From Bifidobacterium breve (lineage in GTDB: Bacteria > Actinomycetota > Acidimicrobiia > Acidimicrobiales > Ilumatobacteraceae), in contig CAMDLK010000012.1 of NCBI GenBank assembly GCA_945901725.1, positions 1-36,053 on the forward strand: a stretch of 36,053 nucleotides of DNA, in the 5' to 3' direction. Position numbers and translations under genes: made by a program. Shown piece by piece: positions 1-36,053 of the stretch. The notes under the pieces are model-generated. The model saw only the letters and a program-made list of their open reading frames with translations. It searched no databases and was not told the DNA's origin. Each line of letters opens with the position of its first letter. The first letter of the stretch is position 1.

Positions 1-95
1 AGCAATCGACCAATCAGCGTGCTCTTACCGTCGTCAACAGAGCCAATAGTGGCAATACGAACCTGCGTATTTGATGCAGTAGAAACAGCACCCAT
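1..95 (-). CDS. cysN: Sulfate adenylyltransferase subunit 1 (GTPase), N-terminal fragment
   Basis: Only the first 31 codons lie in the window; the gene runs off the left edge. The translation contains GSVDDGKST followed by LIGRL, the P-loop (Walker A) of the CysN/EF-Tu-like GTPases. CysN hydrolyses GTP to drive ATP sulfurylase (CysD), which makes adenosine 5'-phosphosulfate (APS) from sulfate and ATP in the cytoplasm. The ATG at 95-93 shares one base with the TAA stop of cysD (TAATG), so the two subunits are probably translationally coupled. The identity follows from the P-loop sequence plus the cysD neighbour. It cannot be seen here whether a CysC (APS kinase) domain is fused at the C-terminus. 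Confidence 0.9.
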   Translation of the reverse strand, partial: MGAVSTASNTQVRIATIGSVDDGKSTLIGRL

Positions 96-1030
96 TAGAA
101 GTACCCCTCACGCTTACGGTCTTCCATAGCCGATTCGCTGAAGTTGTCATCAGCCCTGGTTGCGCCGCGTTCAGTGATGCGAGCTGTTGAGACCTCTGCA
201 AGCACATCTTCATACGTGGTGGCAGTCGAACGAACTGCACCTGTGCAGCTCATGTCGCCCACCGTGCGATACCGAACGATTTCTTTGCGGGGAACTTCGC
301 CATCTTCAGGAACAACCGGACCACCGACAGACAGCAACATGCCGTCGCGCTCAATGACCGTGCGTTCGTGTGAGAAGTAGATCGTGGGCAATGGAATTTC
401 TTCACGAGCGATGTATTCCCAGATATCTAGTTCAGTCCAGTTGGAGATTGGGAACGCACGAAGGTGTTCACCCTTCACAATGCGCGGGTTCAAGATATTC
501 CAGGGCTCTGGGCGTTGCATACGAGGCTCCCAGCCGCCCTTTTTGTCGCGGAAGCTAAGGATGCGCTCCTTTGCACGTGCTTTGTCTTCATCGCGGCGTC
601 CGCCACCAAAAGCAGCATCAAACTTATGAGTGCGAATTGCCGTGAGCAGAGTGACTGCTTGTTGACGATTACGACTACCGGTCGGGCCCGGATCCGGAAT
701 GTCTCCCCTATCAATGCTTTCTTGCACTGATGCGACTACTAATTCCAAACCGTACTTTCGCACGAATTCATCTCTGTATTCAATGACTTCTGGAAAGTTA
801 TGGCCAGTATCAACTTGCATGACAGGAAATGGCAAGCGTGCCGGTGCAAATGCCTTAATGGCAAGCCACAACAACACTGCAGAATCTTTTCCGCCGGAGA
901 ACAACAGCACCGGCGACTCGCAGCCTGACACCACTTCTCTGATGATGGTGATTGCTTCTGACTCAAGACGATCCAAATGTGACCGGCTTGCAAGAATTTC
1001 TAATTCGTTCTGTGATGTCAATGCACTCAT
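95..1030 (-). CDS. cysD: Sulfate adenylyltransferase subunit 2
   Basis: 311 residues, normal length for CysD. The PP-loop motif SGGKDS is at residues 45-50, followed by VDTGHNFPEV and the AFGGGRRDEDKARAKER block typical of the ATP sulfurylase small subunit. The C-terminus (MEDRKREGYF) is also characteristic. It adenylates sulfate to APS together with CysN. The start ATG at 1030 has a clear Shine-Dalgarno site (AGGAG, six bases upstream), as expected for a gene inside an operon. It lies 27 bases after cysH and overlaps cysN by one base, giving the order cysH-cysD-cysN. It is expected to be controlled with the whole operon by sulfur supply, but no operator or riboswitch is visible. Confidence 0.95.
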   Translation of the reverse strand: MSALTSQNELEILASRSHLDRLESEAITIIREVVSGCESPVLLFSGGKDSAVLLWLAIKAFAPARLPFPVMQVDTGHNFPEVIEYRDEFVRKYGLELVVASVQESIDRGDIPDPGPTGSRNRQQAVTLLTAIRTHKFDAAFGGGRRDEDKARAKERILSFRDKKGGWEPRMQRPEPWNILNPRIVKGEHLRAFPISNWTELDIWEYIAREEIPLPTIYFSHERTVIERDGMLLSVGGPVVPEDGEVPRKEIVRYRTVGDMSCTGAVRSTATTYEDVLAEVSTARITERGATRADDNFSESAMEDRKREGYF

Positions 1031-1057
1031 GTGCGTCTCCTAGTTGTTCTTCGATTT

Positions 1058-1750
1058 CTAGATGTGCAATCCGCACTCGGTTTTTGCTTGTCCGGCCCAA
1101 CGGCCTGCACGTTTGTCTTCGCCTTCAGCAACTGGCTTTGTACATGGCCAACAACCAATACTCGGATAGCCGCGATCTTTCAAGGGATTACGTGGAAGCT
1201 CGTGGAGAAACTCGTACGTTTCCATTTCTTCATCGCTGTACAGCGCGAGTGGGTTGATCTTCAAAACATTGCGCGCTGAATCAAGCGACACGACAGGAGT
1301 CTCTGCGCGAGTTGGTCCATCAATTCGGCGAACACCTGTCACCCATCCAGTTTTTTCTGATAACACAGCGTTCAGCGGCTGCACTTTGCGAACGTTGCAG
1401 CAAGCTTCTGTGTCGCGCTGCCACAAATTGTCTGGCGTTACGTGAAGAGGGTGAACAATACGAAGGTTGGCATCAAAATTCTTGCGCAACTCTTCTGCAA
1501 GCCATTGTGTCTCTGCAAACAAGTACTGAGTATCAATCATCACGATTTCAATTCCAGGAACCGCAGTCGCTGCAACATGAGCTAGAACCACATCTTCGAA
1601 GCTGCAGGTGACGGTGATGTCGCTTCCCACCTGGTCAGCAGCCCATCGCACGATTTCAACCGGCGTAGCGTGCTCTAGTTCGCGGGCAGCAACGGCTATC
1701 TCGTCTGCATGAAGGGCGACGGACGCTTTGGTCCATGTGGTGGTTGGCAT
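1058..1750 (-). CDS. cysH: Adenylyl-sulfate (APS) reductase, [4Fe-4S] type
   Basis: 230 residues. It belongs to the PAPS/APS reductase family, which reduces APS (or PAPS) to sulfite with thioredoxin-like donors. The four cluster cysteines are present: CC at 117-118 (ACCNVRKVQPL) and GCWPC with cysteines 200 and 203. This marks the APS-using bacterial type rather than the E. coli PAPS type, which lacks them. The catalytic cysteine is Cys226 in the C-terminal ECGLH motif. It is the first gene of the cysHDN operon. The start at 1750 is supported by a TAGATT hexamer ending six bases upstream, implying a leaderless mRNA. APS reduction makes a separate APS kinase unnecessary for assimilation. Confidence 0.95.
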   Translation of the reverse strand: MPTTTWTKASVALHADEIAVAARELEHATPVEIVRWAADQVGSDITVTCSFEDVVLAHVAATAVPGIEIVMIDTQYLFAETQWLAEELRKNFDANLRIVHPLHVTPDNLWQRDTEACCNVRKVQPLNAVLSEKTGWVTGVRRIDGPTRAETPVVSLDSARNVLKINPLALYSDEEMETYEFLHELPRNPLKDRGYPSIGCWPCTKPVAEGEDKRAGRWAGQAKTECGLHI

Positions 1751-1756
1751 CCGACC

Positions 1757-1762
1757 AATCTA
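1757..1762 (-). promoter_or_regulatory. -10 hexamer (TAGATT) of the cysHDN operon
   Basis: TAGATT lies six bases before the cysH ATG, so transcription should start at or next to the A of ATG. No convincing -35 is visible. Confidence 0.55.
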
Positions 1763-1797
1763 CAGTTATTCCCGACTAAATCAGTCATATTTATCAG

Positions 1798-1847
1798 GAA
1801 TAGAAAACCCTTGCTGGGTATGGAAAAGGCCACCCCGAAGGGCAGCC
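1798..1847 (-). terminator. Tandem rho-independent terminator after the repeat-protein gene
   Basis: In minus-strand RNA the 8-bp stem GGCUGCCC/GGGUGGCC (1847-1840 and 1835-1828) is closed by a UUCG loop and followed by UUUU. Two of its pairs are U-G and G-U wobbles that become C-A mismatches in plus-strand RNA, so it is built for minus-strand transcripts. A second small hairpin (CCC-AGCAA-GGG) followed by TTTTCTATTC lies just beyond. It insulates cysH from the upstream gene. Confidence 0.8.
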
Positions 1848-1868
1848 CAATCCGAAAGTTCAGGGTAT

Positions 1869-4283
1869 TTAGCTGGCCGTCAACTGGCGGCGGCGACGAC
1901 GCATTTGGGTTGGCAACAGGAAGCCAAAACCGATTGCCAAAGTGATCGGAATGGCAATCAAGACTCGAGTGAGTGTTGACGTCTTGGAGATGTTCCCAAC
2001 CAGGATTCCGAGCGTGAAAGTAGTTGGCTTTCCGTTTGCCAACCTGGCGGTGATTACCACTCTGTGAGATCCAGATTTTACGCCGGTTGGTATCGAGAAT
2101 TTGCCATCGATTTTTCCATCAGGGCCGACAACAATCGTGCCCAGGTTTCTTGGAGTAGAAAACAGCCATACTTCGACTGTTGATCCGGGTTTGAATCCGC
2201 CGACGCTGACCTTTATGACATCACCCACAGCTAAATGCAGATTGCCATCACTATCAAGTGGCAACCTGTTGCCAGCATCATCAACACCGGACAAAGTTGC
2301 ATTCAATGATCCCGCGTTGATGACCATCTGGTTTGCTTGTCGAGTTACCACTGCATCAGTGGCAACACCATCAACCTGCACTGCCGTCTGTCCGGCTGAA
2401 ACTTTGCCAGCAGATGGTGGACCCATAGTCGTGGTTGTCGTAGGGGCTGGCACCGTCGTAGTTGTGGCTCGCGCTTCGGCGCGTGTTGTGGCAATAGTCG
2501 TCGTTGTTGTTTTCGTTGCAGCAACTGATGCACCTGCGACAGCAATGCTGGTTGTAGTTGTCGGAGCAATCGTTGCAACAGATACCTGGCCTTGAGCAAC
2601 TGTCGTCACAGGGGCCTGAATCACAATTGATAATGCTGGTGCAGCAGTTGTCGTAGTGGGAGCCACCGGAGTTACTGCATTAGACGACACAGATGATGAA
2701 GATGTACCGCCAGCGTTCGATGCAGTTGCCTTAAATGTGTACGACGTGCCGTACGTTAAGCCAGTCACTGTGCAATCACCAGATGAACCAACAACTGTGC
2801 ATGTGAGAGAACCAGGAGTAGAAGTCACTCGGTACGAAGTAGGTGTACCGCCAGAACCTGCAGCAACAGTTACAACAGCAGACGCATCGCTAATTTCAGC
2901 AGTCGGGGCGGGCGGCGTTCCCGGTACAGCAGGTTGCGGCGTCACAGAATCAGATGCAGCAGAAGCCGCAGAGGTACCGCCACCGTTTGTCGCCGTTGCC
3001 TTGAATGTGTACGACGTTCCGTTAGTCAAACCAGTAACAGTGCAACTACCAGAAGCGCCAGTAACCGTGCACGTAAAAGACCCGGGAGTGGAAGTCACTC
3101 GATACGACGCAGGGGTACCACCTGTACCTGCGGCAACAGTTACAACAGCAGAAGAAACTCCAGCATCGGCAGTTGGAGTACGCGGTGTACCCGGAACGAT
3201 CGGTTGCGGAGTGACTGCATTTGATGCAACTGAGGCAGCCGATGTGCCGCCACCATTCGTTGCGGTCGCTTTAAACGTGTACGACGTACCGTTCGTTAAA
3301 CCAGACACCGTGCAGTTGCCAGACGAACCAGTCACCGTGCAGGTAGCTGAACCCGGAGTCGAGGTAACTGTGTAGGAAGCAGGTGTGCCACCTGAACCTG
3401 CTGCAACAGTTACAACAGCGGACGCAACGCCAGCAACAGCAGTCGGCGCAGGCGGTGTCCCCGGAACTGCAGGTTGTGGGGTTACGGCATTCGACGCAGC
3501 AGACGCAGCAGAGGTACCGCCACCATTTGTCGCCGTTGCCTTAAACGTGTACGACGTTCCATTTGTTAAACCAGCAACAGTGCAGCTGCCAGACGAACCA
3601 GTCACAGTGCAGGTAGCTGAACCTGGAGTCGAGGTAATTGTGTAGGAAGTGGGCGTACCACCAGAGCCGGCGGCAACAGCTACAACAGCGGAAGCGATAT
3701 CAGCAACAGCTGTCGGCGTGGGCGGTGTCCCCGGAACCGCCGGAGCTGGACCACCATCAGTGAGACAAAACGAACCCCAGGGAGATCCAGTAGAGACATT
3801 CGTACAACTGTCAGTTCCGGGACCACCATAAAAATACGACGCTTCCTCAACACTGTTGGCAACGTCATTACCTTCACCACCGTAAAAAGTGGAGTACCAC
3901 ATAGTGCCCGTCATGGAATCGTTACCAGCGCCACCGATGAAGAAATCTCGACTGCCGTTGTATGAATCAAGATAATCTCGCGAGTTGTTCAGACCGTTGC
4001 CACAATACAAATCTGGACTATTTCCGCGGTGGTAACCGAACGCACCCGATCCAGTAGCGAGTTGAACGGTCCACGTTCCATTCGTAACGCTTGTTTCAAA
4101 ATCAGCTTCTGACGAATACCCGACTAGGGAGAGAATGAAGGCCTTGTCGAAAAGTGGATCATTGACGTTGGTGACACATTGTTCGAGCCATGACGGTGCT
4201 GCATTAGCCCTGCTCGTCGGCACTAACCCTGAAATAAGTATCAGAGCCAATGTGGCGACCCACGCAAGAACTGATTTCTTCAT
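1869..4283 (-). CDS. Large secreted Fn3-repeat surface protein with RTX-like motifs and C-terminal membrane anchor
   Basis: 804 residues. A signal peptide spans about residues 1-28 (MKK, hydrophobic stretch, ANA cleavage site). Residues 115-160 hold three GGxGxD-type motifs (GGAGND, GGEGND, GGPGTD) like the calcium-binding RTX repeats. Four tandem fibronectin-III-like repeats of exactly 90 residues each follow at 181-540. Then comes a long Thr/Pro/Ala-rich linker (about 541-650), an Ig-like segment with the GTIVVGPDGK region, a transmembrane helix near 773-790 and a basic tail RRRRR. The protein is therefore probably a cell-surface stalk or adhesin anchored in the membrane; its ligand is unknown. 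The tail is not a canonical LPXTG sorting signal. It stands alone between two terminators. A coupled 10-codon leader ORF (4280-4312) precedes it. The start at 4283 has no strong Shine-Dalgarno site, so coupling may supply initiation. Confidence 0.85.
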   Translation of the reverse strand: MKKSVLAWVATLALILISGLVPTSRANAAPSWLEQCVTNVNDPLFDKAFILSLVGYSSEADFETSVTNGTWTVQLATGSGAFGYHRGNSPDLYCGNGLNNSRDYLDSYNGSRDFFIGGAGNDSMTGTMWYSTFYGGEGNDVANSVEEASYFYGGPGTDSCTNVSTGSPWGSFCLTDGGPAPAVPGTPPTPTAVADIASAVVAVAAGSGGTPTSYTITSTPGSATCTVTGSSGSCTVAGLTNGTSYTFKATATNGGGTSAASAASNAVTPQPAVPGTPPAPTAVAGVASAVVTVAAGSGGTPASYTVTSTPGSATCTVTGSSGNCTVSGLTNGTSYTFKATATNGGGTSAASVASNAVTPQPIVPGTPRTPTADAGVSSAVVTVAAGTGGTPASYRVTSTPGSFTCTVTGASGSCTVTGLTNGTSYTFKATATNGGGTSAASAASDSVTPQPAVPGTPPAPTAEISDASAVVTVAAGSGGTPTSYRVTSTPGSLTCTVVGSSGDCTVTGLTYGTSYTFKATASNAGGTSSSSVSSNAVTPVAPTTTTAAPALSIVIQAPVTTVAQGQVSVATIAPTTTTSIAVAGASVAATKTTTTTIATTRAEARATTTTVPAPTTTTTMGPPSAGKVSAGQTAVQVDGVATDAVVTRQANQMVINAGSLNATLSGVDDAGNRLPLDSDGNLHLAVGDVIKVSVGGFKPGSTVEVWLFSTPRNLGTIVVGPDGKIDGKFSIPTGVKSGSHRVVITARLANGKPTTFTLGILVGNISKTSTLTRVLIAIPITLAIGFGFLLPTQMRRRRRQLTAS
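2664..3743 (-). repeat. Four tandem 270-bp repeats (90-residue Fn3-like modules)
   Basis: Residues 181-270, 271-360, 361-450 and 451-540 of the surface protein align with no gaps. Each starts with (A/I)VPGTP, continues through a SAVV-VAAGSGGTP segment and TCTVxGSSGxCTV, and ends NGTSYTFKATATNGGGTS...AVTPQP (the fourth copy is YGTSYTFKATASNAGGTS). Codon choices differ between copies in many places while the protein is kept. The array is therefore not freshly duplicated, but length is strictly preserved. Confidence 0.9.
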
Positions 4284-4312
4284 TTCAGACTCGCTCGATT
4301 GTCGGAAATCAT
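4280..4312 (-). CDS. Candidate 10-codon leader peptide coupled to the surface-protein gene
   Basis: The reading frame encodes MISDNRASLK and a TGA stop. Its ATG (4312-4310) follows a TAAGAT hexamer (4324-4319) by exactly six bases, the same arrangement seen at 14 full-length genes in this window. Its TGA overlaps the ATG of the 804-residue protein as ATGA. A leaderless ribosome loading here would terminate right on the downstream start and could reinitiate. It is too short to judge by coding statistics. Function, if any, is regulatory and inferred only from position. Confidence 0.45.
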   Translation of the reverse strand: MISDNRASLK

Positions 4313-4318
4313 TCCCTT

Positions 4319-4324
4319 ATCTTA
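4319..4324 (-). promoter_or_regulatory. -10 hexamer (TAAGAT) for the surface-protein transcript
   Basis: TAAGAT is six bases before the ATG of the leader ORF and 35 bases before the main ATG. It is the best -10 candidate in the 130-base region between this gene and the MaoC gene. Confidence 0.5.
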
Positions 4325-4362
4325 CATGTACGAGATGCACAACATATTGTGAATTCGTGGTG

Positions 4363-4392
4363 AATAGAAAAGGCCGCCCCGAAGGGCGGCCC
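4363..4392 (-). terminator. Rho-independent terminator of the SDR-MaoC operon
   Basis: A perfect 8-bp stem (4391-4384 with 4379-4372, GGCCGCCC/GGGCGGCC in minus-strand sense) is closed by UUCG and followed by TTTTCTATTC. The last ten bases are identical to the tail of the tandem terminator at 1798-1847. It is placed 22 bases after the MaoC stop. Confidence 0.9.
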
Positions 4393-4413
4393 AATCCGTA
4401 AACATGTGGTCTA

Positions 4414-5271
4414 TTAACTGAAGCGCACAAGACCTTGGTCGATAACTACGCGGTCACCAACAGAGGTTGTGAACACTGCTTCACCCTTTGCTGTTTCCCA
4501 CATCTTGATGGTGAGTGCTTCGCCAGGAAATACTGGAGATGCGAATCGACCTTCAATGTGCTTGAAGCGATTTGCATCGCCACCACATAGTGCATTCAAC
4601 AAACCGCGACCGGTGAATCCGTATGTGCAAAGACCATGCAAGATGGGCTTTGGAAACACGCCTGCTGCAACAGCAGGATGATTCGGATCTGAGTGCAATG
4701 GGTTGCGGTCACCGTTCAAGCGATACAACAATGCTTGGTCAAGTGACGTCTGAAATGTGATTTCGTGGTCAGGAGCTTTTGCTGGTGGTTCGTTTTGTGC
4801 ACCACTTGGTCCACGTTCTCCACCAAAGCCACCTGCATCACGAATGAACACAGATGAACGAGTTGAGTACAACGGCTTGCCATCAGCATCTGTTGCTTCT
4901 GCCTCAGTAACAATGACTGCAGCTTTTACCTTGTCGTACATTGCAACAAGCTTGCTTTGTACCGTTGCTGTTCCTTCAACAGGAAGCGGCTGGTGCAAAG
5001 TGATTGATTGCGATGCGTGAACAAGATTGGCGAAGTTGAATTCACCAACATTGCGCATTGGGTTTGATGCGGCAGTTGCCTGACCAGATCCCAATACAAC
5101 AGGCATTGTTGGAAGTGCTTTTTGAACAACTCCGGTTGAGTTCTCAGTGACGTATTCCAATTGATCTGAACTGACATTGAGGCTCACTGCATACAGCAAT
5201 GAATCCTTTGATGTCCATGAGATTTTGTACGGTTCGCCGACTGATCCGACTGCTTCTGGGTTAAGTGCCAT
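4414..5271 (-). CDS. MaoC-like (R)-specific enoyl-CoA hydratase 2
   Basis: 285 residues, the size of a double-hotdog hydratase 2 (the hydratase part of peroxisomal MFE-2 and mycobacterial homologues). The catalytic motif YRLNGDRNPLHSDP is at 183-196, with the Asp188/His193 pair, followed by GVFPKPILHGLCTYGF. The enzyme adds water to trans-2-enoyl-CoA to give (3R)-hydroxyacyl-CoA in beta-oxidation of long or bulky acyl chains. The N-terminal hotdog lacks the motif, as usual in this family. It lies 20 bases downstream of the MFE-2-type dehydrogenase, with an internal Shine-Dalgarno site (AAGGA before the ATG), so the two are co-transcribed. The exact chain or ring substrate is not determinable. 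Confidence 0.9.
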   Translation of the reverse strand: MALNPEAVGSVGEPYKISWTSKDSLLYAVSLNVSSDQLEYVTENSTGVVQKALPTMPVVLGSGQATAASNPMRNVGEFNFANLVHASQSITLHQPLPVEGTATVQSKLVAMYDKVKAAVIVTEAEATDADGKPLYSTRSSVFIRDAGGFGGERGPSGAQNEPPAKAPDHEITFQTSLDQALLYRLNGDRNPLHSDPNHPAVAAGVFPKPILHGLCTYGFTGRGLLNALCGGDANRFKHIEGRFASPVFPGEALTIKMWETAKGEAVFTTSVGDRVVIDQGLVRFS

Positions 5272-5291
5272 TGTGTGTCCTTCTTATTTCT

Positions 5292-6212
5292 TTATCGAGC
5301 GCTCTGTGGCCATGAACCATCACGACCGTCCATGCCCGCATTCGGGCGAGCGTTCTTCAACAACTCAGCAACGATTGGCCCAAGTGTGGTTGGGTCTTCA
5401 ACTGGTGCATGACTTGGTCCACGATGCCAACCTTCAGCGATTGCGAGCGTCTGACCACTTGCTTCGAAGATGCGACCGGTAACGCCAGCAGCTTCGTCAG
5501 AAGCAAGCCAGGTAACGATTGGTGCGATCCAACGTGGTGAACGCATTTCGCGCTCTTCATCGGTCTCTGGTGCATTGCCAAGACCTTCTGTCATACGAGT
5601 AAGTGCAACTGGTGCCACTGCGTTCACAGTGACGTTGAAGCGTGCAAGCTCGAGTGCAGCAATGATGGTGAATGAAGCAATACCAGCTTTTGCTGCGCCG
5701 TAGTTAGTTTGTCCGAGGTTTCCGTAGATACCAGACACAGAAGTTGTGTTGATGATGCGGCCTGATGTTGGCTTGCCGGCTTTTGCCTGCTCGCGCCAGT
5801 ACGCAGCTGCCCAACGTGATGGGCCAAAGGTTCCCTTGAGGTGAACCTTGATGACGGCGTCCCACTCTTCTTCAGTCATGTTGGTGAGCATGCGGTCGCG
5901 CAAGATACCAGCGTTGTTTACAACGATGTTGAGGTCACCGAATGATTCAACTGCTGTGTTGATGAGGCGCTGTGAGCCTTCCCATGAAGAAATGTCATCA
6001 CCGTTAGAAACAGCTTCGCCGCCCATGGCCTTGATTTCTGCAACAACTTGATCTGCAGGGCTGAGGTCGCCACCGCTTCCGTCAACGTTTCCGCCGAGGT
6101 CGTTAACAACAACCTTTGCTCCTTGACTTGCCAGACTGAGCGCATGCTCGCGGCCAATGCCACGACCTGCTCCTGTAACGACTGCAACGCGTCCTTCACA
6201 CAACTTTGCCAC
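5292..6212 (-). CDS. MFE-2-type short-chain dehydrogenase ((3R)-hydroxyacyl-CoA dehydrogenase)
   Basis: 306 residues from the GTG at 6212. The NAD-binding motif TGAGRGIG (13-20), VVNDLGG, NNAGILRD and the TTSVSG...YGAAK active-site block mark the dehydrogenase half of MFE-2/17beta-HSD type 4 (compare actinobacterial Hsd4A). It oxidises (3R)-hydroxyacyl-CoA to 3-ketoacyl-CoA, the step after the downstream MaoC hydratase. The GTG is chosen because GGAGG lies five bases ahead of it and the protein then begins (M)AKLCEGR, which I recall as the usual start in related proteins. An ATG at 6224 would add four residues but has no ribosome site. The start region is also crossed by an out-of-frame ORF (6196-6252). 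Confidence 0.88.
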   Translation of the reverse strand: MAKLCEGRVAVVTGAGRGIGREHALSLASQGAKVVVNDLGGNVDGSGGDLSPADQVVAEIKAMGGEAVSNGDDISSWEGSQRLINTAVESFGDLNIVVNNAGILRDRMLTNMTEEEWDAVIKVHLKGTFGPSRWAAAYWREQAKAGKPTSGRIINTTSVSGIYGNLGQTNYGAAKAGIASFTIIAALELARFNVTVNAVAPVALTRMTEGLGNAPETDEEREMRSPRWIAPIVTWLASDEAAGVTGRIFEASGQTLAIAEGWHRGPSHAPVEDPTTLGPIVAELLKNARPNAGMDGRDGSWPQSAR

Positions 6213-6258
6213 GATGGCCTCCATGATTCATTGGGCACCCGACGGATGCCACGCCTCA

Positions 6259-6264
6259 ATAGTA
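6259..6264 (-). promoter_or_regulatory. -10 hexamer (TACTAT) of the SDR-MaoC operon
   Basis: TACTAT is the best -10 match in the 103-base divergent region between the SDR and the flavoprotein gene at 6316. A GTG follows six bases later in a different frame, and the SDR's own GGAGG site lies further down the leader. Confidence 0.5.
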
Positions 6265-6302
6265 CGAACTCATGTCACTACCCACATAGCCCGACTGCCC
6301 CC

Positions 6303-6308
6303 TAGCCT
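6303..6308 (+). promoter_or_regulatory. -10 hexamer (TAGCCT) for the flavoprotein gene
   Basis: TAGCCT ends seven bases before the GTG at 6316 and no Shine-Dalgarno site is present, consistent with a leaderless mRNA. Confidence 0.45.
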
Positions 6309-6315
6309 CTGAACC

Positions 6316-7518
6316 GTGCCAAGCAAGGTCCTTATTATCGGAGCAGGTCCCTCAGGAACCGCATGTGCAGCCACCCTTCATCGTCTCGGACATGAGGTGA
6401 CCGTTGTGGACAAAGCCACGTTCCCCCGCGACAAGTGTTGCGGCGATGGCCTCACCACGAATGCATTGCGAATCCTTGACCAACTTGGCTTTGACCCATC
6501 TCGTGTTCCTGATTGGCAAGTCACGTCGGATGTTCTCGTGCACTCCCCAACTGGCCGAACTATTGAACTTGCCTTGCCCGATATTGGTGGAGTCTTTGCC
6601 GCAATTGCTCCGCGATCACAATTTGATCATGCGCTTGTGCAACATTGCCGCGACGCAGGCATCACAATTCATGAAGGTCATGCTTTTGTGTCATTGTCAG
6701 AAACCGACACATCGGTAGTTGTCGAAGTTGAAGGACTTGAACCGTTCAATGTTGACTATGTCGTCGCGGCAGATGGCATGTGGTCGCCGGTGCGAAAAGC
6801 AATGGGCCTTTCTACTGCCGGCTATCTCGGCGAATGGCATGCGTTTCGTCAATACATCGGCAATGTAACGGGTTCAAGCGCAACTCAATTGCACGTGTGG
6901 TTTGAAAAAGACTTACTACCTGGTTACGCATGGTCATTTCCGTTACCAGGCAATCGTGCAAATTTCGGTTACGGCATTTTGCGCACTTCAGAGCGCAGCA
7001 CAAAATTTATGAACGACACGTGGCGTGATTTGCTCACTCGTCCTCACATTCGTGAAGCACTGGGACTAGACAACGTGCCAGAAGATCGCCACACCGCGTG
7101 GCCTATCCCCGCGCGTATCGATACTGCTATCCGTTCATCAGGCCGAGTCCTGTTTATAGGTGACGCGGTGTGCGCCACTGACACATTGACTGGTGAAGGA
7201 ATCGGCCAAGCACTGGAAACAGGAATCGCAGCTGCTGAATCAATTGACGCAGGCAACTCCCCTCGCGAAGTTCGTGCTCGCTATTCGCGCGCAATCGACA
7301 AAACCTTGCTGGCTGATCATCGGATGTCAGTAGTGCTCAGTGCGATTTTGGCTCGCCCTTTCTTTGCCCGCCTGGTCCTTGCGGTTGTCGATACGAACAA
7401 CTGGACCCGCACAAACTTTGCCCGCTGGATGTTTGAAGATGAGCCGAGAGCCATTGTTCTGACGCCTCGGCGCTGGCACCGCAAGTTCCTCAAACGTTCG
7501 GGTGCATACGAATCCTGA
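6316..7518 (+). CDS. Geranylgeranyl-reductase-family FAD-dependent oxidoreductase
   Basis: 400 residues starting with GTG. An N-terminal dinucleotide-binding motif GAGPSG (10-14 region) is followed by VVDK and KCCGDGL (40-46), the PxxKxCG-type signature of geranylgeranyl reductase-like flavoproteins. The second FAD motif GRVLFIGDAV...GEGIGQAL lies near 275-299. Members hydrogenate or hydroxylate isoprenoid chains such as menaquinone side chains or lipids; the substrate here is unknown. It is the first gene of a same-strand run with nitronate monooxygenase (22-base gap) and an MFS protein. The C-terminal segment has hydrophobic stretches (about 350-370) that may associate with the membrane. 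Confidence 0.85.
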   Translation: MPSKVLIIGAGPSGTACAATLHRLGHEVTVVDKATFPRDKCCGDGLTTNALRILDQLGFDPSRVPDWQVTSDVLVHSPTGRTIELALPDIGGVFAAIAPRSQFDHALVQHCRDAGITIHEGHAFVSLSETDTSVVVEVEGLEPFNVDYVVAADGMWSPVRKAMGLSTAGYLGEWHAFRQYIGNVTGSSATQLHVWFEKDLLPGYAWSFPLPGNRANFGYGILRTSERSTKFMNDTWRDLLTRPHIREALGLDNVPEDRHTAWPIPARIDTAIRSSGRVLFIGDAVCATDTLTGEGIGQALETGIAAAESIDAGNSPREVRARYSRAIDKTLLADHRMSVVLSAILARPFFARLVLAVVDTNNWTRTNFARWMFEDEPRAIVLTPRRWHRKFLKRSGAYES

Positions 7519-7527
7519 CAGCAGAAC

Positions 7528-7533
7528 TACGGT
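7528..7533 (+). promoter_or_regulatory. -10 hexamer (TACGGT) for the nitronate monooxygenase gene
   Basis: TACGGT ends seven bases before the ATG at 7541. The same hexamer and spacing precede the SDR gene at 19441. Confidence 0.5.
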
Positions 7534-7540
7534 TAGAGGC

Positions 7541-8503
7541 ATGAAGACACGCCTTACCGAAATGCTCAACATTGAACTTCCCATCATGCTTGCGGGCATG
7601 GGCGGTGTTTCCTACAGCGACCTCGTTGCAGCAGTGTCAGATGCTGGCGGTATCGGCACCTTTGGTGCAGCCACAATGTCTACTGAATTACTGACATCAG
7701 AGATGGCGCGAGTTCGCACAATGACTAACAAGCCATTCGGTGTTGACCTACTTACTGCAGCACCTGATTCCATTGAACGCAATATCAAAGCGATCATTGA
7801 AGGTGGCGCAAGTATTTACGTTGCTGGTCTTGGTGTCCCCCGTGAAATTGTTGACGAACTTCATAAAAACAACATCCTCGTTGGCTCCATGTGCGGAAAA
7901 GTACGCCATGCAACCGCTGCCGTTGCAAGTGGATGCGACTTTGTTGTTGCCCAAGGAACTGAAGCAGGCGGCCATACAGGCGTTGTAGCCACCATGGCGT
8001 TGGTGCCTCAAGTTGTTGACGCTGTTGACGGCAAAGTACCAGTCGTTGCAGCTGGTGGAATTTTTGATGGTCGCGGTCTGGTTGCTGCTCTTGCACTTGG
8101 CGCTGAAGGCGTATGGATTGGCACCAAGTTCATCGCTACGAACGAAGCACACACCGGCCAGGGATACAAAGAGAAAATTCTTGAGTCTCTAGAAGATGAC
8201 GTAGTCATCAGCAAGGGTTACACCGGCAAGACCTGTCGCGTCATTCGCACCGAATGGACAAACCATTGGGAAAAGAATCCATCAGAACTTCAAGGCTTTC
8301 CCGGACAGGCAATTGCAGCAGCTCAAGCTGGTGTGCAGCAACTTGGATCTAGCCCTGACGTTGTTCTCGACACAAACAAAGCATTCATGGCTGCAGGCCA
8401 AGCAGTCGGCGCAATTCATGAGATTCTTCCTGCTCGCCAGGTCGTTGAGAACCTCATGAATGAAACACGACGCACTCTTGAGCGCCTTGCCGCATTTCGA
8501 TAA
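7541..8503 (+). CDS. Nitronate monooxygenase (2-nitropropane dioxygenase family)
   Basis: 320 residues. A TIM-barrel FMN protein with PIMLAGMGGVSYSDLVAAVSDAGG at the N-terminus, the AQGTEAGGHTG motif whose His is the catalytic base in nitronate monooxygenases, and AAGGIFDGRGLVAAL plus GVWIGTKF for phosphate binding. Such enzymes oxidise alkyl nitronates (for example propionate-3-nitronate) to carbonyl compounds. Some relatives in actinobacterial lipid clusters have been renamed or have unknown substrates. The ATG at 7541 is preferred over an in-frame ATG at 7502, which would overlap the preceding gene. The choice is supported by the TACGGT hexamer seven bases upstream. Confidence 0.88.
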   Translation: MKTRLTEMLNIELPIMLAGMGGVSYSDLVAAVSDAGGIGTFGAATMSTELLTSEMARVRTMTNKPFGVDLLTAAPDSIERNIKAIIEGGASIYVAGLGVPREIVDELHKNNILVGSMCGKVRHATAAVASGCDFVVAQGTEAGGHTGVVATMALVPQVVDAVDGKVPVVAAGGIFDGRGLVAALALGAEGVWIGTKFIATNEAHTGQGYKEKILESLEDDVVISKGYTGKTCRVIRTEWTNHWEKNPSELQGFPGQAIAAAQAGVQQLGSSPDVVLDTNKAFMAAGQAVGAIHEILPARQVVENLMNETRRTLERLAAFR

Positions 8504-8509
8504 CTCGTA

Positions 8510-9742
8510 GTGTTTTCTTTATTGCGGCGAAACCGCGATGTGCGGATGGTGTTTGGCGCGCAAATAGTGTCTTACCTTGGTGACTGGTTCGCATTCGTTG
8601 CGCTTGCCGGACTAGTGGAAGACGTCACCGACTCACGTTTCCTTGTTTCGCTTGTACTTGTGTCAATGACCATCCCTGGTCTCTTCATGTCGCCCATTGC
8701 AGGTTCCTTTGCGGATCGATTCGATCGTCGCAAAATCTTGATCGTTGTTTCAATTCTTCAAGCATTTGCTGCCTTGTTACTGCTGCTTCATTCAGCAGCC
8801 GGAATCTGGATCACATTTGTTGCTCAATGTCTAATTGCGGCACTTGCCTCGTTCGTTGGACCATCAACCAGCGCATCGGTTCCCAACTTGGTAGACAACG
8901 ATGACGACTTACGTAAAACCAATGCGCTCTTCGGTAGCACATGGGGAACAATGCTTGCTGTTGGGGCAGCGTTGGGCGGAGTCTTTGCCGCAGCCTTCGG
9001 GCGCAACGCAGCATTTATCGCAAACGCCGTTTCATTTGTTGTAGCGGCCCTTCTCTTTTCAGGCGTGAAACGACCAATGCAAAGTGAGCGCACACAAAAC
9101 TCGAACAAAGGTCGCGTGCGTCCCATTGCCGACATGAAGGAAGCAATCAACGTCGCCAAGAAGGACCCCGTCATCCTTGCGCTCCTATGCTCCAAGATGA
9201 CATTTGCAGTTGGTGCAGGAATCGTTAGCCAACTCGCAGTTCTTGCTTCCAATGTTTTTAATGTCGGTGATTCTGGTCGTGGCCTACTTATTGGTGTGCG
9301 TGGAATCGGTTCTGGGCTTGGCCCCATTCTCGGAGCTCAAATAGCTGGTCGCGATATGGCAAAACTTCTGAAAGTGTGTGGCTACGCAGGGCTCGTTTTC
9401 GCGGTGTGTTACGTGGGGGCGGCATTGAGTCCATTTATTGGAATGGCTGCAGTCTTTATTGCACTTGCACATCTCAGCGGTGGCGCGCAGTGGACCCTGT
9501 CAACGCTTGGTTTACAGATGGAATCACCAGATCATGTGCGTGGTCGCGTGATGGCTGGCGACATGGCAATGGTGAACACAATGATCGGTTTCACCAGCAT
9601 CCTCGCCGGGCTCACGTCTCAATTCACCGGTGTTCGTCCAGCAATCATCATTTTTGCTGCAGCTGCAGCAGTTGCTTCAGTGGTGTACCTGTTTGCGACA
9701 GCCGGAATTATTCGGCGTCTGCGCACTTCACAGCAGCATTGA
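8510..9742 (+). CDS. MFS transporter (EntS/MFS_3-like exporter)
   Basis: 410 residues with about 12 predicted membrane helices. The loop motif GSFADRFDRRK between helices 2 and 3 is the MFS motif A (G-x-x-x-D-R-x-x-R-R/K). A second-half region (RGRVMAGDMAM) resembles the MFS_3/enterobactin-exporter-like group. It probably exports a small molecule; the substrate is unknown. It starts with GTG six bases after the nitronate monooxygenase stop and has no clear ribosome site, so it is likely co-transcribed with it. Its 3' end overlaps the convergent serine hydrolase gene by 35 bases. Confidence 0.85.
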   Translation: MFSLLRRNRDVRMVFGAQIVSYLGDWFAFVALAGLVEDVTDSRFLVSLVLVSMTIPGLFMSPIAGSFADRFDRRKILIVVSILQAFAALLLLLHSAAGIWITFVAQCLIAALASFVGPSTSASVPNLVDNDDDLRKTNALFGSTWGTMLAVGAALGGVFAAAFGRNAAFIANAVSFVVAALLFSGVKRPMQSERTQNSNKGRVRPIADMKEAINVAKKDPVILALLCSKMTFAVGAGIVSQLAVLASNVFNVGDSGRGLLIGVRGIGSGLGPILGAQIAGRDMAKLLKVCGYAGLVFAVCYVGAALSPFIGMAAVFIALAHLSGGAQWTLSTLGLQMESPDHVRGRVMAGDMAMVNTMIGFTSILAGLTSQFTGVRPAIIIFAAAAAVASVVYLFATAGIIRRLRTSQQH

Positions 9743-10874
9743 TGTAACCCGAGCGGCGAGGATCTTCGTCGTACACCGTAAGCATGGTATTCATCACATA
9801 CGACATCGCTAGTTGACGTGATGGCTGCGCAAATGCGACCGAACCGCCCGCACCATCGTGACCAAAACTGCCGGGGCCTGCATACTTATTGCGCTCGCTA
9901 TGCAACATGTATCCCTTTCCGAATACTGTCGCGCGTCCAAGAATTCGATCAACTTCACCAACAGGTGTTTCTGAAGTTGTTGCTCGACGCAGAGTTTCTT
10001 CACCCAACAAACGCACTCCATTTACTTCACCAATGACGGCGGCATAAATCGTGGCGAGAGATTTCGCATTGGAGATGCCATTTGCCCCAGGAATTTGCGC
10101 AGCATGCACCTCGCGCTTGTTAAAGGCGCCCGGACCAAATGCGCCGTTCAATGACAATGCAGTTGCCCCTTCTGAACCTGGCCCACCAAAGTCATTCATG
10201 AATTTGGCAATATCGGGTGGAAACTTTGGAATGGGGTGGGCCATGAGATGAGCAACGCGATGCTCTTGTTCTTCTGGCAACCCAATCCAGAAATCAACAC
10301 CCAGCGGCGCCACAATTTCGGAAGCAACAAAATCACCGATACTTCGACCAGTAACACGGCGAATCAGCTCACCAGCCAGCCATCCGTAGGTAAGCGCGTG
10401 ATAGCCATGTGTTGAATTTGGTGCAAAGAACGGCGTCGTTTCTGCCAGCCTCGAGGTGACTGTGTCCCAATCAAGAGCTTCTTCCAATGTGATGGGGCCT
10501 TCGACAGTGAATACACCTGCGCGATGCGCAAGCACCTGTGCAACTGTGAGTTCACCTTTGCCTTTGGCAGCAAATTCGGGCCAATAGGTGGCCATTTTCT
10601 CGTTGTAGTCAACTAGGCCGCGCTCTACGCACATGGCAACAGCCAGAGCCGCAATGCCTTTGGTGGTGCTGAAGATGACATTAAGCGTGTTTGCGTCGTA
10701 GGGAACGTTTCCTTCTTTGTCGCGCGATCCGCCGACTAAATCAACAACGAGTTCGCCTTTATGACGTACTGCGATGCTGGCGCCTCGATCCAGCCCAGAT
10801 GAAAGATGCGTGAGAAATTCATCGCGAACAGGCTCCCAACCAGGAGCCACCACATCAACTGTCAGTAGTGACAT
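9708..10874 (-). CDS. Serine beta-lactamase-like esterase (class C / family VIII)
   Basis: 388 residues. The nucleophile motif SxxK is STTK at 69-72, with a Tyr-containing YHALTYGW segment near 158-165 as the likely second catalytic element and a GHDGAGG box near 345 in place of KTG. This pattern fits family VIII carboxylesterases and the LipE/LipL-like actinobacterial esterases more than true beta-lactamases. No signal peptide is seen, so it acts in the cytoplasm, probably on an ester or lactone intermediate. It begins two bases after the stop of the F420-type oxidoreductase gene upstream, so the two are one operon. The 3' end runs 35 bases into the opposing MFS gene. Confidence 0.85.
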   Translation of the reverse strand: MSLLTVDVVAPGWEPVRDEFLTHLSSGLDRGASIAVRHKGELVVDLVGGSRDKEGNVPYDANTLNVIFSTTKGIAALAVAMCVERGLVDYNEKMATYWPEFAAKGKGELTVAQVLAHRAGVFTVEGPITLEEALDWDTVTSRLAETTPFFAPNSTHGYHALTYGWLAGELIRRVTGRSIGDFVASEIVAPLGVDFWIGLPEEQEHRVAHLMAHPIPKFPPDIAKFMNDFGGPGSEGATALSLNGAFGPGAFNKREVHAAQIPGANGISNAKSLATIYAAVIGEVNGVRLLGEETLRRATTSETPVGEVDRILGRATVFGKGYMLHSERNKYAGPGSFGHDGAGGSVAFAQPSRQLAMSYVMNTMLTVYDEDPRRSGYINAAVKCADAE

Positions 10875-10876
10875 GA

Positions 10877-11929
10877 TCAGGCGTCGATAATCGCGCGAAG
10901 TTTTTCGATCTGGCCAACTGGGTCTGGACCAATTGGGTTCACTGACAACACAGTGACACCTGACTCCTTGTAGGCAGCAACACGCTCTTTAATGAAACCA
11001 GTCGAACCAACAAGGTTGGCGTTCATGATCCATTCACCAGGAATTGCCGCAGCAGCTTCGGCCTTCTTACCTTCAAGGTAGAAGTCCTGAATGTCAACTG
11101 CTTCTTTTTCAAATCCGTAATCACGGCAGATGTCGTTATAGAAGTTCTTACCGCGGGCACCCATCCCGCCGACATACAACGCCATGTTTGGACGTGCCAT
11201 ATCGAGAATCTTGGTTTGAGCATCACCAGTGAGTGAGTCATCAATAGCCAACATTCCTCCAGCTGAAATTTCAAGACGTGCACGTGATGGATCGCGCTTT
11301 GCAAGACCTGCCTTCAACTGATCTCCCCATACGTTGTGGTAGCGCTCTGGGTAGAACATGATCGGAAGCCATCCGTCAGCCATTTCTGCAGTTGCTTCAA
11401 CGCTCTTGTCTTTCAATGAAGCCCACCAGATGGGGATGTCCTTACGAACTGGGTGGTTGATGATCTTGAGTGCCTTACCAAGACCTGTTCCCTGACCGGC
11501 TGGAAGCGGAATGTCGACGGTCTTGCCGTGATATTCCAATGGTGCTTCACGCGCCCACACATTGCGACACACTTCGATGTATTCCTTGATGCGTTGCATT
11601 GGCTTTTCGTATGGAACACCGTGGAAGCCTTCGATTACCTGAGGTCCAGATGCACCGAGACCAAGAATGAAACGACCATCGCTGACGTAGTCACAACCGG
11701 CAGCTGTCATTGCCATCAACGCAGCTGTACGTGAGTACACATTCACGATGCCAGTACCGATTTCAATGCGATTTGTTTTCGCAGCGAGGTAGCCCACTTG
11801 TGAGATTGCATCAAAGCTGTATGCCTCTGCGATCCACACCTGGTCGAGGCCGGCCTTTTCAAGTTCGACGACCCGGTCGGCGGCTTGCTTGAAGCCATCT
11901 GAATAACTGATTCCCATTGACAATTTCAT
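10877..11929 (-). CDS. LLM-class (luciferase-like) F420-dependent oxidoreductase
   Basis: 350 residues. A luciferase-like TIM barrel: VWIAEAYSFDAISQVGYLAAKT, IEIGTGIVNVYSRTAALMAMTA and GRFILGLGASGPQVIEGFHG are typical of F420-dependent LLM enzymes. The overall sequence resembles the Rv3520c-like group, whose mycobacterial member lies among cholesterol-catabolism genes. It would transfer hydride between F420 and an organic substrate, which is unknown. The start at 11929 is fixed by a strong Shine-Dalgarno site (AGGGAG, about seven bases upstream). The longer open frame to 12136 would cross the divergent hydrolase gene. It forms an operon with the serine hydrolase at 9708-10874. Confidence 0.88.
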   Translation of the reverse strand: MKLSMGISYSDGFKQAADRVVELEKAGLDQVWIAEAYSFDAISQVGYLAAKTNRIEIGTGIVNVYSRTAALMAMTAAGCDYVSDGRFILGLGASGPQVIEGFHGVPYEKPMQRIKEYIEVCRNVWAREAPLEYHGKTVDIPLPAGQGTGLGKALKIINHPVRKDIPIWWASLKDKSVEATAEMADGWLPIMFYPERYHNVWGDQLKAGLAKRDPSRARLEISAGGMLAIDDSLTGDAQTKILDMARPNMALYVGGMGARGKNFYNDICRDYGFEKEAVDIQDFYLEGKKAEAAAAIPGEWIMNANLVGSTGFIKERVAAYKESGVTVLSVNPIGPDPVGQIEKLRAIIDA

Positions 11930-11955
11930 GGATTCTCCCTTGAAGACGTTCCGCA

Positions 11956-11961
11956 ACTCTA
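11956..11961 (-). promoter_or_regulatory. Possible -10 hexamer (TAGAGT) of the oxidoreductase-esterase operon
   Basis: TAGAGT lies 26 bases before the ATG and would give a short leader carrying the AGGGAG site. It is placed in the 106-base divergent region shared with the hydrolase at 12036. No clear -35 is seen. Confidence 0.3.
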
Positions 11962-12035
11962 GAACGACAAGAGTCACCCTTGCGAGTTCTGAGAATCCAG
12001 GTGCCAAATTGCCGATCTGGTGCAACAATGCAGGC

Positions 12036-12923
12036 GTGACAATCACACCGAATACGTTCCATATTTCAACTCGTGACGGCATTTCCCTGCGCATGTTGCA
12101 ATGGTCGTCGGTTGACGAGTCCCCCGGCATTCCCATCCTTCTTATTCACGGTCTTGCGTCGAACGCCCGTCTGTGGGATGGGCCTGCGCGACGCCTAGCG
12201 GAGCTTGGCCACGCAGTAACTGCAATTGACCTTCGCGGACACGGCCTCAGCGACAAACCCGACACCGGATACGACATGGCAAACATTGCCGACGATGTCC
12301 TTGATGTAGTCAACGCGCTCGGTGCACGCCAGCGCAACTGGATACGACCTCTTGTCCTTGGACAATCGTGGGGTGGAAACATCGTGGTGGAGTATGCGCA
12401 TCGATATGGCGACACAATTCGTGGAATCGTTGCTGTCGATGGCGGAAGTATCGAGTTATCAGAAGCGTTCCCTGAGTGGGAACTGTGCAAGGTGACGATG
12501 GCACCTCCAGCAATTGCTGGCATGCAGTACGACAAACTTCGTTCTTATATTCGTGCTGCACATCTTGATTGGAGCGAAGAAGCTATTGATGGCCAGATGC
12601 ACAACATGGAACGCATGGCGGACAACACCATTCGCCCACACCTCACGTTTGATCGACACATCGATGTTTTGCACGGGCTATGGATGCACAAGCCTTCAAT
12701 GTTGTGGTCAGAGATAAAGGTGCCGGTCATGTTTACGCCTGCCTCTCGCTCAGAAGACCACCACACCCAATCGAAACGTGCGCAGATTCAATTCGCACTC
12801 GACAACCTTGCGCATGGCCGAGTCGAATGGTTCACGCCAGCCGACCACGATTTGCATGCGCAGTTTCCATTGCAATTTGCAGGCGTAGTTGACGACGCAA
12901 TTACTTCAGGATTCTTCTCATGA
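12036..12923 (+). CDS. Alpha/beta-hydrolase
   Basis: 295 residues from the GTG at 12036. The oxyanion motif HGLASN, the DLRGHGLSD strand-loop and the nucleophile elbow GQSWGG are all present, and the late PADHDLHAQFP segment supplies the catalytic His. A hydrolase of esters, lactones or C-C bonds is expected; the substrate is unknown. The open frame extends back to an ATG at 11928, but that would overlap the start of the divergent oxidoreductase. The GTG is preceded by a weak AACAAT hexamer at the usual six-base spacing. The last four bases overlap the next gene as ATGA, so the two are translationally coupled. Confidence 0.82.
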   Translation: MTITPNTFHISTRDGISLRMLQWSSVDESPGIPILLIHGLASNARLWDGPARRLAELGHAVTAIDLRGHGLSDKPDTGYDMANIADDVLDVVNALGARQRNWIRPLVLGQSWGGNIVVEYAHRYGDTIRGIVAVDGGSIELSEAFPEWELCKVTMAPPAIAGMQYDKLRSYIRAAHLDWSEEAIDGQMHNMERMADNTIRPHLTFDRHIDVLHGLWMHKPSMLWSEIKVPVMFTPASRSEDHHTQSKRAQIQFALDNLAHGRVEWFTPADHDLHAQFPLQFAGVVDDAITSGFFS

Positions 12924-14203
12924 GCCTTCCGCGCATCCTCGCAATCATGGGCTCGGGCGAAACAGCCCCCACCATGGTCACCACACATCGTCGTCTCACA
13001 ACTTTGCTGCCATCACCAGTGAAAGCGGTCGTACTTGACACACCATACGGGTTTCAGGAAAATGCACCAGAGCTTGCCACAAAGGCCGTTGAGTATTTCA
13101 AGACGTCTATCAATGTTGATCTTGTTGTTGCCGGACTCGTCCGCTTGCACGACACACATATTGCAGCAGACCCCGTAGCAATCGAACGCGGGCTCCGCGC
13201 ACTTTCCGATGCCGACTACATTTTCGCTGGGCCAGGCTCGCCTACCTACGCATTACGTCAGTGGGCAGGCTCGTCTGTTGCTCGAATCATGATTGACAAA
13301 CTCACTAATGGCGGAATTGTGACCTTTGCTTCAGCCGCGGCACTCACACTCGGAAAAGCAACAGTGCCGGTGTACGAGGTGTACAAGGTTGGGCAAGACG
13401 TTCAAGCCCTTGACGGCCTAGACATCCTCGCGGCTATTGGCATCAATGCAGCTGTTATTCCTCATTACGACAACACAGAGGGCGCCAACCACGACACCCG
13501 TTTCTGTTATCTCGGTGAAGCACGTTTGCAGATGTTTGAATCTTTGTTAGATGAAGACACGTACGTACTCGGAGTTGATGAACATACTGGATTAGTAATT
13601 GACCTTGATGCAGCAACAGCCAGCGTTGTGGGCAATAGCAATGTCACCATTCGTTTGCGAACTGAGTCATTCGTATACCCAACTGGATCTGTCATTCCGC
13701 TTTCACTTCTCCAGTCACCCACGTCGTTGTTAACAGGTTCTGGCGATGTATCGTCTCACCATTCCATCGCAACCACGCCTGTTGCGACAATCGCTGAACC
13801 GGCTCAAGCAAACTCACTTGATGCAGTTCTTGATGAATCAATCCTACAGTTTGACCAAGCGATGCAACAGCGTGACGCACTAGCCGCTGTACGTGCAGTT
13901 TTGTCTCTTGAACAAGCAATGCAGGACTGGTCAATCGATACTTTGCAAAGCGATGTGCTTGTGAGATCTCGCAGTGCACTTCGGTCGATGATTAGTCAAT
14001 TGGGTGACGCTGCAGTCGGTGGTGTCCGTGATCCACGAGAAGTAATAGCACCATTCGTTGAAGCCATGCTGTCAGTGCGGGCCACAGTCCGAGCCGAGAA
14101 ACGTTTTGATCTGTCAGACATCATTCGCGATGTATTCGCGTCGCTCAACATAGAAGTGCGCGATACGCCAGCAGGCGCCGAATGGTCACTACCTACTGAA
14201 TGA
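12920..14203 (+). CDS. Peptidase S51/cyanophycinase-like domain fused to a CysS-C-terminal-like domain
   Basis: 427 residues in two parts. Residues 1-250 have the class-I glutamine-amidotransferase-like fold of peptidase S51: IMGSGE at 9-14, FAGPGSPTYAL (102-112), a nucleophile elbow TFASAAAL (135-142, Ser138 in the expected place), PHYDNTEGANHDTRF with candidate His residues, and GVDEHTGLVID (218-228), which matches the GxDExT block of cyanophycinases. Residues about 295-427 end with VRAEKRFDLSDIIRD...IEVRDTPAGAEW. This closely resembles the C-terminal domain of cysteinyl-tRNA synthetase (the stretch that ends DTPxGxxW). No aminoacylation core is present. The gene overlaps the preceding hydrolase by four bases (ATGA) and converges on the ABC permease two bases away. 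It may be a peptidase acting on an isopeptide or aminoacyl substrate, but this is inference. Confidence 0.8.
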   Translation: MSLPRILAIMGSGETAPTMVTTHRRLTTLLPSPVKAVVLDTPYGFQENAPELATKAVEYFKTSINVDLVVAGLVRLHDTHIAADPVAIERGLRALSDADYIFAGPGSPTYALRQWAGSSVARIMIDKLTNGGIVTFASAAALTLGKATVPVYEVYKVGQDVQALDGLDILAAIGINAAVIPHYDNTEGANHDTRFCYLGEARLQMFESLLDEDTYVLGVDEHTGLVIDLDAATASVVGNSNVTIRLRTESFVYPTGSVIPLSLLQSPTSLLTGSGDVSSHHSIATTPVATIAEPAQANSLDAVLDESILQFDQAMQQRDALAAVRAVLSLEQAMQDWSIDTLQSDVLVRSRSALRSMISQLGDAAVGGVRDPREVIAPFVEAMLSVRATVRAEKRFDLSDIIRDVFASLNIEVRDTPAGAEWSLPTE

Positions 14204-14205
14204 AA

Positions 14206-15060
14206 TCAGATGTGGTGCAGGCCAGAGATTCTGGTTCGCCCACGAATTCCGGTGACTGCGTACACCACGATGAACATCAAGGTGCCCGTCAGAATAATAG
14301 TTGCACTTGCTGATGTATCAAGGAAGTACGACAGGTACATGCCGACGAACGCCGATACTCCCCCGATGATTGGCGAGATCCACAACATGCGCGCAAAAGA
14401 GTTTGTCAACATGCGCGCAATGGAAGCAGGAATAACCAAGAGTGCAGAGATGAGAAGGGTTCCGATTACTCGCATAGTCACAAGAATTGTTAGCGACAAG
14501 AGCCCCATGAGCAAGGCTTCAATCCACGCCACGCGAACGCCCGAAACCTGAGCGACCTCAGGGTCAAATGTGGCGAAGAGGAACGCGCGATACAGAGCGA
14601 CGATAATCACAACGCTGAGAATCGCTACTGCAGACACAGCAACGATGTCAATCGTTTTCACACCCAACACACTTCCAAACAGAACTGCTTCAATGCTTTT
14701 CTTGGCCTGGCCATAACGATTCAACAGGGCAAGACCCAACGCAAACGAAGCTGTTGTAACTACTCCGATTGCCGCATCAGCCCCAATCAAGCGCCGGCGC
14801 GCAATGCGGCCGATGATTACACCAGACGCAATTCCCCATACCCCGGCACCGACGAAGTAATTAACATTCATTACAGCTGATGCCGCAGCACCACCAAAGA
14901 CCGCGTGTGAAAGTCCGTGGCCGATGTAGCTCATGCCACGCAACACAACAAACACCCCAAGTAGGCCGCACAATGCGCCGGCAATGGTGGCAACGATGAT
15001 TCCGTTGTTAAAGAACTGATAGCGAAATGGGGTCGTAAGCCCGGCGATTACATGAATCAT
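14206..15060 (-). CDS. Zinc/manganese ABC transporter permease (ZnuB/MntB type)
   Basis: 284 residues with about eight or nine hydrophobic helices. The motif RGMSYIGHGLSHAVFGGAAA near 41-60 is the hallmark of the ABC-3 family that imports zinc or manganese, followed by LLISALLVIPASIARML near the C-terminal half. It forms the membrane channel for the ATPase and binding protein encoded immediately upstream. The ATG lies three bases after the ATPase stop. The 3' end nearly touches the convergent S51-fusion gene. Confidence 0.92.
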   Translation of the reverse strand: MIHVIAGLTTPFRYQFFNNGIIVATIAGALCGLLGVFVVLRGMSYIGHGLSHAVFGGAAASAVMNVNYFVGAGVWGIASGVIIGRIARRRLIGADAAIGVVTTASFALGLALLNRYGQAKKSIEAVLFGSVLGVKTIDIVAVSAVAILSVVIIVALYRAFLFATFDPEVAQVSGVRVAWIEALLMGLLSLTILVTMRVIGTLLISALLVIPASIARMLTNSFARMLWISPIIGGVSAFVGMYLSYFLDTSASATIILTGTLMFIVVYAVTGIRGRTRISGLHHI

Positions 15061-15063
15061 GAT

Positions 15064-15843
15064 TTATGCCAACCGAGACATTCGTTCAGCGATATCAGCG
15101 CCCACCCCATCAACGACAACAGGCATTCCCCCGTGAACAAGGACTTCCATCGGGGCACCGAAAGTTCGTTCGAGAATCTCAGGAGTCATCACATCAACGG
15201 GTGATCCGTCAGCAATGATTTCCAAATTCAAACACACCAGTCTTGGTAAGTGCGCTGCTAATCCATTCAGATCATGGGTTGAGAGAATTATTGACACACC
15301 TTCATCATGAAGGTCAGCTAGTAGGTGAAGCACCTCATGGCGCGTACGAACATCAACGCCAGACGTTGGCTCATCGAGCACCAAAAGCTCTGGGCGGTGG
15401 AACAATGCACGAGCTACGAACACTCTCTGTTGTTGTCCACCAGACAGCTCACGAATATGCCTATTTTCAAGACCCCCGAGACCCAGTCGCTCCAGAACCA
15501 ACAATGCATCTGCACGCTCGTCTTTAGTAACCCGCGGAAGACGACCGACTGAAGACCGTGTCATCACAACCACTTCAAGAACGGTTACCGGAAAATTCCA
15601 GTCAACTGTTTCCACTTGCGGCACGTACCCCATGCGCAAATGTGGCTTTTTCGTTATGTGCCCTTCGACAGGAGTGATTGATCCGAGTATCGCCTTGAGC
15701 AAGGTTGTTTTACCCGAGCCAGACGGACCAACTATGCCTACGAAGTCGCCCTTACGAATTGTGAGATCGATACTCTTAATTGCAAGCGTTGAGTTGTACG
15801 CGCATGACATGTGCGCACATTCAACAAGCACTTCACCAATCAC
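15064..15843 (-). CDS. Zinc/manganese ABC transporter ATP-binding protein
   Basis: 259 residues. Walker A GPSGSGKTT (39-47), Q-loop PQ (75-76), signature LSGGQQQR (133-140) and Walker B LLVLDEP (153-159), with the switch His in STHDL. The region VDWNFPVTVLEVV following the Q-loop is typical of the metal-ABC (ZnuC/MntA-like) ATPases. Its start overlaps the end of the binding-protein gene by four bases, and the permease follows after three bases. The three genes are one translationally linked operon transcribed from 16937. Confidence 0.92.
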   Translation of the reverse strand: MIGEVLVECAHMSCAYNSTLAIKSIDLTIRKGDFVGIVGPSGSGKTTLLKAILGSITPVEGHITKKPHLRMGYVPQVETVDWNFPVTVLEVVVMTRSSVGRLPRVTKDERADALLVLERLGLGGLENRHIRELSGGQQQRVFVARALFHRPELLVLDEPTSGVDVRTRHEVLHLLADLHDEGVSIILSTHDLNGLAAHLPRLVCLNLEIIADGSPVDVMTPEILERTFGAPMEVLVHGGMPVVVDGVGADIAERMSRLA

Positions 15844-16937
15844 TGCGGATAGGTCGCCTTGTCTGAAATCTTCGCGTCAATGGAAACGGCTTTCAATGCT
15901 GTTGCATCTCCACCGAGCGCTTCAACAATCGTGATGTAATTGAACTTCATCAGCCCAGCCCACGAATGTTCTGCATCTCCTGGCTCGCCTGGCAGGTCAT
16001 CGTCGCGCAAGACATCGATGTAGCGAACGCCAGTTTCTTTACCAATTTGCTCAAGGACGGTAGACGGAAATACTTCACTTCCGAAAATAGCCTTGACCTT
16101 CTTCGACTTCACTTGATCAATTAGTGAGGCAATATCTTTCGGTGATGGCTCTTCAAACGACTGTGGCTGAATAGCACCAATCACTTCATATTCGAAGTGA
16201 CGTGCAAAATACGCGTAGGCATCGTGGTACGTCAGCAGGTTTCTGTCGTTGGCAGGAATCGTTGCCGTGGCCACCTTCATTGCCTCATCAAGATTCATCA
16301 CGAGCCGTGAAACGAGCACGTAGTTTTCGTCGTACTTGTCAATATTGGTTGGGTCAGCATTTACAAGAACATTGCGGATGGTTGACAAATATGGCAAAAC
16401 GTTTGGAGGGTTTGTCCACAAATGCGGATTAGGTTTACCGCCGTCTTTCGGGAAAGAAAAATCGTAGATCCAATCACTTTCAGCAAGAGATGATGTTCCT
16501 AATTCACAGATGACGGCTTTAGGTGCATTGGCTTTAGCCAACTCAAGAGTTGGGTCTTCAAGCTTCATTCCATTCACAAAAATGATGTCCGCCGTTTCAA
16601 GCGTTGCTACAGAACTTGGTGGAGGTTCAAAAGTGTGTGAATTGGTTCCCTCAGGAACAATGCCTTGCACGATTGGCCCGATGTCGCCCGCTAGCAGCCC
16701 GACCAGATTTGTGATGGGAGCAACGGTAGACACGACACGCACTGGACGCCCCTTAATTTCTGCACCCGCCATGCAATCCGCTCCGGCCTCTTGCAGTTTT
16801 GCTTCAGAGACAGCTGGGTCACTGATGTTTCCTTGGCTGAGATCATCTTTCGGTTGCTCTACTGAATTATTGGACGAGCAACTAACCAGAGAAAGGCACG
16901 AAATAACGAGAGCGGCAGTAAGGACATTTCTACGCAT
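15840..16937 (-). CDS. Zinc/manganese ABC transporter substrate-binding lipoprotein
   Basis: 365 residues. A lipoprotein signal peptide ends with lipobox LVSC (Cys20), so the mature protein is tethered to the outer face of the membrane. Candidate metal ligands are His101 (SHTFEP), His172 (NPHLW) and His238 (YHDAYAYF), with an acidic residue in FGSEVF. A His at the third position is typical of ZnuA-like zinc binders, where manganese binders have Glu, so zinc is the better guess. The long His-rich loop of classical ZnuA is absent. A TAACCT hexamer lies six bases before the ATG. I looked for a Zur-type palindrome in the short upstream region and saw none. Confidence 0.9.
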   Translation of the reverse strand: MRRNVLTAALVISCLSLVSCSSNNSVEQPKDDLSQGNISDPAVSEAKLQEAGADCMAGAEIKGRPVRVVSTVAPITNLVGLLAGDIGPIVQGIVPEGTNSHTFEPPPSSVATLETADIIFVNGMKLEDPTLELAKANAPKAVICELGTSSLAESDWIYDFSFPKDGGKPNPHLWTNPPNVLPYLSTIRNVLVNADPTNIDKYDENYVLVSRLVMNLDEAMKVATATIPANDRNLLTYHDAYAYFARHFEYEVIGAIQPQSFEEPSPKDIASLIDQVKSKKVKAIFGSEVFPSTVLEQIGKETGVRYIDVLRDDDLPGEPGDAEHSWAGLMKFNYITIVEALGGDATALKAVSIDAKISDKATYPQ

Positions 16938-16943
16938 TGGTTC

Positions 16944-16949
16944 AGGTTA
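16944..16949 (-). promoter_or_regulatory. -10 hexamer (TAACCT) of the metal-ABC operon
   Basis: TAACCT ends six bases before the ATG at 16937. The intergenic space to the P450 gene is only 41 bases and contains no obvious terminator. Confidence 0.5.
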
Positions 16950-16978
16950 CTTGTGGCGTAACCCAGTTCACATGGCAT

Positions 16979-18166
16979 CTAGCGAGGTGTGACCCTTATC
17001 TGGAACGACTTCACAGCCCGAGCAAAGATATTGGCCTCAACATCAGGCTCACTCACAACGGACAGATCAGTGGCACGAACTGAAAGCTCGCGAAAAACGG
17101 TTGTCAGAACAAGTCGGGCAAGGTTTGCTCCGATACACAGGTGCGTTCCAAATCCGAATGAAAGATGAGGGTTTGGATTCCTGTGAATGTCAAACTCAAA
17201 TGGATTTTCAAAGACCGCTTCATCGCGATTCGCCGATGGGTACAACATGATGATTCTGTCTCCTGCTGTGATTTGCTGACCACCAACAACATCGTCAGTC
17301 AACGCCATCCGAAAGAAGTTATTCAGCGGTGTCACCCAGCGCAGCACCTCTTCCACTGCAGAGTTTATGAGTTCTGGTTTGGCAGCCATTTCTTCCCATT
17401 GCTCGGGATGGTCTACGAATGTTCGCAGACCATGACTGATTGCGGTTCGAGTTGTTTCAGCACCTCCTGCAATGAAAAGGCCCACTTCATGAAAAATCGC
17501 TTCGGGTGGCAATTTCTGCCCATCGATTTCAGCGTGAGCCCAAATTGACATGAAGTCGTTGCGCGGGCACGCGGTGACTTCTTGCATGATGGGCATCATC
17601 GCGCCAAGAAATTCTCGGTTTGCATCAATGAACTCATCCATGATGGCCGGATCGCGATCGCGCATATCGGTGCGCATCAAACGTTCACTCCACGATTTGA
17701 CTTCTGGCCACATTTCTTCTGGGAAACCAAGCAAGCGTGCAGTCATGCGAGCAGGTAATTGACCCGCAATTAGTTCGACGACGTCGAACTCGCCTTGCGC
17801 TACCGCTTCTGAAACCAGTTCCGCCACTAAAGCTTCCACTTCCGCAGTGCGTGTTGCGACACCTGCATGAGTTAGTTGTGGTTGCACCAACATGCGTTGT
17901 TGCCTATGTCGCGGATCATCCTGCGCAATCATGTTGCTCTCTCCCGGTGATAACACTGCGCGATATACACCCTCTGAAGAAAACACTGACGAACGCCGTT
18001 CAACATCCATGACATCTGCATGACGCGTGATGCCCCACAACTTGTTTTTCTCGTCTCGATACACGGGTTCGTTTGCGCGCATCCAGGCCCACACATCATG
18101 TGGATTCGATTGGTACAAGAATGGATCCAATAGATCAATCGTCATTCGTTCAGTTGTTTGGCTCAT
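16979..18166 (-). CDS. Cytochrome P450
   Basis: 395 residues, a soluble bacterial-type P450. The I-helix motif AGGAETTR is at 233-240, the ExxR pair is EEVLR (Glu273/Arg276), and the heme loop FGFGTHLCIGANLAR holds the axial ligand Cys344. It would hydroxylate an organic substrate using electrons from a ferredoxin/reductase pair not encoded here. The heme-loop sequence recalls the actinobacterial CYP125/CYP142/CYP124 lipid and sterol oxidases, but this is only a family-level resemblance. The ATG is six bases after the stop of the upstream acyl-CoA dehydrogenase, so the two share a transcript. No ribosome site is evident. Confidence 0.92.
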   Translation of the reverse strand: MSQTTERMTIDLLDPFLYQSNPHDVWAWMRANEPVYRDEKNKLWGITRHADVMDVERRSSVFSSEGVYRAVLSPGESNMIAQDDPRHRQQRMLVQPQLTHAGVATRTAEVEALVAELVSEAVAQGEFDVVELIAGQLPARMTARLLGFPEEMWPEVKSWSERLMRTDMRDRDPAIMDEFIDANREFLGAMMPIMQEVTACPRNDFMSIWAHAEIDGQKLPPEAIFHEVGLFIAGGAETTRTAISHGLRTFVDHPEQWEEMAAKPELINSAVEEVLRWVTPLNNFFRMALTDDVVGGQQITAGDRIIMLYPSANRDEAVFENPFEFDIHRNPNPHLSFGFGTHLCIGANLARLVLTTVFRELSVRATDLSVVSEPDVEANIFARAVKSFQIRVTPR

Positions 18167-18172
18167 GTCATG

Positions 18173-19342
18173 TCATTTCTGTGAATTGGATTGTGACCAG
18201 GATTGTCCGGATTGTGGATTCGGTTCAGAAGGAAGTTTCAACACGCGTTCACCAAGAATATTTCGCTGCACTTCTCCTGTACCGCCGCCAATGGTGAGGG
18301 CCTTTGAAAACATGTAACCGCTGTACCAACTTTTCGACGTAATTGACTTGCCACTAACGGCATCGTCTTGTCCGATCACCATTGCATTGGCCCCAGTGAT
18401 ATCACGGGCCAATTCCATAACTGTTTGGCCGTGTTCATCGGCCATGATCTTTCGAATACTGGCTTCAGGGCCAGGCTGAGTTCCTCGAAGCCGCGCGGTC
18501 AAAGTTCGCATCCGAATGATTTCAAGAATTGTGTGTTCGATATAGATATCAACGAGCCGGTGGCGCATTGTCTGATTCGTGATACCTAATTTCTTAGCTT
18601 CAGCAATGACATCAAGTGCTGTTGGGCCATTACCCCACAGGACTCCACCCGTGGACAATGAGACACGTTCATTTCCCAACGTAACTTTTGCTAACCGCCA
18701 CCCATCATTGACATCACCAACCACATTGGCGTGCGGAATGCGTACATCTGTGAAGAACACTTCATTGAAGCTTTCTGCGCCCGCAATGTTCTTGATGGTC
18801 CGAATCTCAATTCCTGGTAAGTCCATCGGACAGATGAAGTACGAGATGCCTTTATGTTTCGGCGCATCAGGATCAGTTCGTGCAATCAGAATTCCAAACT
18901 TTGAATAATGAGCACCCGTTGTCCACACCTTCTGACCATTAACAATCCATTCGTCACCGTCACGCACGGCACGCGTACTAAGACTGGCTAGGTCACTTCC
19001 TGCGCCCGGCTCTGAAAACAATTGGCACCAGATTTCCTCTGCAGTCAGAGCAGGCATGACATACCGATCTTTTTGTTCCTGCGTGCCGGCAAAGATGATG
19101 GTAGGAGCAGCCCATCCAATTCCAATTTGGTTCGATGGTCGTGACACACCAGCGCGCGCCAATTCATCATCGATAATCAACTGGTGAATAGGGTCCGCGC
19201 CAAGGCCCCATGGCTCTGGCCAATGTGGAGCGACATATCCCGACTCGGCCAATTGAACATTCGTGAGGCTCGGGTGCGTCGCCAGCCAATCACGAATGAC
19301 GCGCCGGCGCGGATCATCGTTTCCTGGGAGCAATTCATCCAT
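18173..19342 (-). CDS. Acyl-CoA dehydrogenase family protein
   Basis: 389 residues from the ATG at 19342. The FAD/acyl-CoA signature WCQLFSEPGAGSDLASLSTRA and the C-terminal GGGTGEVQRNILGERVL block define the family. It catalyses alpha,beta-dehydrogenation of an acyl-CoA with FAD. The MCAD-type catalytic Glu before the GT turn is replaced (IGGGTGE), as in many actinobacterial FadE proteins that use another Glu or work as heteromers. The start is supported by TACTGT six bases upstream; the frame could extend to a TTG at 19366, which lacks support. It is followed by the P450 gene and is divergent from a unit holding a second acyl-CoA dehydrogenase. Confidence 0.9.
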   Translation of the reverse strand: MDELLPGNDDPRRRVIRDWLATHPSLTNVQLAESGYVAPHWPEPWGLGADPIHQLIIDDELARAGVSRPSNQIGIGWAAPTIIFAGTQEQKDRYVMPALTAEEIWCQLFSEPGAGSDLASLSTRAVRDGDEWIVNGQKVWTTGAHYSKFGILIARTDPDAPKHKGISYFICPMDLPGIEIRTIKNIAGAESFNEVFFTDVRIPHANVVGDVNDGWRLAKVTLGNERVSLSTGGVLWGNGPTALDVIAEAKKLGITNQTMRHRLVDIYIEHTILEIIRMRTLTARLRGTQPGPEASIRKIMADEHGQTVMELARDITGANAMVIGQDDAVSGKSITSKSWYSGYMFSKALTIGGGTGEVQRNILGERVLKLPSEPNPQSGQSWSQSNSQK

Positions 19343-19348
19343 GCATTC

Positions 19349-19354
19349 ACAGTA
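19349..19354 (-). promoter_or_regulatory. -10 hexamer (TACTGT) for the acyl-CoA dehydrogenase/P450 unit
   Basis: TACTGT ends six bases before the ATG at 19342 and decides between this start and the upstream TTG. It lies inside the 98-base divergent region 19343-19440. Confidence 0.5.
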
Positions 19355-19427
19355 GGCGCAGAGCAATTCTCAATAGTCAGCCAGAGTTTCCCGAAAGCTC
19401 AAATCGGAGTCTTTACAGGCGCCCGAC

Positions 19428-19433
19428 TACGGT
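19428..19433 (+). promoter_or_regulatory. -10 hexamer (TACGGT) for the SDR/acyl-CoA dehydrogenase unit
   Basis: TACGGT ends seven bases before the ATG at 19441. The flanking bases GACTACGGTTGC resemble the site at 7526-7535. Confidence 0.5.
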
Positions 19434-19440
19434 TGCTGGA

Positions 19441-20340
19441 ATGAACAAATTGGGATATGACGGAAAAGTTGCAGTAATCACAGGAGCCGGTGGTGGCCTC
19501 GGCCGCCAGCACGCACTCTTACTTGCCTCACGCGGAGCACTCATCGTGGTCAATGACCTCGGCGGTGCCGTAGACGGCGGAGGCTCTGATGCCAGTGCCG
19601 CACAAAAAGTGGTCGATGAGATTCGTGCAGCTGGTGGAGAAGCAGTAGCTAACCACGACAGCGTGTCAACCCCTGAAGGTGGCGAGTCCATCATCAAGAC
19701 CGCCATTGATGCATACGGCCGTGTTGACATCGTTATCAACAACGCAGGAATCTTGCGCGACAAGACATTCCACAACATGACTTCTGAATTTGTTGATCCA
19801 GTGATCGACGTTCACTTGAAGGGCGCATTCAACGTCACTCGTCCAGCATGGATTCACATGCGCGAACAGGGTTACGGACGCGTTATTTCAACTTCGTCAG
19901 CAGCAGGAATTTTCGGCAACTTCGGCCAGGCAAACTACGGCGCGGCAAAAATGGGCCTTGTTGGGTTCACTCGCGTGCTCGCTGCTGAAGGCGCCAAGTA
20001 CAACATCAAGTCAAACGTCATTGCGCCACTCGCGTTAACACGTATGACAGAAAACTTGATGGGCGCAATTGGCGACAAGCTTGATCCAGCACTAGTAACA
20101 CCAATCGTTGCTTGGCTTGCCCACGAAGATTGTGACGTTTCTGGTGAGATCTACTCCGTCGGTGGCGGTCGTGTTGCACGCGTGTTTATTGGCGAGACCC
20201 AAGGCTTCTTCAAGCCTGGTCTGACACTTGAAGATGTGCGCGACAACTGGACACAGATTCGCGACACTGATGGTTACCAAATTCCTGCAAACCTTCCTGA
20301 AGAAACTGGCATGTTCTTTAATGCCATGAAAGACGCGTGA
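19441..20340 (+). CDS. MFE-2/17beta-HSD4-type short-chain dehydrogenase
   Basis: 299 residues. TGAGGGLG is at 14-21, VVNDLGGAVDGGG follows, NNAGILRDKTF is at 100-110, and the active site is Ser152/153, Tyr166 and Lys170 (YGAAK). The close match of the VVNDLGG and NAGILRDK blocks to the SDR at 5292-6212 makes it a second MFE-2 dehydrogenase-like enzyme. It would oxidise (3R)-hydroxyacyl-CoA. No hydratase is attached here; the MaoC protein at 4414-5271 could serve both. It is the first gene of a four-gene unit joined by four-base overlaps: SDR, acyl-CoA dehydrogenase, alpha/beta-hydrolase and PAP2 phosphatase. Confidence 0.9.
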   Translation: MNKLGYDGKVAVITGAGGGLGRQHALLLASRGALIVVNDLGGAVDGGGSDASAAQKVVDEIRAAGGEAVANHDSVSTPEGGESIIKTAIDAYGRVDIVINNAGILRDKTFHNMTSEFVDPVIDVHLKGAFNVTRPAWIHMREQGYGRVISTSSAAGIFGNFGQANYGAAKMGLVGFTRVLAAEGAKYNIKSNVIAPLALTRMTENLMGAIGDKLDPALVTPIVAWLAHEDCDVSGEIYSVGGGRVARVFIGETQGFFKPGLTLEDVRDNWTQIRDTDGYQIPANLPEETGMFFNAMKDA

Positions 20341-21449
20341 CAGAAGAATCAGTAGACACGTTCCGTGCTCGCGCAGCGGCATGGCTGACACAAAACCGTC
20401 AGCATGCCCCGCGAGACTACGGAGCTATTTGCCCTCCTGACCTCGTAATCGAGGCCAAGAAATGGCAACGGCTGATTTTTGATTCTGGTTTCGCTGGAAT
20501 TCATTGGCCAACAGAACACGGCGGCCAAGGTCTTTCTCCTGCTCACCACGGAGCGTGGGTAGAAGAGTGCGCTAAGGTTGGAGTGCCGCCTGTTCTGAAC
20601 ATGGTGGGGCTAGTGCTTGCTGGTGGCGCGGTGATGACCTTTGGTACTGACGAACTAAAGCAGCAACACCTTCGTTCAACGCTCAATGCCGACAATGTGT
20701 GGTGTCAATTATTCTCAGAACCTGGTGCGGGAAGTGATCTTGGATCACTTTCAACACGTGCCGACAGAGACGGCGACCGATTCATAATCAATGGCCAAAA
20801 AGTGTGGTGCAGTGGCGGGCGATGCAGCAACTGGGGAATCCTCATGGCGCGCACAGATTTTGAAGCAAAGAAACACGAAGGTATTTCGTTCTTTCTTATT
20901 CCGATGGACTTGCCAGGTATCGAAGTACGACCACTCAAGCAAATGACTGGCGAATCAGAGTTTGACGAAGTGTTCTTTACAGACGTCGAGTTACCTGCCG
21001 AATATCTCATCGGCCCATTACATGGCGGATGGGGCGTCGGTATGGCGGTTCTTACGAACGAACGCGGTCACATTGGAGCAAGCATCATCGGCCTCGAGCG
21101 CCGTCTTGAATCAATGGCAAACCTTGGCAAGGGTCGCGAACTCTCCCCCACTCAACGTCAACAACTTGCTGCTCTGATTTCAACCGGCACTGCGTACAAA
21201 TCAGTTGCTCAAACACAAGGGCCTGTCGCTTCCACTGCTTCGTCATTGATGAAGCTTGGTATCACCGAGATGATGTTCAACATGTCAATGCTGCGCGGAG
21301 ACATCGCGGGCGCAGACGCCATGCTTGACGGGCCTGATGCACTTGGCATGATGTCTGCACCAGGCGGACGTATTGCCGGCGGCACTAGCCAAGTGCAACG
21401 CAACATCATTGGTGAACGATTGCTCGGCTTACCTCGGGAGCCAAAATGA
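20337..21449 (+). CDS. Acyl-CoA dehydrogenase family protein
   Basis: 370 residues starting with GTG, whose last two bases belong to the TGA of the SDR (GTGA overlap). The N-terminal helical region contains GIHWPTEHGGQGLSP, and the signature WCQLFSEPGAGSDLGSLSTRA is followed by GGTSQVQRNIIGERLLGLPRE at the C-terminus. As in the enzyme at 18173-19342, the MCAD-type Glu near the C-terminus is absent (AGGTSQ). An LTNERGHIGA segment could supply an alternative base; this is inference. It probably acts on the same pathway as its operon neighbours. A heteromer with the divergent homologue is possible, as known for steroid-side-chain FadE pairs, but cannot be shown here. Confidence 0.9.
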   Translation: MTEESVDTFRARAAAWLTQNRQHAPRDYGAICPPDLVIEAKKWQRLIFDSGFAGIHWPTEHGGQGLSPAHHGAWVEECAKVGVPPVLNMVGLVLAGGAVMTFGTDELKQQHLRSTLNADNVWCQLFSEPGAGSDLGSLSTRADRDGDRFIINGQKVWCSGGRCSNWGILMARTDFEAKKHEGISFFLIPMDLPGIEVRPLKQMTGESEFDEVFFTDVELPAEYLIGPLHGGWGVGMAVLTNERGHIGASIIGLERRLESMANLGKGRELSPTQRQQLAALISTGTAYKSVAQTQGPVASTASSLMKLGITEMMFNMSMLRGDIAGADAMLDGPDALGMMSAPGGRIAGGTSQVQRNIIGERLLGLPREPK

Positions 21450-22324
21450 CACAGAACATTGCATGCAACGACGCCAGTCTGATCACCTCTATAGATGGTG
21501 TCACCATCGCCATGCATGATTTCGGCGGAACCGGTTCCCCCGTGCTGTTATCTCATGCCACTGGTTTCCATGCACACTGTTGGGAACCTGTTGCAGATGC
21601 ACTGAATTCGCAACACCATGTGGTTGGTCTTGACCACCGCGGTTACGGCGATGCAGAAACTGTTGACCCAACCACAATGACGTGGGATCAATATGGTCTC
21701 GATGCGCTTGCAGCTGCGCGTCATTTGTATGCCGAACACAATGAGCCGATCATCGGCATCGGCCATTCCATGGGTGGTGCAAGCTTGCTGATGGCGGCAC
21801 ATAGCGAACCTCATCTATTCAAAGCTCTCTTTGTCTTTGAACCAATCGTCTTTCCTCCGCCAGACCCCGATGCTGGTGAACGCCCTGGAAGTCCACTGCC
21901 AGCTGGTGCACGTAAACGTCGCAGTCGTTTCCCATCGTTTGAAGCTGCCATTGAGAACTTTGCAGCAAAGCCACCGATGGCGGCGTTCAATGCAGTTGCT
22001 CGCGAGGCGTATGTTCGCCACGGATTCAAACCAACTGCAGATGGTGACATTGAATTGAAATGTCTTCCTGAGCACGAAGCGCGTACCTATGAAACGGGTG
22101 GAACAAGTGGTGCATGGGATTCGCTTCCCTTAATCACGACTCCGGTGTGGGTTTTGTCCGGCGCTATCGCACCGTTTCAGCCATCAACATTTGCAATCAC
22201 TGTTGCAGAAAGAATTCCAGCAAGTACCTATGTGCGTTGGGATGAAGTAGGTCATTTCGGACCTCTCGAAAAACCAGAGCTGATCTCTCAATATGTAACC
22301 ACTGTTGTTGCCACACTGTCATGA
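21446..22324 (+). CDS. Alpha/beta-hydrolase
   Basis: 292 residues. DHRGYGDAE, the nucleophile elbow GHSMGG and a late DEVGHFGPLEKP with the catalytic His fit the alpha/beta-hydrolase fold (epoxide hydrolase, dehalogenase or esterase-like). HATGFHAHCW near residue 37 is the oxyanion-hole segment. The cap region is rich in Pro and basic residues (PAGARKRRSRFPS). There is no signal peptide. It overlaps the preceding acyl-CoA dehydrogenase and the following PAP2 gene by four bases each (ATGA), so translation is tightly coupled. It may release a free acid, alcohol or CoA thioester intermediate; the substrate is not known. Confidence 0.87.
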   Translation: MTQNIACNDASLITSIDGVTIAMHDFGGTGSPVLLSHATGFHAHCWEPVADALNSQHHVVGLDHRGYGDAETVDPTTMTWDQYGLDALAAARHLYAEHNEPIIGIGHSMGGASLLMAAHSEPHLFKALFVFEPIVFPPPDPDAGERPGSPLPAGARKRRSRFPSFEAAIENFAAKPPMAAFNAVAREAYVRHGFKPTADGDIELKCLPEHEARTYETGGTSGAWDSLPLITTPVWVLSGAIAPFQPSTFAITVAERIPASTYVRWDEVGHFGPLEKPELISQYVTTVVATLS

Positions 22325-22839
22325 GTTTTGATACTGCCGGAGATCGCATCCTTGAGCCACTTCGCGCGAACCCAATAACGAAAAGCGTGTTTGGATTCGC
22401 AAGCACAGTTGGTGACTTCAGCATTCTCTGGCATGTCACCGGTCTGCTGTACGCAATCGGGTCCATGCAGCGGCTTGAACAAGCGATTGCATTATCTGTG
22501 GCACTTGGCGCTGAGAGCATCATCGTCAACCAAGGCGTGAAGAAAATCTTTCGCCGTGAGCGCCCCACCGTGTCTGGTGATGATCGCTTTGAAGTACGTA
22601 CGCCAAGCACATCCAGTTTCCCAAGCGGCCACGCATCATCAGCCACCTTTGCCGCGATAATCCTTATCTCTATGACCGGTTTCCCGCTTGCGATTCTCTG
22701 GATCATCATGGCTGGCGTTGTTGCACTCAGCCGTGTCGTAGTGCGCATTCATCACCTGTCAGACATTGTTGGCGGCGTAATCACTGGCGCAGTTTTAGGG
22801 GCTATTGCAGTCCCAATCATTTCGTCGATTATTGGCTAG
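22321..22839 (+). CDS. PAP2-family membrane phosphatase
   Basis: 172 residues with about five membrane segments. The three phosphatase motifs are complete: KxxxxxxRP (Lys74 to Pro82), PSGH (101-104) and SRxxxxxHxxxD (Ser137, Arg138, His144, Asp148). The family removes phosphate from lipid phosphates such as phosphatidate or isoprenyl diphosphates, usually at the outer membrane face. It is the last gene of the overlapping SDR/acyl-CoA dehydrogenase/hydrolase unit (ATGA overlap). The neutral-lipid acyltransferase gene begins 12 bases later, so a role in making diacylglycerol for storage lipid is plausible but unproven. Confidence 0.9.
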   Translation: MSFDTAGDRILEPLRANPITKSVFGFASTVGDFSILWHVTGLLYAIGSMQRLEQAIALSVALGAESIIVNQGVKKIFRRERPTVSGDDRFEVRTPSTSSFPSGHASSATFAAIILISMTGFPLAILWIIMAGVVALSRVVVRIHHLSDIVGGVITGAVLGAIAVPIISSIIG

Positions 22840-22845
22840 TAGGTT
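22840..22845 (+). promoter_or_regulatory. -10 hexamer (TAGGTT) for the WS/DGAT gene
   Basis: TAGGTT begins one base after the PAP2 stop codon and ends six bases before the ATG at 22852. It gives the acyltransferase its own leaderless start even though it could also be read through. Confidence 0.45.
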
Positions 22846-22851
22846 GGCTCT

Positions 22852-24309
22852 ATGAGCGACAAGCGGATGAGCGATACAGAGTCACTGATGTGGCGGCTTG
22901 AAAAAGACCCATACCTAGCTTCCACGTTCGCCAACATCACCATTCTTGACCGACCGCCAAATATGGATGCGTTGTACGCCCGTATGGAACGCACGTCAAT
23001 TCTTTTTCCGCGGCTGCGCCGACGTGTTCTTCCTGCACCTGGAAACCTTGGGAATCCGACTTGGGTTGATGACCCATCGTTTGATATTCGCTATCACGTA
23101 CGGAACATTTCATTGCCAGAACCTGGCGACATGCGCCAACTTCTCGATCTCACAACATTGCTTGTAGCTGATCCGTTCGACAGGTCACGCCCACTGTGGC
23201 ATTTCATCATTGTCGATGGTTTACGCGGCGGCCGTAGTGCTCTTGTTCAAAAACTGCATCACACCGTTACAGACGGGCAAGGCGGAGTTGAACTGTCGCT
23301 GCAGTATCTCGACCTGCAGCGCGACCCTCCACCGCTGCCACCGATTGATCCCGAACTCGTTAATTCCGCTCATACGGCTACAGAGCCAGACGCAACGGAA
23401 GCACTACGTGGCGCCATGACAGATTCTTTACGACTACCAATAGCCCTATTGCGCCAAGTTCGAGAGGTGTTATCTGATCCATCACTGATTGGAAGCATTG
23501 GTACATCAACTTCTGCAACTGTGAAGAGCCTCATCGCGCAGCTCAACGAAGTTGATGCGTCACGATCTCCGTTGTGGACATCGCGTTCTCTACGTCGTCG
23601 ACTAGAAACAACTCGTGTCTCCTACTACGACATGCGCGGTGCGGCAAAAGCACTGGGCGGAACATTGAATACTTCGTTCATCACTGCTGTCTCACACGCC
23701 GCCGGAAAATATCATCGCGAGATGGGGGCTCCAGTTGAATCATTACGCGCATCAATGGCAATAAGCACCCGAAACGAAAGCAGTGGAAGCAATGCATTCA
23801 CACTTGCGCGAATGTTGGTACCTACTGCTGACATGCCAATCGAGGAACGATTCTCTGCAATCAACGAAATTCTTATTGCCGCCCGAACTGGAGCTGAATC
23901 CTCTGCGCTTGAAGCTTTGGCCACCGTTTCTGCAGTGGTGCCGACATCAATAGTTACTCGCCTTGCCCGTTCCCAGGCCGAAACTGTTGATTTTGCTACA
24001 TCAAATGTTCGCAGTGCTGGAGTGCCATTGTTTATGGCTGGCTCTCAGTTATTAGAGAATTATCCTGTTGGCCCACTGGGCGGAGTCGCTTTCAATGTGA
24101 CATTGATGTCATACATGGGAAGTCTTGATTGCGGAATCAATATTGATGAAGCGGCAGTCGAAAGTCCGACATTGTTGCGTGACACATTGTCACAAGCATT
24201 TACAGAGTTATCTGCGTTCGCACCTGAGCGCGAGAATAAATCTTCAACCCCTCAGGCTGAAGGTGGCGCTACTAAACAGCAGCGACGGTGGTGGCGACGC
24301 TCGCAGTGA
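22852..24309 (+). CDS. Wax ester synthase / diacylglycerol O-acyltransferase (WS/DGAT)
   Basis: 485 residues, typical for the bacterial WS/DGAT family. The catalytic motif HHxxxDG is present as HHTVTDG at 136-142, preceded by RPLWHFIIVDGL. The C-terminal half has the NYPVGPLGGVAFNVTLMSY segment conserved in the second domain. It transfers acyl groups from acyl-CoA to diacylglycerol or fatty alcohols, making triacylglycerol or wax esters at the membrane or lipid-body surface. It lies directly after the PAP2 gene, whose product could supply diacylglycerol. The C-terminus is Arg/Trp-rich (RRWWRRSQ). The last 38 bases are antisense to the small gene at 24272-24442. Confidence 0.92.
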   Translation: MSDKRMSDTESLMWRLEKDPYLASTFANITILDRPPNMDALYARMERTSILFPRLRRRVLPAPGNLGNPTWVDDPSFDIRYHVRNISLPEPGDMRQLLDLTTLLVADPFDRSRPLWHFIIVDGLRGGRSALVQKLHHTVTDGQGGVELSLQYLDLQRDPPPLPPIDPELVNSAHTATEPDATEALRGAMTDSLRLPIALLRQVREVLSDPSLIGSIGTSTSATVKSLIAQLNEVDASRSPLWTSRSLRRRLETTRVSYYDMRGAAKALGGTLNTSFITAVSHAAGKYHREMGAPVESLRASMAISTRNESSGSNAFTLARMLVPTADMPIEERFSAINEILIAARTGAESSALEALATVSAVVPTSIVTRLARSQAETVDFATSNVRSAGVPLFMAGSQLLENYPVGPLGGVAFNVTLMSYMGSLDCGINIDEAAVESPTLLRDTLSQAFTELSAFAPERENKSSTPQAEGGATKQQRRWWRRSQ

Positions 24310-24442
24310 GCAGACCGCGAAGGTCGAGCAACAAGTCGCCGACTTCAACAGCTGACACCAATTCACGGCGCAACATTTCTGCGAGTGCTTTGTCGATGAC
24401 GGCAAGCGCCTCTGTAATCACTGTGTCGTGAGTATCGATCAT
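24272..24442 (-). CDS. Small conserved-looking helical protein (56 residues)
   Basis: The frame from the ATG at 24442 encodes a 56-residue protein with a central amphipathic helix (EALAVIDKALAEMLRREL) and then VSAVEVGDLLLDLRGLL. A strong Shine-Dalgarno site (GAGAGGAG, about six bases upstream) marks the start. The longer open frame to 24544 has no such site. It overlaps the convergent WS/DGAT 3' end by 38 bases. I do not recognise a named family. The LLLDLR segment resembles short uncharacterised actinobacterial proteins I have seen, but that is only a recollection. Function unknown. Confidence 0.6.
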   Translation of the reverse strand: MIDTHDTVITEALAVIDKALAEMLRRELVSAVEVGDLLLDLRGLLTASVATTVAAV

Positions 24443-24575
24443 GTGGTGCTCCTCTCGGTGTCGAACGGATTGTCCGATTTCTCGGTTCCGCCCGATGACC
24501 CCATCGTACAGATGGCATGACCCAACAGGTGTGCACTTCGACACCTCTGGTGCATTTCTCCCGTGACTGGTGCCA

Positions 24576-24581
24576 TAAGGT
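24576..24581 (+). promoter_or_regulatory. -10 hexamer (TAAGGT) for the SDR gene at 24589
   Basis: TAAGGT ends seven bases before the ATG at 24589. It lies in the 146-base divergent region shared with the small gene. Confidence 0.5.
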
Positions 24582-24588
24582 CTAGTTT

Positions 24589-25407
24589 ATGAATTTTGAG
24601 GGCAAGACCACAGTAGTAACAGGCGCAGCAAACGGAATTGGTGCCGCCTTGGCCCGACGATTCCATGCAGCAGGCGCTCGTGTAGTAGTCGCCGACCGCG
24701 ATGCGAAAAATCTCGAGATCATCGAAAAGGAACTCAATTCCATCCGCCCCGATAGTGCTTTTGCAGTAGTTGCAGACATCGGATCAGAAGCCGGCAACGT
24801 TGCACTTATTGATGCAGCTCGAGCAAAGTTTGGCTTTATTGATTTGTTCTACGCAAATGCTGGCGTCGGAATGGGCACTGATCTTGAATCAACTGATGAA
24901 GAGACATGGAATACCGCGATGAACATCAACTTGCATTCACATAGATGGGCCGCAAAACATCTGATGGGTGAATGGCTCGCCGCTGGCGAAGGATATTTTT
25001 GCAGTACCGCATCTGCAGCAGGCTTGTTGTCACAGATTGGTAGCGGTCCGTACAGCGTCACAAAGCACGGTGCAGTTGCTTTTGCTGAATGGCTTTCAAT
25101 TACATACGGCGATCGTGGCGTCCGTGTAACAACGCTCTGCCCTCAAGGCGTGAATACAAATATGTTGAATCCGCCAGACGCAGTACCAGGGATCGGAAAC
25201 ACTGACGGTGGCAGCGCCGTCAAGGCTTCAGGGGTCGTGCTCGAGCCAGCAGAGGTCGCAGACATTGTCTATAACACCATCGTTGCTGAGAAATTCCTGG
25301 TGATGCCGCACCCTGAAGTGCACACGTACGAAAAGCGCAAAGTAGACGACCGTGACCGCTGGTTGTCCGGAATGCGACGGCTGCAAGCCCGCGTTGCGGG
25401 CGGCTGA
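24589..25407 (+). CDS. Short-chain dehydrogenase/reductase
   Basis: 272 residues, classical SDR size. The cofactor motif TGAANGIG is at 12-19 with an Asp (VVADRD) at the end of strand beta-2, suggesting NAD(H). The usual NNAG is YANAGVG here, and the active site is STASAAG...YSVTK. A C-terminal EVHTYEKRKVDDRDRWLSGMRRLQ segment is outside the core. The substrate is unknown, and the sequence is not close to the two MFE-2-type SDRs in the window. It is followed after 34 bases by the lipocalin-like gene, which has its own promoter-like hexamer. Confidence 0.88.
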   Translation: MNFEGKTTVVTGAANGIGAALARRFHAAGARVVVADRDAKNLEIIEKELNSIRPDSAFAVVADIGSEAGNVALIDAARAKFGFIDLFYANAGVGMGTDLESTDEETWNTAMNINLHSHRWAAKHLMGEWLAAGEGYFCSTASAAGLLSQIGSGPYSVTKHGAVAFAEWLSITYGDRGVRVTTLCPQGVNTNMLNPPDAVPGIGNTDGGSAVKASGVVLEPAEVADIVYNTIVAEKFLVMPHPEVHTYEKRKVDDRDRWLSGMRRLQARVAGG

Positions 25408-25429
25408 TAACTCAGCCACTGTGTTGTTC

Positions 25430-25435
25430 TAAAGT
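25430..25435 (+). promoter_or_regulatory. -10 hexamer (TAAAGT) for the lipocalin-like gene
   Basis: TAAAGT ends six bases before the ATG at 25442, in the 34-base gap after the SDR gene. Confidence 0.5.
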
Positions 25436-25441
25436 ACGGCC

Positions 25442-26467
25442 ATGGCAGTACGACTAGACCCAACAGATGAATACATGCATGAACTCGGCCCAGAGTCGAA
25501 CTTCAACGAAAGCATGTACATAAATTGTTTCGATCCAACAACACAAGTGGGCGGATGGTTCCGCATGGGCAACCGTGCGAACGAGGGCTACGCAGAGATG
25601 ACTATCTGCATCTATTTGCCAAACGGTCGAGTCGGCTTCATGTTCAAGCGTCCAAACATTGACAACAACGACGCACTTGATGCCGGCGGTCTTACATGGA
25701 CCATGGTCAAGCCATTTGAAGAATTACGCATTGACTATGTCGGAAAAGTTGTTGTGCTTGATAACCCGCATGACATGGCAGACCCAAAGAAAGCATTTGC
25801 CAATAATCCGTTTGCAGAGTGTGAAGCTCACATCACATTTACTGGCAAAGGCAAGCCAAGCATGTTTGGCGGCGAGCCAGACGTGCCACATGAAGCACCG
25901 GGCGAAGAATTCGCAAAAGGCCACTACGAACAACTTGTTTCTGCGACAGGTTCCATTCGTGTTGGCGATGAAGAATTCGCAATCAACGGTTTCGGATTGC
26001 GCGATCATTCATGGGGTCCACGTTTCTGGCAAGCACCGTGGTACTACCGCTGGCTCACTGCAAACTTCGGAGAGAACCTTGGCTTCATGGCCAGCCGTGT
26101 TGCAAAGAAAGATGGACCTGGTTCACGCGGCGGGTTTGTCTGGGACAACGGACAGATTCATTTATGCGATGACGTACAAATTTCAACCGTGACGGTAGGT
26201 GAAGATAACTACCACGACAAGGTGACCGGCGTCATTAAGTCATCTCGTTCAAATAAAGAATGGAATTTCGAGGGTGAAGTCACAAGTCTCATTCCTCTTC
26301 GTAATCGCCGCCAAGACCCCGATGGCAATTGGTTAATGACACGCATTAGCGAAGGCATGACCAAGTGGCGTATCACTTCTGGCGAACATGAAGGCGCAAC
26401 TGGTTTCGGAATGTCTGAGTATCTCGATCAAATCATCGACGACGCACCGGTAGGTATTGCCGAGTAG
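25442..26467 (+). CDS. Uncharacterised protein, possibly CrtC/AttH-type lipocalin-like fold
   Basis: 341 residues without signal peptide or membrane helix. The sequence is rich in Gly, Trp and Asp with many short beta-strand patterns. The strongest motif is GFGLRDHSWGPRFW at 183-196, which recalls proteins related to hydroxyneurosporene synthase (CrtC) and AttH, built from two lipocalin-like barrels. Those are lipid- or carotenoid-handling enzymes or binding proteins; many relatives in actinobacterial lipid clusters have no assigned function. The position after an SDR and near the WS/DGAT gene is compatible with a hydrophobic ligand. The family call is from memory and uncertain; the gene itself is certain. 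Confidence 0.7.
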   Translation: MAVRLDPTDEYMHELGPESNFNESMYINCFDPTTQVGGWFRMGNRANEGYAEMTICIYLPNGRVGFMFKRPNIDNNDALDAGGLTWTMVKPFEELRIDYVGKVVVLDNPHDMADPKKAFANNPFAECEAHITFTGKGKPSMFGGEPDVPHEAPGEEFAKGHYEQLVSATGSIRVGDEEFAINGFGLRDHSWGPRFWQAPWYYRWLTANFGENLGFMASRVAKKDGPGSRGGFVWDNGQIHLCDDVQISTVTVGEDNYHDKVTGVIKSSRSNKEWNFEGEVTSLIPLRNRRQDPDGNWLMTRISEGMTKWRITSGEHEGATGFGMSEYLDQIIDDAPVGIAE

Positions 26468-26504
26468 CAACTCGCTACTCACAATCGTTGACACATTGGG
26501 TGGG

Positions 26505-26510
26505 TACTGT
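26505..26510 (+). promoter_or_regulatory. -10 hexamer (TACTGT) for the RCC1/Fn3 protein gene
   Basis: TACTGT ends six bases before the ATG at 26517, supporting that start over the upstream in-frame ATG at 26457, which overlaps the preceding gene. Confidence 0.5.
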
Positions 26511-26516
26511 GCGGGT

Positions 26517-29495
26517 ATGCGCATTCCCCGTTTAGTTCTCACTCTTCTACTTGTTGGCACTCCGGTTGCCGCCGTGGTTGCTACAACATCAGTCGCTTCG
26601 GCTGACCCGTTCACATATACAAGTGTTGAAGTTGGCAACTCCGCAGTGTGTGCCGTAACAACTGACGGCACTGCGGTGTGTTGGGGAAGCAATCGCGACC
26701 AATACCTCATCGCTACATCGAGAGAACTCAACATAACAACCCCCACAAAGGTGCCGCTGCCAAACAATGATCGCTTCGTCACTCTTGATGGCGGAGCAAA
26801 CCGCACATGGTGTGGTCTTGCTATTTCCGGAAAGGTTTACTGCTGGGGAGACCACCACACCGGCAACTACTGGGCACCTACTTCTCGCACCCCCGTGGAG
26901 GTTGAATTCCCACACGCAATGACAATTACAGAAGTGCATAGCGGTTACAGCAACGGATGCGCCATCAACACCGACGCCGAATTGTGGTGCTGGGGAGACA
27001 TTCTTGAATCCGGAAGTGGACAAACAGAACCAATGCGCACCCCAGTAAAGGTTGCAATGCCAAACAATGAACGAGTCATTGACTTTGACAATGGTGGCGC
27101 GTCGTGTGCTGTTACTAATCTTGGAAACATCTATTGCTGGGGACATTCAAACGGCGCAGGTCAACTAGGTATCGGATACGTCAACACCTTTGCGTATGCA
27201 GTGTCTGTTACGCCACTTAAAGTTCTCACTCCTGCCGGTGTTCAATTCGCCTCTGTCACAACTGGTCTTGAACATTCCTGTGCTTTATCCACGACTGGAA
27301 CTGGGTATTGCTGGGGCGACAACTACGAAGGCCTCTTTGGAAACGACTCATATGTCGACAGCCCCATCCCTACACCGATGGTCGTGCCGAACAGTGAAAA
27401 ACTCACACAAATTTCCACTGGGTGGTATCACACCTGTGTCAAAACCGTTTCTGGCACAACTTGGTGTTTCGGCCGCGGAGCTTTTGGCGAACTTGGCACA
27501 GGCACAACACTTGGCGGCAAAACCTACAGGACTCCACTTGTTCCTTCAGGAATTCAATTCTCCAAAATCAGCGCAGCAATCGGAACTACCTGCGGCATAG
27601 ACCAATTCAGCAAAATCTGGTGTTGGGGTGGAGCGAACTGGGGCACAAGTGGCAGCGGAAAACTTGAAGCTTCTATTTTTCCTGCAGTCATTTTGCCTAT
27701 TGGCACTCCAACTGTCTCGCTTGATTCTGCCACCAATGTTGATGCTGAAACAGCAACCATACGCGGCACCGTCAACGCAAATGGCAACGCCACACGAATG
27801 ACAGTTGAGTATTCAACCTCCACATCATTCACTTCTTCAACCAGTGTCTCCGTCTTCACAGTGTTACGTGACGGCAATTACTCCCCCGTCGCTATTCCCA
27901 CAGATCTCAGTTCACTCGCACCACGTACTACCTATTTCGCGCGGTTGACTGCAACCAATACTTTTGGTTCAATAGTGAGCAATACCATTTCATTCACCAC
28001 TCTTGGTACAGAGCCGACAGTTACTGGTCTGAATATCACCGATATCACGGGCAACGAAGCAAACATGTCAGTGTCAGTGAACCCTGGACGTCTGTCCACG
28101 GCATCTGTTCTCGAATACTCAACCGACAACACCTTTGTCACGAACGTCATTACCGTTCCACTCAGTTCGACGAGAGGGCCTGACACCCAGGTACTCACCG
28201 CATCGCTTTCTAATCTTCGCGCTCGCACCACGTATTACACGCGAGTAACTTCTACCAACCAACTGGGCAGCATCACATCAGGTTCTGAATCATTCGCCAC
28301 AATCGGAGATCTTCCTCGTGCGGCTCTTTCCTCACTTGAGAGCGCCCTCACATCAGTATCTGCAACTGTGACAGTTGATACCGGACTTCTGTCCGGAACG
28401 GTGTACCTAGAAGCATCTACCAATCGCAGCTTTGAAAATTCATCATCGTCCAACGTTGAAACCTTTTACAGTGGCGGACCCACCCGACATTCACTGACAG
28501 TTTCTGGCCTCACTAATCGCACTGATTATTTCATTCGCGCGAAAGCGACAAATGAACTCGGATCATTTACTACTGCAATCCAGAGCATGCGTACAGCCGG
28601 AGGAATTCCAGTTATTGGCAGCCTTACAATCACACCGTCAACCAACACCGCTTTGTTATCTGCTTCTATCGACACCACAGGGCTTGACACATTTGTTACT
28701 GCCGATGTCTCTACAAAAGCGGACTTTTCAGATTCAACGGAGTATTTCTTGTACTCAGGAACTACTAGTGGTGAACACAGAGCCACTCTCAAGAATCTGG
28801 TTCCACGAGTTACCTACTACCTTCGAGTGATTGCCACTAATGATTCCGGCACGGTTCTCAATGCGACCAAAACCTTCACGGCTGTGACGCCGGTCGGAGT
28901 TGCCATCAACGACGACAAAGAAACAACTCAGTCTCCCAGCGTTGAGTTGTCATTCACTACGCCAGCGCGCACAGTTGCAATTCGCGTATCCAATTACGCC
29001 GACTTCTCTCATGCACGCGTCATTCCTACAGCGTCAAGTCTTGCATGGCAATTGCTCGAGCCTTCAGGATCACGTTCAGTTCGCACCGTATGGGTGCAGT
29101 TCATTTCTGTTGAAGGCACTGTGGCTCAATACTCCGACTCCATTGACGTCATTACAAATGAACCAATACCTACAACCACAACAAGTACGACCCCAACCAC
29201 TTCAACTATTCCCGGAGTCTCAGACGATCGCGTGCTCTCTGCTAGCCAGCCAGTAGTTGTTTCTCGGTCGTATGCGCCTGTGCGCAGCGCAACCGTGATG
29301 CCGAGGCAAAAGCAATCCAGTATCAAGAAGATTCAAACCAAGATTGGTAAGAAGATTTCTACTCGAACTGTCCTAGCTACGAAATCAGGCAAGTACGTCA
29401 TCGTCTTTCCTAAAGGAATCAAAACAATGAGCGTTCGTTTCGTGAACAAGTCTGGTGTGGCATCTGCCTGGTCTGTTATCGCAGCACCGAAATAG
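26517..29495 (+). CDS. Large secreted RCC1-repeat and Fn3-like surface protein
   Basis: 992 residues. A signal peptide (MRIPRL, hydrophobic core, cleavage near ASA/DP at 29-30) is followed by about seven RCC1-like repeats, recognised by recurring C-x-(hydrophobic) ... (V/Y)CWG motifs such as TAVCWGS, KVYCWGD, ELWCWGD, NIYCWGH and GTGYCWGD. These would form a beta-propeller, and the paired cysteines probably make disulfides outside the cell. Residues from about 390 to 880 hold four or five Fn3-like domains with recurring RTTYFARLTATN / RTTYYTRVTSTN strands. A Pro/Thr-rich linker (PTTTTSTTPTT) and a Lys-rich C-terminal domain follow. No membrane anchor is evident. A binding or adhesive role is likely; the ligand is unknown. 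Confidence 0.85.
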   Translation: MRIPRLVLTLLLVGTPVAAVVATTSVASADPFTYTSVEVGNSAVCAVTTDGTAVCWGSNRDQYLIATSRELNITTPTKVPLPNNDRFVTLDGGANRTWCGLAISGKVYCWGDHHTGNYWAPTSRTPVEVEFPHAMTITEVHSGYSNGCAINTDAELWCWGDILESGSGQTEPMRTPVKVAMPNNERVIDFDNGGASCAVTNLGNIYCWGHSNGAGQLGIGYVNTFAYAVSVTPLKVLTPAGVQFASVTTGLEHSCALSTTGTGYCWGDNYEGLFGNDSYVDSPIPTPMVVPNSEKLTQISTGWYHTCVKTVSGTTWCFGRGAFGELGTGTTLGGKTYRTPLVPSGIQFSKISAAIGTTCGIDQFSKIWCWGGANWGTSGSGKLEASIFPAVILPIGTPTVSLDSATNVDAETATIRGTVNANGNATRMTVEYSTSTSFTSSTSVSVFTVLRDGNYSPVAIPTDLSSLAPRTTYFARLTATNTFGSIVSNTISFTTLGTEPTVTGLNITDITGNEANMSVSVNPGRLSTASVLEYSTDNTFVTNVITVPLSSTRGPDTQVLTASLSNLRARTTYYTRVTSTNQLGSITSGSESFATIGDLPRAALSSLESALTSVSATVTVDTGLLSGTVYLEASTNRSFENSSSSNVETFYSGGPTRHSLTVSGLTNRTDYFIRAKATNELGSFTTAIQSMRTAGGIPVIGSLTITPSTNTALLSASIDTTGLDTFVTADVSTKADFSDSTEYFLYSGTTSGEHRATLKNLVPRVTYYLRVIATNDSGTVLNATKTFTAVTPVGVAINDDKETTQSPSVELSFTTPARTVAIRVSNYADFSHARVIPTASSLAWQLLEPSGSRSVRTVWVQFISVEGTVAQYSDSIDVITNEPIPTTTTSTTPTTSTIPGVSDDRVLSASQPVVVSRSYAPVRSATVMPRQKQSSIKKIQTKIGKKISTRTVLATKSGKYVIVFPKGIKTMSVRFVNKSGVASAWSVIAAPK

Positions 29496-29505
29496 TGCTG
29501 GAAGG

Positions 29506-30237
29506 TCAGTTGTTTGTGGTTCGATTCAGAAATTGAGCCGCAACATCTGCGTTGCCAATCACTTCGAGTGAAGACATAGGAATTCGTCGCCACAGGCCCA
29601 ATAGCAATTGTGACGCTGAGCCACGAATTGCACAGTCACCTTTGGCGTGTTCACGCGTTACTTCAACATCTGATGCATCAGTCGGCACAATCAGCCATTC
29701 GCCGTCTACATCGGTGCAATGAAGATGCACAGAGCCACTAAGACGCCCCTCTTCTTCGCGGATGTCATTCCTCACCATCACATGTACGAACTCATCAATT
29801 CCATCACTTGCTAGAGCGGCCTCAATTTCAGCGGTATTACCCGCTGCGCAGTGCGCATCCCACGCGTGCACAGCGGTCTCGTGTGCCATTCGCCGAATAA
29901 CCCACGCGACATCCTGCACACCTACCCATGTCCAGCACGAACGAGCTGGATCAAGCGAAGAAAGCACATTGATTAGTTCATCAAGTCCTGTGCGGTATTC
30001 AGAGAGTAAATCTCTGTCGTCGGGCTTCGAACGAGGCACATAATCGGCCGGGTTCATGAGGTGGGTTTGTGTAATGAACTTCCACGAGTAGTGAACTTCG
30101 ATCATGTGCCACAGCAAGTCGGCGCCAACCCACGGCTCGCACGAGGCAACCGGTGCATTCAATGCCCGTGCGATGGAATCTGCGAATGCATCGCCCTCAC
30201 GTCGCAACACTCCGAGATATTCAGTTGTAGTCAACAT
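29506..30237 (-). CDS. MDMPI-family (mycothiol-dependent maleylpyruvate isomerase-like) protein
   Basis: 243 residues. The N-terminal DinB-like helical bundle has WVGADLLWHMIEVHYSW with His44, and RMAHETAVHAWDAH with Glu120 and His124. These positions match the three metal ligands of mycothiol-dependent maleylpyruvate isomerase. The C-terminal part is a small SCP2-like domain (GDCAIRGSASQLLLGLWRR). Members are thought to use mycothiol as cofactor; many have unknown substrates. It starts 16 bases after the stop of the luciferase-like oxidoreductase gene and has no ribosome site, so it is probably on that transcript. It faces the RCC1/Fn3 gene with ten bases between the stops. Confidence 0.82.
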   Translation of the reverse strand: MLTTTEYLGVLRREGDAFADSIARALNAPVASCEPWVGADLLWHMIEVHYSWKFITQTHLMNPADYVPRSKPDDRDLLSEYRTGLDELINVLSSLDPARSCWTWVGVQDVAWVIRRMAHETAVHAWDAHCAAGNTAEIEAALASDGIDEFVHVMVRNDIREEEGRLSGSVHLHCTDVDGEWLIVPTDASDVEVTREHAKGDCAIRGSASQLLLGLWRRIPMSSLEVIGNADVAAQFLNRTTNN

Positions 30238-30253
30238 GATTTAGAGCAACGAG

Positions 30254-31144
30254 CTAAATCGAGCGAGTGGCATCAGCCAATTCTTGCCACTGCTTCATCG
30301 GCAACGTGCCAGGAGCATCAGTAAGGACTTGTACACAAACATGATCCGCGCCGGAATCAAGATGTGCCTTAAGGCGCGTCGTGATCTGTTCGGTTGTTCC
30401 CCATGCAACAATGGCGTCAACAACGCGGTCTTCTTGATTTGCCACTTCTTCTGCATTGAAGCCAAGACGCACAAGGTTGTTTACATAGTTCGGCAAACGT
30501 GTGTAGGTATTCATGTGCTGACGAGCAATTGCCCGTGCTTTGGTTGGGTCTGTTTCAAAAACCACGGCTTGTTCTGGCGCCAACAATGCATCAGCACCCA
30601 TTACCTCACGTGCCATTGCTGTGTGTTCCACAGGAATGAAATATGGGTGCGCACCTGCGCAGCGTTCAGCAGCAAGCTTCAACATCTTTGGTCCTAATGC
30701 AGCAAGTACACGAAGCGGTGGCGCACTAGGAGCCGGCGAGAAGTAAATGCCAGCGTCCATAGCGTCGAGGTATTCAACCATTGTGGAATATGGCTTGTCG
30801 TAGTTTCCCTTGTGAACACCGGTCACCATTGGCGCATGGCTAACGCCCATTCCTAAAAGGAAACGATTCGGGAAGGCTTCAGAAACGGTCTTCCAGCCGG
30901 CCTGCATTGTTTGAGCTGTACGAGCATGAATACTTGCGATGCCAGTAGCAAGAATCATGTTCTTCGTAGCCGACAACAAAAGTGATGTCGATGCAAATGG
31001 TTCACGCAACACAGCTTCAGGAACCCAGACGGTGCCGAAACCCATGGCTTCTACTTGGGCGATTGCGTCCTGCGCTTTCGCCATTGGTTGCAGGTCAAAG
31101 TCTGCAGTCCATAGTCCGACGCGTCCAAGATTGATTTTGCTCAT
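30254..31144 (-). CDS. LLM-class (luciferase-like) oxidoreductase, probably F420-dependent
   Basis: 296 residues from the ATG at 31144. It begins INLGRVGLWTADFD and contains GFGTVWVPEAV, ILATGIASIHARTAQTMQAGW and FPNRFLLGMGVSHAPMV, the pattern of the luciferase-like TIM barrel. It is shorter than, and only distantly like, the homologue at 10877-11929. It may belong to a mycobacterial-type LLM subfamily, which I cannot name with certainty. Hydride transfer with F420 is expected; the substrate is unknown. The start is supported by TAGCGT seven bases upstream; the frame could extend to 31198, overlapping NudC. The MDMPI-like gene follows after 16 bases. Confidence 0.85.
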   Translation of the reverse strand: MSKINLGRVGLWTADFDLQPMAKAQDAIAQVEAMGFGTVWVPEAVLREPFASTSLLLSATKNMILATGIASIHARTAQTMQAGWKTVSEAFPNRFLLGMGVSHAPMVTGVHKGNYDKPYSTMVEYLDAMDAGIYFSPAPSAPPLRVLAALGPKMLKLAAERCAGAHPYFIPVEHTAMAREVMGADALLAPEQAVVFETDPTKARAIARQHMNTYTRLPNYVNNLVRLGFNAEEVANQEDRVVDAIVAWGTTEQITTRLKAHLDSGADHVCVQVLTDAPGTLPMKQWQELADATRSI

Positions 31145-31151
31145 GGCGTAA

Positions 31152-31157
31152 ACGCTA
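31152..31157 (-). promoter_or_regulatory. -10 hexamer (TAGCGT) for the luciferase-like oxidoreductase gene
   Basis: TAGCGT ends seven bases before the ATG at 31144, in the 35-base gap after NudC. Confidence 0.45.
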
Positions 31158-31179
31158 GAGCATTTTGCTGTCGAAATCG

Positions 31180-31971
31180 TTAGCGCTGCAACAGCCAATC
31201 GTCAATGAGGCGTCGCGCAATTGAGATTGAACCAGGAATCATGGGCAGGTCGTCCCTGCTGTACCAGTTGGCATCAGCAATTTCAGTTGTGTCACAGACA
31301 ATGTCACCAGAGACATAGTTCGCGCGGAAACCCAGCATCAGAGAATTCGGGAACGGCCATGGCTGACTGGCCACATACTCAACATTGTTGACAACGATGC
31401 CCACTTCTTCTTCGACTTCACGTGCAACAGCTTGTTCAAGGTTCTCCCCTGGTTCAACAAACCCAGCAAGACAGGAATACAGCGGCATAGGGAAATTGGT
31501 ACCGCGCGCAAGTAATGCTTGTTGATCATCGCCTTCGCCGCGTGTGACGAGAGTGATGATGGCAGGCGACAGACGAGGGAACTGCATCAGCGAACATGCA
31601 GGACAACGAAATGCTCGCTCGTTGTGTGCAAGTTCTGTTGGTTCGCCGCACCTGCCGCAGTAACGATGTGAGCGTGCCCACTCAATCAGTTGCACCGCAC
31701 GGCCTGCCACGGCCCATTCGGTATTGCTCACTCTGGCGAATAATGAATACAAGTCGGTCTCAGCGCCGTACCCAGGGTCTTCGCCGTGCGGCACGTCAAT
31801 TCCCCAGCAGGCAACATCTCCGTGCATGCCCAGAAAGTGACTGGACCATGATTCCTCGGCTGGACGATCATCAATAAACACCTTGGTGCCGACTACGTGG
31901 ATATAGCGATGTTCGACGACCGATTCGGCGGGAATCAGGGAAGGACGGAAGGAAGAATCATGCTGGCTCAT
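31180..31971 (-). CDS. nudC: NADH pyrophosphatase (Nudix hydrolase)
   Basis: 263 residues from the ATG at 31971. A zinc ribbon is formed by Cys105, Cys108, Cys123 and Cys126 (CGRCGE...CPAC). The Nudix box GFVEPGENLEQAVAREVEEEVGI is at 170-192. The NudC-specific SQPWPFPNS follows at 202-210. It cleaves NADH to NMNH and AMP, and related enzymes remove NAD caps from RNA. An in-frame ATG at 32022 would overlap the divergent thiolase start and is less likely. A TACCGT hexamer sits nine bases before the chosen ATG, giving a leader of about two bases if used. Confidence 0.93.
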   Translation of the reverse strand: MSQHDSSFRPSLIPAESVVEHRYIHVVGTKVFIDDRPAEESWSSHFLGMHGDVACWGIDVPHGEDPGYGAETDLYSLFARVSNTEWAVAGRAVQLIEWARSHRYCGRCGEPTELAHNERAFRCPACSLMQFPRLSPAIITLVTRGEGDDQQALLARGTNFPMPLYSCLAGFVEPGENLEQAVAREVEEEVGIVVNNVEYVASQPWPFPNSLMLGFRANYVSGDIVCDTTEIADANWYSRDDLPMIPGSISIARRLIDDWLLQR

Positions 31972-32003
31972 TGCCCACTGACGGTAGTGCGTATGGCCCT
32001 GTC

Positions 32004-32009
32004 TAAGAT
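32004..32009 (+). promoter_or_regulatory. -10 hexamer (TAAGAT) for the thiolase gene
   Basis: TAAGAT ends six bases before the ATG at 32016. The whole divergent region between NudC and the thiolase is only 44 bases. Confidence 0.5.
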
Positions 32010-32015
32010 AACTAA

Positions 32016-33203
32016 ATGGCACGTACCCAAAACTCAGTAGTAATCATCGACACCCTGCGCACCCCCATCGGCAAGCGCAACGGCGGTTTGTCCACCCTGC
32101 ACCCCGGCGAACTGCTCGGCATTGTGCAAAAAGGAATCCTTGACCGCACAGGTATTGATCCAGCACTTGTAGAACAAGTTGTTGGTGGCTGTGTGAGCCA
32201 AGTCGGCGAGCAAGCATTCAACATCACACGTACTGCATGGTTGGCTGCTGGTCTTCCACTCACTACTGCTGCAACAACAATCGACACACAGTGCGGTTCA
32301 TCGCAGCAAGCAACTGGTCTTGCAAGTTCGCTTATCGGTTCTGGCGTTGTTGACATCGCAATTGCGTGCGGTGTTGAAGTCATGAGCCGCGTACCCATCG
32401 GTGCATCTGGTCGTAAAGACTTTGGTCTCGGAATCCCCATTCCAAAGACATATTTCGAAGAGTACGAAATGACTTCTCAGTTTGAAGGCGCAGAGCGCAT
32501 CGCTGACAAGTGGGGCGTCACACGCGAAGACACCGACAAGTGGGGCCTCATCTCACAGCAGCGCGCAATTCGTGCATGGGAAGAAGATCGTTTCTCTGGT
32601 CAGTTCATCGAAGTAGATGCACCTGAAGTCAATGAAGCTGGCGAAACAACTGGTACACGTCGTGTTTCACGCGACGAAGGCCTTCGTGAGACCACTCTTG
32701 AAAAACTTGGCACATTGAAGCCAGTGGGTCGCCCAGACGGTGTCCACACAGCCGGAAACTCATCACAGATTTCTGACGGCGCAGCGGCTGTTCTCATGAT
32801 GACAGAAGACAAAGCCAACCAACTCGGACTCAAGGCACGTGCTCGCATTGTTGATTCTTGCCTAGTTGGTGTTGATCCGGTACTCATGTTGACAGGACCA
32901 ATTGATGCAACCCAGCGTCTCCTTCAGCGCAACAACTTGAAGATTTCAGACATTGACGTGTTTGAAATCAACGAAGCATTTGCATCTGTAGTTCTCGCAT
33001 GGGCTAAAGAAGTTGGTGCAGACCTTGACCGCACAAACCCCAACGGTGGTGCAATTGCTCTTGGTCACCCTCTCGGCGCAACCGGCGCCTTTCTTGTCAC
33101 CAAGGCACTGAACGAACTCGAGCGCACCGGTGGTCGCTACGCAATCGTTTCAATGTGCTGCGGCGGTGGCCTCGGAACCGGCACGCTCATCGAGCGTCTC
33201 TAA
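32016..33203 (+). CDS. Thiolase (acetyl-CoA C-acyltransferase)
   Basis: 395 residues. The nucleophilic Cys93 lies in DTQCGSSQQA, His351 in ALGHPLGATG and the second catalytic cysteine Cys382 in CCGGGLGTG, completing the thiolase triad. NEAFA is also present. It cleaves 3-ketoacyl-CoA (or runs in reverse) as the last step of beta-oxidation, matching the dehydrogenases and hydratase elsewhere in the window. The chain specificity cannot be read from the sequence; FadA/FadA5-like long-chain or steroid side-chain use is possible. The secreted nuclease gene begins 14 bases after its stop with its own ribosome site. Confidence 0.93.
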   Translation: MARTQNSVVIIDTLRTPIGKRNGGLSTLHPGELLGIVQKGILDRTGIDPALVEQVVGGCVSQVGEQAFNITRTAWLAAGLPLTTAATTIDTQCGSSQQATGLASSLIGSGVVDIAIACGVEVMSRVPIGASGRKDFGLGIPIPKTYFEEYEMTSQFEGAERIADKWGVTREDTDKWGLISQQRAIRAWEEDRFSGQFIEVDAPEVNEAGETTGTRRVSRDEGLRETTLEKLGTLKPVGRPDGVHTAGNSSQISDGAAAVLMMTEDKANQLGLKARARIVDSCLVGVDPVLMLTGPIDATQRLLQRNNLKISDIDVFEINEAFASVVLAWAKEVGADLDRTNPNGGAIALGHPLGATGAFLVTKALNELERTGGRYAIVSMCCGGGLGTGTLIERL

Positions 33204-33217
33204 ATAAAGGAGCGCGC

Positions 33218-33724
33218 ATGGCGCGCATTCATGTAGCCATTACGGCATTTCTTTTTTCGTCGCTTCTATTCGGTTGCGCCCAAAAACAAGCCGCGATCAC
33301 CCCTGATGGTCGTGTTCATGGCGTCGTCACTTACGTCGCTGATGGCGACACTATTGCCGTTCGCTTTGGTGGAACCACTGAAAAGATACGACTCATCGGA
33401 GTTGATACTCCTGAAACAAAGCACCCCACTAAACCAGTTGGTTGTTGGGGGCCAGAAGCATCTGCGCACACAACTGCACTGCTGCCGCCGGGCACCGACG
33501 TGTACATCGTGCGCGATACCGAAGCACGCGACAGATACAAGCGGTTGCTGGCATATGTATACCGCACAGATGACAACCTGTTTGTGAACAAGGAGTTGCT
33601 AGCGGGCGGATGGGGCGTGCCACTTTCTATTGCACCGAATACGGCATTCGAAACCGATTTTGCGGCTGCTGCGTATTCAGCACAGCAAGCCAATCTCGGG
33701 TTATGGGCACACTGTCGCGGGTAG
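33218..33724 (+). CDS. Thermonuclease-family (SNase-like) lipoprotein
   Basis: 168 residues from the ATG at 33218, chosen because AAAGGAG lies five bases upstream. A lipoprotein signal peptide ends in LLFGC (Cys20), so the enzyme is tethered outside the membrane. The nuclease domain has ADGDTIAVRF, RLIGVDTPETKHP and YKRLLAYVY. The residues equivalent to Arg35, Glu43 and Arg87 of staphylococcal nuclease are Arg58, Glu66 and Arg109. DTPETKHP and WGPEASA are nearly the same as in the staphylococcal enzyme. It should cut extracellular DNA or RNA in a calcium-dependent way, perhaps for phosphorus or nucleotide scavenging. It is probably read with the thiolase transcript, though the functions differ. 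Confidence 0.9.
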   Translation: MARIHVAITAFLFSSLLFGCAQKQAAITPDGRVHGVVTYVADGDTIAVRFGGTTEKIRLIGVDTPETKHPTKPVGCWGPEASAHTTALLPPGTDVYIVRDTEARDRYKRLLAYVYRTDDNLFVNKELLAGGWGVPLSIAPNTAFETDFAAAAYSAQQANLGLWAHCRG

Positions 33725-33727
33725 GGT
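33722..33727 (+). promoter_or_regulatory. -10 hexamer (TAGGGT) overlapping a stop codon
   Basis: The TAG stop of the nuclease gene is the first half of TAGGGT, which ends six bases before the ATG at 33734. Confidence 0.4.
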
Positions 33728-33733
33728 TTCTCT

Positions 33734-34573
33734 ATGTCGAACAGCCGCTCTCTTGCCTCACGATTAGGCCACAAAGACGATGCTCGACTCGTCATCATCT
33801 CGTGTGATGACCTGGGGTCATGCCATGGCGCAACCGAAGGCGTGTACCAAGCAATTCGAAACGGTATTGCAACATGTGCATCCATCATGGTTCCGGCACC
33901 GTGGGCTCGTTACGCAGCAGATCAATACAAGGGTGAAGACATTGGTGTTCATCTCACGCTCAACGCCGAACACCCGTTGTACCGATGGGGCCCGCTCACT
34001 CATGCTCCGACGTTGTTATCGGGCGAAGGCGGCTTTCCACGTTCAGTTGATGACTTATGGGAACACGCTGACTCAACCGAAGTACTGCGCGAATGTCGTG
34101 CCCAAATTGAACGTGCATTGGCGTGGGGAATTGATGTTTCTCACCTTGCACCACATCTCACTTCCATCACTTTGCGCCCTGAATTTTTTGACGTGTATCT
34201 CGAACTTGCAGTGGAATTCAAACTTCCCATTCGCTTGCCTTCCACAATTTCAGCCTCAGCAGCTGGTTTTCCATTCCGTCAATTAGCGGCTGACGAAGGC
34301 ATCGTATTTCCTGATCATTTTGACCATGATTGGCGCACCGGCAGCCGTGAGCGAGTTCTCTCTGCGCTTGCTTCACTTGAACCAGGCGTTACAGAGATTC
34401 ACGTACAGCCAGCAATTGATACAGCCGAAGTGCGTGCATTAGGTGAAGTGGCAGTCGGATGGATCGATGATCTTGCTCTCGCTACCAGTGATGAATTGCG
34501 CGACGCTGTCACTGCAAGTGGTGCTGTGCTTATTGGCTATCGCGAATTACGCGACGCCATGCGCGTTGGCTAG
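33734..34573 (+). CDS. ChbG/YdjC-family carbohydrate deacetylase-like protein
   Basis: 279 residues. Metal-site residues of the ChbG/YdjC family are present: Asp25 and Asp26 (SCDDLG), His73 (GVHLTLN) and the His137/His141 pair (SHLAPHLTS). The family removes acetyl groups from N-acetylated sugars such as chitooligosaccharides. Family members in actinobacteria often have unknown substrates. It has no signal peptide, so it is cytoplasmic. The gene has its own hexamer ten bases after the nuclease stop. It converges with the Mca gene, and a single CTAG at 34570-34573 provides the stop codons of both. Confidence 0.85.
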   Translation: MSNSRSLASRLGHKDDARLVIISCDDLGSCHGATEGVYQAIRNGIATCASIMVPAPWARYAADQYKGEDIGVHLTLNAEHPLYRWGPLTHAPTLLSGEGGFPRSVDDLWEHADSTEVLRECRAQIERALAWGIDVSHLAPHLTSITLRPEFFDVYLELAVEFKLPIRLPSTISASAAGFPFRQLAADEGIVFPDHFDHDWRTGSRERVLSALASLEPGVTEIHVQPAIDTAEVRALGEVAVGWIDDLALATSDELRDAVTASGAVLIGYRELRDAMRVG

Positions 34574-35487
34574 CGAATACCGACAAACATGTCGGTTTCC
34601 ATCGTTCCCTCTGGAACTTCACGATGATGACTCTGCGCAAGAATCCAATCTTCCCACGGGTACACATCAGCTAATTCTGTATCGGTAAGACCAAACCAAA
34701 ACTTGGCCGCCGGATCAACCTGAGTTGCATGCGCGCGTAACGATTGCGTACGTGCATACAGGTACTCACCAATGTGTAGGCGTGTTGTGACCCGATGATC
34801 TTGTGATGGACGATTGCGCCAATTCTCATCGAATGGTGATTCGCCATATTTCATTACCAATGCTTCATGAACTGCCAAGATTCGCTCTTTTGCCCACAGC
34901 GTGTAATACATCTTTTGTGGTTGCCACGGTTCGCCAGCTTCCGGATACCACGCCGGGTCGCCCGCACGGTCAAATGCCAGCACACTTGCATCATGCACGC
35001 GTAAGTGATCAGGGTGCGGATAGCTGGCCTGATCATCGTTGTACGTGAGAATTACTTGTGGGCGCTCTAGACGAATAAGGCGCACTAAACGTCCTGCTGC
35101 CTCGTCGAGATCTGCCATGTGAAAGCAATCAGGATTGTTGTTCGATTCAGAACCGGCCATGCCTGAGTCTCGGTAGCCCAACATGTGCAGTGCAGAAAAG
35201 CCGATTGCTTCGACAGATTTGCGCAGTTCTTCAGGGCGCACAATCGCCAAATGAGCACGTTCTTGTTCTGGGGTCATGTTGTGAAAGGGCTGGCCTGGCT
35301 CACGCAATGCAGGGTTCTGCAGATCGCCCTCTTCTCCACCGGTGCAGCACACAAGTACGGTGCGAACGCCTTCCGAGTAGTACTTGGCAACCGTAGGGGC
35401 GCCTTTTGACGCTTCATCATCAGGATGAGCATGAATTGTCATGAGACAGAGAGGATCTCCCAAGGAAGACAATTGCGGTGTAGGCAT
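34570..35487 (-). CDS. mca: Mycothiol S-conjugate amidase
   Basis: 305 residues, a LmbE/PIG-L-family zinc amidase. Zinc residues lie in AHPDDE (20-25, His21 and Asp24) and in PHPDH (157-161). CCTGGEEGD and LGYRDSGM are the conserved Mca/MshB segments. Mca cleaves mycothiol S-conjugates to release mercapturic acids for export, a detoxification step; its paralogue MshB acts in mycothiol synthesis. The C-terminal FGLTDTELADVYPWEDW region and the length favour Mca over MshB. The start at 35487 is supported by TATCCT seven bases upstream. With the MDMPI-like gene it indicates that this organism makes mycothiol. Confidence 0.88.
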   Translation of the reverse strand: MPTPQLSSLGDPLCLMTIHAHPDDEASKGAPTVAKYYSEGVRTVLVCCTGGEEGDLQNPALREPGQPFHNMTPEQERAHLAIVRPEELRKSVEAIGFSALHMLGYRDSGMAGSESNNNPDCFHMADLDEAAGRLVRLIRLERPQVILTYNDDQASYPHPDHLRVHDASVLAFDRAGDPAWYPEAGEPWQPQKMYYTLWAKERILAVHEALVMKYGESPFDENWRNRPSQDHRVTTRLHIGEYLYARTQSLRAHATQVDPAAKFWFGLTDTELADVYPWEDWILAQSHHREVPEGTMETDMFVGIR

Positions 35488-35494
35488 CCTTGAC

Positions 35495-35500
35495 AGGATA
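35495..35500 (-). promoter_or_regulatory. -10 hexamer (TATCCT) for the Mca gene
   Basis: TATCCT ends seven bases before the ATG at 35487. Confidence 0.5.
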
Positions 35501-35551
35501 GTGACCCCACCTCGCCGAACCGAACACGCTGGGGGGTTGTTCCACCGCTAA

Positions 35552-36053
35552 GGGTGTTCAATCTGTGAGAATAGATCTATCGACTTCTCCACCACCGCCC
35601 TGCCAATTGGCATCTTTGAGACCGACATCAATTGTCGTCTCACTGCGGGCAACGATGCTTTTCGCGCGTTAGTCCTAGGCGGAGCGCCACTCAGTGTTGG
35701 CACAGCACCGTGGGTCAATGCGTTACCGCAAGAGCGCACCGAATGTGAACGTCGGTGGGTGCAACATCGCGACAGTGGCGAAACGTTCACCGTGGAATTT
35801 CGAATCGGATTAGCAACTGGTGAAGTGATGTGGATCCAAGTTGCCACTCAACCCGTTGTCATCGACGGCGCACTTGCCGGATACATCGGTACTGCAATTG
35901 ATTGCACCGCGCTTGTTACACAACGTCAACTATCTGATCAGCTTGTCGGACTGCTGGATGTTTCTGGTGATGCCGTACTTGTCTTTGATCGTGTTGGTGA
36001 ACTCATGTTTGCTAACGACACCGCTCGCACCTTGATTGGCGTTACAGACCCTG
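35552..36053 (+). CDS. Tandem-PAS sensor protein, N-terminal part; start codon unresolved
   Basis: The open frame runs from just after a TAA at 35549-35551 to the right edge, with no stop. The first PAS domain reads LPIGIFETD, AGNDAFRAL, GETFTVEFRI and GYIGTAIDCTAL. A second begins LLDVSGDAVLVFDR...MFANDTARTLIG. Such proteins usually continue into a GGDEF, EAL or histidine-kinase domain, which is outside the window. No ATG, GTG or TTG occurs in frame between the TAA and the first PAS domain. The choices are a non-standard start (for example ATC at 35561 or 35579), the CTG in GCC-CTG-CCA, or a frameshift from the GTG at 35565, which lies in the neighbouring frame. The listed start is therefore the limit of the open frame, not a proven start. 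Confidence 0.75.

Follow-up and report, generated by a model that had tools for sequence, protein, structure and literature searches.

The closest described relatives of the two halves of the protein reported here are serine hydrolases of the S51 fold, such as peptidase E and cyanophycinase, and cysteinyl-tRNA synthetase (CysRS). Cyanophycinase has a substrate pocket with the residues Gln101, Asp172 and Gln173 (PMC3235067). In the E. coli CysRS, G34 of the tRNA is gripped by Arg427, Asp436 and Trp432 and is contacted via water by Arg423, according to the passage of PMC12684709 that cites Hauenstein 2004. CysRS relatives with a new role have been described in mycothiol ligase (MshC) and in CysRS*, a UGA-reading CysRS without the anticodon domain (PMC9437257). 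Freestanding editing factors are represented by YbaK, a Cys-tRNA-Pro deacylase described as a single domain that acts autonomously and carries no anticodon module of a synthetase (PMC3973320). Our analysis of contig CAMDLK010000012.1 (the window, i.e. the whole analysed stretch of 36,053 nucleotides) revealed a gene of 427 amino acids (ATG start, positions 12920-14203, + strand) that joins an S51-fold hydrolase (residues 1-264) via a disordered linker to a CysRS-type C-terminal region (residues 300-424). Like MshC and CysRS*, the fusion protein is a CysRS relative that appears to have taken on a new role, but while these two keep the catalytic core, the fusion keeps the anticodon domain and lacks the core. 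Both domains are known; their combination carries no name among the Pfam and NCBIfam models searched, no publication describing the architecture was found in the literature searched, and within these sources it is apparently undescribed.

The S51 domain (positions 12920-13711) is recognised by sequence and by predicted structure. Pfam Peptidase_S51 (PF03575) matches residues 88-228 with E 2.8e-4 and 21.1 bits, just below the cut-off of 23.9, and matches 30 of 40 homologues at E up to 1. The family profile hits 6nqc, a cyanophycinase-like exopeptidase, at E 4.5e-6, and the AlphaFold2 model (mean pLDDT 80.6) matches the same structure in Foldseek at E 3.6e-12, with a structure comparison giving Z 24.6 over residues 1-264 and an rmsd of 2.7 over 230 residues. 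In the profile alignment to 6nqc, Ser138 in FASAAAL (13331-13333) falls on the S51 nucleophile, and His182 in PHYDN (13463-13465) and Glu221 in GVDEHT (13580-13582) fall on the positions of the catalytic base and the third triad residue. All three are present in 102 of 102 aligned proteins and invariant in the 49 members that share less than 75% identity. The fusion thus has the S51 fold and the conserved Ser-His-Glu positions, although it is only 12-19% identical to the S51 structures listed. It further departs from S51 proteins in that the nucleophile is followed by SAA instead of the usual SAG, in that PHY stands in place of the DQH motif, and in carrying an additional conserved segment (NxEGxxHDTRxCYLG). 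The preliminary description had suggested that the altered elbow may change the activity; SAA is invariant in the fusion family, and the predicted triad is complete. Directly in front of the predicted catalytic His stand Ile-Pro and not Asp-Gln. The equivalog cut-off of the cyanophycinase model TIGR02069 was missed (13.8 versus 126.6 bits).

The linker (residues 265-299, positions 13712-13816) is of variable length and mostly of low confidence in the model, with pLDDT <50 at residues 275-297. It is followed by residues 300-375 (positions 13817-14044), which make up the helical part of the C-terminal CysRS region, and by a CysRS-type anticodon-binding mini-domain (CysS_C, residues 376-424, positions 14045-14191), the former recognised by TIGR00435 and the AlphaFold2 model and the latter by Pfam, the family profile and alignments. 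The NCBIfam cysS model TIGR00435 aligns its positions 345-464 of 466 to residues 299-423 (E 9.7e-5) and matches 40 of 40 homologues; the score is 21.6 bits versus 340 and the match is limited to these model positions, the class I catalytic core being absent. The profile of the C-terminal family finds solved CysRS structures at 7.3e-10 (8qhp), 1.8e-7 and weaker, and in the window protein PF23493 stays below its cut-off (12.6 versus 23). With the C-terminal model alone, Foldseek places the E. coli CysRS:tRNA-Cys complex (1u0b) first with probability 0.99, at an E of only 0.011 and an rmsd of 15.4; CysRS was not among the 50 matches listed by VIA-align for the same model, where helical bundles dominate. 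Full-length structural comparison with CysRS gave Z 7.8 and an rmsd of 16.0. The link of the C-terminal region to CysRS rests on the sequence profiles, on Foldseek and on this full-length comparison. Compared with CysRS (PF23493 and the end of TIGR00435), the last ~46 residues align without gaps and with the G34-contact residues kept, whereas the Rossmann aminoacylation core and the zinc site are missing, the helical part is shortened in distant members and a hydrolase is attached. A separate CysS and an MshC-like gene are encoded elsewhere in the same genome. Searching this incomplete genome with a tRNA-Cys pattern yielded no tRNA, a result that carries no weight for or against the readings below. 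The preliminary description, made from the letters of the DNA, had proposed an S51 layout for the N-terminal half and a CysS-type end with no synthetase core, and both assignments are borne out by the matches above. The outcome that it had named as refuting the C-terminal assignment, a structure prediction lacking any CysS-type domain there, did not occur; its motifs GSGE, ASAAA with Ser138, GVDEHTG and FDLSDIIRD...DTPAGAEW all occur where it had put them.

The fusion is widespread but patchily distributed. A single contig scan yielded 284 confirmed relatives, and the best 80 of them are mostly labelled Ilumatobacteraceae, Acidimicrobiaceae or unclassified actinobacteria. In a class-wide sample, 89 of 198 genomes had a match with E no higher than 1e-3, part of these matches being CysS itself, and a phylum sample of 396 genomes gave full-length or split matches in several further families. 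Full-length copies occur across Acidimicrobiia, in other Actinomycetota and on Streptomyces and Nonomuraea replicons; those on Streptomyces plasmids and on a large Nonomuraea record show 36-40% identity and are hypothetical proteins where annotated. In one family with genomes of about 1.1 Mb (f21) the fusion is found in 33 of 42 genomes, including 8 of 8 that are ≥90% complete. A survey of the domain pair across actinobacteria, as suggested in the preliminary description, found both halves together in every inspected copy, which indicates an ancient fusion whose halves are hardly ever separated. Copies in independent genomes exclude an assembly chimera, and a phage origin was rejected because phage records gave no match. 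In one genus (g15; G055, G063, G099, G102) the fusion and the CysS gene share a contig and are ~6-7 kb apart.

Across members, the spacing between the two functional parts ranges from 64 to 161 residues. In the shortest forms the helical part is largely gone and the anticodon mini-domain is retained. Distant members in general have a reduced or missing helical part and still possess the mini-domain, which marks the mini-domain as the part under selection. An ungapped HMMER alignment to the E. coli CysRS places Arg423, Arg427, Trp432 and Asp436 on R387, R391, F396 and D400 (positions 14078-14119). Among the 125 C-terminal positions of the 49 members with less than 75% identity, only 387, 391, 400, 403, 415 and 422 are invariant, and position 396 is aromatic in all of them. 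Three of these six invariant positions (387, 391 and 400) are G34 contacts in the cited passage, and residues adjoining the contact set vary among fusion members. Triad and G34-contact set are both intact in 100 of 102 aligned proteins, the two departures being an R391K exchange (L075) and a C-terminus that ends before W422 (L192). D415 (positions 14162-14164) is likewise conserved and aligns to Asp451 of the E. coli CysRS, which we take to be a further tRNA contact. With Asp451 counted, four contacts among six invariant positions correspond to a hypergeometric p of 1.5e-6; with only the three invariant contacts of the cited passage p is ~6e-5. This enrichment is no independent test of tRNA binding, because CysRS proteins at large conserve these residues as well.

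A comparison with CysS from the same organisms is informative in this respect. In CysS of Ilumatobacteraceae, the positions of E. coli 423, 451 and 458 are occupied by Leu, Thr and Val/Ile/Leu (LRFDTV or LRFDTI), and in the same genomes the fused copy keeps the equivalents of all three. The fold can therefore tolerate the loss of several of these residues, and folding alone does not account for why the fusion conserves them. The loss of the Arg423, Asp451 and Trp458 equivalents is seen in L129, the CysS of the genome studied here, and in L130-L137 and L159-L162, in genomes with the fusion as well as in those lacking it.

The simplest reading of this conservation would be a hydrolase that docks on tRNA-Cys. 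As the pair of hydrolase and anticodon reader is kept across many actinobacteria, it suggests an uncharacterised enzyme working on or through tRNA-Cys. The CysRS homology, the retained G34 contacts, the mini-domain outlasting the helical part and the maintenance of the gene in genomes of ~1.1 Mb all speak for such an enzyme, while a net acidic C-terminal region (-8 in the window protein), the patchy distribution and the lack of a constant translation gene neighbour speak against it, and G34 contacts alone do not single out tRNA-Cys among G34 tRNAs. On balance we consider docking on tRNA-Cys to be somewhat more probable than not. The preliminary description had guessed at a tRNA- or aminoacyl-linked peptidase; the strict conservation of the residues that would contact the anticodon makes this guess more credible. 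Our leading full mechanism, to which we give rather less than an even chance, is that of an S51 serine hydrolase that would dock on tRNA-Cys and act on a tRNA-bound group. The CysRS-derived module would bring the hydrolase to a tRNA with the anticodon GCA, and the S51 serine hydrolase would then act on an attachment of this tRNA, most simply on an aminoacyl or peptidyl moiety carried by its 3' end, which would make the protein a trans-acting deacylase or editing-type enzyme. We infer the binding to tRNA-Cys, and more weakly the action on a tRNA-bound group. With only ~64 residues from the S51 domain to the mini-domain in the short forms, it would be harder to reach the 3' end some 70 Å away, unless a dimer helps. 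If the deacylase reading is right, YbaK-type factors would work in a similar manner, with an unrelated fold.

The acidic C-terminal region would also fit a reuse of this module for protein contact, dimerisation or binding to the ribosome or other RNA, with the S51 half being an ordinary hydrolase of small peptides or isopeptides. This reading is supported by the peptidase activity of those S51 relatives whose function is known, and by gene neighbours that are unrelated to translation. A role without RNA, however, does not predict that the G34 contacts of the cited passage stay invariant amid adjoining residues that vary, and we regard this reuse as unlikely, if still to be taken seriously.

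An anticodon set retained beside an S51 hydrolase could also be part of a sensor, in which tRNA-Cys binding would control the hydrolase and open a stored or scavenged source of amino acids when cysteine is short. A comparable logic is known from GCN2, where a synthetase-like domain regulates an enzyme. The shortest forms, which put the hydrolase near the anticodon side, might be accommodated more easily in this way, and a CysK match is absent from 8 of 8 f21 genomes tested. An anticodon reader by itself, however, is blind to whether a tRNA is charged or uncharged, and CysK-type genes occur in all sampled fusion-bearing genomes outside f21, so that we think such a sensor distinctly unlikely. 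A general link to cysteine auxotrophy was likewise rejected, as the eight genomes of f21 are the only ones without CysK. These genomes of ~1.1 Mb (G005, G011, G017, G025, G029, G033, G041, G049) have kept selA. A link to selenocysteine mischarging was considered and dropped, as selA is present in 31 of 45 genomes with the fusion and in 11 of 22 without it, a comparison that gives a Fisher p of 0.18 and is confounded by kinship. The selA of the genome studied here is found in two pieces (G000:C86:4857-5387 and G000:C11:36007-36792), possibly owing to a contig break.

The genomic neighbourhood differs between lineages. In the window, the gene of an alpha/beta-hydrolase (positions 11928-12923, + strand) precedes the fusion gene, its stop overlapping the start of the latter by 4 nt; its own start codon is uncertain, most of its relatives having ~295 amino acids. 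The translational coupling noted in the preliminary description is real, but it is not general: the alpha/beta-hydrolase is found directly upstream mainly in Ilumatobacteraceae and, beyond these, in two families (G134, G046), mostly with overlaps of 4 or 1 nt, and is missing next to most of the distant members. Neighbours in other lineages are a methyltransferase with an AAA/cytidylyltransferase, DUF2017, prephenate dehydratase, glycosyltransferases or lycopene cyclase, and no tRNA or translation gene was a constant neighbour among the inspected loci. What stays the same from lineage to lineage is the fusion and not its surroundings. Where the overlapping gene does occur, one might think of a transferase, in which the S51 serine would take the cysteinyl group from Cys-tRNA-Cys and pass it to an amine, with the alpha/beta-hydrolase acting on the product. 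Cyclodipeptide synthases use their serine to accept an aminoacyl group from tRNA, and a serine nucleophile next to a tRNA-Cys module would suit a similar step, but with the partner gene missing beside most of the distant members and no biosynthetic cluster constant around the fusion gene this appears improbable. The preliminary description had also imagined an enzyme acting on mycothiol-like cysteine conjugates, and the genome studied here does have an MshC-level match (409 bits), but counts from bit scores show such a match to be absent from 17 of 45 fusion-bearing genomes and MshC to be present in at least 18 of 22 fusion-free ones, a phyletic pattern that largely refutes the link and leaves this reading hardly any probability.

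Some further features of the loci were recorded. Convergent with the fusion gene, znuABC-type zinc uptake genes are encoded in the window at positions 14206-16937 (- strand) and are kept in ~50 related loci. A zinc link was rejected, since the znuABC genes downstream of the fusion in Ilumatobacteraceae are encoded on the other strand and the ABC genes near the f21 copy belong to a CbiQ-type transporter and not to ZnuB. The Streptomyces plasmid copies L180 and L183 are located near a group of DUF4331, TPR, nickel-transporter-like and class F sortase genes, and a Phd/YefM and PIN toxin-antitoxin-like gene pair lies directly downstream of the fusion in L046, L048 and five further loci.

In the most far-reaching reading, which we hold to be possible but rather doubtful, the protein would represent a new class of tRNA-Cys-dependent enzyme, an S51 hydrolase whose synthetase-derived anticodon reader directs it to substrates bound to tRNA-Cys. 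It might, for example, clear wrongly loaded or over-loaded tRNA-Cys, and we know of no counterpart for this tRNA. If the tRNA reading is true, evolution would have made a tRNA-guided enzyme out of a peptidase fold. An anticodon module would also have been separated from its synthetase and would have stayed tightly constrained, even in organisms in which the copy within the synthetase has decayed. The protein would then hint at a step so far overlooked in the decoding of cysteine, in tRNA quality control or in the sensing of cysteine in actinobacteria, among them organisms whose genomes measure ~1.1 Mb.
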